From: Verrucomicrobium sp. BvORR034
GTDB taxonomy: Bacteria; Verrucomicrobiota; Verrucomicrobiia; Verrucomicrobiales; Verrucomicrobiaceae
Assembly (NCBI RefSeq): GCF_000739635.1
Contig: NZ_BATQ01000137.1
Coordinates: forward strand, 1 to 54,088
DNA length: 54,088 nt
Direction of reading: 5' to 3'
Within the stretch, counting starts at the first letter, position 1, and each line of letters opens with the position of its first letter. Below are positions 1 to 54,088 of the stretch, one piece after another. Position numbers and translations under genes: made by a program. The notes under the pieces were generated by a model. It was not told the origin of the DNA. It ran no database searches and saw only the letters and a list, made by a program, of their open reading frames with translations.

Positions 1-249
1 CAACTGGACCAAACACCGGGACGGAAAGTGTGGCACAACTTCTGGGACAAGCGCCTCACCTTTGAAAAGTCCTACATGGCCCGCCTAAACTACGTCCACC
101 AGAACCCGATCAAACATCGTCTGGTGCCAAGTGCGAACCAGTACCCTTGGTGTCCTGCCGCCTGGTTTGAACGCGTAGCCGCGCCGGCGTGGATCAAGAG
201 CGTCTATGCCTTCAAGACCGACAAGCTCAACATCGAGGACGACTACTGA
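1..249 (+). CDS. REP-associated tyrosine transposase (RAYT), C-terminal fragment
   Basis: The reading frame is open from the first base of the window, so only the last 82 residues are seen. The segment with 'FWDKRLTFEKSYMARLNYVHQNP' split around F-W-D and Y-V-H-Q-N-P is typical of the end of the Y1 (HUH-type) transposases found with REP elements: 'lNYvHqNPvkhglv' followed by a Y-W-S-S/Y-P-W segment. Known for the family: these are single-copy housekeeping-like transposases that act on REP hairpins. The catalytic HUH and Tyr motifs lie upstream of the window and cannot be checked. Two REP-like units in inverted orientation lie directly downstream (303-345 and 447-490), which fits the role. Other Y1-family transposases (IS200-like) are possible but less likely. 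Confidence 0.8.
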   Translation, partial: QLDQTPGRKVWHNFWDKRLTFEKSYMARLNYVHQNPIKHRLVPSANQYPWCPAAWFERVAAPAWIKSVYAFKTDKLNIEDDY

Positions 250-302
250 GCGAAGCCAAACAAGCTTCATCAGCTATACAAGAGTTCGATCTCCCACCAC
301 TT

Positions 303-345
303 GAGCGCGCAGCGCTTTAGGGACTGCGGTGAGAATCACCGCTTT
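303..345 (-). repeat. REP-like element, copy A (inverted partner)
   Basis: Read on the minus strand this unit starts AAAGCGGTGATTCTC and continues with an ACTCC-like core and a GC-rich CGCTGCGCG end. It matches the plus-strand unit at 447-490 and related units at 24929, 52120 and 53602. It contains a short dyad (GCGGTGA-GAATCACCGC). Placement right after the transposase gene and opposite to copy B is the usual arrangement of a RAYT locus. Confidence 0.6.
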
Positions 346-446
346 GGCCCCGCATTGTGATAGGCTTGAACCCTTCCCCTGCCACCGAAGCACATCCCCT
401 TCCTCCGCTCCCCTCTCATCCTCCCTCGCTCCACACAGGCCTCTCA

Positions 447-490
447 AAAGCGGCGATTCTCGCACGCACTCCCAAAGCGGCTGCGCCGCC
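447..490 (+). repeat. REP-like element, copy B
   Basis: Starts AAAGCGGCGATTCTCGC, then a CACTCCCAAAGCGGC core and CTGCGCCGCC end. It is in inverted orientation relative to copy A (303-345), about 100 bases apart. The stretch 250-565 holds no gene that I can support; these two units are all that I recognise in it. Confidence 0.6.
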
Positions 491-565
491 AGGTAGTGTG
501 CCTCCGAGGCCGAAAGTATCTGCCCCCGGCTTACAACATCGCAAGCTCTCCAACTCTCCCCCCCA

Positions 566-991
566 TCACCCCAGCGCGTACCAATGGTAACACATCAGGT
601 ACACCAACACGCCCGTCACTGAGACATACATCCACACGGGAAAGGTCCAGCGGGCGAGACGCTTGTGCTTGTCAAACTTCCGCTTCAGCGCGGGCACCAC
701 GGTCAAGATGATCATGGGCAGGTTGACGATCGCGAGAAAGACGTGGGTGATCAGGATGGTGTAGTACACCCACCGGACCACGCCCTTGCCCTGGAACTTC
801 ATGCTGGGCACATGAAAGTGGTAGATCAGGTAGCTTGTAAGGAAGGCTGCGGACACCACCAGTGCCAGAGACATCAGGGTGATGTGGGCAGAGCGCTTGC
901 CCAGCTTGATGCAAATCCAGCCCGACAGCAGCAGAACGGCCGCGGCGGCGTTGAGGGTGGCGTTGAGCGCAGGGAGTTCGTAAACTTCCAT
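566..991 (-). CDS. DUF420 membrane protein (CtaM-like oxidase assembly factor)
   Basis: A 141-residue protein with four hydrophobic segments (about 13-31, 38-58, 72-97, 116-136) and conserved-looking histidines (YHFHVPS about 58; ITHVF about 82; H near the C-terminal YHWY). This is the pattern of the DUF420/YozB family. In Firmicutes the family member CtaM is required for aa3-type oxidase activity, probably in heme or copper insertion. Here it is the last gene of the respiratory operon, 177 bases after the SCO gene, which supports a role in maturing the aa3 oxidase. Family assignment is firm; the exact role is by analogy. Confidence 0.8.
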   Translation of the reverse strand: MEVYELPALNATLNAAAAVLLLSGWICIKLGKRSAHITLMSLALVVSAAFLTSYLIYHFHVPSMKFQGKGVVRWVYYTILITHVFLAIVNLPMIILTVVPALKRKFDKHKRLARWTFPVWMYVSVTGVLVYLMCYHWYALG

Positions 992-1168
992 GGTAGTAGA
1001 TCAATCAATCGTGAAAGAAGAGCGGGCGGACGAGAGCGCGACTGCCTTTCAGCCTCATTTGCCTCTCAATCAAACAAATCATGCAATTCCAGGCAGAATC
1101 GGTCTGGGAGAAGCTGGCACCGGGCAACTGACAATCCAGAATCAGAAGCGTGCAGTCACTGGAGGCTC

Positions 1169-1939
1169 CTACTTGCCGTTCTTGCCCTCGTCCTCGGCCT
1201 TCTCTTTGAGAAGAGTGCTGATGTCCTTGCGGATCTTGTCTTTCCAGAACGCCTTAAACTCGGGGTCGAAGCTGGCGACATCGTACATACCGCGCACATG
1301 CCCCTTATGGTCCACCAAGGCCACTTTCATATCGTGGATGTACTTGTCATCCGGGGAGAGGCGGTCTTTCTCGGGCACATCTTGTACCCCCTGAAAGCCG
1401 AAGTAGCGGGTCATGTAGGAGCGCACTTCCTTGGTCTCGCCATTCACAAACCACCAGTTGTCGCCCTTGATCTTGAGTCCTTCAGCGAACTTGCTGAGTT
1501 GCTCCGGGCCATCCGCAGGATCCACGCTCACCGAGAGGAAGTGGACATCAGGATTGGCCTCAAGGTCATTGTGCAGACTGAGAAGCTCACCCACTACTCC
1601 GGAACAACCCCGCGGGCAATGCGTGTACACCCAGCACGCCACGATGATCTTCCCCTTCAGCGTGGCGAGTTCCACTTTCTGACCATTGCGCTCTACGAAG
1701 CCAATGTTCTTCTCCAGTCGGGACAGCATGGGCAGCCGCTGCTCTACCATGCCAGCGGCCTCCTCCCGCTCTTTCTTGATCTGGATCATCATGTAGTTCC
1801 ACCCGATCACGATGCCACAGACAATGACGATGATGGGCACCCAGACAGTCAGGGGGTTGATGCCCTTGGGTGCCTCATCCGCTGAAGGCGGGGTCGGAGT
1901 GGCGGGCGGCGGGGGGGTGCTCATGGGTTGATCAGACAC
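1169..1939 (-). CDS. SCO1/SenC-family copper chaperone
   Basis: A 256-residue protein. It has a Pro-rich cytoplasmic leader, one membrane anchor (about residues 30-50) and a periplasmic thioredoxin-fold domain with the SCO copper motif CPRGC (C108-x3-C112) and a downstream conserved His in the YIHDMK segment. SCO proteins deliver copper to the CuA site of cytochrome oxidase subunit II, and the gene sits downstream of coxB, ctaA and ctaB. Two in-frame Met codons (1939 and 1924) are possible starts; neither has a clear ribosome site. The His and the CxxxC spacing favour a true SCO chaperone over a plain redoxin. Confidence 0.88.
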   Translation of the reverse strand: MSDQPMSTPPPPATPTPPSADEAPKGINPLTVWVPIIVIVCGIVIGWNYMMIQIKKEREEAAGMVEQRLPMLSRLEKNIGFVERNGQKVELATLKGKIIVACWVYTHCPRGCSGVVGELLSLHNDLEANPDVHFLSVSVDPADGPEQLSKFAEGLKIKGDNWWFVNGETKEVRSYMTRYFGFQGVQDVPEKDRLSPDDKYIHDMKVALVDHKGHVRGMYDVASFDPEFKAFWKDKIRKDISTLLKEKAEDEGKNGK

Positions 1940-2054
1940 GGGATAATCAGGGGCGAAATGGGAAGACTTGGATGGTAACAGGAACCAGTACGCTTACGAA
2001 CGGCGAGGCCACTGCGCGGCAAAATGCCACATTGGGCACCTGCTGGCAGAAGGC

Positions 2055-3005
2055 TCAGGGTTTCCAGAACACCATACTGATGCCCAGCAACAACGGCAGG
2101 TACATAAGGGTGAAAAAGAACAACTTCCGTGCGCTGGCCCGGTCGCGGATCTTGTAGAACTTCCAGGCCAGCCAGACCAGCATGAGGTTCGCCAGCAGGG
2201 CAAAAGGAAGGAACCAGTAGCTGGTATCGCCCGCCAACGGAGGCAGGAACATGAGCACCACGGCGCAGAATGAGAATAGCAGGGCCAGCTTGGAGGTCTT
2301 GCCGCCCGTGTCATCCTCGTTCGCCCACATGACAAACCCGCCCTTGCGGTACTCGTCGCGGTACATCCAGTTGATCGCCAGGAAGTGAGGGAGCTGCCAG
2401 AGGAAGAGAAGGGAAAAAAGGTAGATGGCCCCGCTGGAGGAGATGAGCTCCAGACGGAAGTAGGCGTCATTGTTGACCGGAGGACCGGCGGCTCCGGCCC
2501 ATCCAATAAGCGGCGGCAGTGCTCCCGACACCGCTCCGACGATCGTATTCCACGCCGACTGCTGCTTCATCGGGGTGTAGATGAAGAGATACACTCCCAA
2601 AGTCATGGCACACAGCGCGGCCGCTTCGAGATTCACCATCTTGCCCAAGTGCAACAAAGCGAAGGCACTGAGCAACCACCCCACCCCAAAGGCCAGCCCC
2701 GGCTCCATGCGCCGGGAAGGCAGCGGGCGATCGGCGGTGCGCTCCATGCGCTTGTCCGGCTCGATTTCCATCAGCTGATTGAACACCGCCGCGCCAAAGG
2801 CAGCGAGGGCGCTGCCTAGCAGGGTGTGAAACATCAGCGCCAGATTCAGATCCTTTCCGCTCCGCCCCAGCCAGTAGCCCACAAAGGTGGTGACCAAAAC
2901 GAGCACGCTGAGCCGGAACTTCGTCAGCGACATGAAGTCCTTCATCATGACGCTGGATTGGGGATTCGACGAGGTGGCGGTCTCAGACATGACGGGGCTC
3001 TGCAT
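2055..3005 (-). CDS. ctaB: Protoheme IX farnesyltransferase (heme O synthase)
   Basis: A 316-residue UbiA-family polytopic membrane protein. It transfers a farnesyl group to heme B, giving heme O, the first step to heme A. The prenyl-diphosphate motif appears as N-Q-L-M-E-I-E-P-D-K-R-M-E-R-T with DRPLPSRR just after (about residues 88-108). Start: the first Met (3005) follows a weak purine-rich AGAGAAG; a second Met five codons on (2990) is also possible. Directly follows ctaA (33-base gap), so both heme A steps are co-transcribed with the oxidase they serve. Also named cyoE/COX10 in other organisms. Confidence 0.92.
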   Translation of the reverse strand: MQSPVMSETATSSNPQSSVMMKDFMSLTKFRLSVLVLVTTFVGYWLGRSGKDLNLALMFHTLLGSALAAFGAAVFNQLMEIEPDKRMERTADRPLPSRRMEPGLAFGVGWLLSAFALLHLGKMVNLEAAALCAMTLGVYLFIYTPMKQQSAWNTIVGAVSGALPPLIGWAGAAGPPVNNDAYFRLELISSSGAIYLFSLLFLWQLPHFLAINWMYRDEYRKGGFVMWANEDDTGGKTSKLALLFSFCAVVLMFLPPLAGDTSYWFLPFALLANLMLVWLAWKFYKIRDRASARKLFFFTLMYLPLLLGISMVFWKP

Positions 3006-3037
3006 CGGACTTCTCTGGAAAAACGTGGCAAGGAAAC

Positions 3038-4087
3038 TCAGGCGACAGGGTTGGAATCGACGGGTTCTACTGGGTCAGGCACCGCCTTGGCCCGCGTTGC
3101 CCGATGGCTGCCGAGCAGCCAGAGGAACAATCCACTCACCAGCAGCGAAGACAAGCCAATGTGGAGAATCTGTGCGATCCGAACGATTCCCACCTGCGAC
3201 AGCACCACTCCAAGCACCATCTGGGCGCACACCAGCCCCACAATCCCCCGCTCCAACCACTTCACCCGGCCAAGAACTTGGCCCGACTTCCAATGGAACA
3301 GGAAAGCCACACCCAAAATGATCCACGAAAAGCTTCGATGGAGCAGGTAAACCACGGTCTGATCCAGTTCCTTGACCCACAGTTCCCGTTTCTCCCCGGC
3401 ATGGACCATGGCAAGATGGTCGGTCATTTCACGAACTTGGGAGCCCATCACGCCTTCCAGCACCACAAGGGCGAAGAGCAGCAAGCCAATGCGATGCAAC
3501 GCCTTGCCCCCATCCCCGATCACCGGAAGCTTCCATGGCTGGGCAGCCCCTCGCCAGGCTGTGTACACCAGAAAACACTGCAACAGGATCGCCAGGGCCA
3601 TGTGCAACGTGATGATGCCCGGCTTGAGGCCGCTCAAGACCACCCGGGCTCCCAGCCAGGCATTGATCAACACGAGGGCAAATGAGCCCAGCGCCCCAAC
3701 AAACACCCGAAAGCGTCCCGCCCAGATCTGCCAGAATGACGCAATGAGAAGAGCTGTCACGGAGAGCCCCACTGGCAGGCTGGTAAGGCGGTTGATGTAC
3801 TCGACCCAAGTAGCGACTGGATCAAATTCCGCCCGCAGAGTTTCGGGGGTGATGGAAGCGGGATCCCGCCCCAATCGCGCTGCCTTCGCCCGGAATTTCT
3901 CGATGTTCAGTTTTTTGAAATCGATGTCTTCCGCCTTGGTGGGAGGCGTCCAGCACCCATAACACAAGGGCCAGTCCGGACATCCAAGCCCAGAACCCGT
4001 CGCCCGCACCACCGCACCCACGAAGATCAGCACCTCCACTGAGATAAATGCTATCAGGGCCAGCTTTTGAAATCGCGTCCAGATCAT
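3038..4087 (-). CDS. ctaA: Heme A synthase
   Basis: A 349-residue COX15/CtaA-family protein with about eight membrane segments. It oxidises the C8 methyl of heme O to the formyl group of heme A. The N-terminal block VGAVVRATGSGLGCPDWPLC is the family signature with its conserved Glu/His region downstream (EYINRLTSLPVG). The CPDWPLC Cys pair is present. The C-terminal half contains the matching His-bearing repeat (HRSFSW and the LHIGLSS segment). It lies between coxB and ctaB in the respiratory operon. Confidence 0.92.
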   Translation of the reverse strand: MIWTRFQKLALIAFISVEVLIFVGAVVRATGSGLGCPDWPLCYGCWTPPTKAEDIDFKKLNIEKFRAKAARLGRDPASITPETLRAEFDPVATWVEYINRLTSLPVGLSVTALLIASFWQIWAGRFRVFVGALGSFALVLINAWLGARVVLSGLKPGIITLHMALAILLQCFLVYTAWRGAAQPWKLPVIGDGGKALHRIGLLLFALVVLEGVMGSQVREMTDHLAMVHAGEKRELWVKELDQTVVYLLHRSFSWIILGVAFLFHWKSGQVLGRVKWLERGIVGLVCAQMVLGVVLSQVGIVRIAQILHIGLSSLLVSGLFLWLLGSHRATRAKAVPDPVEPVDSNPVA

Positions 4088-4234
4088 GCCGGGAATGGAG
4101 TCAGAGTTGGGCAGAGGGGGGGGCTAAAAACAACGAACGGCAAAGCCTGGGCTTTGCCGTTCGCAGAAGATCAAAGTGGGATCAAGGTCGGAACAGTGTT
4201 CTGTCGCTCACGTGCAGGACAAGCCCGCCAGGGA

Positions 4235-5074
4235 TCAATGGGCGGCAGGGGCAGCGCCTGCTGCAGGGGCCGGAGTAGCTTCCACGGCGGCCTTCGCAGT
4301 GTCGCTGGCCTCTTTCACGAATTCGTCGAACTCTTTCTCAGGAATCACGTTGAGTGTCGCCTTCATGCCAGAGTGGCCGGGACCACAAAGCTGACCGCAG
4401 ATAATGTCCCAGGAACCAGTCTTAGTAGGCTTGAACCAGGCGTGGCTGCGAACACCGGGGGTGGCGTCCTGCGCCATGCGCATCGGCACGAGCGCCAAGT
4501 TGTGAATCACGTCCTTGCTGGTCACGTCCACGATCACGGGGCGGTTCACTGGCAGAGTCATCACCCCGACCTTCACGAAGTCGTCCTTGCCGTTCGGATC
4601 CTTCATGTCACGACCGATCGTGTTCGGAGGGTTGGTGCCAATGTCGATCAGCTTGAGCGCAGTGCGGCCCAGGGTGTTGTCGGTACCACCGTACTGGAAG
4701 CTCCAGAGGAATTTCTCGCCTACAGCACGCACCTTCAGCACGTTGTTGCCGGAGGGATACTTTTCAGATTGCTGACCCCAGAGCGGGAAGGCAAAACCAA
4801 GCAACAGTATGGCTTCCACGATGACCACGCCAATTTCAATGTGGGTGGAGGCATGACCGCGCACACCGTGATAGTCGGCTTTGGGATTCTTGCCCTGGCG
4901 GAACTTGGTGAAAACCACCACCAGGAAAGCAGACCAGCCAATGAAAAGGAGCAACATGAACCAGTGCACCAGCTCAAGCATGTGGTCCACCATCTCGCCA
5001 TGTTCAGAAGCAAGGGCAGGAATCCCCAAAAGCTTGTTCAGGGTGGCAAGGGTGATCAACGAATCAGGAGTCAT
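4235..5074 (-). CDS. coxB: Cytochrome c oxidase subunit II (CuA)
   Basis: A 279-residue subunit with two N-terminal membrane segments (about 28-48 and 75-97) and a cupredoxin domain. The CuA site C-G-Q-L-C-G-P-G-H-S-G-M (about 225-236) is complete, as is the preceding aromatic W-S-F-Q-Y-G-G patch used for electron entry. There is no C-terminal CxxCH, so this is not a caa3-type fused subunit; an external cytochrome c must donate electrons, and the membrane cytochrome at 9371-10087 is a candidate. The tail is Ala/Pro-rich. The gene is separated from coxA by coxC, coxD-like and two tiny genes, an unusual order compared with the common coxB-coxA. Confidence 0.93.
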   Translation of the reverse strand: MTPDSLITLATLNKLLGIPALASEHGEMVDHMLELVHWFMLLLFIGWSAFLVVVFTKFRQGKNPKADYHGVRGHASTHIEIGVVIVEAILLLGFAFPLWGQQSEKYPSGNNVLKVRAVGEKFLWSFQYGGTDNTLGRTALKLIDIGTNPPNTIGRDMKDPNGKDDFVKVGVMTLPVNRPVIVDVTSKDVIHNLALVPMRMAQDATPGVRSHAWFKPTKTGSWDIICGQLCGPGHSGMKATLNVIPEKEFDEFVKEASDTAKAAVEATPAPAAGAAPAAH

Positions 5075-5080
5075 GGGAAA

Positions 5081-5272
5081 TTACAGGGACGAATTTTCGA
5101 ACTCACGCTGCTTGCGTGCAAAGTTGAACATGATTTTGACGAGCAGACCCAGCATGCAGAAGACCACGATGACCATGAATAGAATGGCCGTGTTCGAAGC
5201 CTTGGCCACCTCGGACGATTGGTCCGGAAGGCAGACGGAGCAGGCAAGCTGGTGCAGATGGAAGAGGCTCAT
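5081..5272 (-). CDS. Small membrane protein with CxVC motif, oxidase-operon associated
   Basis: A 63-residue protein with a short N-terminal part carrying C-S-V-C (residues 11-14), then one membrane segment (about 30-48) and a basic end (FARKQREFE). It lies only 6 bases upstream of coxB in the transcript, so it is almost certainly translated with it. I recall similar tiny proteins beside cox genes in Planctomycetes/Verrucomicrobia, but no function is known to me. The two Cys facing the periplasm could bind metal or take part in assembly; that is inference. Confidence 0.65.
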   Translation of the reverse strand: MSLFHLHQLACSVCLPDQSSEVAKASNTAILFMVIVVFCMLGLLVKIMFNFARKQREFENSSL

Positions 5273-5292
5273 GGTGTGATGGGATCAGGATC

Positions 5293-5499
5293 TCAAACCT
5301 TGATGGTCTTGCTCTTTTTGGCGACAAACCAAATTCCGTAACCGAGCAGAAGAATCGCCAAGGAACCGCTCAGATTCCCGGCAACCACTGCCCGGGCCTC
5401 CCTCGCCTGGTCCACCTCCACCACTGTCCAGGCCCAGAACCCCGCCGTGCAGAGAAACGCCAGAACAATGAAAAGAATGTGGAAGCCTTTGAGGGACAT
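5293..5499 (-). CDS. Small two-helix membrane protein
   Basis: A 68-residue protein with two hydrophobic segments (about 6-28 and 42-60) and a Lys-rich end (AKKSKTIKV). It lies between the subunit IV gene and the CxVC small protein with short gaps on both sides (9 and 20 bases), which supports its being real. I do not recognise the family; an accessory subunit or assembly factor of the aa3 oxidase is the likely role from context only. Confidence 0.6.
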   Translation of the reverse strand: MSLKGFHILFIVLAFLCTAGFWAWTVVEVDQAREARAVVAGNLSGSLAILLLGYGIWFVAKKSKTIKV

Positions 5500-5508
5500 G
5501 GCAGGAAT

Positions 5509-5844
5509 TCAGTAACCAATAAACTTGGAGTGCAGCGGATCAGCGTAGCCGAGGTAAGTCAGCACGAAGAGGCCGATCGCAAAGAGCACCGTGAAGAAGA
5601 GGACCTTGTAGATGAGGCCGCGTTCACTCTTCAAGTGCATGAAGATGAGTGCCACAAAGCTGGCTTTCACCAGGGCGATGAACATGCCAAAGGCAATGTT
5701 GGCGGCGCGGGAGCCCATGTCCCAATCCATCACGCCGACGGTGATGAGGGTGCCTAGGACAAGAACGCCACCGACCGCCCAGATGATCTTGGACTGCTTC
5801 TTGTAGTATTCCGGACTGTCGTGGTCGTGATGGTCGTGAGCCAT
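5509..5844 (-). CDS. Cytochrome c oxidase subunit IV family protein
   Basis: A 111-residue protein with a His/Asp-rich N-terminus (MAHDHHDHDSPEYY), then three membrane segments (about 22-42, 50-70, 80-100). The middle segment, with A-L-V-K-A-S-F-V-A-L-I-F-M-H-L-K, is the signature of the prokaryotic COX4/CyoD family (a 'vKa..v..fFMHlk' block). The protein stabilises subunits I and III of the oxidase. It sits between coxC and two tiny membrane protein genes. Confidence 0.87.
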   Translation of the reverse strand: MAHDHHDHDSPEYYKKQSKIIWAVGGVLVLGTLITVGVMDWDMGSRAANIAFGMFIALVKASFVALIFMHLKSERGLIYKVLFFTVLFAIGLFVLTYLGYADPLHSKFIGY

Positions 5845-5897
5845 GATGGTAAAAAGCTGGGAATCAAATCCCGGGGCCGCAGCCCCGGAGAATCGGG

Positions 5898-7367
5898 TTA
5901 GAGGAGATACAGCAGCGGGAACAGGAAGATCCAGACCAGATCCACAAAGTGCCAGAAAAGGCCGCCCACTTCCACACGGTTTGCCAGGTGATCAGGGTCC
6001 TTGTCGTAGATCCTCTTGCCGAACAGCAGCATGTGACTCAGCACCAGAGCACCGCCGATCACGTGCAAACCGTGCAGGCCTGTCAGCGTGAAGTAGATGG
6101 CGAAGTAGTTGCCATACTTGGGAGTAAAGTTGGACCAGAAGGAGATATCCTTTTTCTCGATCACCACCAGGGGATGGCCGTGGCTGCCAGCGTGAGCTTC
6201 TGCGGCGTGAGCACCATGGGAATCACCGGCTGCTTCAGCGGCCAGGCCTTCCCCGCCCGTTTTGGCGGCGCTGGCGTGACCGTGGGCGTCATCCAGGCTG
6301 ATCTTCATCGCATAGACGTGGCGAACGTAGTCGCTGTTGTCCATGGGCTGTTGGGGCTTCTTCTGGCTCTTGTGCTTCTCAACGAACTTATTGTGCTCAA
6401 CGTCATGGTGCTCGTTGAACTTCTTCTTCCAGTCACCACCGAGAATGCGCCACACGTCAGCGTTCTGCACACTTTCCAAGGCCTTCTGGTCGCTCTTCTC
6501 ATCAGCAGCGAAAAGGCGACGCAGGTCGATACGGTCCACTTCAAGGTGCATCGAGTCGTAGGCCAGCTTGCCGTCGATCACTGTGCCGTCACGGAAATGG
6601 GCCTTGTGCGCATCGTAGGCGTTGTCGAAGAGCTTCGACGGCGGGATGTCAAACTTGAGCGGGCTGGTTGCGGTCAGCGTGATGAATTCGTCAGGAGTCC
6701 ACTTGCTCTTCTTCTTCACGTCGTCCCAACCCCACTTGTTGAGGGCCTTGGCACGCAACGCATCAAGGGTCTTATCATCCAGGGTGATCACATTCCCCTC
6801 GGCATCCTTGAACTCAGGTTTGCTGTCCTTTTCAAGGTACTTGAGGAACTCTGTGTCAGAACCGTGGCGGAACAAGGCAATGCCGAAGAGACCTTTGTCA
6901 TGAGGTTTCACAGCGAGCGTCACCGTCTTCACCTCATCAAACTTGATATGATAGGGATGATCGGCTGGGAAGTGACCTTCGACTGAGCTGCCATCCTTAA
7001 GCAAGACGCCAAAGTGATGGAACTTGTCAGCGTACTCAATGGACTTGATGACCATGAAGCCGCCAGCGCAGAGGATGGTGAGAGTCATCCAAACCTGGAA
7101 CAATCGGAACTTCCTCAACTTCAGAGCCACCCACGCTTGCAGCACGGTGACGCTGGAGAAGATGAGCACGAGGGTGTTGATAAAGCCCCACTTCACGGTG
7201 AGCACCTGGACCGGCCAAGGGCCTTCAGGAGCGATGCGCAGGAAGATGTAAGCAGAGAACAGACCGCCGAAGAGCATCACCTCAGAGGCAAGGAACAGCC
7301 AGATGCCGATCTTCGCATTGAACAGTCCGGTATCCGGCCGGGGTTTGACGGTGTATGGAATTTCCAT
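5898..7367 (-). CDS. coxC: Cytochrome c oxidase subunit III with ~290-residue insertion
   Basis: The N-terminal part (1-120) is a normal subunit III start ([20 protein letters not shown]). The C-terminal part (from about 413, with [20 protein letters not shown]) is a normal subunit III end with the conserved double His. Between them lies a hydrophilic, Lys/Asp/His-rich domain of about 290 residues (121-412) that normal proteins of about 200 residues lack. The insert begins right after the conserved I-E-Y segment and ends in an Ala/Gly/His-rich stretch (residues about 370-400). It is in frame with no stop. The insert should form a soluble domain on the outer face of the oxidase, possibly to dock a cytochrome or complex III; that is inference. 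Confidence 0.9.
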
Positions 7368-7431
7368 CAGAGCGAAAAAGTTGTCAGTTGGGAGAAATGA
7401 TTGACTGGAACTGGAGTTGAGGCCCCGGGGA

Positions 7432-9285
7432 TCAATGCATGTGGGTGAGCTTTTCCTCGGGCTTCACGCCTTCCGGCAGCCACTGCGGAGAGTAGTCCGT
7501 CTCGGCACCAGGAACGCTGTAGTCATAGGCATCGCGATAGACCACGGGCTCCTGCAGGAAGTTGCCATGTCCGGGAGGTGTGGGGGTAGCCCACTCCAGA
7601 GTCGTGGCCTGCCAGGGGTTGTCAGACTTCACCTTTTTGCCACCCTTGATGCTGAAGAACAAGTTCAGGATGAAGGGCACCTGGGCAATAGCCAAGCCCC
7701 ATGCCGCGAACGACATCACTTCGTTGAGCCGCAGCAGCGGGATGCCCATCCAATCGCCACTGGACGTACCAGCGAATGCGACACCACCGTCATGCCAGCG
7801 GCGGTGGAAGCCTGCCATACCCTGAATCAACATCGGGGAGAACAGCAGGTTCATGCACACCAAGGAGGGCCAGAAGTGCAAGCGACCCAGCGTCTCGTTC
7901 ATGAAACGGCCCGTCATCTTCGGGTACCAGTGATAGATACCGGCGAAAAGACCAAAGATTGTGCCGGGCGCCACCACGTAGTGGAAGTGACCAATCACAT
8001 AGTAAGTGTCGTGCAGATAGAGGTCGATCGTGCTGAAGGCCAGGGGCAGGCCAGTGAGACCCCCAATACCGAACATTGGCAGGAACGCACAGGCGAAGAG
8101 CATCGCCGAGTTGAACCGGATGGAACCGCCCCAGAGCGAAATCATCAAGCATGTCAGGAGGATCACAGAAGGCACGGAGATCAGTACCGTGGTGATCTGG
8201 AAGAAGGTGGAAACCACCGGGCCCATGCCAGTGAGGTACATGTGGTGAGCCCACACGATGAAGCTCAGGAAGCCCAGCGTAAGGACGCCGTAGATCATCG
8301 ATTTATAGCCCCAGAGAGGACGGCGGATGTTCGCGGGAATGACGTCCGAAACGATGGCGATGGCCGGAAGAATGAGCACGTACACTTCCGGGTGACCGAG
8401 GAACCAGAACAAGTGCTGGTAGAGCAGCGGGCTGCCACCACCGGCGATATCGAGGTGCTTGTTGCCTTCCACAAGGCCGGTCGGAAGGAAGAAGCTGGAA
8501 CCGAAGAGACGGTCCGCAAGCTGCATCACAGCAGCAACTTCAAGCGGCGGGAAGGCAAGGAGCAGCAGGAAACCAACAACCAGCATGGCCCAGCAGAAGA
8601 AGGGCAGGCGCATCCAGGTCATCCCTTTGCAGCGCAGGTTGAGGATCGTGGTGATGAAGTTCACTGAACCCAGCAGTGAGGACGAGATCAGGAACACCAT
8701 CGAGAACAACCACTGCGTCTGGCCGGTGAAGAAGATGTTCTTCACGTCAATCTGCGCCGTGGTGGCCAGCGGGGAGTAGTTCGTCCAACCCACCTGGGCA
8801 GCACCCGTGGGAAGGAAGAAGCTGAGCATCATGAGCACGCCACCGATGAAGTAGAGCCAGTAGCTCCAGGCGTTGAGCTTGGGGAACGCCATATCCACTG
8901 CACCAATCTGCAGCGGCATGATGTAGTTGCCGAAAGCGGCGAAACCGAGAGGCACCACGCCCAAGAACACCATGATAGTGCCGTGCATGGCTCCAAACAT
9001 GTTGTAGAGCTCAGGGCTGACCACCCCACCAGGAGCCCAGCGTTCGCCCATCAAATGGCCGAAGAGGGGCATTTCCGTACCAGGGAAGGCGATGCTCCAA
9101 CGCATCACCATCATGAGGAAGAAGCCCCACAGGAGGAAGCACATCGCAGTGAGACCGTACTGGATCCCGATGACCTTGTGGTCAGTGCTGAAGATGTACT
9201 TGTAGAGGAAGCTCTGCTTCGGGTGATCGTGCTCGTGAGCATGATCCGCATGCGAGTGATCGTGGTGGGCGGTAACAGCGCTCAT
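7432..9285 (-). CDS. coxA: Cytochrome c oxidase subunit I (aa3, A1-type)
   Basis: A 617-residue subunit with about 12 membrane segments plus a His-rich N-terminus. All catalytic ligands are visible: heme a His in M-H-G-T-I-M; CuB His and cross-linked Tyr in G-H-P-E-V-Y (about 296-301); the CuB pair in W-A-H-H-M-Y (about 343-348); and heme a3 and heme a His in G-H-F-H-Y-V (about 428-433). The Glu in HPEVY marks an A1-type enzyme with a D-channel. It reduces O2 to water and pumps protons. Upstream in the transcript is a membrane cytochrome c, downstream is coxC. Confidence 0.95.
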
Positions 9286-9370
9286 GAATAAAAGCAGGTG
9301 GTTCGGAAAACGGGGGATTGGAAAGGTGCGGTGCTCAAGCTCAGAGAGTCAGGATGCCGGTTGATTGCTA

Positions 9371-10087
9371 TTACTTGGCTGCGGGGGCGGCAGCTGGCGT
9401 GGCGGCTGCGGCGGCGGGAGCTTCGCCCGGAATGTCCTTTTCGGCAAATTCCGAGAGTGTGGCTGCCGTCCAAGGACCCAAATGGGCTTTGGTTTCAGCC
9501 CGGACTTTCTTCACCATGTCCGGCGTCACCAAGGAACCCTTGTTGCCCCAGGAGTTGCGGATGTAGGTGATCACGTAGGAAAGTTCCTTGTCGGACAGGC
9601 CGGACTGAGGAGGCATCACGCCATTGTAGTTTGCACCTTTGACAGTGACGCTACCGCTCAGGCCGTGAAGGGCGATACGAGCGATACGCTCGGTTCCACC
9701 TGCAACCCATTCCGAACCAGCGAGCGGCGGGATCAGGCCTGGCTGACCACCACCAGTTGCACCGTGACAGCCCTGGCAGCTGTTGTAGGAGTCGGCACCC
9801 TTTTTCATCGCGAGGGCGAAGGGATCGAGAGTGTCTGCGACATCAATCTTGATTGGACGAGTATCCGTCACCTTCCCGAGGTAGGGCGAGTTCTGCTCGA
9901 AATCAAATCCACCGACGTAAGCTCCGGCGTAGCCACCGGCGAGCACCATGGCGGCCATGCTGGCGACGAATACCCACAAGGGGGCAGGTTCGCGACCAGG
10001 CTGGGCGTCAGGCTTCTCGCGCTTCACAGCAGCGTGAAGGCGGTCGAGGTCAGTATTGTCAAAGTTCTGGGGCTGATTCTCGTTCAT
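9371..10087 (-). CDS. Membrane-anchored monoheme cytochrome c
   Basis: A 238-residue protein: cytoplasmic N-terminus, one membrane anchor (about 37-60), then a class I cytochrome c domain with C-Q-G-C-H (about 104-108) and a likely Met ligand in the V-M-P-P-Q segment, ending in a low-complexity Ala/Pro tail. Only one heme site is present, so it is not a normal diheme CcoP, although it occupies the ccoP position after ccoN-ccoO. Because CoxB has no fused cytochrome, this protein is the best candidate for carrying electrons from complex III to CuA. Its stop lies 85 bases before coxA starts. Confidence 0.88.
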   Translation of the reverse strand: MNENQPQNFDNTDLDRLHAAVKREKPDAQPGREPAPLWVFVASMAAMVLAGGYAGAYVGGFDFEQNSPYLGKVTDTRPIKIDVADTLDPFALAMKKGADSYNSCQGCHGATGGGQPGLIPPLAGSEWVAGGTERIARIALHGLSGSVTVKGANYNGVMPPQSGLSDKELSYVITYIRNSWGNKGSLVTPDMVKKVRAETKAHLGPWTAATLSEFAEKDIPGEAPAAAAATPAAAPAAK

Positions 10088-10096
10088 GGCTCGTCG

Positions 10097-10774
10097 TTAC
10101 TTGCTGTCAGCCACCACCTTGCCGGGCTCGGGGGCGTCTTTTTTCAGGGAGCTAAGGTAGTTCACCAGTTCCACGGCTTCAGCGGTCGGCACCACTTCGT
10201 AGCCTTTCTTGGGAGCCAGATCCTTCGGAAGCTTCAGGGCATCCGGGGAACCCGCGCCTTGAATCTTCTGCACCTTGTACAGGTGGCGATAGGACGGCAT
10301 GATGCTCCACTCATTCTGGGAACGCGGAGCATAGAGCTTCACGTGAAGAGCTGCATGGCCAGCTTCACCCACGACGCGGTAGCCGAAGTTGGCGAGATCC
10401 GGACCATTCCGCTGGACACCGAGAGGAGCTACCGGCTCACCGAGGTAGTCACGCATGGTGCTGGCGCGCACGACATGCTTAGGAACATCGCTTTGATCAC
10501 TCCCCCACCCCTTTTTCCAGCCATCGGAGATGTTGTTGAAGGTGGTGCGGATGACCTGGGTGTGGCACTGCACGCATCCCTCTTTGAGATACACCAGCTG
10601 ACCTTGGCGGTACACACCGTCGGCCGGGTAGAAGCCGGTCAATCCATCACGATCCTTGTCGTACGGGATAGGAACGGTCTTCTGGGCTTTCAGGGCAGGA
10701 ATGACGACCAGCAGGAGCCACGGAGCTCCAAAACTGACACCCAATCCAATCACGAGTTTGCGCAAGCTGGTCAT
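10097..10774 (-). CDS. ccoO: CcoO-like monoheme cytochrome c (cbb3 subunit II homologue)
   Basis: A 225-residue protein with an N-terminal membrane anchor (about 9-29) and a CcoO/FixO domain. Present are the G-R/Q-x-x-Y-x-x-E-G-C-x-x-C-H block as GQLVYLKEGCVQCHTQ (about 57-72), the R-N-G-P-D-L-A segment, and the Met ligand in S-I-M-P-S-Y. Its start overlaps the ccoN stop (ATGA, 4 bases), so the two are translationally coupled. In normal cbb3 oxidases CcoO passes electrons to CcoN. Here CcoN lacks its active site, so CcoO must have another acceptor or a structural role (inference). I use the symbol for homology, not proven function. Confidence 0.85.
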   Translation of the reverse strand: MTSLRKLVIGLGVSFGAPWLLLVVIPALKAQKTVPIPYDKDRDGLTGFYPADGVYRQGQLVYLKEGCVQCHTQVIRTTFNNISDGWKKGWGSDQSDVPKHVVRASTMRDYLGEPVAPLGVQRNGPDLANFGYRVVGEAGHAALHVKLYAPRSQNEWSIMPSYRHLYKVQKIQGAGSPDALKLPKDLAPKKGYEVVPTAEAVELVNYLSSLKKDAPEPGKVVADSK

Positions 10775-12282
10775 GCTTCTTTGGTGGTAACCGATGTTAA
10801 AGTTCCGGGGACGTAGTCGTGGTGGCGGTCATGCACAAGCAGGGTCGGCGTCGTGCTACGACGTCCAAGACCCAGCACCATGAATACAAGGTGGACAAAG
10901 AACCAGAAGTTCGACCACAGGATGAAAACCCAGGCCAGGGAACGGCCGACAAGATAACCACGGGCGTTGATGACGCTGCCGACCATGGGCTGATTCCAGT
11001 TGTCGGGGCTGTTGATGCTTGCGCCTTGGAACAGACCACCGACGAGCATGCAGACCACCATGGCGCTGATGCCGTAAACCGAGAACCAGAAGTGCTGGCG
11101 AATCAAGCGGGCGCTCAGCCACTCACAGTTGGCCAGGCGGGGAACGATGTAGTAGATCGCGCCGAACATGGTCATGCTGAAGAAGCCATACACTGCGAGG
11201 AGCTGGAAGCCGTACTCGGCGTAGGTGAACTGGGTGTTTGAACCCGTCCAGAACGTTCCCAGGAGTGCGCTCACACCGCTCATGAGCACATAGCAGAAGG
11301 AACCGACAAACACGAACCGAAGCGTGGGGCTGGTCTCGATGAGACCGCGTTTGCCCTCGGTGGTGAGGTGGTTGTTCAAGGCCACGATCCCAGCAGGAAC
11401 GAGCAACAATAGAGCCGCGGTGCCGCCGACTGCGGACATCCAGGCGGGAAGTGGGCCACCCATGTACTTCTGGTAGCCAGTCCAGCCACCAAGGACCACC
11501 AGGCCCCAGAAACCAAGTTGCGCGAGCTGGCCACTGAAAACCGGCTTGCCGGTGATTTTCGGGATGAAGTAGTAGCTAGCACCCAGGCCAATCGGGGTGA
11601 AGAACAACCAGATGACGTTGCTCACATACCAAGCGTTGATGCCAGCGCCAATCGCGCCAAGCGGAGAAGCCGGAGCGTAGTGATTGAGCAGCAAGTTCAC
11701 CGTGGCGAAGATCCATGGGAAGCAGAAGAGACCCGCGAGGATGTACCAGGAGGAAAGGAAGAACCAGTTCTCACGCTGCACGGCATTGTAGTGCAACACC
11801 ATGCGACCTGCGATAATCAGGAAGGCCACCAGGAAAAGAGGCCAGACGAACGCTGGGAACTCCAACCAGGTCAGCGAGGTGCTGCCACCGAAAAGGATAC
11901 CGATGATGCCAAGAGTCACACCGATGTTCCAGAAGACGCCAGCGGTCACCATGGAACCTGCACCGCGCTCCAGCGCCACACCGGAGCGGCGGGCAAGGAG
12001 CCAGACACTGGCACCCAGGCCGGACTGGATGGCCCAGCCGTAGACCAAGGCGGTGAGGTGGGCGGGCTGGAGGCGCCCGTAGTTGAGGAACCAGAGCCAG
12101 TCGTAGTCCAGGAAGCCCGGCTTGACGAGCTTCACGGAGGCGATCAAGCCCATGATGGTGGATGCAAGCAGCCAAAGGGCGGCATTGGCAAACAGGAAGA
12201 GCACCGGCCCCTTCACTGAGCGGTCGATGGCCGCGCGGCGTAGGCTGTCGCTGTTTGAGACGGTCGTGTCAGTTGTCTCCAT
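10771..12282 (-). CDS. CcoN-like protein lacking CuB and heme b3 ligands
   Basis: A 503-residue, 12-segment heme-copper oxidase homologue of the cbb3 (C) family. The opening G-R-L-Q-P-A-H (His75, low-spin heme b ligand) and the F-G-A-I-Y-Y-I-V-P-R-L block (373-383) align well with CcoN. Where CcoN has Y-G-H-N-A-V (CuB His) this protein has Y-V-S-N-V-I (Ser221). Where CcoN has the CuB His-His pair it has T-G-Y-Q-K-Y (268-273). Where CcoN has G-H-V-H (heme b3 and heme b ligands) it has G-F-Q-L (358-361). The only other His residues lie in loops or elsewhere. So it cannot bind a binuclear centre, yet the frame is intact and it is coupled to ccoO. Likely a degenerate electron-transfer or scaffold subunit. 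Confidence 0.85.
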   Translation of the reverse strand: METTDTTVSNSDSLRRAAIDRSVKGPVLFLFANAALWLLASTIMGLIASVKLVKPGFLDYDWLWFLNYGRLQPAHLTALVYGWAIQSGLGASVWLLARRSGVALERGAGSMVTAGVFWNIGVTLGIIGILFGGSTSLTWLEFPAFVWPLFLVAFLIIAGRMVLHYNAVQRENWFFLSSWYILAGLFCFPWIFATVNLLLNHYAPASPLGAIGAGINAWYVSNVIWLFFTPIGLGASYYFIPKITGKPVFSGQLAQLGFWGLVVLGGWTGYQKYMGGPLPAWMSAVGGTAALLLLVPAGIVALNNHLTTEGKRGLIETSPTLRFVFVGSFCYVLMSGVSALLGTFWTGSNTQFTYAEYGFQLLAVYGFFSMTMFGAIYYIVPRLANCEWLSARLIRQHFWFSVYGISAMVVCMLVGGLFQGASINSPDNWNQPMVGSVINARGYLVGRSLAWVFILWSNFWFFVHLVFMVLGLGRRSTTPTLLVHDRHHDYVPGTLTSVTTKEA

Positions 12283-12311
12283 GGCAGGTCAGGTAAAAGA
12301 AAAAAAGATGC

Positions 12312-13148
12312 TTACTGAGGTTGGGGTGCGGGAGTTTCCGGAGCGGCAGGCGGAGCCGGAGCCTCAGGAGCAGGAGTGGTAGGGGCCGGGGCGGGAGAAG
12401 GAGCCTCCGTCTTGGGAGCCTCGGGGGCGGGAGCAGGTGCAGGAACCGGGGCTTCCGGCGCGGGGGCTGGCGCGGGCTTGGGAGCCTCAGGAGCAGGCGT
12501 TTCCGTCTTCGGAGCTTCAGGTGCAGGAGCCGGTGTGGGCTTCGGTGCCTCTGGAGCGGGAACGGGCGCTGGTGCTGGAGGAGCAGGAACAGGAGCAGGT
12601 GCTGGAACTGGCGCGGGGGCATCCGTTTTAGGTGCCTCAGGAGCCGGGGCTGGTGCAGGCATCGGCGTTGGCACGGGTGGTGTCGGAGCAGGAGCCTCAA
12701 CCTTCGGCGCTTCCGGTGCGGGTGCTGGCGCTGGCGCAGGTGCTGGGGCCGGAACTGGAGTTGGGGCAGCAGCAGGCTTTTCCTCCTCCTTCTTGGCAGC
12801 AGCTGGAGCAGGAGCGGCTGCAGGTGCAGCGGCTGCCTTCAACGCGGTGGGAGAACCTGGCACCACCTGGGTGGAGGTGGAGGGCTTGCGCTCCTTCACA
12901 AGTTCAGCCGCTTTGGCAAGCACAGGAGTCGCATCATGCTTCAAACCGTACTTCTCAACAAGGGCGTCCTGTTCGGCCGCAATGCCTTCTTTGACTTTGA
13001 CGCGAGCATCATGATCCCGGTACTCGGGCGTACCGCCAGCGATGGCCTGCAGCAAGGCGGCCACGACGGCGAAGCTGGCAAATGCCGCCAGCGTGCCCAA
13101 AAAGACAGAGAGCGCTCGGGAGGGTGTGGGTGGCGTGGGAGACGACAT
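12312..13148 (-). CDS. Membrane-anchored Pro/Ala-rich protein of the act-cco operon
   Basis: A 278-residue protein. Residues 1-35 contain one membrane segment (SVFLGTLAAFASFAVVAALL). Residues 40-90 form a charged, probably helical part (with G-I-A-A-E-Q-D-A-L-V-E-K-Y-G-L). From about residue 110 to the end it is a low-complexity array of PAPAPAPEAPK-type units with periodic Lys/Glu/Thr. The charged part resembles small proteins found between actF and oxidase genes in other bacteria (from memory), so the long tail may be a lineage extension. Nine bases separate it from actF and 29 from ccoN. A TonB-like spacer that reaches across the periplasm is a reasonable guess; no function is known to me. 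Confidence 0.7.
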   Translation of the reverse strand: MSSPTPPTPSRALSVFLGTLAAFASFAVVAALLQAIAGGTPEYRDHDARVKVKEGIAAEQDALVEKYGLKHDATPVLAKAAELVKERKPSTSTQVVPGSPTALKAAAAPAAAPAPAAAKKEEEKPAAAPTPVPAPAPAPAPAPAPEAPKVEAPAPTPPVPTPMPAPAPAPEAPKTDAPAPVPAPAPVPAPPAPAPVPAPEAPKPTPAPAPEAPKTETPAPEAPKPAPAPAPEAPVPAPAPAPEAPKTEAPSPAPAPTTPAPEAPAPPAAPETPAPQPQ

Positions 13149-13157
13149 GGGAAACTC

Positions 13158-14486
13158 TTAGTTGGTGGCGGTGACGGACTCCAGCAAACGGGGGTCACGG
13201 CAGGGATACAAGCTGGCTTTGGAGAGACGGCGCAGGTAGGCCCAGCCGACAAGGCCACCCATCGTGAGCAGGGCGATCACATCCCCCACCCAGGCTCCGT
13301 CGATCCAGAAGACCGTGCCCTTGGAAAGGGAAGGCCCACGCTCAGGAATGATGAGCCAGTACCAATCCACCACGTGCATGAGCAACACCCAGAAGCAAAG
13401 GGCATTCATGACCGCAGTCCGCTTCTTGCGGCCAGCGGAAAGCAGCAGCACGAAGGACACGGCGAAGTGAAGCCAGACCAGCACGTGGCTGAGGTACCAC
13501 CAACCACCGGTGTTACGAAGGATGTAGAAGCGGGTTTCTTCCGTGATGTTTGCGTACCAGATCAGGAAGAACTGGCTGAAGGCGATGTAAGCCCAGAACA
13601 CCGTGAACGCGAAGAGCAGCTTGCCCATGAGGTGGTAGTGTTCGCCACTGGTCACCTTGTGCAGGTAGCCGTTGCTGCGGACATACGTCAGCGCAAGAAT
13701 CGAGACTGCCATGGCACCCCAGGCGCCACCGGCAAAGATGTAAACACCCCACATCGTGGAGAACCAGGTGTAGTCCATCGCCATCACCCAATCCACTGCC
13801 GAGAAGGTCACGGCAAGGGCGAACGGGAACAGCAAGATGCAGCAGAAGGCACGGGAACGGAAGGTGTGTTTGAAGCTGCCGTCCTTGTCCTGTTGGATGG
13901 ACCATTTGCGCAGGAAGTATGCGAGGGCTCCAAGAATGGCGAAGTACACCACCACTCGGACGTACCAGAAGCTCATGTTCAGGTAGCCGTACTTGGAAGT
14001 CAGGATGTGCTTGGAGTGATCCTTCTCCGCCATGTGGTGGAGAGCTTCATAGGTGCTGATGTGCTCCTGGTGGGCATGGTGGGCAGCCTCGCGGTGAATC
14101 GGAATCCACTCCCAAAGGGCGTCCTGAACCGCGGGGATGAACACGAAGGGAAGCACGAACACTGCCATCCAGCCAATGCTGGAACCCAGGTTCTCAAACA
14201 ACCGGCGCACCACCACACTCCAGCCGGAGTTGGAAGCATGCTGAAGCATGGTCCAGAAGATGCCGCCGCAGGTGATCGTGAAGAAGAAGAAGAAGGCAAA
14301 GAGCCAGCTGTAGGCGAATTCCGCCTGCTTGTCCTTGCCAAGGAAGCCGAAGAGGTAGGCCAGCGAGGCCACCAGGCCAAGGCCGCCGACCACGAGGAAC
14401 AAGCCGTTCAGCTTGCTGACCTTCGTGAGGTCTAGCCGTTCTCCGTCGCGCGGCAGGTCGTCAAGAGTGATGGGATGGGCGCTCAT
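13158..14486 (-). CDS. actF: Alternative complex III subunit ActF (quinol-binding, NrfD-like)
   Basis: A 442-residue membrane protein with about ten helices, homologous to ActC and to NrfD/PsrC. Alternative complex III oxidises menaquinol or ubiquinol and reduces cytochrome c or passes electrons straight to an oxidase. Features: cytosolic N-terminus (about 1-25), the W-M-A-V-F-V-L-P-F block, and the D-W-V-M-A-M-D-Y-T-W-F-S-T-M-W-G-V-Y segment typical of ActF (about residues 227-245). It is the last of six act genes, in the standard order. Confidence 0.9.
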   Translation of the reverse strand: MSAHPITLDDLPRDGERLDLTKVSKLNGLFLVVGGLGLVASLAYLFGFLGKDKQAEFAYSWLFAFFFFFTITCGGIFWTMLQHASNSGWSVVVRRLFENLGSSIGWMAVFVLPFVFIPAVQDALWEWIPIHREAAHHAHQEHISTYEALHHMAEKDHSKHILTSKYGYLNMSFWYVRVVVYFAILGALAYFLRKWSIQQDKDGSFKHTFRSRAFCCILLFPFALAVTFSAVDWVMAMDYTWFSTMWGVYIFAGGAWGAMAVSILALTYVRSNGYLHKVTSGEHYHLMGKLLFAFTVFWAYIAFSQFFLIWYANITEETRFYILRNTGGWWYLSHVLVWLHFAVSFVLLLSAGRKKRTAVMNALCFWVLLMHVVDWYWLIIPERGPSLSKGTVFWIDGAWVGDVIALLTMGGLVGWAYLRRLSKASLYPCRDPRLLESVTATN

Positions 14487-14504
14487 GCTTTGCTTGAAAG
14501 GAAA

Positions 14505-15155
14505 TTACTTGGCCGGATTTTTTGCCGCATGCTGGAGGGCGCGAACGTAGGCGACAATCGCCCAGCGGTCCTGCACGTTGATGTTGGCGCCGTAGCCGCC
14601 CATCTGGTTCCAGCCATTCGTGATGGTGTCGTAGATCTTGCCGTCGGGACGGTAGGCCGGGTTCGAGGCATCATCAAAGCCAGGGCCGGTCAGGTCGGCA
14701 GGAACGACGGTCGAGTACTTGGTGAACACACCCTTGCCGTTGCCGGAGGTGCCGTGGCAGATGGCGCACTGGATGTTGTAGCGTTCCTGACCGCGCTTGA
14801 GGAGCTCGGTGGAAACCTTCAATTCCTCTGGGAAGCCGTCGCCGTAGTAGTCACCCACCTTGCCGGTGTAGTAGTACGTGGATCCATGGGTGAACTCCAG
14901 CGTCTGGGGCGTGTAGCCTTCGCTCGCCGGCTTGCTGGGCAGTTCAAAACCCATGGGCACGGTGCCCGTCACAGGGTGACGCATGCCCACGCCATCAGCG
15001 AAGAAATGACTCTTCACCTGGGCCTTGACCTTCGCCTGGTCATCCATGTCCGGGAAGACCTGGATCGGAGGCTTTTCAAACTTGTGGCCGCGGAAACCCG
15101 CAAAGCTCACCACCGTCACCACGACGAGAAAGTAACTGAGAAAGAAGTATTTCAT
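14505..15155 (-). CDS. actE: Alternative complex III subunit ActE (monoheme cytochrome c)
   Basis: A 216-residue protein with an N-terminal hydrophobic segment (about 3-19) and one heme site C-A-I-C-H (about 129-133) with a possible Met ligand in the N-Q-M-G-G-Y segment. The block M-D-D-Q-A-K-V-K followed by F-F-A-D-G-x-x-M-R-x-P-V-x-G-T-V is characteristic of ActE. Many ActE proteins are lipoproteins; no lipobox Cys is visible here, so it is probably held by its N-terminal helix. It would receive electrons from ActB/ActA and hand them to the next cytochrome. Confidence 0.88.
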   Translation of the reverse strand: MKYFFLSYFLVVVTVVSFAGFRGHKFEKPPIQVFPDMDDQAKVKAQVKSHFFADGVGMRHPVTGTVPMGFELPSKPASEGYTPQTLEFTHGSTYYYTGKVGDYYGDGFPEELKVSTELLKRGQERYNIQCAICHGTSGNGKGVFTKYSTVVPADLTGPGFDDASNPAYRPDGKIYDTITNGWNQMGGYGANINVQDRWAIVAYVRALQHAAKNPAK

Positions 15156-15170
15156 GGACAGTCGTGATGC

Positions 15171-15728
15171 TTACAGTTCGTCCTCAACGAGTTCGATGTT
15201 CTTTCCACCGAGCCCTTCGAGAAGAGCCCTGGTTTCAGCCTGGTGGAACTTCGGATCGCGGGCCTCGATGCAGATGAAGAACCCGTCGTCAGAGAACTTC
15301 TTGAAGGTCTTGGCTGCAAAGAGCGGGTGGTTCAGACGTGGCAGGCCCATGAGGGCGAAGCAACCAAACACCGTCGTGAATGCCGAGAACAGAATCGTCA
15401 GCTCGAACATGATCGGGAAGAAGGCCGCCGTCGTGAAGATGTTCGCCGGCTTGGACTGCACCACCGTAGGGTAGATGCCGACCTGGGTGATGTACGCCAG
15501 ACAGAATGCCGTGGTGATACCCGCTGCGCCGCCAAAAAAGACAAACCAGGGAAGAATCGAACGCTTCAGCCCCATTGCCTCGTTCAATCCGTGGATTGGG
15601 AAAGGCGAATGGACATCCCAGCGCTGGAAGCCAGCGTCGCGGATCTGCTCGGATGCGTGATAAACGTCGCTGGCGCTGTCAAATTCAGCCAGGTAGCCGT
15701 GGACTCGTTTGAGAGTGGTTCGTGCCAT
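15171..15728 (-). CDS. actD: Alternative complex III subunit ActD (DUF3341)
   Basis: A 185-residue protein with a soluble N-terminal domain containing G-Y-L-A-E-F-D-S-A-x-x-V and D-A-G-F-x-x-W-D-V-H-S-P-F-P-I-H-G (about 10-48), then two membrane helices (about 62-84 and 98-122) and a soluble end. This is the DUF3341 pattern of ActD, a structural subunit that packs against ActC. The gene order (after actC, before actE) is the usual one. Confidence 0.9.
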   Translation of the reverse strand: MARTTLKRVHGYLAEFDSASDVYHASEQIRDAGFQRWDVHSPFPIHGLNEAMGLKRSILPWFVFFGGAAGITTAFCLAYITQVGIYPTVVQSKPANIFTTAAFFPIMFELTILFSAFTTVFGCFALMGLPRLNHPLFAAKTFKKFSDDGFFICIEARDPKFHQAETRALLEGLGGKNIELVEDEL

Positions 15729-15751
15729 GTGAAAAATCCTCCAGCGAGGGG

Positions 15752-17212
15752 TTAGGAGACCTTGACCTTTCCGTACTCGATCTCCAGTTCGTGAACACCC
15801 TTCTCGTGATGGTCATCATGATGGGGGTTGGCCTCAGGGAGCACCGCCTTCACTTCTGCCACGGCGATCACCGGCAGGAAGCGCAGGAAGAGCAGGAAGT
15901 TCATCATGAAGAAGCCGAACGTGCCAATGAAGGTCCAGTTGTCCACCCAGGTGGCATCGAACACACGCCAGGAGCCCGGCATGAAGTGGCGCTCCAGCGT
16001 CGTCACGATGATGACGTAGCGCTCATACCACATGCCTGCGTTCACGCACATGCAGACGAAGAGGACGACAAACAGGTTCTTCCGGCACCACTTGAACCAG
16101 AACAGCTGCGGCACGAAGACGTTGAAGCCGAACATGCAGTAGTAGTACCAGACGGAGGGACCGTAGAGACCACGCAGCTGGAAGGTTTGAAGTTCGTACT
16201 GGTTGCCTGAGTAGTAGGCCATGAAGAACTCCATGCTGTAGCCGTAACCGACGATGGTGCCGGTCAGCAGGATGATCTTGGCCATGTTATCGATGTGCTT
16301 CTCCGTGATCAGGTCATAGAGACCGTAGATCCGCCGGGCGGGGATCATGAGGGTAAGCACCATGGCGAAGCCGCCGAAGATAGCACCCGCGACGAAGTAG
16401 GGCGGGAAGATGGTGGTGTGCCAGCCGGGAACCACCGAAGTGGCGAAGTCGAACGACACAACGGAGTGCACGGAGAGCACCAGCGGAGTCGAAAGAGCCG
16501 CCAGGAGGAGGTAGGCCATTTCATAGTGGTTCCACTGGCGGTTGCCGCCGCGCCAGCCGAGGGCGAAGATCCCGTAAAGAGTGCGGCGAAGACCGGGCTT
16601 GCAACGGTCGCGAAGGGTCGCGAGGTCAGGCACAAGACCGATGAACCAGAACATCACGGACACCGTGAAGTAGGTGGACACCGCGAACACGTCCCAAAGC
16701 AGGGGCGACTTGAAGTTCTGCCAGATCGCGTTCGCGTTCGGCACCGGTGCGAGGAACCACACCATCCAGACACGACCGACGTGGAAGGCCGGGAAGAGAC
16801 CGGCGCACATCACCGCGAAGAGGGTCATGGCCTCAGACGCCCGGTTCACCGCCGTACGCCATTTCTGTCGGGTGAGGAAGAGAATGGCTGAGATGAGGGT
16901 ACCGGCGTGACCGATACCGATCCAGAACACGAAGTTCGTGATGTCCCATGCCCAGGCAACTGGCTGCTTCTGGCCCCAGACACCCACCCCGGTGGAGATG
17001 AGGTACACAAAACAGAAGGCCATGATGCCCGTCAGGATCACTGACGGGATGAAGAGGATCCACCACAGCTTGGGCTGCCGGTTTTCCACGATGCCGCAAA
17101 TGCGGTTCGTGATCCAGCTGTAGCTGCGGTTGTTCAGGACCAGCGGTTCGCGATCAAGGATGCGCGGCTGGCTTGAGGATGAGTGGGAGGCGGTCGCCGT
17201 TTGCTGGGCCAT
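15752..17212 (-). CDS. actC: Alternative complex III subunit ActC (NrfD-like quinol oxidase subunit)
   Basis: A 486-residue NrfD/PsrC-family protein with about ten membrane helices. Signature parts are [24 protein letters not shown] (about 84-107), the ERHF/P-G-S-W segment, and a His/Asp-rich cytosolic tail. It forms the quinol site next to the FeS clusters of ActB. Start: the Met at 17212 gives a normal N-terminus; only 6 bases separate it from the actB stop. Confidence 0.93.
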
Positions 17213-17218
17213 GACAAA

Positions 17219-20200
17219 TTAGAATGAGCGTTCCATGCTGCTGGAGGTACCCGTTGGCACCGTGCGGTCTTTTTCGAGCTCCAATTTCGCCATCATGGGA
17301 TTCACATTGCGAATCCTGGCCAGATAGCTGGTGCGCGGGCGGGTGCCGAGGTACTTGAGCACCTGGTAGTTGCGCGGGTGTTCTTTCATCTTCGCCACGG
17401 GGCCGTCTTTCTCAGCCAGGTTGCCGAAGACGATGGCGTCGGCGGCACAGGATGCCTGGCAGGCCACCTTGAGGCTCTCGCTCTTCACCAGCAGCTTGCT
17501 GGAGTCGTCACGGGCAATACGGCGCTGATTGATCTTGGCCTCTTCGAGACGCTGCACGCAATACGTGCACTTCTCGATCACACCACGCATGCGGACGGTG
17601 ACGTTCGGATTCTTCTGAAGCTGCTCCATTTCCTGGGGCTTCTTCTCTCCGAGCGGGCCGGCATAGACGTTGTTCGTCTTCAGACCCAGCACCTTGGTTT
17701 CGATCAGCGGGTTGCGCTTGTTGTAATCGAAGTAGTTGAAGCGACGGGCGGTGTACGGGCAGTTGTTGGCACAGTAACGGGTGCCGATGCAGCGGTTGTA
17801 CGCCATGGCGTTCAAGCCGTCTTCCGTGTGCACGGTCGCGTTCACAGGGCAGACCGCTTCGCACGGAGCCGATTCACACTGCTGGCAGGACACCGGCTGG
17901 CTCACCATTTCCGGGTTGTCCAGATCTTCCAATGTTGGATCGGAGTCCACGTTGTCCGGCGTGGCGAAGTAGCGGTCCATACGGATCCACTGCATGACAC
18001 GACCCTTGCGGACCTGGTCCTTGCCCACAACAGCGATGTTGTTTTCGCTCTGGCAGGCCACGATACACGCGGAACAACCGAGGCACTTGGAAAGGTCAAT
18101 CACCATCCCCCACTGCGGGAGGTTTTCGTAGTCGAAGCCGTTGGGGTTCTCCTCGGACTTCACGCCGATGCGCCCCTTGTAGATGCTCATCTCCGGCGGG
18201 ATGTGGGAGTCCATGCCCTGGTGGGAGGCGAAATGCTCGTCGTTTTTGAACGTCTCGAGCGTCGCTTCGCGCACCTGCGAGCGGGCTTCCATCGTGTAAG
18301 TCTCCTGCGTGATGGCGAGCTCGTAATTCCCCTCGACCTTGGCCACCGTCGCACCGCTGATGATGTAATCAGTGACGGCAGAGCGCAATGGGTAGGCGTT
18401 GAACCCGGTCCCCTTGCCCACATACGTGGTCACCTTCTGGCCGTAGCCGAGAGGGATGGTCACAGAATCATGCGCATGGCCTGGGCAGGCGATCGCGGCG
18501 ATCTTGAGGGTCTTGTCCCCTACTTTGACTTCGATGAAGTCACCGTCGGTCTTAAGACCAAGGCGCTTGAAAGTGCGCGGGCTCAGCCAGGCGGCGTTAT
18601 CCCAGGTCAGCTTCGTTATTGGGTCTGGAGCTTCCTGCAACCAAGGGTTGTCGATGTAGCGGCCGTCGAACACGCTGGCATCAGGTGCCAGCACGATTTC
18701 CAGGGCCTGCTCTGTCGGGGCGGAGAGCTTGGGAGCCTTGGCCACCAAGCCAGCGACTGCACCGCGGTTCAGGGAAACTGAAGCCTTTGGATAATAGGTC
18801 TTGGGAAGGAATCCATCACGCAACACGTGATTCCACTTCTCCTCATCCCAGGCTCCCGCGGTCTTCGTGAAGCTGTCCTTCACGGCCACATAGGCGGGGT
18901 CCACTTCGAACACTGGGGCGGGTACCGGAGCGGCGGGATCCTTGGAGGGCTCCACCGCTTTGGCACGAGCCGGGCCGGGGTGTTTGCGGCCAAGGAGAGC
19001 CAGCAGCATGTCGTTGACGGAAGCACCGTCAAAGAGCGGCTGAATCATCGGCTGCACCACGGAGTACACGCCTTCGGCGGAGCGGACGTCATCCCATGCT
19101 TCCAAATAGTGGGCGGCAGGGAGAATCCAATGGGAGTGTTTCGCCGTTTGGTTGGCCCGGAGAGCCAACGTCACGATTTTCGCCTCGCTGGCCTTGGCGG
19201 CGTCAGCGAAACCGACGGCGTCATAGACCGGGTCGGTGTCAGCAAGAATGAAGAGCTGCTTCACCTTCTTGGCCGTGAGGTCGGCAGTGAGTTGCTCGAT
19301 GCGGCCGGACTTGCTCACCGGGACGGTCACGGTGTCAATCACCGCACCAAATGCCTTGAGAGAGTCGTTGATGGCGAGCACAAGGGCGTGCACCGCTTCG
19401 CTCTGACCGGAACCTGCAACCACAATGGATTTGCCGAGGTTGCTGCCAAGCACTTTGCCATCCTTGTCTTTGTCTTCAAAGAGGTCAGCGGCGGCAACGG
19501 CGATCCACTGGCGGAGATTATCACTGAGCCCCTGCGCAAGCGGCGCGGCGGCCTGAGCCAGAGCGCTGTCTTTCGTGAGCTTGGCCACTTCCTGCGCGAG
19601 CACAGCGGCTGCGGCAGGAATGAGGCTGGCTGCAATGGGCTTGCGATGGTCAGAAATGCCACCCGTAAGGGTGTAACGGTTTTCCAACACGTAGAGCCGG
19701 CTCATGCCATCCGTGCCCTTCTCAGGACCACGGTTCTTCATGAATGACTTGGTGTGGAACTCGGTGGTGGAGTCCACGCCGAGGAAGTCGGCATCCAGAG
19801 AGAAAACGACCTTGGCCTTGTCGTAGTTCGGAAGGAGGGACACACCTTCACCGAAGAGCGCCTTCACGGCATTGAGCTCATTGGCCCGGCTTACCGGTGC
19901 GTAGCTGTAGACGGCAGCTTTCGGATAGGTCTTGGCGAACTCCGTCAAGAGTCCAGCACGGGTGGGCGAAGTACTGGGGCTCAGAAGAAGGGCGAGACCT
20001 TCGCCACCGTTCTTAGACCAGCTGTGTTCCCACCAACCGCGCAATTCGCGCTCAAACTTGCTCCAAGAGGTAGGAGCACCCTTGCCGACGACTTTCTTGA
20101 CGCGGGCCTCACTGTAGAGGTCCAGCACGGAAGCCTGGGCAAAGATATCCAGACCACCATTGGTCGGGTGAAGCGGGTTGCCTTGAAGGTGGGTCGGGCG

Positions 20201-20551
20201 ACCTTCATGGGTCACAGCCACCATCGGGGTCGAACCATACGGACGGGGCATCACGGTCGCGTAGAGAAGCGACTTGCCCGGCACGATCCATTCGACGTGC
20301 TTGGTGAAAGGAAGGATCTTCTGCTGGGGACGGCGGCAGCTTGCCAGACCGGCCACGGCGGCGATGCCGCCCATGATCTTCATGAAGTCACGGCGCGAGT
20401 TTTCGCGCTCTTCAGCCGATTCCAGGCCGATGGAGGGGTCGAACTCACGGCCCACTTTCTCGGTGAACTCCGGTGTGTTGGAGTACTCACCAAGACTGCG
20501 CCAGTAGCGACGCTCAGACTTGACTTCAGGATGTTGCCAGATGCGTTTCAT
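17219..20551 (-). CDS. actB: Alternative complex III subunit ActB (fused MopB-like and FeS domains)
   Basis: An 1110-residue fusion. Residues 1-75 hold a Tat-like signal inside the chain (N-S-R-R-D-F-M-K followed by a hydrophobic stretch ending L-A-S-C), which suggests export as a lipoprotein. Residues about 80-780 are the B1 molybdopterin-oxidoreductase-like domain, which in ActB proteins lacks molybdenum. Residues about 810-1060 are the B2 ferredoxin-like domain with four Cys groups: CLGCSACIVAC (about 820), CQQCESAPCEAVCP (about 889), CIGTRYCANNCP (about 920) and CTYC...CQASC (about 993 on). These fit three 4Fe-4S and one 3Fe-4S clusters. The subunit carries electrons from quinol to the hemes. 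Confidence 0.94.
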   Translation of the reverse strand: MKRIWQHPEVKSERRYWRSLGEYSNTPEFTEKVGREFDPSIGLESAEERENSRRDFMKIMGGIAAVAGLASCRRPQQKILPFTKHVEWIVPGKSLLYATVMPRPYGSTPMVAVTHEGRPTHLQGNPLHPTNGGLDIFAQASVLDLYSEARVKKVVGKGAPTSWSKFERELRGWWEHSWSKNGGEGLALLLSPSTSPTRAGLLTEFAKTYPKAAVYSYAPVSRANELNAVKALFGEGVSLLPNYDKAKVVFSLDADFLGVDSTTEFHTKSFMKNRGPEKGTDGMSRLYVLENRYTLTGGISDHRKPIAASLIPAAAAVLAQEVAKLTKDSALAQAAAPLAQGLSDNLRQWIAVAAADLFEDKDKDGKVLGSNLGKSIVVAGSGQSEAVHALVLAINDSLKAFGAVIDTVTVPVSKSGRIEQLTADLTAKKVKQLFILADTDPVYDAVGFADAAKASEAKIVTLALRANQTAKHSHWILPAAHYLEAWDDVRSAEGVYSVVQPMIQPLFDGASVNDMLLALLGRKHPGPARAKAVEPSKDPAAPVPAPVFEVDPAYVAVKDSFTKTAGAWDEEKWNHVLRDGFLPKTYYPKASVSLNRGAVAGLVAKAPKLSAPTEQALEIVLAPDASVFDGRYIDNPWLQEAPDPITKLTWDNAAWLSPRTFKRLGLKTDGDFIEVKVGDKTLKIAAIACPGHAHDSVTIPLGYGQKVTTYVGKGTGFNAYPLRSAVTDYIISGATVAKVEGNYELAITQETYTMEARSQVREATLETFKNDEHFASHQGMDSHIPPEMSIYKGRIGVKSEENPNGFDYENLPQWGMVIDLSKCLGCSACIVACQSENNIAVVGKDQVRKGRVMQWIRMDRYFATPDNVDSDPTLEDLDNPEMVSQPVSCQQCESAPCEAVCPVNATVHTEDGLNAMAYNRCIGTRYCANNCPYTARRFNYFDYNKRNPLIETKVLGLKTNNVYAGPLGEKKPQEMEQLQKNPNVTVRMRGVIEKCTYCVQRLEEAKINQRRIARDDSSKLLVKSESLKVACQASCAADAIVFGNLAEKDGPVAKMKEHPRNYQVLKYLGTRPRTSYLARIRNVNPMMAKLELEKDRTVPTGTSSSMERSF

Positions 20552-20572
20552 GCGTGGACTTGGCGCGAAAGG

Positions 20573-21388
20573 TTAGCGGTGACAGGTGGTGCAATCCTCG
20601 GGAGCATGGATGCGCCAGTTGTGCTTGAGCTGGCTGCCGACCTCCTGCTGCGTGACCGTTGGGCCGTAGGTATCCGTGGCGAGGGCCACAAGAGCGTTCA
20701 GGTCGGTGGGAAGCTTCTCCACCGCTTTGCCGTTGAGGACCGTCTTGGCGAGGTCTTCGAACTTGGCACCCTTGTCAGCCAGGCCTTGATAGAAGGCATC
20801 ACGGTTCAGCTGTTCGGGCTTGTAGTTCAGATTGGTGATCTGGTCGAGCGGGCGGAGGTTCTTCTCCGGCTGGCGGTGGCAGTCGAGGCACCAGCCCATG
20901 CTCTGGGGTTCAGCGTGCTTCACCACTTCCATCTCGTTGATCTTGCCATGGCAGCTGACGCAGGAAACGCCGCGGTTCACGTGCACGCTGTGGTTGAAGT
21001 AAACGTAGTCGGGGGCCTTGTGCACCTTCACCCACTCAATGGGCTTGCCGGTGATGTTGGCTTCACGAACCTGGGCCAGCTTCGGGCTGTCCTTCTTCAC
21101 CTGACCCTTGTCTGGACCGTGACAGTTGTAACAGGTCTGGTTGGTCGGCACGTTCGAGTGGCTGGACTGCTCCACATAGGAGTGACAGTAGCGACAGTCG
21201 AGGCCGAGCTCCCCCACGTGTTGTTTGTGAGAGAATGCCACCGGTTGCGTCGGCTCATAGCCCACCCGGGTGTACTTGGGGGTGAAATAGTAGGAGGCAC
21301 CCACGGTCACGCCCACCAGTACAAATCCAAGGCACACCGCAATCTTCAACGGCACCCAGTTGGTCCAGCGAGGAAAAAAATTGCCCAT
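20573..21388 (-). CDS. actA: Alternative complex III subunit ActA (pentaheme cytochrome c)
   Basis: A 271-residue protein with one N-terminal membrane helix (about 11-31) and five CxxCH sites: CRYCH, CYNCH, CVSCH, CLDCH and, at the extreme C-terminus, CTTCH. This is the usual five-heme ActA. It is the first gene of the operon; a -35/-10 pair and a TGTGA-N6-TCACA dyad lie just upstream. No Shine-Dalgarno is evident before the ATG. Function: electron wire and structural arm of alternative complex III on the periplasmic side. Confidence 0.93.
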   Translation of the reverse strand: MGNFFPRWTNWVPLKIAVCLGFVLVGVTVGASYYFTPKYTRVGYEPTQPVAFSHKQHVGELGLDCRYCHSYVEQSSHSNVPTNQTCYNCHGPDKGQVKKDSPKLAQVREANITGKPIEWVKVHKAPDYVYFNHSVHVNRGVSCVSCHGKINEMEVVKHAEPQSMGWCLDCHRQPEKNLRPLDQITNLNYKPEQLNRDAFYQGLADKGAKFEDLAKTVLNGKAVEKLPTDLNALVALATDTYGPTVTQQEVGSQLKHNWRIHAPEDCTTCHR

Positions 21389-21405
21389 AAGGTTCAGAGT
21401 CTGCG

Positions 21406-21425
21406 CTTGTGAAAAATTTCACAAG
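21406..21425. promoter_or_regulatory. CRP/FNR-type operator upstream of actA
   Basis: A 20-base dyad: arms CTTGTGAAA and TTTCACAAG with a 2-base centre. Its core is TGTGA-N6-TCACA (21408-21423), the exact CRP-type consensus. It ends 17 bases before the actA ATG and would start at or next to the predicted transcription start (about 21426), a position that favours repression or roadblock. Confidence 0.6.
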
Positions 21426-21432
21426 GGGATTC

Positions 21433-21460
21433 ACTGTAGGATGCTGGCAGTTGTTTGCAA
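21433..21460 (-). promoter_or_regulatory. Candidate sigma-70-type promoter of the act-cco-cox operon
   Basis: On the minus strand TTGCAA (21455-21460) and TACAGT (21433-21438) are separated by 16 bases. The start point would be near 21426, 38 bases before actA. There are other AT-rich options in the 240-base divergent gap, so this is a candidate only. Confidence 0.4.
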
Positions 21461-21626
21461 GAATGGAAATGAAGAATTTTGAACTTTTTGGCAACCCCTG
21501 ATGTCCCTGTACACCCCTTGTGGTGTGGGACTGGCGCAGCTTTTATGCCGGATGGAGAATCAGCTCAAAAGTTCCTTCTCCTGACCAGTGAATTCAGGTA
21601 GTTTCAAGGTCTTGTGCGTCTCACTT

Positions 21627-23023
21627 ATGGGCAAGAAAATCCATGGCTCATCAGTTTTTCTGCTGAGCAGTCTGCTTGCCGCCACCTCGGTCCTCCGGGC
21701 AGCAGACCCGCCCCCCTCTGCCACTGCGGTCCCTGCACATCCCGAACTCCTTCTTCACGCCCAGGCGGATCACTTCCCCTTCGTCACTCTCGGCGAGAAG
21801 AGCGGCACGCCTGAGCCAGTCGAAGTCAATCTCGGGCAAATTCTGGTCCCCGCCCCCAATCGAGGCGCGGCAGTAGCAGTCCGGATCCGGACCCCCAAGG
21901 CCCCTCTCCAGGATTTCGCCTGGGCCTTCACCGCCCCTAGGGATTGGCGTCCGTTCTATTTTGGCACCAAAAACGGGGCCAAAATTGATTCGATCAGCTG
22001 GCTGGAGGCGGATCGCGCCTATGGAAACCTTCCCACCGCCTCTGGGAGCATCGTCCGCTTCCAGTCGTTTGCCGCCCGAAGCCTGCAGCCCGATCAAGAA
22101 TACCTCCTCGGCTTGATCAATCCCCTGCCCTCTCCCGATCCATTCACCCTGAAAGCGCGGGTAACTTTTACCCCGGAGAAAAGAAGCCATTTCGCCGAAT
22201 ACTGGCATTGGGAGACCTTCGAAAAGGAGCTCCAGTTGCTGCCCGGCACTCCAGAGGAAAGCGTGGCCGTCCTGAAATCCCGCGGAGGCCGGATCCTGCT
22301 GGATCACCACCTTTTCCCAGCCGCTTTCGGCCGAGAGAAGGTGGGGGCGATGATTGCCTCCATTCGTGAGGAGAAAATACACGGCCCATCGGGACACCCC
22401 CTGCCGGACCGGCCAGCGTTGCGCGGCCCGCATCTTGCGGCCATCACCCAGCGCCACGGAGCCCCTGCCTCGTCCTCTCCGCCAAAGACATCTCGGCAAT
22501 CCAGCTGACGGCCAAGGACCGCTCCGACACAACAGCTGTGAGCGTCGCATGGTATGACGATGTCGGCTTTTTCTTCCAGCCCGAGGATCCCGCCCGAACG
22601 GTGATCGCCGTTGAAGTTCAAGGAAGCGATCTCTCTCTGTATCAGCCCCGGCAAGACGGCCTCGTCTGGTCTGCGGTCCCCTCGCCCAGTTTTCCGCTGA
22701 CGGTTTACTTCAAAGATCGAAAGGAAATCGCCCGCATTGCCAACCTGGGAACCAGCGAGGCAAGGTTGCTATCCGGTTCCTTGGTGAAAGGAGAGTACAG
22801 CCGGGCCATCGATCCGCGGTACATCGAAAACCTCGCCTACCTTGGTGACGGCAATTGGGACTACATGATGCTCGACCTACATGGCAAGGTGACGAGAACG
22901 ATGCACTACAAGAACCATGCACGTCACGGGGTCATGAAGGATTTTAACCCGGATGGAACCGTTCAGGGAGTGATTTGGTTTGATCGGGGCAAAGTGGCCC
23001 CCGCTCCTGAAGCGCCCCCGTGA
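21627..23023 (+). pseudogene. Exported protein of unknown function, broken by one frameshift
   Basis: The 5' part (from the ATG at 21627, signal peptide with LLSSLLAATSVLRAAD) runs in one frame to about 22464. The sensible continuation (LVLSAKDISAIQLTAKD, then a Trp/Tyr-containing domain) is in the frame one base back and ends at 23023. The shift is at or near the CCCC run 22462-22465 and fits loss of one base. Joined product is about 465 residues. The last 60 residues have two MORN_2-like units (HGKVTRTMHYKNHARHG...), as in YwqK-type proteins. I do not recognise the rest. It could be a pseudogene or a sequencing error; the codon quality on both sides is good. Confidence 0.6.
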
Positions 23024-23037
23024 CAAATCGACTCTAC

Positions 23038-24258
23038 CTACTCCACACTCTCCCGGGTAGCGAGAAAGATGCCCCGATGCTCAGGTCCGTAGGCCTGCTT
23101 GTGATTGTGGGTGAAGTTTCCCCCGGTGTAGAAAAGCCACCACTTCCCCTCGTGCTTCACCATCGCATGAGGTGCATGCAGGAGATAGCCATCCAACGCT
23201 CCCTCTCCTCCCCGTGAAATCCATGGCTCGCGCGCTGGCCGGTCCCATTTGATGCCATCTGCAGAATAGCAACGCTCCAGATCAATCGTCTGCGCTCCCA
23301 GCCGATAGTGTCCCAGCAGCCCCACCCTCCCCTTGTCGGCGTGGGTCACGGAGAGGAAATAGAACTGCTGATCAACGGGGTCTTTTTCATCGCGCTCGAT
23401 GACCCGCGTCCGATTGCCCCACTGGAGACCATCGGTGCTGGTAAACCGGTCAATCACACGCAACAGGCCGGGGACGTTGTCCTGCGGCTGGTACCGGGGA
23501 TCTTCTTTGGGCACTTGGACGAGGCCGACCGTGTACATCTCAAAGGTGCCATCTGGCAGGGAGTACACATTGGTCGCGTCGTTGGAGATCAGCCTCGCTG
23601 GCGCGAGCCCTTCCCCCTCCGCCGGGGCTGCTACCTTCTTGGCCCACTTAGGCAGGTTCGCCTCCACTGCCGCCGCGCCGCCCACCGCCCGGTCGGCAGG
23701 ATGATAGAGACAGGGCGAGGCGGCATTCACCACCTGGTAGCGATCCCCTTGAGCGCCCATGCGATCTGCCGCCACATACCTCACCACACCGGGGCCATGA
23801 GCCCAGAAGTACAGTCTCTGGCCACCCTTTGGAAGCTCGACACGCACCCCTTGCACCGGATGCCACCCGTCCGGCAGACCGCCGATGGCAAACGGTGCCG
23901 AAGCATCCGGCTCACCGGGAGACAACACCGCCTCCGTGATTTTCCACTCTCCACCGGGTTTACCCTCGGCGAACGCGAGGTTTTTCTCCCGAGCGGGCCC
24001 TGAAAGGCTGCACCAGATTCGCCAGCGATCGCCTTCCAAGGGTTCAGCGGGGCTGGTGAAATTCTGTACCAACACACCCGGCTCCATTTTGAACATCAGG
24101 CCGTGTTTTTGCCAACCACGGTCATCAGCACGCTCCTGACCGGTGGGCGGAACAGAGGGACCACGCTCTGCCGCACTGGCACTGCCAGCAGCAATCGCCA
24201 ACAAAATCAAGAATGGGAACGGAAACGGGAACGCACTCATAAGAACGAGCCTGACCAT
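23038..24258 (-). CDS. Secreted beta-propeller protein, GH43/GH32-like
   Basis: A 406-residue protein with a signal peptide (hydrophobic FPFPFPFLILLAIAAGSASA, two possible Met starts at 24258 and 24240). The body has repeated blade-like segments: W-R-I-W-C-S, R-L-Y-F-W-A-H, F-E-M-Y-T-V, C-Y-S-A-D-G-I-K-W-D and K-W-W-L-F-Y-T-G-G. Such 'S.DG..W' and 'yyT' strands are typical of five-bladed propellers of glycoside hydrolase families 43, 32 and 62. I cannot assign the catalytic acids with certainty, so substrate and activity are unknown. It is convergent with the frameshifted gene on the plus strand, with 14 bases between. Confidence 0.6.
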   Translation of the reverse strand: MVRLVLMSAFPFPFPFLILLAIAAGSASAAERGPSVPPTGQERADDRGWQKHGLMFKMEPGVLVQNFTSPAEPLEGDRWRIWCSLSGPAREKNLAFAEGKPGGEWKITEAVLSPGEPDASAPFAIGGLPDGWHPVQGVRVELPKGGQRLYFWAHGPGVVRYVAADRMGAQGDRYQVVNAASPCLYHPADRAVGGAAAVEANLPKWAKKVAAPAEGEGLAPARLISNDATNVYSLPDGTFEMYTVGLVQVPKEDPRYQPQDNVPGLLRVIDRFTSTDGLQWGNRTRVIERDEKDPVDQQFYFLSVTHADKGRVGLLGHYRLGAQTIDLERCYSADGIKWDRPAREPWISRGGEGALDGYLLHAPHAMVKHEGKWWLFYTGGNFTHNHKQAYGPEHRGIFLATRESVE

Positions 24259-24330
24259 CAGGTTCAGGAGCAGGGAGTGTAACGCCCGATTTGAGGAGCT
24301 TTCTTCGCTGCCAGTCGAGATTCACGACAG

Positions 24331-24768
24331 TCAGTCGTCACCATACGCCCTCAGAACTGAGTCCCGAGAGAGAACGATGATGGTAAACACCCCCAAAGTG
24401 GTTCCAATCGGGACATGCAAGCAGTTCAGAGCGGCCACGACATAGGAGAACATTCGCCGGCGGCGCTGCACCAAGTATTTGGCGGAGAGGAAGTTGGCAA
24501 CGGCATAGCCAACGAAGAAGATTCCCATGAAACCGTAGGTGAACTTCATGAATGTGAAAAACGCCTGAGGCGGCGCACCTCCCTTGGCTCCGCTCCACAT
24601 GCCGGGGTCGGACATTATGGATTTGAAGAAGAGGAAGTGCAGGAACATGAACCCCAAACCCGCCAGGGACAGGCCAGCCGAGACGTAGTGGAAGATTGAG
24701 AGGAGCTTGAGATGCTCAGCGTCCTTCGGGTCGATTGGGATGGGGCTGGAAGAATGCATGGGGGACAT
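24331..24768 (-). CDS. Small polytopic membrane protein of unknown function
   Basis: A 145-residue protein with a Pro/Ser-rich start and four hydrophobic segments (about 24-48, 68-92, 95-105 and 112-132), with R-R-R-R-R-M-type basic loop between the last two. The form 'HLKLLSIFHYVSAGLSLAGLG' at the start is like that of many small bacterial membrane proteins, but I know no function. It starts 72 bases upstream of the propeller gene on the same strand and could be co-transcribed. Confidence 0.6.
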   Translation of the reverse strand: MSPMHSSSPIPIDPKDAEHLKLLSIFHYVSAGLSLAGLGFMFLHFLFFKSIMSDPGMWSGAKGGAPPQAFFTFMKFTYGFMGIFFVGYAVANFLSAKYLVQRRRRMFSYVVAALNCLHVPIGTTLGVFTIIVLSRDSVLRAYGDD

Positions 24769-24928
24769 TTTTCGAGAGGATTGCGTGTATCGAGGTGAAT
24801 GTCACGCAGGATGTGGCCACGGCTCACTGCCAAACAGGAATTGGCAGGACCACGGCAGACGCCCGCCGGGAGTAACGAGCCGGCGATTGGCTTCGCTGGA
24901 ATGACTTGGCCATCCCCCACGCGGTCAG

Positions 24929-24972
24929 AAAGCGGCGTCGCGCCACCGTACTCCAAGACGCTGGCGCGTCGG
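24929..24972 (+). repeat. Dispersed REP-like element
   Basis: AAAGCGGCGTCGCGCCACCG, then an ACTCCAAGACGCTGGCGCG end. Same family as the units at 303, 447, 52120 and 53602. It lies in the gap 24769-25095, which otherwise holds only the rplQ terminator. Confidence 0.6.
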
Positions 24973-25034
24973 TCAGGGGCTATAGCTGAGCATCACCGAA
25001 GAGCCGCTTAAACTCCCCCCAATAAACAGACAAA

Positions 25035-25066
25035 GGAACGCGGAGGCCTAGCGACCACCGCGTTCC
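25035..25066 (-). terminator. Rho-independent terminator of rpoA-rplQ
   Basis: Perfect 9-bp stem GGAACGCGG (25035-25043) with CCGCGTTCC (25058-25066) and a 14-base loop. On the minus strand it is followed by TTTGTCTGTTTATT, a T-rich stretch, 30 bases after the rplQ stop. Confidence 0.75.
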
Positions 25067-25095
25067 TGAAATTGGATCAATCGTGCTGGACGACC

Positions 25096-25515
25096 TTATT
25101 CTTTGCCGACCACTTCGGCTTCCACTTCCTTGACGGAAGAAGCAGCAGCAGCGGAGGCGAAGGCATCAACCCACTCGATGAAAGCCATCGGAGCGGAGTC
25201 GCTCTGGCGCTGGCCGAGCTTGGTGATGCGGGTGTAACCACCCTGGCGCTCCTTGGAAGCCACGGCGATCTCACCGAAGAGCTTGCTGACAAGGTTCTTG
25301 CTGCGAAGCACGGCGAAGGCCTGGCGGCGGGCGTGCACGGTGTCACGCTTGCCAAGGGTCACAAGCTTCTCAACCACGGGGCGCAGGGCCTTGGCCTTGG
25401 CCAGGGTCGTGCGGATACGGCGGTGCTCGATCAGGCTCTTGCAGAGGTTCTTCAGCAATGCATCGCGATGGCTGGCCTTGCGCTGCAGTTTGACGGTTTT
25501 GCGTTGATGTCTCAT
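25096..25515 (-). CDS. rplQ: 50S ribosomal protein L17
   Basis: A 139-residue protein starting MRHQRKTVKLQRKASHRDAL, a clear bL17 N-terminus, with the internal T-L-A-K-A-K-A-L-R-P and G-G-Y-T-R-I-T-K-L-G-Q-R segments of the family. The C-terminal extension (about 116-139) is acidic and Ala-rich. It lies 53 bases after rpoA, the usual order. Confidence 0.97.
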   Translation of the reverse strand: MRHQRKTVKLQRKASHRDALLKNLCKSLIEHRRIRTTLAKAKALRPVVEKLVTLGKRDTVHARRQAFAVLRSKNLVSKLFGEIAVASKERQGGYTRITKLGQRQSDSAPMAFIEWVDAFASAAAASSVKEVEAEVVGKE

Positions 25516-25568
25516 TGTCTCAATTTCCTGTTAGTCAATTAACCTTACCTTGGGCGGGGCGCAGGCGA

Positions 25569-26684
25569 TTATTCTTCATCGTCATCATCGCCCAGGTTGG
25601 CGCTGATCAAGCGGGAGAAGCTGTCGGCATCAGCCTCATCATCGTCATCGCGACGGAAGCCACCGGCACGCAGCATGGAGACGCCACCAGGCAGCGGCTC
25701 AAGCAGCGAGGGGTCAAGCTTCATGCCAAGAGTAAGGCCCAGCTCGGAGAGCTTTTCCTTGATCTCGGTGAGGGACTTCTTGCCGAAGTTGCGGTAGCGG
25801 AGCATCTCGGCTTCGCTCTTCATGGCGAGCTGGCCCACGCTGGTGATATTCGCGTTGTTGAGGCAGTTCGCAGCGCGGACGGAGAGCTCGATCTCGTTGA
25901 CGGACATGTTGAGCAGCTTGCGCAGCTCAAGGTTTTCCTCGCTCTGGGCTTCCGGAGCCACTTCGAACTCGACCTGGTTGTCGTCGTAGTTGACGAACAC
26001 GTCGAGATGCTTGCGAAGGATGGCCGAGGACTGAAGGAGAGCGTCCTGCGGGGTGATGCGGCCGTCGGTCCAGACGTCGATCAGAAGCTTGTCGTAGTCG
26101 GTGTTCTGGCCCACACGAGTGGCTTCCACGCCGTACTTCACGCGGGTCACCGGGGAGAAGATGGAGTCGATCGGGATCACGCCAATGGGCATGTCCGGAC
26201 GCTTGTTGTCTTCGTTGGTGGCGAAACCACGGCCGACTTTGACTTCGAGTTCGGCTTCAAATTTGCCCTTGCGGTCAAGGGTGCAAATGACCTGGTCCTT
26301 GTTGATGACCTGGTAGCTGGTGTCGTCTTTGATGTCGCCAGCGGTCACGACGCCTTCTTTGTCCACGGAGACCTGAAGGAGGCGGGTTTCTTTGTTCTCA
26401 AAGTGGCGGAACTTCACCTTCTTCAGGTTGAGAACGATCTGGGTCACGTCTTCGAGAACGCCCGGGAGGGTGGTGAACTCATGTTCAGCCCCTTTGATAC
26501 GCACGCTGGTGATGGAAGCGCCTTCCAGGGAGGAAAGCAGCACGCGGCGCAGGCTGTTGCCGATCGTGTGGCCATAACCACGGTCGAAGGGTTCAGCGAC
26601 GAACTGGGCGTAATAATCGGTGGCGGTCGCCTCGTTTTTCACAAGGCGGTTCGGCATCTCGAAGCGGGCAAGACGGATGGACAT
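25569..26684 (-). CDS. rpoA: RNA polymerase subunit alpha
   Basis: A 371-residue protein. The N-terminal domain (about 1-235) has F-V-A-E-P-F-D-R-G-Y-G-H-T-I-G-N-S-L-R-R-V-L-L-S-S, the dimerisation block of alpha. The C-terminal domain (about 255-325) has the helix-hairpin-helix region (ELSVRAANCLNNANI and RNFGKKSLTEIKEKL) that binds UP elements and regulators. The last 30 residues are strongly acidic (RRDDDDEADAD and DDDDEE), longer than in most alphas. The usual upstream genes rpsM, rpsK and rpsD are missing; the preceding minus-strand gene is an ABC permease. Confidence 0.98.
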   Translation of the reverse strand: MSIRLARFEMPNRLVKNEATATDYYAQFVAEPFDRGYGHTIGNSLRRVLLSSLEGASITSVRIKGAEHEFTTLPGVLEDVTQIVLNLKKVKFRHFENKETRLLQVSVDKEGVVTAGDIKDDTSYQVINKDQVICTLDRKGKFEAELEVKVGRGFATNEDNKRPDMPIGVIPIDSIFSPVTRVKYGVEATRVGQNTDYDKLLIDVWTDGRITPQDALLQSSAILRKHLDVFVNYDDNQVEFEVAPEAQSEENLELRKLLNMSVNEIELSVRAANCLNNANITSVGQLAMKSEAEMLRYRNFGKKSLTEIKEKLSELGLTLGMKLDPSLLEPLPGGVSMLRAGGFRRDDDDEADADSFSRLISANLGDDDDEE

Positions 26685-26693
26685 GATGTAGTA

Positions 26694-26726
26694 GAATAGC
26701 TGGGTTGCCTTCGGTGCGAGCTATTC
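26694..26726 (-). promoter_or_regulatory. Hairpin in the rpoA leader
   Basis: Perfect 8-bp inverted repeat GAATAGCT (26694-26701) and AGCTATTC (26719-26726) with a 17-base loop. It ends 9 bases before the rpoA ATG on the minus strand and covers the place where a ribosome site should be. It may control rpoA-rplQ translation; no T-run follows, so it is not a normal terminator. Confidence 0.4.
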
Positions 26727-26895
26727 CCAGATCTAAAGAAAAGGGAACCCGAAGACCAACAGCGGATAGGCTGGCTCGCAAGGGGCGGGGAAGAAACACG
26801 AGGATTGCGACCTTGCAAGAAATTTTTGGACGGTGTCGGTCACTGGGCTTGTGAAAACTCAGCTTCTGCAACCCCATGCGCCCCCAACGGGACTC

Positions 26896-28590
26896 CTACA
26901 CTCTAAAAAGAGCGCCGAGCTTCTTCCCGAGCACCAGCGCCGCCCCGAGCAGCGTGACCCCGAGGAAAATCATGGCCCAGACGCCCAGGGCGGCCGAGAG
27001 GTACGGACCGTTCCCCAGCGAGTGGAGGAGGAGGTAGATGGCCTTGGTAATCGGATAGTGGCCGGCCTGCTGCGCAAGCACCATCGAGTCGGCCACCTCC
27101 AGCATGGCAAAGGCGAAGGCCAGAAGCCCACCCGCGATCAGATTCGGAGTGATCAGCGGCAGGGTCACGCGGAGCAGAGCCCGCCACGGCGGGGCCCCCA
27201 GATTTTGCGCGGCGTCCTCCAGATCGGGATTCACCTGCTGGAGCCCGGCGGTGGCTGACCGGACCACATAAGGCAGGCGGCGCACGGAATACGCAATCAC
27301 CATCAGCAACACCGGATCCTCCCCGAGCATGAGCCAGTGAAAAGGCTCCCCTTCCCTGGCCATAGCGAGGTAGCCAAAGGCAAGCACGATGCCGGGCACC
27401 GCCAGGGGCAGCATGGCCATCACATCCAGCAGATGCCGGGCAGGCAGCCGGGAGCGCACGTTCACATAGGCGATCCCCAGCCCCAACACGACATCCAGCA
27501 GGGTGGCCAGTGAGGCGTACTTCAGGCTGTTGGAGACGGCGTTGAGCGTCATCTCATGGCTGAGCGCATCCCGATAGTGTTGCAGGGTCAGCCCCTCTGG
27601 GAACACGGACTGATACCACCCCTTGGAAAGAGAGAGCAGGATGACGCCGATATGGGGCACCATGGAGATGAAGATGATGCCGCCGAAAAGTGCGGTCACA
27701 CCCCATGCCCATACTGGGCCGAGCCGCACTGGCTCCCGCGCAACGACATTGCGCCCGCCCCCAAGCACATGACTGCGCCCAAAGAGGTACTTGCTGACAA
27801 GATAAATCAGCACCGTGGCAAGCAGCATCACCACCACCAGCGCGTAGGGCTGGGGGTTGTCACTGAGATCCCGCAGGGAGTTGTAGATCTGGACAGAGGT
27901 GACCCGGGTGTAATCAAAGACCAGCGGCACTCCCAGCTCGGTGAAAGCCCAGATGAAGACGATGGTGCCTCCGGCGAAAACCCCAGGCATGATGAGCGGT
28001 AAGGTGATGCGCCAGAAGCGCCGCCAGGGCGGGCACCCCAGATTGGCCGCAGCCTCATCCAAGGCGGGGTCCAGATTGGCCAGCGACGCCGTCACATTGA
28101 GATAGAGGATGGGGAAAAGATGCAGCGTCGTCATGATGATGACCCCAACCAATTGCCCTTCCCCCAGCCAATCCTTCGGCTGCGCCGGATCCATGAGCCC
28201 CAACTTCATGAGCAGGCTGTTGAAGGCCCCTGCCTGCCCCAGCATGGCCCGCACTCCCACTGCTCCTACAAAAGGTGGGAGGATCATGGGCAGCAACATC
28301 AACCCGTTCAGCACGTTCTTTCCTGGGTACTCAAAGCGGTGGTAAAGCACGGCCAGCGGCAATGAGACCACCAAACAACCCAATGTGGTCCACACCCCGA
28401 TGATGAAGGCATTCGCCAGCCCTTCCCGGTACATGGGATTGCGAAAGATACCCGCCAGATAGTCCAGCGTAAACTGCCCTTCCCCCCCTAGAAACGCCAC
28501 CTCCAGCGTGCTCCAGATGGGCATGAGGAAAAAACAGGCGAAAAACAACGCCATCACCACGAACACGGCATAACTGAAGGAGCGGGGCAT
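26896..28590 (-). CDS. ABC transporter permease, duplicated (iron/ phosphonate-type)
   Basis: A 564-residue permease with two homologous halves, about 12 helices, as in SfuB/FbpB and PhnV-like importers. Each half has a coupling-helix (EAA) motif: E-A-A-A-N-L-G-C-P-P-W-R-R-F-W-R (about 180-195) and E-D-A-A-Q-N-L-G-A-P-P-W-R-A-L-L-R (about 457-473). These motifs contact the ATPase. The binding protein gene lies 27 bases upstream in the transcript. No ATPase gene is in the window. Ferric iron is the most likely substrate by family; 2-aminoethylphosphonate or other anions are possible. Confidence 0.85.
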   Translation of the reverse strand: MPRSFSYAVFVVMALFFACFFLMPIWSTLEVAFLGGEGQFTLDYLAGIFRNPMYREGLANAFIIGVWTTLGCLVVSLPLAVLYHRFEYPGKNVLNGLMLLPMILPPFVGAVGVRAMLGQAGAFNSLLMKLGLMDPAQPKDWLGEGQLVGVIIMTTLHLFPILYLNVTASLANLDPALDEAAANLGCPPWRRFWRITLPLIMPGVFAGGTIVFIWAFTELGVPLVFDYTRVTSVQIYNSLRDLSDNPQPYALVVVMLLATVLIYLVSKYLFGRSHVLGGGRNVVAREPVRLGPVWAWGVTALFGGIIFISMVPHIGVILLSLSKGWYQSVFPEGLTLQHYRDALSHEMTLNAVSNSLKYASLATLLDVVLGLGIAYVNVRSRLPARHLLDVMAMLPLAVPGIVLAFGYLAMAREGEPFHWLMLGEDPVLLMVIAYSVRRLPYVVRSATAGLQQVNPDLEDAAQNLGAPPWRALLRVTLPLITPNLIAGGLLAFAFAMLEVADSMVLAQQAGHYPITKAIYLLLHSLGNGPYLSAALGVWAMIFLGVTLLGAALVLGKKLGALFRV

Positions 28591-28617
28591 GGGAAAAGTC
28601 AGTTCACTGAGGCGCTC

Positions 28618-30360
28618 TTAGAATCCGTCTTTGGCCAGTTGGTAGGCGCGCCGGTATTGATTGCGAAAGGCGACGCTCAGTTCCGTGGCTTTGCGGGCTT
28701 CCTGAATCTTGTCCTTCTTTTGCAAGAGGGCGGCAAGCTCTTGGGCGTTCTGGTAGTTGAGCAACCGGGTGTCTTCAAAGACTGCCGTGGCCCGGGGCGG
28801 GAAGTTGCGGCTGATCAGCATTTCCCAGGCGCGGCGCTGGTCCTCGTGGGTATCCACACACATGACCTTCACCAAATAGCGCACCACACCAAAGAGGTGA
28901 TTCGTCCACTCGGGATGGTAGGTGAAGGCCCGGGACGTCTCCATCGGGTCAGCATGGGGATCCGTCATGGAGGCGCGGTTGGCAGCATTGTAGAAGTCCA
29001 GCCGCACGGGCAGGCGACGGAGCGGGGTGCGGACGGGTCCACCGGCCGTGCCGGGACTGAAGTTCCAGAGCTTCTGCCCGGCATCGCTGAGCACGAACTC
29101 CATGAAAGCCGCAGCAACCTCCGGCTCTGGTGCCCCCCGCAGCATGCCGATGGGGTCCACCCCCATGGAGGTGCCTCCCAGCGGGGTGATATACCCCATC
29201 CGTGACGTGCCATCTGGCCGACGTACCATGTCCTCAAACGTCCAACCGTAGAAATCGATACACATGCCAGCAGCAGCATCGCCTTGGGACACCTCAAGGG
29301 GGATCTTCGTGGCGTTGTCCGTGAAGTAGCGGGAGTTCGCACTGATCCTTTGGATGAGGTGCACTCCCCGCTCCCAGCCGATCTCGATCCCGAGTTTCTC
29401 CGGGTCGCCCTCGGCATTCGGGTCATCCCGCCGCTCATCGATGGCCTGCTGCATCTGCTGCTGGATGAGTTGCTCAAAGGCCTTGGTAACGGTGCCGCTC
29501 TTGTTGGGGTCCGCCAACGCCACCTGTCCAAAATAGCGCGGGTCTCCCAGATCCTGCCACTGGACAGGCTCCTTCTCGATCCCCAGCCGGGCCAAGACAT
29601 CCCGATTGAAACAAATGCCGAGACTGGAGAGGCACGTTCCCACCCAGCGGGCCTCCTTGTCATAGTAGCTCTCCCCTCCCAAGCTCTGAGGAATGGACTG
29701 GGGCTGGAACCACTCAGGGTGCTTTTTCATCACCGGCTTCAAACCGAATTGACCGCTGGCATCCGCTGCGACCAGGAACCCCGCCCTGGCCTGGGACTCA
29801 TAGTCCACCGCCCCTCCCCCAAAGAAAAGATCAACGCCGATCCCGACGGCGGAGTCCAGAAACTCCTTCCTCGCCGACTGCTGGACCGTCAGTCCCGCCT
29901 TTTCTCCCGGTTTGGGCAGCGCCACTTTGGAATTTCCAAAGGACGTGGCCACCTCCGGCAACCAGGGGTGGTTCAAGGACTCCGTCCAGTAGCGCTCGAA
30001 GGCGGCAGCGTAGTCGGACCGCATCATGAGCGCGATCTCCGATGTCCCAGCCACGCGCCAGTCCACGTAGAGTGTCTCCCCGCGCTCATCTTTCCACTTT
30101 TTGGCAAATGCCCTGCCAAACTCGTAGCGGATCTTCTCGTGATGCGGGGTGTAGATCACCAGCCGGCGATTGTACTCGCGTGGAGCACTGCCCTCCGCCG
30201 GCTTCAGGAGGAATGGGGCAGCCAGCACTACCAAGATGGCTCCCACTGCGGCAAGTTCCCGCCCCCAATGCTGCACCATGGGCACGCGACGGAACCGCTC
30301 CCACCAGGCGGTGAGCGTGGCGAACAACGCTGCCAGTTGGGGTTTTGAAACGCCGCGCAT
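28618..30360 (-). CDS. ABC transporter substrate-binding protein (iron-type), membrane-anchored
   Basis: About 580 residues from the ATG at 30360; a TTG 20 codons upstream (30420) would give 600. There is no clear ribosome site at either. One hydrophobic anchor (W-G-R-E-L-A-A-V-G-A-I-L-V-V-L-A-A) precedes a periplasmic binding-protein type 2 fold: L-V-I-Y-T-P-H-H-E-K-I at its start, V-D-P-I-G-M-L-R-G-A-P-E-P-E and F-M-E-F-V-L-S-D-A-G-Q-K-L-W-N near the end, as in AfuA/FbpA-type proteins. It is followed by the permease. The extra C-terminal ~130 residues, rich in charged helices, are not seen in standard members. Confidence 0.8.
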   Translation of the reverse strand: MRGVSKPQLAALFATLTAWWERFRRVPMVQHWGRELAAVGAILVVLAAPFLLKPAEGSAPREYNRRLVIYTPHHEKIRYEFGRAFAKKWKDERGETLYVDWRVAGTSEIALMMRSDYAAAFERYWTESLNHPWLPEVATSFGNSKVALPKPGEKAGLTVQQSARKEFLDSAVGIGVDLFFGGGAVDYESQARAGFLVAADASGQFGLKPVMKKHPEWFQPQSIPQSLGGESYYDKEARWVGTCLSSLGICFNRDVLARLGIEKEPVQWQDLGDPRYFGQVALADPNKSGTVTKAFEQLIQQQMQQAIDERRDDPNAEGDPEKLGIEIGWERGVHLIQRISANSRYFTDNATKIPLEVSQGDAAAGMCIDFYGWTFEDMVRRPDGTSRMGYITPLGGTSMGVDPIGMLRGAPEPEVAAAFMEFVLSDAGQKLWNFSPGTAGGPVRTPLRRLPVRLDFYNAANRASMTDPHADPMETSRAFTYHPEWTNHLFGVVRYLVKVMCVDTHEDQRRAWEMLISRNFPPRATAVFEDTRLLNYQNAQELAALLQKKDKIQEARKATELSVAFRNQYRRAYQLAKDGF

Positions 30361-30565
30361 TGTGCCAACGAAGCCGAATTGCCAGGGGTGCGCAAGCTTT
30401 TCACCGGACCATGCACGCAACCATTTGGTCGCATACGAAATAAAATCACCAAAACCGCTATTTCCCCCAAAACGAGTCCGTTATTGCTATTATTATTTCT
30501 TTTCCATCCCCATGCTTGTTAAAGAGAGAGATCTCCGCATAGAGTGAATCTACCAACTTCTGATT

Positions 30566-33174
30566 GTGATAAGGCGACCGGAGATCTACATCAGCGCGGC
30601 AAGTCCTGACCTGGGCATAGCGGTCAACTTGGTGCGGGCGGAGATTCTTCAGATGGACGCCACGCCAGTCCATGTAGACAACTACCCCGCCCAGTGGGCC
30701 TCGGCATGGAGCCTCATGGAGCATCACATCAGCAAGTGCGATGCCATGCTCCACCTGGCGGGAAGCTGCTTCGGACCGGAGCCCGCCAATCGCCCGACCG
30801 CAGAACCTCGTCGCAGCTACGCGCAGCTGGAGTATGCGATGGCGAGGTCTCTGGGCAAAAACGTCTTCGCCGTGGTCTGCGATGCGGAGTTCCCTTTTCT
30901 CTCCCACCTTCCTGAGCAGGAGGAGGCAGCGGCGCTTCAACACTCTCACCAGGAAAGACTGGTGCGCCACAATGGGGCCGAAATCCGCGTGCAGGACATG
31001 GAAGCCCTGCGCACCAGCATACGTCGGCTAAAGAGCTGGATAGATGAGACGCGGCAGCAGCTCGCGCAGCACCCCTCCCCGCCTCCGGCACAAGCCAGCC
31101 CGCAGGCCCCGCCGCTCCCGGTGCTGACCGCTGGCACCGAACTTTTCGTCAAGCCTCCGACACCCCGCAACGTGCCCCCCTGGCACGCGCCGCAGCCAGC
31201 GCCGAACTTCGTGGGACGAACCTTGGAGAAGGAGTCCATCCAGCAGGCGCTGAAAAGCTCTTTTCGAGTCTGCGTCACAGGCAGCCGGGGCATCGGCAAG
31301 AGCTCCTTAATCGCGGCCTCCCTGGCGCAGATCGCCCCTGGTCCAGATGCGCCCGGCGCCTACCCCGGAGGGATCTTCCGCTACAATTTCCACGAGGCGC
31401 AAGGCCACTACTCCGCCCTGGCCGGTATCCTCACCCAAGCCGGTCTGGGAGACGTCCCTGACACGAAGCATGAAGCGGCAGTGAAACAGCTTCTCTCCAA
31501 ACGTGACGTCTGCCTGATCCTTGAAGGTGCGGAGGTCGCGGAGAATCTGGGTCGCCTGTTGCAACTGGCTGGCCCCGCCCACCTCGTCGTGGAGGCCCTT
31601 GAGCCTTTTGCCTTACCCGGCGTCCCGACGGTCACCGTGCATCCGCTGTCTCTGGAGGATGGCGCATTCTGCCTCTATCGCTCTCGCTTGGGCAAGGAAC
31701 CACACCTCGCCGTCGCCGCCGCTGTGGCCCAACCAGAACTGGCAGGTGTCGGCGCGTCTGCCAACGCTGTCGCCCAAGGGGCGACGAGCCCCCCTCACCC
31801 ACGCATTCGCTGCCGCAGTTCAACGATCCGGTCTGGCAGGAAATTGCCGGCCGCATGGGATCCCACCCTTTGATTCTGGAGCTCACCGCCCAGCACCTGG
31901 CCTCAGAGCAGATCGTTCCCTCCTCGTACCTGGCACGCCTGCGCCGGGACGGCATTGATTTCCTCGAAACCATCGCATCCGAGCAGAAGAACGTGCCCTG
32001 GATCCTGGCCCAGTGTGCCCAGTCCTTCAGCGGGCTGGATGCCGCAGCCCTGCCCGCGTGGTATGCGCTCTCCCTGCACGCACCCACCCCGGCGCCGACT
32101 CTATCCATCGCCACAGCTCTGGGTGTGCGCCCGAGCGAAGTGGAGGTGCCGCTGCAGCACCTGATGCGGCGCGGCTTCCTCACGGAACACGACGTTTCAG
32201 GCGCAGAACCAGGAACGAGAGAAAAGGCCTGGACTCTCACCAGCGTGGGTCTGGCGGAAGCAGCCCGGCTCCAGTGGGAATGGCGTGACCCCATTCAGCA
32301 GCATTCGATCTTTGATCCGCGCTCCGTTTATCAACGTTGGAGAGACTGGGTGCTCACCTATCTCCGCCAGTGCTGGAAGACCCGGAGCGTCGTGGGTGGC
32401 ACGGAACGCTACCAGGTGCTGGAGCCGCATCTGCATGCGTTGCTTCGCGCCATCGAGCGCAATGAGGGCATTTCCTCGCCCAATCTACTGGCCGCGCTGC
32501 GCTGGCTTTCAGCTTTGCACCGGCTGCTGGGACGTTTTGCCTCTGCCCAACCACTCTCGGAACGACTCCTCTCCCTGTCCCAAAGCCTGTATGGGCCGGA
32601 GCATCCAGAGACACTCTCCAGCATGAACAACCTGGCCACCTTGCACTATCGCAAGGGGGATCTGGGTGCGGCGGAGCCTCTCTATCGGCACACACTGCAA
32701 CTGAGAGAAAAGATCCTGGGCCCAGACCATCCCGACACTCTGAGCAGCAAGAACAACATGGCCAACGTCCTGGCGGACCGCCATGACGTGAATGGTGCAG
32801 AAACACTCTACCGGGCCTCCTTTGAAGGACGTGTGCGCATCCTCGGCCCTGAGCACCAGGACACCCTGGTGAGCGCGAAGAACCTGGCCAATCTGCTGCT
32901 GGACAAAGGGGAATTCACCCTGGCCGAGCCCCTGTATCGGAGCACGCTGGAGGCTCAACTCCGTGTATTGGGCCCTCTCCATCCCGATACGGCCATGACA
33001 TCCTATAACTACGCCCGGCTGTGCGTGCAGCTTCGTCGTCCCCAAGAGGCAGTGACCCTGGCGCAACATGCCGTGGACACCGCCCGCCAGATTTTCCCCG
33101 AAGGGCATCCCCATCGGCAACGGTACGAGCAGCTGTTGTCACGACTGATGCCAGAGACTGCGGGGAAAAACTAG
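30566..33174 (+). pseudogene. DUF4062-STAND ATPase-TPR protein, split by a frameshift
   Basis: First frame (GTG 30566 to about 31794): residues 1-115 resemble DUF4062 (TIR-like start Y-I-S-A-A-S-P-D-L and an L-E-Y-A-M-A-R-S-L-G-K segment), a Pro-rich linker, then a P-loop ATPase with G-S-R-G-I-G-K-S-S (about 239-247) and Walker B-like V-C-L-I-L-E-G. Second frame (joins in the C6 run 31789-31794, ends 33174): rest of the STAND module (P-L-I-L-E-L-T-A-Q-H-L-A), a winged-helix-like part, then four kinesin-light-chain-type TPRs of 42 residues (each with G-P-x-H-P-x-T). The shift fits loss of one C. The joined protein of about 870 residues would be an NLR-like sensor, possibly in defence. The start is uncertain (no ribosome site). 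Confidence 0.7.
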
Positions 33175-33311
33175 CCCTTTTCAGCACCGCCCCCCCCATT
33201 TGACGCGCCCCCTGCAGGCACAGAAGCTGGGGCCAGGAACGCACGATGGCAATCTCGTGCTTTCTGACACGCAGTCTTCAACCTCTCGCTTTTCTCAATT
33301 CCCAGGGGCCA

Positions 33312-34586
33312 TCACGATCTGAGATAGCCTGGAATTTGCCCATGGCTTTTGACAAAAGCGTCAAAACTATGACGACTCTCCACCAGCGAAGCCGCCCTGG
33401 CCGCCCGACGGACGGCCGTAGCTGGGCAGGCAAAAACCAGGTCCAGCTTTTCCACATACTCCTCGGGATTCTGACAGTCAGCGACCAGATATCCGGCATC
33501 ATCTCCAATCAACTCCGCAATGCCCCCAACATCGGGAGCAACGATGGGCAAACCATTTGCGGCAGCCTCAAGAATCACATTCGGCATGCCGTCCCACGCG
33601 GAAGTGTAGAGGAAGGCAGCATATTCCTCTTCGTTGCAGACATCATCAAATGACGCAAAGGCCCCGTGCAGCATCACGTTGGGCGCTGATTCCAGAGCTT
33701 TCATCACGGCAGGCGTCACCGTCTCGTCCGCCTCTCCATGAATATGAAATGAAAGCTCCGGACATCGCTGGACAATCTCCAACAGGATGTCCGGATTCTT
33801 CTGCCTGGCGATGCGGGAGGCCCAGAGGATCTTGCGGTTGGATCCGGCGCCCTCTCCCGTTCTTGGCGAGCGGGATGAGATGTTCACGGGACAGTTCATC
33901 GGGATAAGCCGGGCCCTGTCGTAGCCATCACGGAAATGCACCATGTCGGCAAACTGCCTGGAGTCCGTCAACACCGCATCCAGATGGATGGAGCATTGGG
34001 GAAAGGAATTCGTAGCATACCCCATGCGCCTGCCCAGAGCGTCAGCCTCATCACAAAAGAGGTTCGCGACGAGCTTGATCCCCACCTGCTTCAGGGCTTT
34101 GCCATGAAGGCGCACCACCTCCCATCCCAGCATGGAGTTCACGATCTGCACCACTCTTGTCCCGCAATGGATCAGGAACTGGGCCAGCACCACGCGTTGC
34201 TCGTCGCCGCTCAGATGACCGGCCAGGCTGCCGAAATCAACCATGCCCACGCCCGCCGGCATGCGGGCCGGCCACGCAGGTGAATGAGGTTCTGTGGTGA
34301 TGATCAAGCAAGACACTCCCATCGCCATCGCCGCCTTCGCATGATTCAGCAAGGTCAGCTCAGCACCTCCCGGTCTGATCCATGGAGCCAGCAAAACCAC
34401 CTCTGGTTCCGCACGGTGCATGGTCCCGAGCAGTTCAAAAAGCAGGCTTGTGGCGTTGGACGATGCGAAGGAATGCCGGAAAAAGCGGCCCCGGTCATGC
34501 GGATTAGGAAACAACTCTGGCTCAATGGCCGCCAGCGCGGTCATGTCTGCCACAATCCAAGGGCTGGTGATGTTTTCCGGCTGCAT
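33312..34586 (-). CDS. GT4-family glycosyltransferase
   Basis: A 424-residue GT-B fold enzyme. The C-terminal donor domain has I-L-W-A-S-R-I-A-R-Q-K-N-P-D-I-L (about 255-270) and the E-x7-E type segment L-E-A-A-A-N-G-L-P-I-V-A-P-D-V-G-G-I-A-E-L (about 344-364). The N-terminal part has the P-G-G-A-E glycine-rich acceptor loop (W-I-R-P-G-G-A-E-L-T). It uses a nucleotide sugar and retains the anomeric configuration; the substrate is unknown. It follows the frameshifted methyltransferase-GT2 gene by 35 bases on the same strand, so both probably work on a surface glycan. Confidence 0.85.
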   Translation of the reverse strand: MQPENITSPWIVADMTALAAIEPELFPNPHDRGRFFRHSFASSNATSLLFELLGTMHRAEPEVVLLAPWIRPGGAELTLLNHAKAAMAMGVSCLIITTEPHSPAWPARMPAGVGMVDFGSLAGHLSGDEQRVVLAQFLIHCGTRVVQIVNSMLGWEVVRLHGKALKQVGIKLVANLFCDEADALGRRMGYATNSFPQCSIHLDAVLTDSRQFADMVHFRDGYDRARLIPMNCPVNISSRSPRTGEGAGSNRKILWASRIARQKNPDILLEIVQRCPELSFHIHGEADETVTPAVMKALESAPNVMLHGAFASFDDVCNEEEYAAFLYTSAWDGMPNVILEAAANGLPIVAPDVGGIAELIGDDAGYLVADCQNPEEYVEKLDLVFACPATAVRRAARAASLVESRHSFDAFVKSHGQIPGYLRS

Positions 34587-34621
34587 CGAAAGGATAAGGA
34601 AACTAACAATCTGCAGTCACT

Positions 34622-36020
34622 TCAATCTCCGACCTTCTGGCACATTTTTGCCAGTCGCGGGCTCCTGAGGAACGCTGTCGGGCGGATGATCGCGTGACTC
34701 GTGGAATGCTCCATCACCATCGAGTTGGCCCGACGCCGGTAAAACAGCGCTGTCTCATGCGCAGAAACGTGATGAATGCCAGCGGCCAATGTCTCGCAGT
34801 TCCAATGCCAGTCCTCATAGCCGAATCCTGAAATGGCCAGATCAGGGCGACTGTAGGGAATGGATTCATAGACCACCCGTGGGGCAAACGAAGCCGCCAC
34901 CCAGCGATTCTCCGTGATCGGCGTGGTCCCCTCCAGCCCCGTCTCGCTGGTGTCCACCACCTGGGCGACCCCTGAATAGATCCCAAAGTTGACGACGAAC
35001 TCTGGATGGACAATGACCGGCTGGGTGAACTGCCTGCAGCGATGGTAGGCCCCAAGGAGCCAACGGGGCGAATAAAAGTCGTCCCCGTCCATGATCGCTA
35101 CATAGTCCCCACGGGCGGCGTCCACCGCGTGATTCCTTGAACTACTCAGGTCGCTGTTCTTGAACACCAACACCCTGCCGAAACGGCGCACCAGTTCATG
35201 ACGGGACACCACGTCTGTCGTGGCAGCATCAGCATTGTCCAGCGTGCAAACAATGTCACATTTCAATCCTGCATCCGCCATCACCTGAACCACCATCTCC
35301 AGCCCGTTGAGAGACCTTTGAGCCAGGAACCCTTCCCGGTGAAACGTCATCACGATGGTCACCTCTCCGCACTCCGGATGCCGTCCCACGGCCCTCCACC
35401 GCTCATCAATGTATGTGGCCACCGGGCTTCCCGCCTCTGGATCACCGGAGGAGGCAGCATGGCGGCAGATCCGATCCGGGTGGACGATCCTCTTGGCCGA
35501 GGGCACGCTTATGGCGCGCCAGTCCGGCCTCTTATCCAACAGCTCCCGGCCGACGAACAAAACCATGTTTTGGGCGATTTCTTCAGCACAAGCCCGGTCT
35601 CGGCACAGAGTGTCGCGAACGGCATCCACGAGCACAAACTGGTGGACCTCAAAAAGGCGCGCCCATTGGTCGGGCCACAGAGCCACTCCATCCGAGTCCT
35701 GCCGGAATGGGGGTGGCTCAGCCGCGAAGGCAATGACGCGGGCGGAGCTAACCAGCCGCTGAATCATGCGGAGACAGTCCGGCAACGCCAGATGTTGGGC
35801 ACCAGTCAGCCAGACAGCCATGTCCACGGTGGGGAGAGGCACTGTCACTTGCAGCCAACACATCTGTTTCACAGGCATGAAAAAACTTACCCCCTCCTGC
35901 ACCAAGGTTGGATTCCCTCTGGCACGACGCCGCGGCATCCACCATCAGCACAGACTGGGCGCCCGTTTCCTTGACAAGCATTGCAGCCAGCGTGCTGCTG
36001 CTAGACATTCGCATTGCCAT
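34622..36020 (-). pseudogene. Methyltransferase-GT2 glycosyltransferase fusion, broken by a frameshift
   Basis: The start (ATG 36020, or 36014/36008) reads L-V-K-E-T-G-A-Q-S-V-L-M-V-D-A, a methyltransferase N-terminal strand. Near the GGGG run 35831-35834 sense moves to another frame, which continues with L-P-T-V-D-M-A-V-W-L-T-G-A-Q-H-L and P-D-Q-W-A-R-L-F-E, the end of a SAM methyltransferase. The GT2 domain (from about residue 195 of the joined protein) has V-T-I-V-M-T-F-H-R-E-G and the D-x-D-type A-I-M-D-G-D-D motif. The shift fits gain of one base. An alternative is a shorter gene starting at 35938, but that N-terminus (MPRRRARGNPTL) lacks the methyltransferase start. The stop of the upstream gene lies 3 bases before the 36020 start. 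Confidence 0.65.
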
Positions 36021-36023
36021 TAC

Positions 36024-36431
36024 TCAATGAGAGGGTGGAGACGACGACAGTTGCTGACCCTTCGCACCCGACCATTGAGGAGCGCTCCATCGGCGGAATG
36101 CCCTCTTGAACCAGCTCCCCTCCTGCCAACGTTTGGCGGACCGTTCCACCTGCTTGAGGTGAGCTATCTGCTGCTCCCGCTTGGCGATGATCTTCTGCAA
36201 CCCTTTGACAGTTGCCTCAAGCTCCACCTCCCTCGCCGCATGCCAGTAGAGGGCATTGCCCCGGAGATTGAGCTCCGACTTGAGCTGTAAGTGGCGCGCC
36301 TCCAGATGCTTGTATGCCATGCGCAACTCCTCTAAAACAGCCCATGGTTCCATAGAACCAGGGTCAAAAGGGGCGGTCGGCGCAACCAGCCTTGAGGTGC
36401 AACCAGGAAGGTCAATTTGGGGAATGGACAT
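36024..36431 (-). CDS. Coiled-coil protein of the glycan cluster
   Basis: From the Met at 36431 this gives 136 residues; an upstream Met at 36590 would add 53 residues of unconvincing sequence. Residues about 27-105 form a charged heptad-rich helix (V-L-E-E-L-R-M-A-Y-K-H-L-E-A-R-H and V-K-G-L-Q-K-I-I-A-K-R-E-Q-Q-I), then a basic Trp-rich end. Coiled coils of this type often precede GT domains in Verrucomicrobial and Proteobacterial LPS genes, so it may be a detached N-terminal part of a larger glycosyltransferase. Not recognised further. Confidence 0.5.
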   Translation of the reverse strand: MSIPQIDLPGCTSRLVAPTAPFDPGSMEPWAVLEELRMAYKHLEARHLQLKSELNLRGNALYWHAAREVELEATVKGLQKIIAKREQQIAHLKQVERSAKRWQEGSWFKRAFRRWSAPQWSGAKGQQLSSSPPSH

Positions 36432-36832
36432 GATCTTGCGGGGGGACGCAGGGAGAATAAGCGGACTGGGATCCGCCCATTTTTCGCAACGATCTTTTAA
36501 CACAGGCAAGTTTGCAACTGCAAAGAGCCGATAGTTGCTCGAACCAAGCCCCATCATCAGATCAAACAATGTGCAAGCGAAACTAATCAAACGGCCATAT
36601 GCCTTATGTCATAGAACAGTGTTTGGCAGACCATCAACCCCCAAAAACATTGATCCAGGCGCGCCATTCCAGCTTGCACACTAATTCACCGAGCAGGGTG
36701 TCGAACAATTTCTTGTGCAATAGATTCCCCACAACACACGACACGCCAGAGGACCTGCCGTTACTGACGACAGGAACTAGGAAATAAAAGATGCGTGACG
36801 GAACACAGCCATCCCCATCCTGACGCAAAATT

Positions 36833-37417
36833 CTACGCCTGCAGGCTTGTTGAGCTCCAGCTTCGCTTCTGCCCATCTGCACTTCCTGTAGGGAGGCTCA
36901 TTTTCATCTCAACGAACTCCATGACCCTCTGCACGGAATGCTGCAACGTCAGTATGCGGGTGTCGACCGTCAGATCGGGCGCGGTAGGAACGTCGAACCC
37001 GAGATCACTCCCGCAAAAGTTGGTGAGCTGGTTCTCCGCCACCCGGGCATACAGCCCTTTCACGTCGCGTTGCCGGCAGGTCTGGTAGTCGCAATTCAGA
37101 AAAATCTCCGAGAACGTGAGCGGCTGAAGGATGCTCCGGGCAGCATCACGCATGGCCTTTTCAGGCGTCATGAATGCGGCAATCACCGGCAGTCCCTGTT
37201 GGCACGCAAGCCTGGCAATCTGGGCCGCACGCCGGATGTTCTCCATCCTGCCCTTGCTTGAGAAACCCAGATCCGAGCAAACGCCCGCCCTCAAATCATC
37301 ACCATCCAAAACCAGACACGCCTGACCATGAGCTCTGAGACGCTCGCCTACCTTCTGCGCAATGCTGGTTTTTCCAGCGCCAGACAGGCCATAGATCCAA
37401 AAAACGGCGGGATTCAT
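36833..37417 (-). CDS. cysC: Adenylylsulfate (APS) kinase
   Basis: About 194 residues from the Met at 37417 (in-frame Met codons at 37438 and 37471 are possible). P-loop W-I-Y-G-L-S-G-A-G-K-T-S, then L-D-G-D-D-L-R-A-G-V-C-S-D-L-G-F-S and R-M-E-N-I-R-R-A-A-Q-I-A-R-L, and C-R-Q-R-D-V-K-G-L-Y, all clear CysC blocks. It makes PAPS from APS. No ATP sulfurylase or reductase gene is near; it lies upstream of glycan genes, suggesting PAPS supply for sulfation of a surface polysaccharide (inference). The gap 36432-36832 contains no gene that I can support. Confidence 0.85.
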   Translation of the reverse strand: MNPAVFWIYGLSGAGKTSIAQKVGERLRAHGQACLVLDGDDLRAGVCSDLGFSSKGRMENIRRAAQIARLACQQGLPVIAAFMTPEKAMRDAARSILQPLTFSEIFLNCDYQTCRQRDVKGLYARVAENQLTNFCGSDLGFDVPTAPDLTVDTRILTLQHSVQRVMEFVEMKMSLPTGSADGQKRSWSSTSLQA

Positions 37418-37695
37418 AGGATGCACCAGATGGAACATGATCGCCCCCCCTATGCAAGTCAACACATCCATAGCGGAAAGAGAGATCGAAGTTTAGCACT
37501 TTATGCTACCCGGTTCAGAGCCCCCCGCAAGCCCTTCGCCGACGGCTTGCAGATGAAACAGCCCATTTGGCGGTGAATGTATCTCTGATACAGTTGCCAA
37601 CTGTCTCCACCTGCCGCTTGCACAAAACCAGGTGTTCTGAAAGTGTAGCTAGTAGTGCCAATGACGGCGGGAACCGAAACTCGAAGGGTCTGCCC

Positions 37696-38171
37696 ATGAA
37701 ATCCCCAACACTGATCCTTGTGACAGGCATGCTATTGATCTGCGGCCAAGCCTACGCAGCAGAGTCAGTCACGCCTCCCGACAACATGCAGGCTCATAGC
37801 AAGTGGGCCGTCGCGACGGACGCATAGCCTGAAAAAATCAAAAGACTGGAAGGGTTCTGGCAGAAGTACCTTCCGAAGCACGAAGGCGGCCAGGATCCTG
37901 AGCGAACTGGTTACGAAGATGGATCTCACGTGCTGGCCGTGGCGAGTTTCTCATGGGAGCTCGTCAGAGCCTACATTCACACCGGCGAGAAGGACAAGGC
38001 ACAGGCGATGGGTTGACCGGCTGCAAAAGCACGATTCAAGATCAATGCTCGTTGGGACGACGAAGCCTGCTGGAAAATAGTGTGAAACCATCTCGCACGC
38101 GAAGCGCCCGCACGACAGCCAGACCGCCTCAACTCCTTCAGCGCAGTCATACTGATCGCCTACCCAACGTA
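37696..38171 (+). pseudogene. Remnant of an exported protein gene
   Basis: ATG 37696 opens a clear signal peptide (MKSPTLILVTGMLLICGQAYA) and 44 residues, then an in-frame TAG at 37826. The same frame continues with sensible sequence (K-R-L-E-G-F-W-Q-K-Y-L-P-K-H-E-G-G and H-V-L-A-V-A-S-F-S-W-E-L-V-R) to a TGA near 38015 and more stops. So this is a decayed gene, not a chance frame. Function not recognised. The rest of the gap 37472-38485 has no supported gene. Confidence 0.55.
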
Positions 38172-38485
38172 GACTCGCTGGAAACTCGTCAACGTAGGGC
38201 TTGTAGCCCCATCCTCTTCGAGGAAGAGCATCGATTGAGCATCTACACTACCAGGGAATCCCGTCTGGCCTGCCAGCCTCCGTCCGAAGCTCTCATCCCA
38301 AAACGGGATGTGTAGCACAGCCCAATGTTTGGATGAGCCTCAAGCGAGTCACGTTGGGTGGAAACGGAGAAATCCGTCAACTCTGAGAGAGTTGTGCAGA
38401 TGCTCCGTCTCCCAAGGTTCCTTGGGCGTAAGGCAGCGGAAAGCGACAGCACACGCTGCCGCCCAACTGCCCCAGCCAGACGACT

Positions 38486-40069
38486 CTACTCCGCGTAGTT
38501 TGCCTTCTTTGAGAGGAAGTACTCGAGGCTGTCCACAAGGGCTTCCCAGCTAGCGTCGATAATGTTGGAGTTCACCCCGACTGTGCCCCAATGGTTGACG
38601 CCATCCGTGCTCTCGATGAGCACGCGAGTCTTGGCGGCGGTGCCGGTGCGGCTGTCGATGATACGCACTTTGTAGTCGCAGAGCTGGACGTTCGCGATTT
38701 CCGGATGGGCTCTGGAGAGCGCCACACGAAGCGCACGGTCAAGGGCGTTCACGGGGCCGTCGCCCTCCTCCACGGTGTAAACCCGCTCGCCATTCACCTC
38801 CACTTTGACGGTGGCTTCGCAGGTATCAAAGCCGCGCTCCCCATGGGTGCGGTGGCTCACGTGGTACTCCAGCAGCTTGAAGCTGGGGGTGAACTGACCC
38901 AGGTCCTTGCGCAGGACGAGTTCGAAGGAGGCATCGGCCGCCTCGTATTCGTAGCCATCGTTCTCCTGGGTCTTCACATGATCAAGGATGCGCTTCACCT
39001 CAGCCGAGCCGCGCTGGAGTGGGAATCCCAGCTCAGTGGCCTTGTGCAGGATGTTATCCTGGCCGGACATGTCGCTCACCAGCACCACCTGGCGGTTACC
39101 TACGGTGGCTGGCTCGATGTGTTCATAGCTGCGGGCCAGTTTTTGCACGGCATTCACATGCGTACCGCCCTTGTGAGAGAAAGCCGTGCTACCAACGAAC
39201 GGCGCACGGTTGAAGTGCGGGAGATTGGCGACGTCATCCACGAACTTCGAAAGCCCCGTCAGACGAGTCAGGTCAGCCACCACCGGCAGCCCCATTTTGA
39301 GCTGCAAATTCGGGATGACGGTGGTGAGGTTGCAGTTGCCGGTGCGCTCCCCGTAGCCGTTCATGGTACCCTGTACCTGCACGGCCCCCGCGCGGATGGC
39401 GGCGAGGGCATTGGCAACACCGAGCCCGCCGTCGTCATGACTATGGATGCCGAGCCGGGCTTCTGGGAAGCGCGCCTGCACCTTGGAGACGATCTCCGCA
39501 ATCTCATGCGGCAGCGTCCCGCCGTTGGTCTCGCACAGTACCAGTACATCGGCCCCACCTTCCAAGGCTGCTTCCAGCGTGGAAAGAGCATACTCGGGCT
39601 CGTCTTTGAACCCATCAAAGAAGTGCTCCGCGTCGTAGAAGACTTCGCGACCGGCCTCCTTGCAGTGACGCACGGTGTCACGAATCATGGCGCGGTTCAC
39701 TTCAGGCGTGGTGCGGAGCACCTCGGTCACATGAAGGAGCCAGCTCTTGCCATAGAAGGTAACGACTGGGGTCTCGGCCTCCAGGAGGGTGCGCACCTGG
39801 GGATCCTTATCCACCGCCAGGTCGGCACGGCGCGTGCTGCCAAACGCGGCGATCTTGGCGTGCTTGAAGGTCTGTTTCTTGGCCAGCTCGAAGAACTCCA
39901 CATCCTTGGGGTTGGAGCCAGGCCACCCGCCCTCAATGTAGTGCATGCCAAAGCTGTCCAGCTCGTGAGCGATGCGCAGTTTGTCGAGGGAGCTGAAGTT
40001 GACGCCTTCACCCTGCGTCCCATCACGGAGCGTGGTGTCATAGAGGGTAACTTTCGATACGGCGGTCAT
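38486..40069 (-). CDS. cimA: (R)-citramalate synthase
   Basis: A 527-residue enzyme of the alpha-isopropylmalate/homocitrate synthase group. It condenses acetyl-CoA and pyruvate to citramalate, the first step of the threonine-independent route to isoleucine. The TIM barrel starts with L-Y-D-T-T-L-R-D-G-T-Q-G-E-G-V (active-site block) and contains H-S-H-D-D-G-G-L-G-V-A-N (metal-binding HxH, about 205-216) and G-T-M-N-G-Y-G-E-R-T-G-N. The C-terminal LeuA regulatory domain (about 390-510), which binds isoleucine in the family, is present. Length and motifs fit CimA better than LeuA. A leader peptide with four Ile and a terminator-like hairpin lie upstream. Confidence 0.93.
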   Translation of the reverse strand: MTAVSKVTLYDTTLRDGTQGEGVNFSSLDKLRIAHELDSFGMHYIEGGWPGSNPKDVEFFELAKKQTFKHAKIAAFGSTRRADLAVDKDPQVRTLLEAETPVVTFYGKSWLLHVTEVLRTTPEVNRAMIRDTVRHCKEAGREVFYDAEHFFDGFKDEPEYALSTLEAALEGGADVLVLCETNGGTLPHEIAEIVSKVQARFPEARLGIHSHDDGGLGVANALAAIRAGAVQVQGTMNGYGERTGNCNLTTVIPNLQLKMGLPVVADLTRLTGLSKFVDDVANLPHFNRAPFVGSTAFSHKGGTHVNAVQKLARSYEHIEPATVGNRQVVLVSDMSGQDNILHKATELGFPLQRGSAEVKRILDHVKTQENDGYEYEAADASFELVLRKDLGQFTPSFKLLEYHVSHRTHGERGFDTCEATVKVEVNGERVYTVEEGDGPVNALDRALRVALSRAHPEIANVQLCDYKVRIIDSRTGTAAKTRVLIESTDGVNHWGTVGVNSNIIDASWEALVDSLEYFLSKKANYAE

Positions 40070-40225
40070 AGGAAGCAGAGAGGAGGTGGCGGAAAAGCAG
40101 GGTTATGAGAAAAGCAAAGAAGAGAGGCTTGCGCAAGGCGGACCGGGGACGGCGAAGTCAATCTTTCGCCAGTTCGACGCCGGGTCCGGGCGCTCAGTCA
40201 GAAGAGAGGATGCGGGCTGTCTGCA

Positions 40226-40246
40226 CAAAAAGACGCCTTTCAGGCG
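40226..40246 (-). terminator. Terminator-like hairpin in cimA leader (attenuator)
   Basis: On the minus strand GCGCCT-gaa-AGGCGT then CTTTTTG: a 5-6 bp GC stem with 3-base loop followed by five T. It lies about 55-75 bases after the predicted start of transcription and about 160 bases before the cimA start. The upstream GCCGCG that overlaps the 5' arm can instead pair with CGCGGC in the leader-peptide codons, a possible antiterminator. Confidence 0.5.
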
Positions 40247-40257
40247 CGGCAGAAGCC

Positions 40258-40299
40258 CTAGATAATTCGAATGAGCCAGATGGAGGCCGCGGACGACAT
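40258..40299 (-). CDS. Isoleucine-rich leader peptide of cimA
   Basis: A 13-residue open frame: M-S-S-A-A-S-I-W-L-I-R-I-I and stop TAG. Four of the last seven residues are Ile (ATC, ATT, ATT, ATC), and one is Leu. The ATG lies 9 bases after the predicted -10 box, so the message would be almost leaderless. A terminator-like hairpin follows 12 bases after the stop. This is the layout of amino-acid attenuators, and isoleucine is the end product of the cimA route. Translation is not proven. Confidence 0.55.
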   Translation of the reverse strand: MSSAASIWLIRII

Positions 40300-40308
40300 G
40301 AGGCGCGG

Positions 40309-40336
40309 AGGATAGCAGGTGTTTTAAAGTGAGCAA
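40309..40336 (-). promoter_or_regulatory. Candidate promoter of the cimA leader
   Basis: Minus-strand TTGCTC (40331-40336), 16-base spacer, TATCCT (40309-40314). The -10 and its 9-base distance to the next ATG are the same as in the fic promoter (53438-53465). The rest of the gap 40070-40438 has no other feature that I can support. Confidence 0.45.
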
Positions 40337-40438
40337 GTTCTTGGTTCCTGGTTGTTGGATTGACACCACCCCACTCCGGGGAAGGAGATGGAGTTGCTGC
40401 TTGCCTCGACGGAGCCTCAAAGCCATGGTCGCGGCCGG

Positions 40439-42344
40439 ATGTTTCGAGAGCCCTCCTTTTTGCCGCTGCGTGAGTCCCGTGTGCTCATCGTGGTGAGCGC
40501 GCTATTGTTTGCCGGATTTTTTGACGGCCTACCTGACCATCGACCGACCGGTAAAGCAGGAGCGACGGATCGAACGTCTGAAATCTGAAGGCAAGGTGGT
40601 GGCACCAGAAGCCTACGTGCCGGTGTGGCTCTACAAGGGCTTGAAGCTCAACCTGGGCCTGTCCGCCCTGCTGCTCCTTGCCAGCCCCTGGCTCGGGCGG
40701 CGGCGACCGGATGGAATGACCTTTGTGGATTCCCCTCCCCGCCCCCGCTGGACCAAGTGGCAGACGCTGGGACTGGTGGGAGTGGTGGGCCTGGGGGCGT
40801 GGATGAACAGCCCCCGGCTGACTCTCTCCATGTGGGGAGACGAGGACTTCAACGCCAGCCGGTTCATTCTAGACAAGGTGGAGCGCCAGCCAGACGGAAC
40901 GCTCACCATCGAGCCCCGCTCGTGGGCGACCACCCTGTGGAACATGCGCAAGCCCACGAACCACCTGGGGTACAGCGCCTTTGCGCGGCTCTCCCATGAG
41001 ACCTTTTTTCGCCCTGGCACGGGCCCCGATGCGCCATGGTTCAATGAAGCGCTTCTGCGCGCGCCGGTGTTTGTGGGCGGACTGGCCACCCTGGCGCTCA
41101 TGATCTGGTCCCTGCGGGTTTGGGGCCTTAGCGGATGGTGGACCGTACTGCTGATGGCAGCCCATCCTTGGTTCATCCGGTTCGCAGTGGATGGTCGCGG
41201 CTACGGATTTGTGATGCTGGGGGCCACAGCGCTGGTGGGAGTGGTGGGTCGCGCCCTGCAGACCGGGCTCTGGCGATGGTGGGTCCTGATGGGGATCCTG
41301 GAGTTTTTTATCCTCTGGAGCAATTTCCAAAGCGTGTACCTGCTGGCGGGGCTCAACCTGCTGGTGGCCGTGGCTCTCTGGTCCCCAAATCTCACCTGGT
41401 CCGCACGATTTCTGCTCGCTTACCGCTGGATCGTTGGCGGGCTGGTCACCTGCTTCCTGGTGCTGGGCTACCTCACCCCCTGCTGGCCCCAGTTGCTGGA
41501 GTTCATGAAAAAGGGGGAGATCCACGGTACGATGGACCTGCGCTGGTGGCAGGACTCCTTCTCCGGCTGGGTCTTTGGCCAGCCGTGGAACTCATGGAGC
41601 CGGGAAACCAATCCACTGCACCATCACCTCTCGGCCGCTTTCGGCGATCACCCAGTCCTCTTCGCTGCGGGCATGGGCACGCTGCTCCTGACTTTGCTGA
41701 TGGGTCTCTGGGCCCTGGTGACAGACCGGACACGCCGATTGCTGCTGATCTTCGTCCTGGCGCCGCCAGTATTGATGCTTGCTCATATGGCAGCCGGACA
41801 GAACAAGCCCTATCCATGGTACTTACTGCCTTTCCTGCCAGGCCTCTTCATGCTGGTCTCCGCCGCGGCCTCAGGAATGGCGCGCTGGCGGGTCAAGCAT
41901 CGGCACGGCCTGCTCCTTGCCGTGACCACCCTTTTTGTCCTGATCACTGCGGTGCCCCGGGACCGGATGCGACACCATCCCATCGAGCCCTCCCGTGAGT
42001 CGGTGGCCAGCTACCGCAAGATCATGAGTCCCCGCCATCCGGACTTTGACAAGGAGGTGATGGGTGGGGCACTCTCCATGTTCACAGAGGCCTATGATCC
42101 GGCAATGTACCGGGCGGACAATCTGGCGGAGTTCCGCGTCCTGCTTGAAGAAGCGGACCGCAGCGGACGCCAGCTCTACTTCAATCTAGGGGATGTGGGC
42201 TTTCAGAAATCCAATCCTACTTTGGCGGAAGTAATCGCCGTTTTGGAAGATCCCGCACAATTTGAGCATGTGGGGCACTTTTCTGGACTCATGCCTTTCA
42301 CCTCCCGCGATGTCTTTCGGTATCGAGGGCAAAATTCTCGATAA
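40439..42344 (+). pseudogene. Polytopic glycosyltransferase (PMT/ArnT-like), N-terminus frameshifted
   Basis: The main frame, usable from a TTG at 40509, gives a protein with about ten membrane helices, an early G-D-E-D-F-N-A-S-R-F motif (about residues 110-119; D-E after the first periplasmic helix is the catalytic-type pattern of GT-C enzymes) and a soluble C-terminal domain. The first helix is incomplete in that frame. The missing part (R-V-L-I-V-V-S-A-L-L-F-A-G-F) is in a second frame starting at 40439, and the two join in the T6 run 40517-40522, which would need removal of one base. Either a real mutation or an assembly error. Donor probably a polyprenyl-phosphate sugar. First gene of a three-gene operon. 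Confidence 0.65.
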
Positions 42345-42446
42345 GTAATTGTTTTTCCCTGCAAGATTATCACGCTTCTTGCTGGATTCGTTTGCTTTCG
42401 CGGCAGTTGTCGGCAGTATCCGCGACTCCCCGCAAAACTACCCCGG

Positions 42447-43628
42447 ATGCCAAGCCCTATGACGCCCAGAATCACTCGCACAGTTCCCACTCGAATTGGG
42501 ATTGTGGGGACGGGCTTCATCGCTGTCGGCTTGTGTTTGATGCTGCGCACCACGTCGGACATGGCAGTATCCCGCGTCCTGACCCGGCGTCCGGTCAATT
42601 CTGTGCGGGACATCGATTCGAACCTGCTGACACGGTCCTTGGAGGACTTGCTGGCCAACTCCGACGTGATCGTGGAGTGCAGCGGGGACATCATTCACGC
42701 CAGCAATGCCGTGCAGGCTGCCCATGAGGCGGGGCTGCCGGTGGTGACCATGGGCGCGGAGTTCCACGTGACCGTGGGCTCCTACTTCTGCAACAGTGGT
42801 CTTCTGACTGAGGCAGAAGGTGACCAACCCGGATCCCTGGCCGCCCTGCATGAAGAGGCGGTGCAGATGGGCTTCAACCCGCTGGTATACGGCAACATCA
42901 AGGGCTTCCTCAACCATCATCCCAAAGAGGAAGAAATGGCCTACTGGGCCAGCCGCAACGGCATCAGCCGGACGCAGGTGACGAGCTTCACGGACGGAAC
43001 AAAGCTGCAGATCGAGCAGGCACTGGTGGCCAATGGGCTGGGTGCCGACATCGCGCAGCGCGGCATGCTGGGTCCGCAGGACCTGACGCTGGATGAAGCA
43101 GGCGCCTTGCTGGGTGCCGAAGCCACCCGACTGGGCACCTCGCTCAGCGACTACGTACTCAATCGAAAACTGCCCGCCGGGGTTTTCGTGACGTGCGAAC
43201 ACCCCACCGAACGCCCTCACGTACTGCGCTACCTGAAGCTGGGCGACGGGCCGTATTACACGCTTCTGCGCCCGTATCACTTGTGTCACCTGGAGTTGCC
43301 GCGCACGCTGCGCCGCATCATCGCTGGTGGCGGGGTGTTGCTGAACAACAGCGCGCAGCCCAAGATCAATGTGGTAGCCGTGGCCAAAAAGGACCTTCCG
43401 GCTGGCACGCTCATAGAAACCGCGATCGGCAGTGTGGAGCTGCGCGGTGAAACGGTCCGCATCTCAGAGCTTCCAGATGCGCCGCCAATCGGCCTCCTTT
43501 CCGGCAGCCGGTTGCGGCACTCCGTTGCGGCGGGACAGACTTTGATGACTTCCGATGTGGACATTCCCAACAGCCTCGCCAAAAAGGCATGGGATTCCAT
43601 CCGGCAACAAAGCCTGGAACTGGCTTGA
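42447..43628 (+). CDS. NAD-dependent oxidoreductase with C-terminal SAF domain
   Basis: A 393-residue protein. N-terminal Rossmann domain with G-I-V-G-T-G-F-I-A (about 18-26), then a homoserine-dehydrogenase-like middle (E-C-S-G-D-I and Y-G-N-I-K-G-F-L-N-H-H), and a C-terminal SAF domain (about 300-390: V-V-A-V-A-K-K-D-L-P-A-G-T-L-I-E). Such 'SAF-domain dehydrogenases' occur in polysaccharide and modified-sugar gene clusters; the substrate is not known to me. It follows the GT gene by 102 bases and precedes the GT2 gene by 51 bases. Confidence 0.75.
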   Translation: MPSPMTPRITRTVPTRIGIVGTGFIAVGLCLMLRTTSDMAVSRVLTRRPVNSVRDIDSNLLTRSLEDLLANSDVIVECSGDIIHASNAVQAAHEAGLPVVTMGAEFHVTVGSYFCNSGLLTEAEGDQPGSLAALHEEAVQMGFNPLVYGNIKGFLNHHPKEEEMAYWASRNGISRTQVTSFTDGTKLQIEQALVANGLGADIAQRGMLGPQDLTLDEAGALLGAEATRLGTSLSDYVLNRKLPAGVFVTCEHPTERPHVLRYLKLGDGPYYTLLRPYHLCHLELPRTLRRIIAGGGVLLNNSAQPKINVVAVAKKDLPAGTLIETAIGSVELRGETVRISELPDAPPIGLLSGSRLRHSVAAGQTLMTSDVDIPNSLAKKAWDSIRQQSLELA

Positions 43629-43679
43629 TGCCTGCTTCCGGGTGGCGTTCTCCCGTCATTCAACGCACCACACTCACAC

Positions 43680-44402
43680 ATGCTTCTTGGTAAAAAGATC
43701 GCCGTCACCATGCCCGCGTACTACGCGGCCAAAACCGTGGGCAAGACCGTCGCAGACATCCCACGCGAGTATGTGGACATCGTGATCCTCGTCGATGACG
43801 CCTCCAAGGACGACACCTTTGCCACTGCACAGGCCCTCGGGATCTCCGTCTTCCGCAACGAGAAAAACCTGAACTACGGCGGCAACGTGAAGCGCTGCCT
43901 GCAACTGGCTCTGGACGCTGGCGCAGACATCGTGATCCAGCTCCATCCTGACTACCAGTATCCGCCAAAGGTGACGCTGCCCATGGCGGCGATGCTGGCC
44001 ACGGGCTACCATGACCTGGTGCTGGGCGCACGCACTTCCGGTAAAGGGGCTCGTGGCACGATGCCCTTCTGGCGCTACCTGCCCAACCGCCTGCTCACCA
44101 TGGTGATGGGCTGGTGCTTTGGCGTGAGCCATAGCGAGTTCCACACGGGCTGCCGCGGCTACACCCGGAAGCTCCTCGAGACGGTGCCCTTCCACGAGTT
44201 CCGCAACGATTTCATCTTCGACAACCAGATGCTCATCGGCGCGTTGCGGCATGACTTTGCCACCAGTGAAGTAACCTGCCCCACGGTGTATGAGGAGGAC
44301 AGCAGCTCCATCCCCTTCTCGAAAGCCCTGCGCTACGGCATCCAGTGCCTGAAGATCTCCATCCCCTACTTCTTCGAGCGCATTACCTCCGGGAAGAAGT
44401 AG
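43680..44402 (+). CDS. GT2-family glycosyltransferase (dolichol-phosphate mannosyltransferase-like)
   Basis: A 240-residue GT-A enzyme. The motifs are I-A-V-T-M-P-A-Y-Y-A-A-K-T-V (1st strand), I-L-V-D-D-A-S-K-D-D-T (about 37-47), N-Y-G-G-N-V-K and the D-x-D-like H-P-D-Y-Q-Y-P-P (about 98-105). There is no C-terminal membrane anchor. It probably charges a polyprenyl phosphate, which would supply the GT-C enzyme two genes upstream (inference). Ends 37 bases before a strong terminator. Confidence 0.85.
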   Translation: MLLGKKIAVTMPAYYAAKTVGKTVADIPREYVDIVILVDDASKDDTFATAQALGISVFRNEKNLNYGGNVKRCLQLALDAGADIVIQLHPDYQYPPKVTLPMAAMLATGYHDLVLGARTSGKGARGTMPFWRYLPNRLLTMVMGWCFGVSHSEFHTGCRGYTRKLLETVPFHEFRNDFIFDNQMLIGALRHDFATSEVTCPTVYEEDSSSIPFSKALRYGIQCLKISIPYFFERITSGKK

Positions 44403-44438
44403 TCGTTTCCCGCGGATCGTCCCGTAACTTCTGTTCTC

Positions 44439-44468
44439 AAGAGGGCTCCCGATTTTGGGAGCCCTCTT
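44439..44468 (+). terminator. Strong Rho-independent terminator of the glycan operon
   Basis: Perfect 12-bp stem AAGAGGGCTCCC (44439-44450) with GGGAGCCCTCTT (44457-44468), six-base loop GATTTT, followed by GCTTTTG. It could act on both strands. Confidence 0.85.
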
Positions 44469-44511
44469 GCTTTTGCGGTTTCGATCTTCTCCAATCCGGC
44501 TATTCTGACCG

Positions 44512-45453
44512 ATGGCTTGGCAGAAACGTGACCGTGATGGCGACAAGAACCAAAACCGTCGTCGTCGAGGAGAGCAGGAGGAACGCTCCTCCTCTCCCGC
44601 ACCCTATCGTGGACCGCGACCTCAAAAAGGAGGCACAGAAGGCCGCCAGAGTCCGGCGCGGCCGGGATACCGATCTGGTCACGGTCCTGCAGGCTTGAGG
44701 AAGCACGCCACCTCCTGGGAGCAGTCAGCCCAATGGTACGACCGGATATTGGGGGAAAACGGCTCGGAGTTGTACCAGCAAGTGGTGATCCCCGGAGCCC
44801 TTGCCCTGCTCAAGCCCCAGGCGGGCGAGTCCATCCTCGATCTTGGCTGCGGTCAGGGGGTCTTCTCCCGCGCCCTGACGGCTGAGGGAGCCAAGGTCAC
44901 CGGGGTGGATGCAGCCCCCTCCCTCATCAAACGGGCGAAAACTTACCCCTCGCCCGCTCCGATCCGCTACGTGGCCCGGGATGCAGCGAAGCTCAACGAT
45001 CTGGGCACCTTCGACGCCATCTCCGCCATCCTCTGCATCCAGAACATGGCACATCTGGGCGAAGTCTGTCAGGCCACGGCCAAGGTGTTGAAACCGGGCG
45101 GCCGCATGCTCTGGGCCATGAACCACCCCACCTTCCGCATCCCCCGCCAGACGAGCTGGGGCTTCGACGATGAGGCCAATATCCAGTACCGCCGACTGGA
45201 CGCCTACGGCAGCCCGCTGACCATCCCCATCGTCATGCATCCCGGCCAGCGGGAGAGCGAGACGACTACATCCTTCCATCTCAGCCTCTCTGACTTGCTC
45301 GCCAAAGGCTTCGCCGCCGGCCTCGTGCTCGCCGGGTTTCAGGAATGGTACTCCCACAAACAAAGCGAGCCCGGCCCTAGGGCCAAGGCGGAGAACAAAG
45401 CACGGAAGGAGTTCCCGCTGTTCCTGGGATTGCTGTGGAAGAAGGCGGGCTAG
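44512..45453 (+). CDS. Class I SAM-dependent methyltransferase
   Basis: A 313-residue protein. Residues 1-65 are a basic, Arg/Gly/Pro-rich disordered extension. The methyltransferase core starts about 70, with the SAM motif I-L-D-L-G-C-G-Q-G-V-F-S-R (about 107-119), acidic G-V-D-A-A motif II (about 130) and L-K-P-G-G-R-M-L-W (about 188-196). The 'W-E-Q-S-A-Q-W-Y-D' segment just before the core is common in small-molecule methyltransferases of the Methyltransf_11/25 type. Substrate unknown. The basic tail could bind RNA or membranes. Confidence 0.85.
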   Translation: MAWQKRDRDGDKNQNRRRRGEQEERSSSPAPYRGPRPQKGGTEGRQSPARPGYRSGHGPAGLRKHATSWEQSAQWYDRILGENGSELYQQVVIPGALALLKPQAGESILDLGCGQGVFSRALTAEGAKVTGVDAAPSLIKRAKTYPSPAPIRYVARDAAKLNDLGTFDAISAILCIQNMAHLGEVCQATAKVLKPGGRMLWAMNHPTFRIPRQTSWGFDDEANIQYRRLDAYGSPLTIPIVMHPGQRESETTTSFHLSLSDLLAKGFAAGLVLAGFQEWYSHKQSEPGPRAKAENKARKEFPLFLGLLWKKAG

Positions 45454-45457
45454 CCTC

Positions 45458-45560
45458 AAAAAATTAGGAATTAGGAATTAGAAATGAAACTCCCGATCTG
45501 AGCCTGATTAAGACCAGGAGAAACTCATTCATCATTCCTAATTCATCATTCATAATTTTT
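45458..45560. repeat. AT-rich imperfect inverted repeat
   Basis: The left arm (about 45458-45488) has AAAAAATTAGGAATTAGGAA; the right arm (about 45525-45560) is its imperfect reverse complement (CATTCCTAATTCATCATTC and ATAATTTTT). It follows the methyltransferase stop at once. It may form a long weak hairpin. Such AATTAGGAATTAG runs are often dispersed in genomes of this type. Confidence 0.55.
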
Positions 45561-45586
45561 GTGTTCTCTGTGCCTCTGTGGTTGAG
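45561..45586 (-). repeat. Dispersed CACAGAG/CACAAAG-type repeat, copy 1
   Basis: On the minus strand CTCAACCACAGAGGCACAGA then GAACAC. It shares about 24 of 28 bases with the copy at 51041-51068. Confidence 0.55.
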
Positions 45587-45671
45587 CTCCTTTGCCCGCA
45601 GTGCACACATTTTCGCAATTTGGGACGCGTACACTGTAATGAGCGCCCTGCCTTTGCGTCAGCCCTGGTGA

Positions 45672-46247
45672 ATGAAGACTTTGGAAACCTCTTTGCTGGA
45701 ACACTTGAGCGAATTTCTCGCTTTTGCACGGAAGCGCCTGTCCAGTCCTGAACTGGCGGCGGATGCCGTGCAGGAGAGCCTGCTGAAGGCACTGCGATCC
45801 AGCGGGGAACTGCGGGATGACGAGAGCGCGAAGGCGTGGTTCTACCGGATATTGCGCAGGACGATCATTGACCTGTACCGGCGGGATGACGTGCACACTC
45901 GCGCAGTGGAGAAGTTGAAGGTGGAACTGGAGCAGCAGGCATCCCCGGATCTGGATGAAGAACGGGTGACCTGCCAGTGCATGAAGGCCCTGCTCCCGAC
46001 CATGAAACCGGAGTATGCGGAGCTCATTGAGCGGCTGGACCTGGGCGGTGAAAGCACTGAGGAAGCCTCGGCACGACTGGGGATTTCGAGAAACAACCTG
46101 GTTGTGCGACATCATCGTGCCCGCCAGCAACTCAGGGAGCGACTGGAGCTGAGCTGCCAAAGCTGTGCGACGCACGGATGCCTGGATTGCACGTGCGACT
46201 CTGCTGCCCGGGACCAAGACAACCGCAACCTCAATGGAAGGAACTGA
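45672..46247 (+). CDS. ECF sigma factor with C-terminal Cys-rich domain (CorE-like)
   Basis: A 191-residue sigma-70 family protein. Region 2 (about 14-75) has A-A-D-A-V-Q-E-S-L-L-K-A-L and A-W-F-Y-R-I-L-R-R-T-I-I-D-L-Y-R; region 4 (about 105-155) has the helix-turn-helix E-E-A-S-A-R-L-G-I-S-R-N-N-L. The tail C-Q-S-C-A-T-H-G-C-L-D-C-T-C (162-175) has five Cys and a His, plus C101-Q-C103 before region 4. In Myxococcus CorE (ECF44) such a tail senses copper/cadmium directly without an anti-sigma factor. The copper ATPase gene starts on the base after its stop, so the pair are likely a self-contained copper response. Confidence 0.85.
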   Translation: MKTLETSLLEHLSEFLAFARKRLSSPELAADAVQESLLKALRSSGELRDDESAKAWFYRILRRTIIDLYRRDDVHTRAVEKLKVELEQQASPDLDEERVTCQCMKALLPTMKPEYAELIERLDLGGESTEEASARLGISRNNLVVRHHRARQQLRERLELSCQSCATHGCLDCTCDSAARDQDNRNLNGRN

Positions 46248-48827
46248 ATGATGGACAAGGTGAAAGACCCCGTATGCGGCATGATGGTGGATCCGGCGAC
46301 GAGCTTGAGCGCGGAGAAGGATGGCCAGACCTGGCACTTCTGCAGCGAGCACTGCCGCACGAAGTTCGTTGGCACGGCACTCCATATCCCAAGCCATCAT
46401 GACCACGGTACCCACAGGGGCCATCAACACCACGAATCCAGCTCGGCCCCGGCCAAGTCCTGCTGTGGTGGCGGCAAGCAGTCCGCCCCGGCTCCGTTGA
46501 CACCGGCCCCGGTGGCCTCATGCTGTGGCGGGCATGGCCACCATCATGCCAGCGCGGACGTGAAGCCGTCCGCCTCGGCCAAGTACTTCTGCCCCATGTG
46601 CCCGGGAGTGGAGTCGGACAAACCCGGCGACTGTCCCAAATGCGGCATGGCCCTGGAGCGCAACCCGGCGTGGAAGCCAGAGTCGCGCACGATCTACACC
46701 TGCCCCATGCACCCGGAAGTGCAGCAGGACCATCCCGGCGACTGCCCGAAGTGCGGCATGGCCCTGGAACCCAAGTTGGTGGCCGGAGCCGATGAGCCCG
46801 AGGATGACAACGCGGAACTGCGTGACATGACGCGCCGCATGTGGATCAGCGCTGTGCTGTCCCTGCCGGTGTTCATCCTGGCGATGACCCACTTGCTGCC
46901 GGGTCAAGGTCACGGATCCTGGGCCGACAGTGAACCGTCACGCTGGCTGCAATTTGCCCTGAGTACGCCGGTGGTGCTGTGGGCAGGCTGGCCGTTCTTC
47001 CGGCGCGGCTGGCGCTCGTTGATCACCCTGAACTTCAACATGTGGACGCTCATTTCCCTGGGGGTGGCGGCGGCCTACATGTACAGCGTGGTGGCCATGC
47101 TGGCCCCTGGGTGGTTTCCCGAATCCCTGCGCACCGGCCACGACGGCAGTGTGGGGGTTTACTTTGAAGCCGCCGCGGTGATCATTGTGCTGGTGATTCT
47201 GGGACAGGTCCTGGAACTGCGGGCCCGCAGCCGCACGGGATCTGCCATCAAGGCGCTGTTGAATCTCTCCCCGCCGACGGCGAGACGCATCACTGCGCAG
47301 GGGGACGAGGAAATACCGCTGGATGAGGTGAAGACCGGCGACCGCCTGCGCGTGCGCCCCGGTGAGAAGGTGCCAGTGGATGGCCGTGTGCTCAACGGGC
47401 ACTCCAGTGTGAATGAATCCATGATCACAGGGGAATCCCTGCCCGTGGAAAAACAAGCGGGTGACAAGGTCACCGGCGGAACGGTGAACGGCACGGGCGG
47501 CTTTGAGATGGAAGCCGAGCGTGTGGGCAGTGATACCCTGCTGGCCCGCATCGTCAACTTGGTGGCGGACGCCCAACGCAGCCGGGCCCCCATCCAGGGA
47601 CTGGCGGACAAGGTGGCGTCCATCTTTGTGCCCGCGGTTGTGGCAGTGGCCGTGCTCACCTTTGTGCTGTGGTACTTCCTGGGTCCCGAGCCGCGCCTGG
47701 CACATGCCATCATCAATGCGGTCGCGGTGCTCATCATCGCCTGCCCTTGTGCATTAGGCCTGGCCACCCCCATGTCCATCATGGTGGGGATCGGCAGAGG
47801 CGCACAAGAAGGCGTGTTGGTGAAGAATGCCGAGGCGCTGGAGCGACTGGAGAAGATCACCACCCTGGTGGTGGACAAGACGGGCACGCTCACAGAAGGC
47901 CGCCCGCGATTGACCAAAGTAGTGCCAGCCCAGGGAGCTGGGCTGGAGGAAAACGAAGTGTTGCGTCTGGCCGCTGCCCTGGAGCAAGGCAGCGAGCACC
48001 CCCTGGCTGCAGCAGTGGTCGAAGGATGGAAAAGCCGGGCTGAAGGGGCGATTGCTCCCGCAGTATCAGGGTTCCGCTCCACCACGGGCGGTGGTGTGGC
48101 AGGCTCCGTAGATGGCCACGAAGTGCGCGTGGGCAAGCCGGCGTTCCTCAAAGACGAAGGCATCCAGGACCTCCAGAGTCTGGAAGAAATGGCACGCCAA
48201 CTTCAGGAGGAAGGACAGACCGTCGTGTATGCCGCCGTTGACGGGCGCGCTGCCGGACTTCTGGCCGTGGCGGACCCCATCAAGTCAACCACTCCGGAGG
48301 CGATCAAGGAACTGCATGCGTTGGGTCTAGAACTCGTGATGATGACGGGTGACAATCAACGCACCGCCGCCGCCGTGGCTGCAAAACTGGGGCTGGACAA
48401 GTTCCACGCCGAAGTGGAGCCGGAAGGCAAGAGCTCACACGTCAACGAACTCACCAAAGCTGGCAAGTCCGTGGCCATGGCAGGAGACGGGGTGAATGAT
48501 GCCCCAGCCCTGGCAGCGGCGAACGTGGGGATTGCCATGGGTACTGGCACCGACGTCGCCATGCAGAGTGCCGATGTCACGCTGGTGAAGGGCGACTTGC
48601 GGGCAATCGCCAAAGCGGTGCACCTCAGCCGTGCCACCATGCGGAACATCCGGCAGAACCTCGTGTTCGCCTTCCTTTACAACGCCCTCGGCATCCCGGT
48701 GGCGGCCGGACTGTTGTACCCCTTCTTCGGCCTGCTGCTGAGTCCCATGCTAGCCGGCCTGGCAATGAGCCTGAGCTCCGTGTCCGTCATCAGCAACGCG
48801 CTTCGTCTGCGGCGGGCGAAGCTGTGA
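46248..48827 (+). CDS. copA: Copper-translocating P1B-type ATPase with YHS and heavy-metal-binding domains
   Basis: An 859-residue pump. Residues 1-45 are a YHS domain (D-P-V-C-G-M-M-V...F-C-S-E-H-C). Residues 46-105 are a His/Cys-rich linker ([27 protein letters not shown]). Then two heavy-metal-binding modules (YFCPMCPG...CPKCGMALE and YTCPMHPE...[10 protein letters not shown], about 107-180). There is no classic HMA domain. Core: CPC metal site in I-I-A-C-P-C-A-L-G (about 498), D-K-T-G-T-L-T phosphorylation site (about 543), G-D-G-V-N-D-A-P (about 747). The start follows AAGGAA with proper spacing; a second ATG is the next codon. Exports Cu(I), or possibly silver. Symbol given by family. 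Confidence 0.92.
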
Positions 48828-48854
48828 TCGGAGTCAGGGTGGGAGGACGATTCT

Positions 48855-48945
48855 GGAGACAGGATTAACAAGATTAGATTGGATTTACAAGATTGGGAAG
48901 AGGGATGGTTTGCGCCTCGGTGCGTTTGCGTGAGGATCAGGAAAC
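48855..48945. repeat. Intergenic dispersed repeats (ACAGGATTAACAAGATT type and CACAAAG type)
   Basis: Contains GAGACAGGATTAACAAGATT with a second ATTTACAAGATTGGGAA unit, then on the minus strand CTCACGCAAACGCACCGAGG, a diverged member of the CACAGAG/CACAAAG family seen at 45561, 51041 and 53799. Nothing else is seen between the ATPase stop and the terminator. Confidence 0.4.
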
Positions 48946-49015
48946 TATCATTTCCGGATGATTGTGGCCGCTGGCGTGGACTTGTGATTGAACACGAGAG
49001 GGCTTTTCAATGAAC

Positions 49016-49053
49016 AAAAAGGCCGCCAGCATCTGTTGCTGGCGGCCTTTTTT
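49016..49053. terminator. Bidirectional Rho-independent terminator
   Basis: Stem GGCCGCCAGC (49021-49030) with GCTGGCGGCC (49038-49047), 7-base loop, flanked by AAAAA on the left and TTTTTT on the right. It can stop the sigma-copA transcript from the left and the small secreted protein gene from the right. Confidence 0.9.
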
Positions 49054-49091
49054 AAGTTGCCTTCAAAGAGGCACCTTCTCACCCCCTGCCC

Positions 49092-49388
49092 TTAGCGGCA
49101 GTGGTGGTGGTGCCTGCGATGGCCAAAGTCGATGTGGATGCTGCCACCACCCCAGGACGGAGGGCAGATGGGACGGGGATTGTAGACAGGGGGCGGACAG
49201 ACAGGGCGGGGCCGGCAGACAGGCACCCAGACCTGCTGGTAAACCGGGCGGCCGCAGTGGTCATAGCCGACAAAGCGGGTCGTGTAGTAGCCCCCACCAT
49301 CGTAGTGGTCGGCTTTGGCGGTCGTGGGTGCCAGGGCTCCAAGGGCAAGGGCGATCCCGGCAAAGGCGAAGAGGAATTTGGATTTCAT
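49092..49388 (-). CDS. Small secreted Cys/His/Pro-rich protein
   Basis: A 98-residue protein from the Met at 49388 (an upstream Met would add 41 residues of non-signal sequence). Signal peptide M-K-S-K-F-L-F-A-F-A-G-I-A-L-A-L-G-A-L-A, then a mature part with Y-D-H-C-G-R-P-V-Y-Q-Q-V-W-V-P-V-C, several C-P-P units and a His-rich end H-R-R-H-H-H-H-C. Metal binding is likely from composition. It lies next to the copper genes, convergent to copA, so a periplasmic copper sponge is a possibility; that is inference. Confidence 0.65.
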   Translation of the reverse strand: MKSKFLFAFAGIALALGALAPTTAKADHYDGGGYYTTRFVGYDHCGRPVYQQVWVPVCRPRPVCPPPVYNPRPICPPSWGGGSIHIDFGHRRHHHHCR

Positions 49389-49656
49389 GGCAGTGGGGGC
49401 AAGGTCGGTTGACTGAGTGGCTGAAAGAATGATTTGTGTGCCGCGCGACTCCGGTCGGTTGGCCCCACTTGGGAGCCGATTTCCTCGATGGATCACTCGC
49501 GCTTCAGCCAATCAGACGGGAGCGCTGTATCGTTATTCAACTTTCTTCAAAAAGTGGCCGGAGGCACAAAATCGCGAGCCATCACCTCCACCCAACCCGG
49601 TGCCCCCCCAACCACAGAGCGTTGCAAAAAAGCGCTTCCAGCCTACCCTTTATGGC

Positions 49657-50997
49657 ATGAAGCGAACCGTCACCTGCTCCCTGTTGGCGTGCCTGATCCT
49701 TCCTTTTTCACAGGTCTGCGGCCAGTCAGATCCGGCGGTGGAGGTTGGCCGACCAGGCAAGCTGGCGTTCAAAGAAGAGACCGTGGGAGTGGTGCGGGGA
49801 CCAGGCTTCAAGGCGGAAGGCGTCTTCATGGGCACTCCCCTTGTGCTGGACGAGGCTTACGCTGCCAAGCACGACCTGCCCGCGCTGCAGGCACCATTCA
49901 AGGTGGTCGTGCCCAAGGACAACAACCTCTACTTCCTGCCGGGCGGCAATAAAACCGGGGTGCCGGAGCTGGCGAGGTTGAGCATCGCCACAGAAGACAA
50001 GAAAGCGGTGGAGATTCTTCGCTTTGTGACCATGACCATCCCGCTTCAGCGCACGTCGGAAGATCGCTTGGTAGTTTGTGCGAACCTGCTTGCCACCAAG
50101 GCGTTCCCCCAGATCACCAGCAACTATGAGCAGGCGCGACAGCTGGACCTCTATGTGACCCGCATCCGGGGCAATGATGCGGTCTGTCTGGTGGCGGAAA
50201 TGGTCAAACCGGGCAGCAGCGAGTCCTACTGGGTGAAGGCAGTAGGGATGATGCCGGCGAATTCTGAAAACGGCGTGATGGCCTTCTTCATGGCAGACAA
50301 GCAGCTTAGCGAGATCAAGACGCAGGCAGATCTGCTGACCAAGGGGTTTAGCCAGAAAGTGATCCACAGTCTGGAGTTTCTGCCGGTGACCACTGTCGCG
50401 GATGCTCCATCAAGTGAGGGCTACAGATCCGCGTCCGAAGCCCTTCGATCCTGGGCGGGAGCCGCAGCGCAAGCTGGTACGACGCCCAAAGGGGTGGCTG
50501 CCTCCCCTGGGAACGCAAATTCTCTCAAGGCACTCTTCGAGAAGTACCATGCCGCTCTCATGACTCAGGATGCGGCGACGGCAGCACTCATCGTGCGAGA
50601 CCTGCTGCCGGATGAGACCCGGCTTCAATCGGCCATTGGAGGAGGAGCCACTCCAGAGATCTGGGCGAAGATCAAGGCGTTCCATGATCAACTCCCAAAG
50701 GCCGGCGACGCGGCTCTGGCCAAACTCCTGGCGGCCAAGCCCGCTCAAACGATGGTCGAAGTTCACGGAGCCACCACAGAGGAGATTGCCCAGTACGCCG
50801 AGGGTTCCGTGGCGTTTGCAGAGTTTCCCAGTGCCGCCCGGGATCTGGCGAAGGCCGGAATCCTCAAGCCCGGCGTGACGTTCTTCGAGGTAGAGTTCCT
50901 CGAACCCGGTGCGGAGTCGGGTATGAAGTATCACCTGTTTTACTGGGACGGCGCAAGCTGGAGCATGCTGGGCCCGGTGTGGCGGGGGCTCAAATGA
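49657..50997 (+). CDS. Exported protein of unknown function
   Basis: 446 residues from the Met at 49657, chosen because it opens a signal peptide (M-K-R-T-V-T-C-S-L-L-A-C-L-I-L-P-F). An upstream open frame to 49417 has low-complexity sequence and is probably not translated. The mature part is mixed alpha/beta with no motif that I know. The C-terminal third (about 280-446) has an Ala-rich helical segment (K-A-L-F-E-K-Y-H-A-A-L) and ends with Y-H-L-F-Y-W-D-G-A-S-W-S-M-L-G-P. Function not recognised. Confidence 0.65.
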   Translation: MKRTVTCSLLACLILPFSQVCGQSDPAVEVGRPGKLAFKEETVGVVRGPGFKAEGVFMGTPLVLDEAYAAKHDLPALQAPFKVVVPKDNNLYFLPGGNKTGVPELARLSIATEDKKAVEILRFVTMTIPLQRTSEDRLVVCANLLATKAFPQITSNYEQARQLDLYVTRIRGNDAVCLVAEMVKPGSSESYWVKAVGMMPANSENGVMAFFMADKQLSEIKTQADLLTKGFSQKVIHSLEFLPVTTVADAPSSEGYRSASEALRSWAGAAAQAGTTPKGVAASPGNANSLKALFEKYHAALMTQDAATAALIVRDLLPDETRLQSAIGGGATPEIWAKIKAFHDQLPKAGDAALAKLLAAKPAQTMVEVHGATTEEIAQYAEGSVAFAEFPSAARDLAKAGILKPGVTFFEVEFLEPGAESGMKYHLFYWDGASWSMLGPVWRGLK

Positions 50998-51040
50998 CGG
51001 GGACTTGATGATGAACTGTGGCGGATCGAGAACGAGGTAA

Positions 51041-51068
51041 CAACCACAGAGTCACAAAGAACACAGAG
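51041..51068 (+). repeat. Dispersed CACAGAG/CACAAAG-type repeat, copy 2
   Basis: CAACCACAGAGTCACAAAGA then ACACAGAG. Same family as 45561-45586 (opposite strand) and, more distantly, 53799-53827. Confidence 0.55.
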
Positions 51069-51169
51069 TGTGAACAAAAAGAATGGCGAGGGGCTTCCTC
51101 AGGCGAGGTCTCCCCTGCCAAATCGGAGTATCCTGTGTGCTCTCCGGGAACGTCAGAATTCCTAAAGAG

Positions 51170-51242
51170 AGCCGGTTGTCGGACTCGAACCGACGACCTG
51201 CTGATTACAAATCAGCTGCTCTACCAACTGAGCTAAACCGGC
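51170..51242 (-). tRNA. tRNA-Thr (anticodon UGU)
   Basis: Read on the minus strand: acceptor GCCGGTT pairs with AACCGGC, D-arm AGCTCAGTTGGTAGAGC, anticodon stem GCTGA/TCAGC with loop TTTGTAA (anticodon TGT), T-arm with GGTTCGAGTCC, discriminator T. 73 bases, no CCA encoded. Confidence 0.95.
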
Positions 51243-51509
51243 AATCTCTCCAGACGGGAAGGTCCAGAACTGCCCTCTCGGGCGTGGAACTCGGACAATA
51301 GCCGGAACAGGGCGGAGGACAACCAAAATTGTGCAGCCAGAGCAGGAAGTACCGTTCCACAAACCGGCCCCAGGACGCTGACGCTGGTCGAATGGGTGGA
51401 CTCTGTGGTAAAATGCCACAATCACGATTCCAAGGGTAGACCACTGCCCTGCCGGACGGAGCAGGTGTAGACAATCCGGCCGGACAATACCACTTCCACA
51501 AGCACCGCC

Positions 51510-51983
51510 ATGAAACTCACCTTTGAGCACGTTCATGTAATGATCAACCACCTGCCCATCCATGGGTTGGCAATTGCGCTGCTGGCACTGGCTGCGGCCA
51601 TGGTGATCCGGTCACGCCCCGCCCAATTGATCGCCCTGGCCCTGACGGTCTTTTGCTCGGCGATGGTCCTGCTGGTCAGCTACACCGGCAATCAGGCGTT
51701 TGATGCGGTGATCGCTCTGACGGACGATGCCGGCACCGAATGGCTGGATGAGCACAGCCGCAGGGCTGGCCTGGTGGCACCAGTTTACTATGCTGCGGCC
51801 GCCTTCGGCTTGGCGGCGATTTTTCTTCCGCTCCGATGGCCTCGTTGCGCAGTGCCCCTCGCCGTCATCACGCTGGCCCTGGGTGCGGCGGCCATGTTGG
51901 GAGGAGGGTGGATCGCCCGGGCCGGTGGACAGATCCGGCATCCGGAGTTGCGGGAGGAGACGCCTGCAAAGGTGGAGGGTTAA
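51510..51983 (+). CDS. DUF2231-like small membrane protein
   Basis: A 157-residue protein beginning M-K-L-T-F-E-H-V-H-V-M-I-N-H-L-P-I-H-G. The N-terminal 'H-x-x-x-x-x-H-L-P-I-H' block and four membrane helices (about 18-35, 40-58, 92-112, 116-138) fit the DUF2231 type ('vHp.lvhfPia.l'), which in some members binds heme through these His. Preceded by TACCACTTCCACAAGCACCGCC with no clear ribosome site. Function unknown. Confidence 0.7.
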   Translation: MKLTFEHVHVMINHLPIHGLAIALLALAAAMVIRSRPAQLIALALTVFCSAMVLLVSYTGNQAFDAVIALTDDAGTEWLDEHSRRAGLVAPVYYAAAAFGLAAIFLPLRWPRCAVPLAVITLALGAAAMLGGGWIARAGGQIRHPELREETPAKVEG

Positions 51984-52109
51984 GGGGCTGGAACACCTTA
52001 GCAGGCAATGTTGCGGTGTTTGGCGTGAGGTGTTGATCGACCAGCAATCGCCCCTGACACTTTGCGATACCTTCCTCGCTGACCTCGAGATCTCGTCATT
52101 GCCGCAGCT

Positions 52110-52165
52110 CCACCAGGCGAAAGCGGCGTCAAGCCGCCAGCACTCCAAGACGCTTCGCGTGGTGG
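52110..52165 (+). repeat. Dispersed REP-like element
   Basis: CCACCAGGCGAAAGCGGCGT at the left, CACTCCAAGACG in the middle, and CGCGTGGTGG at the right. The outer CCACC and GGTGG arms are complementary, so the unit can form a hairpin. The gap 51984-52321 has nothing else that I can support. Confidence 0.6.
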
Positions 52166-52321
52166 AATGCGAAGGGAGGATTAACGCATGCCGTAGATTG
52201 CTATTTTGACAAATTCACGCCAGTGTCTTTGCGATCTGGTCGCTTGACCTCGCGTTTGTCTGCCAATCGTAGTTTCCTTGATATTGAGCTATCCAACGAC
52301 AGTCAGGCCATATGGAACCCA

Positions 52322-53428
52322 TTATGGTCCGCCTTTGATCGCGTCTTCATACCTGCTTGCCAGTCTGTATGTACGACTCTTCTTCGACGGATCTTCAACT
52401 GCTAAAAAGCCTTCTTCCACCCACTTTGTGCATTGCAAGCGAGATTGTTGGACGGACAGCCCCAAGTGAACAGCGAGTTCGCCTGAAGTCACCACACGAT
52501 GTTTGGCAAACAAACTCCACGCCTGTCGTTGCAGGGGGCGTAGCTCCCTAAAGTGCGACGTCATCGCAGCCTGGTCGCTTCTGCCCACCCGCGCTTGTTG
52601 AGCGGCAGCTTGTGACCTGACTTTTGAGAACGCCTCTGCAACACCTTCACAAAAGTACTGCACAAATCCACTGACGTCCGCCTCAGCACGCCCAAGATGG
52701 TAGTTGTGGCTGGGGCCGACAGCCAGAGCGCCGTAGTAGGCCTCCAGATTGCGGGCATAGTATTCCTCCAGAGCATAGATGCCTTTCAAGCCATAGCCGC
52801 ATCGGTGCATCACAACAGTCGCCAGCAAGCGAGACGTACGGCCATTGCCATCGTAATACGGGTGAATCGTTGCAAACTGATAGTGTGTCAGCGCGGCGAT
52901 CACAGGTGCTGGCAACTCACGAGCAACCATCTCACGATTGACCCAGTCCACGAGATCTTTCATAAGAGGGGCCACTTCTTTCGCCTCCGGGGGCATGTAA
53001 ACGATGCTTCCATCAAGGCCATTTCGAATGACATTCTGCCCATCCCGATAGGGGGTTGGGACTGCCTTCCCTTCGAGCGCCAGTCCATGAAGCACTTGCA
53101 CATCTCGTTGCCTTAGGTCGGGTGTGGAAGTGCCCAATTCTTCTGCCTTGTCCAGGGCCCGATAGTAGTTCCTCACTTCCCGTTCATCTCGCTCTCGGCC
53201 AGGAAAACGAGCCCTAGAGCCAATGACTTGCTGAACCTCAGGAAGAGTCAGACGATTCCCCTCTATCTGGGTCGAATAATGGGTCGAGAGCAGGCGCGCA
53301 GATTCCCGAAGGGAAGCGATGAGGCTTGGCAGAATTGGAAGAGCCTCGATTGAGACGCGATCAGCCTCCGCAGCCATCAGTGCCTTGGCAGTACGCGCTG
53401 TGATGGTGTACTGAGGATCAAATGCCAT
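52322..53428 (-). CDS. Fic-domain AMPylase with N-terminal inhibitory motif and C-terminal winged helix
   Basis: 368 residues from the Met at 53428; a Met at 53449 lies inside the predicted promoter and is not preferred. The active-site motif H-P-Y-Y-D-G-N-G-R-T-S-R (189-200) is complete. The inhibitory helix S-T-Q-I-E-G-N (52-58) fits the class II (S/T)xxxE(G/N) pattern whose Glu blocks ATP. The C-terminal 70 residues form a winged-helix-like domain (V-V-T-S-G-E-L-A-V-H-L-G-L-S-V-Q-Q). Fic enzymes transfer AMP from ATP to Tyr/Ser/Thr hydroxyls of target proteins. No antitoxin gene is adjacent, as expected for class II. Target unknown. Self-control through its winged helix and the upstream repeats is possible. 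Confidence 0.9.
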   Translation of the reverse strand: MAFDPQYTITARTAKALMAAEADRVSIEALPILPSLIASLRESARLLSTHYSTQIEGNRLTLPEVQQVIGSRARFPGRERDEREVRNYYRALDKAEELGTSTPDLRQRDVQVLHGLALEGKAVPTPYRDGQNVIRNGLDGSIVYMPPEAKEVAPLMKDLVDWVNREMVARELPAPVIAALTHYQFATIHPYYDGNGRTSRLLATVVMHRCGYGLKGIYALEEYYARNLEAYYGALAVGPSHNYHLGRAEADVSGFVQYFCEGVAEAFSKVRSQAAAQQARVGRSDQAAMTSHFRELRPLQRQAWSLFAKHRVVTSGELAVHLGLSVQQSRLQCTKWVEEGFLAVEDPSKKSRTYRLASRYEDAIKGGP

Positions 53429-53437
53429 GACCGATAC

Positions 53438-53465
53438 AGGATAGCACACATTTTTAAATCGTCAA
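53438..53465 (-). promoter_or_regulatory. Promoter of the fic gene
   Basis: Minus strand TTGACG (53460-53465), 16-base spacer, TATCCT (53438-53443). The start point would be near 53431, only about 3 bases before the ATG, so the message is nearly leaderless. The tandem repeats touch the -35 box. Confidence 0.6.
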
Positions 53466-53498
53466 TAAATGCACATTAAATACGCATTAAATGCACAT
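53466..53498 (-). repeat. Three 11-bp tandem direct repeats upstream of fic
   Basis: On the minus strand ATGTGCATTTA, ATGCGTATTTA, ATGTGCATTTA follow without spacers; units 1 and 3 are identical and unit 2 differs at two positions. An 11-base period is about one helical turn, so proteins bound to each unit would sit on the same face. They abut the -35 box of the fic promoter. Confidence 0.85.
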
Positions 53499-53601
53499 TA
53501 AAAAATGGCGTGGCTCTATTTCGGCTCGGCAAGAAAGCCTTTCTAGGCGCGCATTCCTCGCTGGCACCCACCCTCGGGATGTGGTGTCCGCACACCAGGC
53601 G

Positions 53602-53625
53602 AAAGCGGCGTCAAGCCGCCGACTG
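53602..53625 (+). repeat. Partial REP-like element
   Basis: AAAGCGGCGTCAAGCCGCC, identical over its first part (with the preceding CACCAGGCG) to the unit at 52110-52165, then the similarity ends. A truncated copy. The gap 53450-53939 otherwise holds only the fic promoter, the tandem repeats and the repeat at 53799. Confidence 0.55.
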
Positions 53626-53798
53626 TAGTTTCATCGATCTCGAGAAAGGCGCCGGGCGAGAGACTTGGCATACCACATTCCAAGCAATCGCGTCCACTAA
53701 GGCCGTTTGCCCCCTTACTGGGGCCGTCCCGCATGCGGGACGAAACTCCAACACTGTCTCAGGACATGCCAGGGTTGACTGCCCCCAGAACCCTCCCC

Positions 53799-53827
53799 CT
53801 TTGTGCCTTCGTGTCTTTGTGTGAGGA
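53799..53827 (-). repeat. Dispersed CACAGAG/CACAAAG-type repeat, copy 3
   Basis: On the minus strand TCCTCACACAAAGACACGAA then GGCACAAAG. Diverged member of the family at 45561 and 51041. Confidence 0.45.
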
Positions 53828-53939
53828 CAATCCGCCCCCTGTCTCCGCCCGCCCTTGCATCCGCGCCAAGCCTCTCTACCGTCCCTCGTCCGCGCTTTCC
53901 TCGCTCCCCTCCTCTTCCGATCTTTCCAAATCCAAAGTC

Positions 53940-54088
53940 ATGATCTCCCGGCTCCCGCGATGGGCAGGCATCGGTGCATGGGCACTGGCGATGGTGGCAG
54001 GCATGGTGAATGTGGTGGGGTTCCTGAGCTTTGAGCACCAGGCCGTGACGCATCTCACCGGTACCACTTCGATGCTGGCGGCAGCGAT
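53940..54088 (+). CDS. DUF1275 (YoaK) family membrane protein, N-terminal part
   Basis: ATG at 53940; 49 residues are seen before the window ends. M-I-S-R-L-P-R-W, then a membrane helix with G-M-V-N-V-V-G-F-L-S-F and V-T-H-L-T-G-T-T-S. The 'aGf.davgFl....f.sHmTGNt' block is the DUF1275 signature. Function of the family is not known. There is no clear ribosome site. Confidence 0.75.
   Translation, partial: MISRLPRWAGIGAWALAMVAGMVNVVGFLSFEHQAVTHLTGTTSMLAAA

What the first reader, a model, noticed from the sequence alone, without database searches (positions are those of the whole stretch)
40226..40336. Isoleucine attenuator upstream of cimA
A candidate promoter (TTGCTC-16-TATCCT) is followed by a 13-codon frame M-S-S-A-A-S-I-W-L-I-R-I-I (four Ile), then by a GC hairpin with T5. 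CGCGGC in the leader codons can pair with GCCGCG that overlaps the terminator arm. The product of the pathway started by CimA is isoleucine. Attenuators are best known for ilv/leu operons in Proteobacteria; one on cimA outside that group would be new to me. The leader seems to be translated without a ribosome site. Caution: the antiterminator arm lies before the Ile codons, so stalling would have to be at the last two Ile for the classic model.
Basis: partly seen in the sequence, partly recalled or inferred. Interest (0 to 1): 0.7.

Follow-up and report, generated by a model that had tools for sequence, protein, structure and literature searches.

The report
Isoleucine leader-peptide switch before cimA
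Just before the gene for the first isoleucine-pathway enzyme lies a tiny isoleucine-rich reading frame followed by a hairpin, kept across most of a bacterial family, which most likely lets the cell sense isoleucine shortage while it copies the gene.

Summary
On the minus strand, 230 nt before cimA, a promoter-like pair (TTGCTC-16-TATCCT) ends 9 nt before the ATG of MSSAASIWLIRII*; a hairpin starts at its stop codon. Of 58 readable cimA upstream regions in the same family, 55 carry this leader, with Ile codons around an invariant CGA-ATT-A and the stop in the hairpin loop in 49 of 55. The stem is kept by compensatory changes. Promoter spacing (50 of 55; shuffles at most 2) suggests a leaderless mRNA. 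An RNA model hit 55 of 276 genomes of the order, all in this family, but missed three window-genus genomes. Another family has a different Ile-rich cimA leader (12 of 18); leuA has a Leu-rich one (18 of 21). Best reading: Ile-responsive attenuation in which a ribosome stalled on Ile codons covers the hairpin's 5' arm. How transcription stops is open: the U-tract is weak or misplaced in the window genus. Nothing was tested at the bench.

The parts
40331..40336 (-). -35-like hexamer TTGCTC
   Evidence: Read; TTGNNN at 16-18 nt from a TA-box lying 7-11 nt before the leader ATG in 50 of 55 family leaders, 200 shuffles mean 0.37, max 2
40309..40314 (-). -10-like hexamer TATCCT, ending 9 nt before the leader ATG
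40258..40299 (-). leader peptide frame MSSAASIWLIRII plus TAG stop
   Evidence: Leader with Ile codons in 55 of 58 readable family regions; 0 of 1000 shuffles of the spacer as Ile-rich
40263..40269 (-). invariant core CGA-ATT-A, directly after an Ile codon
   Evidence: 55 of 55 leaders; it was also the search key, but 55 of 58 readable upstream regions contain it within a leader
40249..40258 (-). outer stem, 5' arm GGGCTTCTGC; its first G is the last base of TAG
   Evidence: MFE folds; stem kept with compensatory changes in the family
40227..40231 (-). T5 run, lying between the inner hairpin and the outer 3' arm
   Evidence: Read; found
40214..40224 (-). outer stem, 3' arm GCAGACAGCCC (one bulged C)
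38486..40069 (-). cimA, citramalate synthase, the presumed regulated gene
   Evidence: TIGR00977 724.8 bits

Best explanation
It is an isoleucine-responsive leader-peptide attenuator of cimA, translated from a leaderless transcript that starts at or within a few bases of the leader AUG. When charged tRNA-Ile is short, the ribosome stalls on the Ile codons around CGA-AUU. Its footprint then covers the 5' arm of the hairpin that begins 11 nt from the first base of the CGA, so the hairpin cannot form and RNA polymerase goes on into cimA. When isoleucine is plentiful, the ribosome runs to the nearby stop codon (in the loop in most relatives, at the stem's base in the window and four relatives) and leaves; the hairpin folds and transcription is cut short. 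Shown by computation: conserved promoter spacing, leader frame, Ile codons, hairpin with compensatory changes, position before cimA. Inferred: transcription start, translation, stalling, masking of the arm, and premature termination.
For: Leader in 55 of 58 readable family upstream regions; without the frameshifted G015, 2-5 Ile, 39 of 54 with 4, 21% of leader residues. Stop 27 nt from the first base of CGA in 49 of 55 and 9 nt in 5. Outer stem variants GGACTC/GAGTCC, GGGTTC/GAACCC, GGATTC/GAATCC and GGGCTTC/GAAGCCC. Pair counts on 56 distinct rows: 97.5% paired, 31 cells changed on both sides, 0 of 500 shuffles as high, covariation 0.258 against at most 0.095 for slid controls. Promoter-to-ATG spacing 50 of 55, shuffles max 2. 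RNA model: 55 of 276 order genomes, all in the window's family; one genome has a weak second hit. A different Ile-rich leader before cimA in 12 of 18 genomes of another family of the order. Leu-rich leader before leuA in 18 of 21 family regions, 16 of those 18 with at most 2 of 100 shuffles as Leu-rich.
Against: No expression data. In the window genus the long stem is followed by GCATCCTCTCTT, not a U-tract, and the T5 follows only a 5-bp inner hairpin that an Ile-stalled ribosome would not cover; a simple intrinsic terminator does not fit well there. T after the stem is only modestly raised in 51 leaders (0.59, 0.61, 0.43, 0.43 at the first four positions, background 0.29; G000, G065, G067 and G014 were left out because the script placed their arms elsewhere). 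The fold of the window sequence alone is not unusual (z -1.49). G063 and G064 (genus g11) keep cimA but lack the leader, and G005 lacks it too. G006-G008 have only 2 Ile. The alignment behind one search was fitted to the model's structure; on the unfitted alignment covariation is weaker (5 of 500 shuffles as high) and RNAalifold did not choose the outer stem. The other two frames of the leader stretch are also open in 38 and 28 of 55, so frame conservation alone is weak evidence. The model scores the window's own copy poorly (19 bits, E 0.016).
Confidence: 0.76

Rival explanations
1. The leader senses isoleucine as above, but the off state is made by Rho or by RNA decay, not by an intrinsic terminator: a ribosome parked on the leader and the hairpin control access to the stretch before cimA.
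For: No convincing U-tract after the long stem in the window genus and in many relatives. In the window the 188 nt between leader stop and cimA are 38% C and 22% G. Rho was suggested, weakly, for terminator-less cys leader peptides in Mycobacterium (PMC1262725, passages seen).
Against: One branch of the family has U-runs right after the stem (e.g. GTCCGTTTTTGTTTTG in G023), and some leaders of the second kind have CGGTCTTTTTT after the stem.
Confidence: 0.3
2. Classic three-segment attenuator: the leader contains an antiterminator arm that competes with the terminator.
For: Alternative pairings can be drawn in single species; in the second kind of leader, the arm with GTGATTGCG can pair either with Ile codons upstream or with sequence downstream (by eye).
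Against: The proposed CGCGGC/GCCGCG pair is lost in both sister species; folding of the family and of its subgroups showed no competing arm shared across the family. That was not an exhaustive search.
Confidence: 0.12
3. The conserved stretch is a small protein gene or a trans-acting small RNA whose position before cimA is incidental.
For: Peptide and RNA are conserved; in Sinorhizobium the trp leader peptide and its RNA act in trans (PMC7298713, passages seen).
Against: One model hit per genome apart from one weak extra; the part before the Ile codons varies; the encoded amino acid matches the pathway, and the leuA leader carries Leu instead.
Confidence: 0.08
4. Chance Ile-rich ORF in a spacer; nothing regulatory.
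For: The single-sequence fold is unremarkable; the generic promoter scan found nothing.
Against: 0 of 1000 shuffles and model hits in nine genera.
Confidence: 0.02

Closest known systems
ilvBNC attenuator of Corynebacterium glutamicum / ilvB-II motif (PMC10272879 and PMC11857589, passages seen; Morbach et al. 2000 seen only as a reference title)
   Same: Short BCAA-codon leader frame about 150 nt before a BCAA biosynthesis gene; the cited title reports leader peptide formation without a ribosome binding site; one copy per genome.
   Different: Different gene (ilvB, not cimA) and phylum; mixed Ile/Leu/Val codons; an antiterminator hairpin was modelled and mutated there, none conserved was found here.
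Actinobacterial ilvB leaders with codons overlapping the terminator (PMC1262725, passages seen)
   Same: Regulatory codons run into the hairpin.
   Different: There a poly-U run follows the hairpin; here the U-tract is weak, or sits inside the loop in the window genus. According to that paper, codon substitution in S. coelicolor ilvB had no effect, a warning for this reading.
Leaderless trpL attenuator of Sinorhizobium meliloti (PMC7298713, passages seen)
   Same: Transcript reported to start at the leader ATG; here this is only inferred.
   Different: trp genes and a different phylum.
E. coli ilv/leu operon attenuators (recalled, from no call)
   Same: Leader peptide rich in the end-product amino acid, hairpin before a biosynthesis gene.
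   Different: As recalled, those leaders have a Shine-Dalgarno and an antiterminator, and the gene is not cimA.

Membership tests
Leader-peptide transcription attenuator (trp/ilv kind) | short leader frame rich in codons for the pathway's end product | tested here: met
   55 of 58 readable family upstream regions; mean 3.8 Ile in 54 leaders; 0 of 1000 shuffles in the window
Leader-peptide transcription attenuator (trp/ilv kind) | hairpin downstream of the regulatory codons, kept by selection | tested here: met
   31 cells changed on both sides, 0 of 500 shuffles, on an alignment fitted to the structure; unfitted: 5 such cells, 0 of 500
Leader-peptide transcription attenuator (trp/ilv kind) | intrinsic terminator: hairpin followed by a U-tract | tested here: inconclusive
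   U-rich after the stem in a branch of the family; in the window T5 follows only the 5-bp inner hairpin
Leader-peptide transcription attenuator (trp/ilv kind) | mutually exclusive antiterminator | tested here: inconclusive
Leader-peptide transcription attenuator (trp/ilv kind) | expression responds to charged tRNA-Ile through leader translation | not testable with these tools
   needs reporter or RNA-seq
Leaderless leader mRNA | transcription start at the leader AUG | tested here: inconclusive
   indirect: TA-box 7-11 nt before ATG with TTG upstream in 50 of 55, shuffles max 2; start site not mapped
T-box riboswitch | match to the Rfam model | tested here: not met
   no Rfam match at E<=1 in window 39900-40700; nine relative loci gave only a tRNA
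Any described family of Rfam release 15 | covariance-model match | tested here: not met

The most novel reading that the evidence does not exclude
A family-wide, leaderless branched-chain amino acid attenuation regulon (Ile for cimA, Leu for leuA) built around regulatory codon - CGA - regulatory codon, with the hairpin at or right behind these codons. The rare CGA codon is a built-in slow step that sets the ribosome on the hairpin's 5' arm, so that the stalled ribosome itself is the antiterminator.
Probability: 0.3. Interest if true: 0.7.

Novelty: new variant of a known kind. Interest (0 to 1): 0.52.

Why it matters
cimA is the entry to the threonine-independent route to isoleucine (recalled). 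My full-text searches for cimA with leader peptides and attenuation and for Verrucomicrobia with them listed no paper that looked to be on the subject. A conserved, apparently leaderless element with the stop codon in the hairpin and no antiterminator yet found would show how little ribosome-mediated attenuation needs, and it gives a clear test of whether a rare codon paces such a switch.

Tried and rejected
A longer overlapping minus-strand ORF (40103-40426): its frame is closed inside the leader stretch in 27 of 55 relatives. Known Rfam families: none. RNAalifold on alignment A2 chose a short UCCG/CGGA hairpin across the Ile codons plus the inner stem instead of the outer stem; three rows of A2 are, by my reading, out of register by one base, so I re-aligned with a covariance model, which biases pair counts towards the structure. 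Copies at other genes: the pattern gave one hit in each of 33 genomes (it does not match the window genus) and the model one per genome, plus one weak second hit in G042, E 0.0098. ilvB and ilvC of the own genome: no BCAA-rich leader, apart from a 9-residue TTG frame with 3 of 9 before ilvB that I take for chance. Short Ile ORFs before cimA in two Chloroflexi MAGs (L032, L045) are about what chance gives among 79 regions. Two leuA leaders, G012 and G063, are not more Leu-rich than shuffles (30 and 15 of 100). A partner for the invariant CGAATTA: I looked by eye at the folds and saw none that is conserved; no systematic search was run. Rows dropped or moved by hand: G063 and G064 (their CGAATTA match was judged not to be a leader; the model does not find one there either); leader ATGs of G028 and G054 set to the in-frame ATG two codons upstream for the promoter count.

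Full report
What is there. The minus strand of the window carries cimA at 40069-38486 (TIGR00977, 724.8 bits against a cut-off of 450). Upstream lie a promoter-like pair TTGCTC-16-TATCCT (40336-40309), an ATG 9 nt further on (40299), 13 codons MSSAASIWLIRII, TAG, and a hairpin. The hairpin has a long outer stem (40258-40249 with 40224-40214) around a short inner one (40247-40233), with T5 between them. None of 1000 dinucleotide shuffles of the 439-nt spacer gave an equally Ile-rich ATG frame, but the fold by itself is ordinary (z -1.49, 16 of 200 shuffles as stable) and a generic promoter scan found none.

Conservation in the family. A DNA search with the 381-nt upstream region matched 7 of 38 genomes including the own one: two sister species over nearly the whole length (92% and 90%), and four genomes of other genera only in the leader and hairpin stretch. 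All 68 genomes searched in the family have some match to CimA, in a few only a distant one. I extracted upstream regions from 61; three had 120 nt or less (G044, G050, G055). Of the other 58, 55 have the leader; G063, G064 and G005 do not. Further copies: G032, G001 and a second contig of G055, and G045 by the model alone. In G001 the contig ends soon after the leader, so its place before cimA is not seen.

The leader. The peptides have 13-20 residues, except in G015, where an inserted base shifts the frame. Without G015 they hold 2-5 Ile. Ile stands directly before CGA in 48 of 55 and directly after it in 55 of 55. CGA-ATT-A is invariant (55 of 55); it was my search key, but only 3 of the 58 readable regions lack it within a leader. 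CGA is rare in these genes (16 of 608 Arg codons in 24 cimA genes) and ATT is a minor Ile codon (63 of 634). The stop lies 27 nt from the first base of CGA, in the hairpin loop, in 49 of 55, and at 9 nt in 5, the window among them. The other two frames are closed within the leader stretch in only 17 and 27 of 55, so the open frame alone is weak evidence.

The hairpin. The outer stem starts 11 nt from the first base of CGA and is kept as GGACTC/GAGTCC, GGGTTC/GAACCC, GGATTC/GAATCC or GGGCTTC/GAAGCCC. A covariance model from 44 rows, run on 61 family loci, gave 58 matches, 14 of them not used to build it: 10 at E 7e-6 or better, G012 at 4.8e-4, and G065, G067 and the window itself at 0.011-0.016. 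On the 56 distinct rows 97.5% of cells pair and 31 cells change on both sides; none of 500 shuffles reaches either. That alignment leans to the structure by construction. On the unfitted alignment A2 the same stems gave 96.3% paired and 5 cells with double changes, 0 of 500 shuffles as high for both, but 36 of 500 for further pair types and 5 of 500 for the covariation score; RNAalifold preferred another small hairpin. In the order the model hit 55 of 276 genomes, all in this family, one hit each except a second at E 0.0098 in G042. It missed G000, G065, G067 and G012, which have the leader, with that search's stricter filters.

Leaderless start. In 50 of 55 leaders a TTGNNN box and a TA-box at 16-18 nt end 7-11 nt before the ATG; 200 sets of shuffles gave a mean of 0.37 and at most 2. 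A sigma-70 start would then fall at or within a few bases of the AUG, leaving no room for a Shine-Dalgarno. This is inference from spacing; no start site was mapped.

Outside the family. In the order, 38 further regions were read, one of them from the window's family. An Ile-rich leader before cimA, with at most 1 of 100 shuffles as rich, was found in 12 of 18 genomes of family f3 and 1 of 1 of f5, but 0 of 2 of f4. In f2 one of 16 (G176, a 9-residue frame with 2 Ile) passed, which I take for chance. Of 80 named cimA loci, 79 could be tested. Nine passed at 0-1 of 100: six labelled Verrucomicrobia, Verrucomicrobiales or Akkermansiaceae, L026 labelled Staskawiczbacteria, and two Chloroflexi MAGs that I take for chance. 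Some may be the same genomes as unnamed ones. Of 19 such leaders, 8 carry GTGATTGCG after the Ile codons, where it can pair with them; it is followed by CGGTC and a T-run that is clear in some and weak in L004, L006 and L029. In several the same arm can also pair with sequence further downstream (by eye). The promoter spacing recurs in 10 of 19, shuffles at most 2.

A parallel at leuA. In the own genome leuA is preceded by MSSTVHSLNLLPGLLRLGLAAH*; 18 of 21 family regions examined have a Leu-rich leader by my reading (not G017, G006, G018), and 16 of those 18 have CGA flanked by Leu codons. Against shuffles, 16 of 18 have at most 2 of 100 as Leu-rich; G012 and G063 do not pass. In folds of these leaders the CGA and Leu codons often lie inside a stem, so the constancy of CGA there may be structural. 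ilvB and ilvC of the own genome show no convincing leader.

Mechanism. A ribosome waiting for tRNA-Ile at the codons around CGA covers roughly 13 nt to either side (a 26-nt occlusion is the estimate used in PMC13236596, passages seen), which reaches into or over the outer 5' arm. This would let RNA polymerase pass. After fast translation and release the hairpin can form. The weak point is the stop signal. T is enriched just after the stem in 51 leaders (0.59, 0.61, 0.43, 0.43 at four positions against 0.29) and strong in one branch, but in the window genus the T-run lies inside the outer loop behind a 5-bp hairpin. Rho or RNA decay remain open there.

Known relatives. Leader peptides without a ribosome site (C. 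glutamicum ilvBNC), leaderless trpL and actinobacterial ilvB codons overlapping the terminator each share one feature. Searches for cimA or Verrucomicrobia with leader peptides and attenuation listed none or one paper that did not look to be on the subject and was not opened; the library is open-access only. The phylum label rests on named record L003, whose contig length equals that of G063's contig in this family; the order name Verrucomicrobiales is my inference.

Noticed in passing
L002 (own genome, leuA upstream), leader ATG 285 nt before the match; loci L210-L229: Leu-rich leader peptide before leuA in 18 of 21 family regions, 16 of 18 beyond shuffles, 16 of 18 with CTN-CGA-CTN; likely a Leu attenuator.
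   Followed up: partly
L004, L005, L006, L028, L029, L160, L165, L177: A second kind of Ile-rich cimA leader: GTGATTGCG after the Ile codons can pair with them, then CGGTC and a T-run of varying strength (8 of 19 leaders).
   Followed up: partly
window 40263-40269: CGA-ATT-A is invariant although CGA and ATT are minor codons; no conserved pairing partner seen by eye.
   Followed up: partly
L089, L149 (G063, G064) and L148 (G005): cimA kept but no leader found; a natural control for regulation.
   Followed up: no
L135 (G015): One inserted base after the Ile codons puts the leader out of frame with the loop stop, giving a 71-codon frame.
   Followed up: no
loci L210-L226, downstream of the leuA leader: A second hairpin, often with a CACG-type loop, recurs after many of the leuA leaders (by eye).
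   Followed up: no
window 40509-42344 (+): Divergent 611-codon frame, by its residues probably a membrane protein, without an NCBIfam match at E<=0.001.
   Followed up: no
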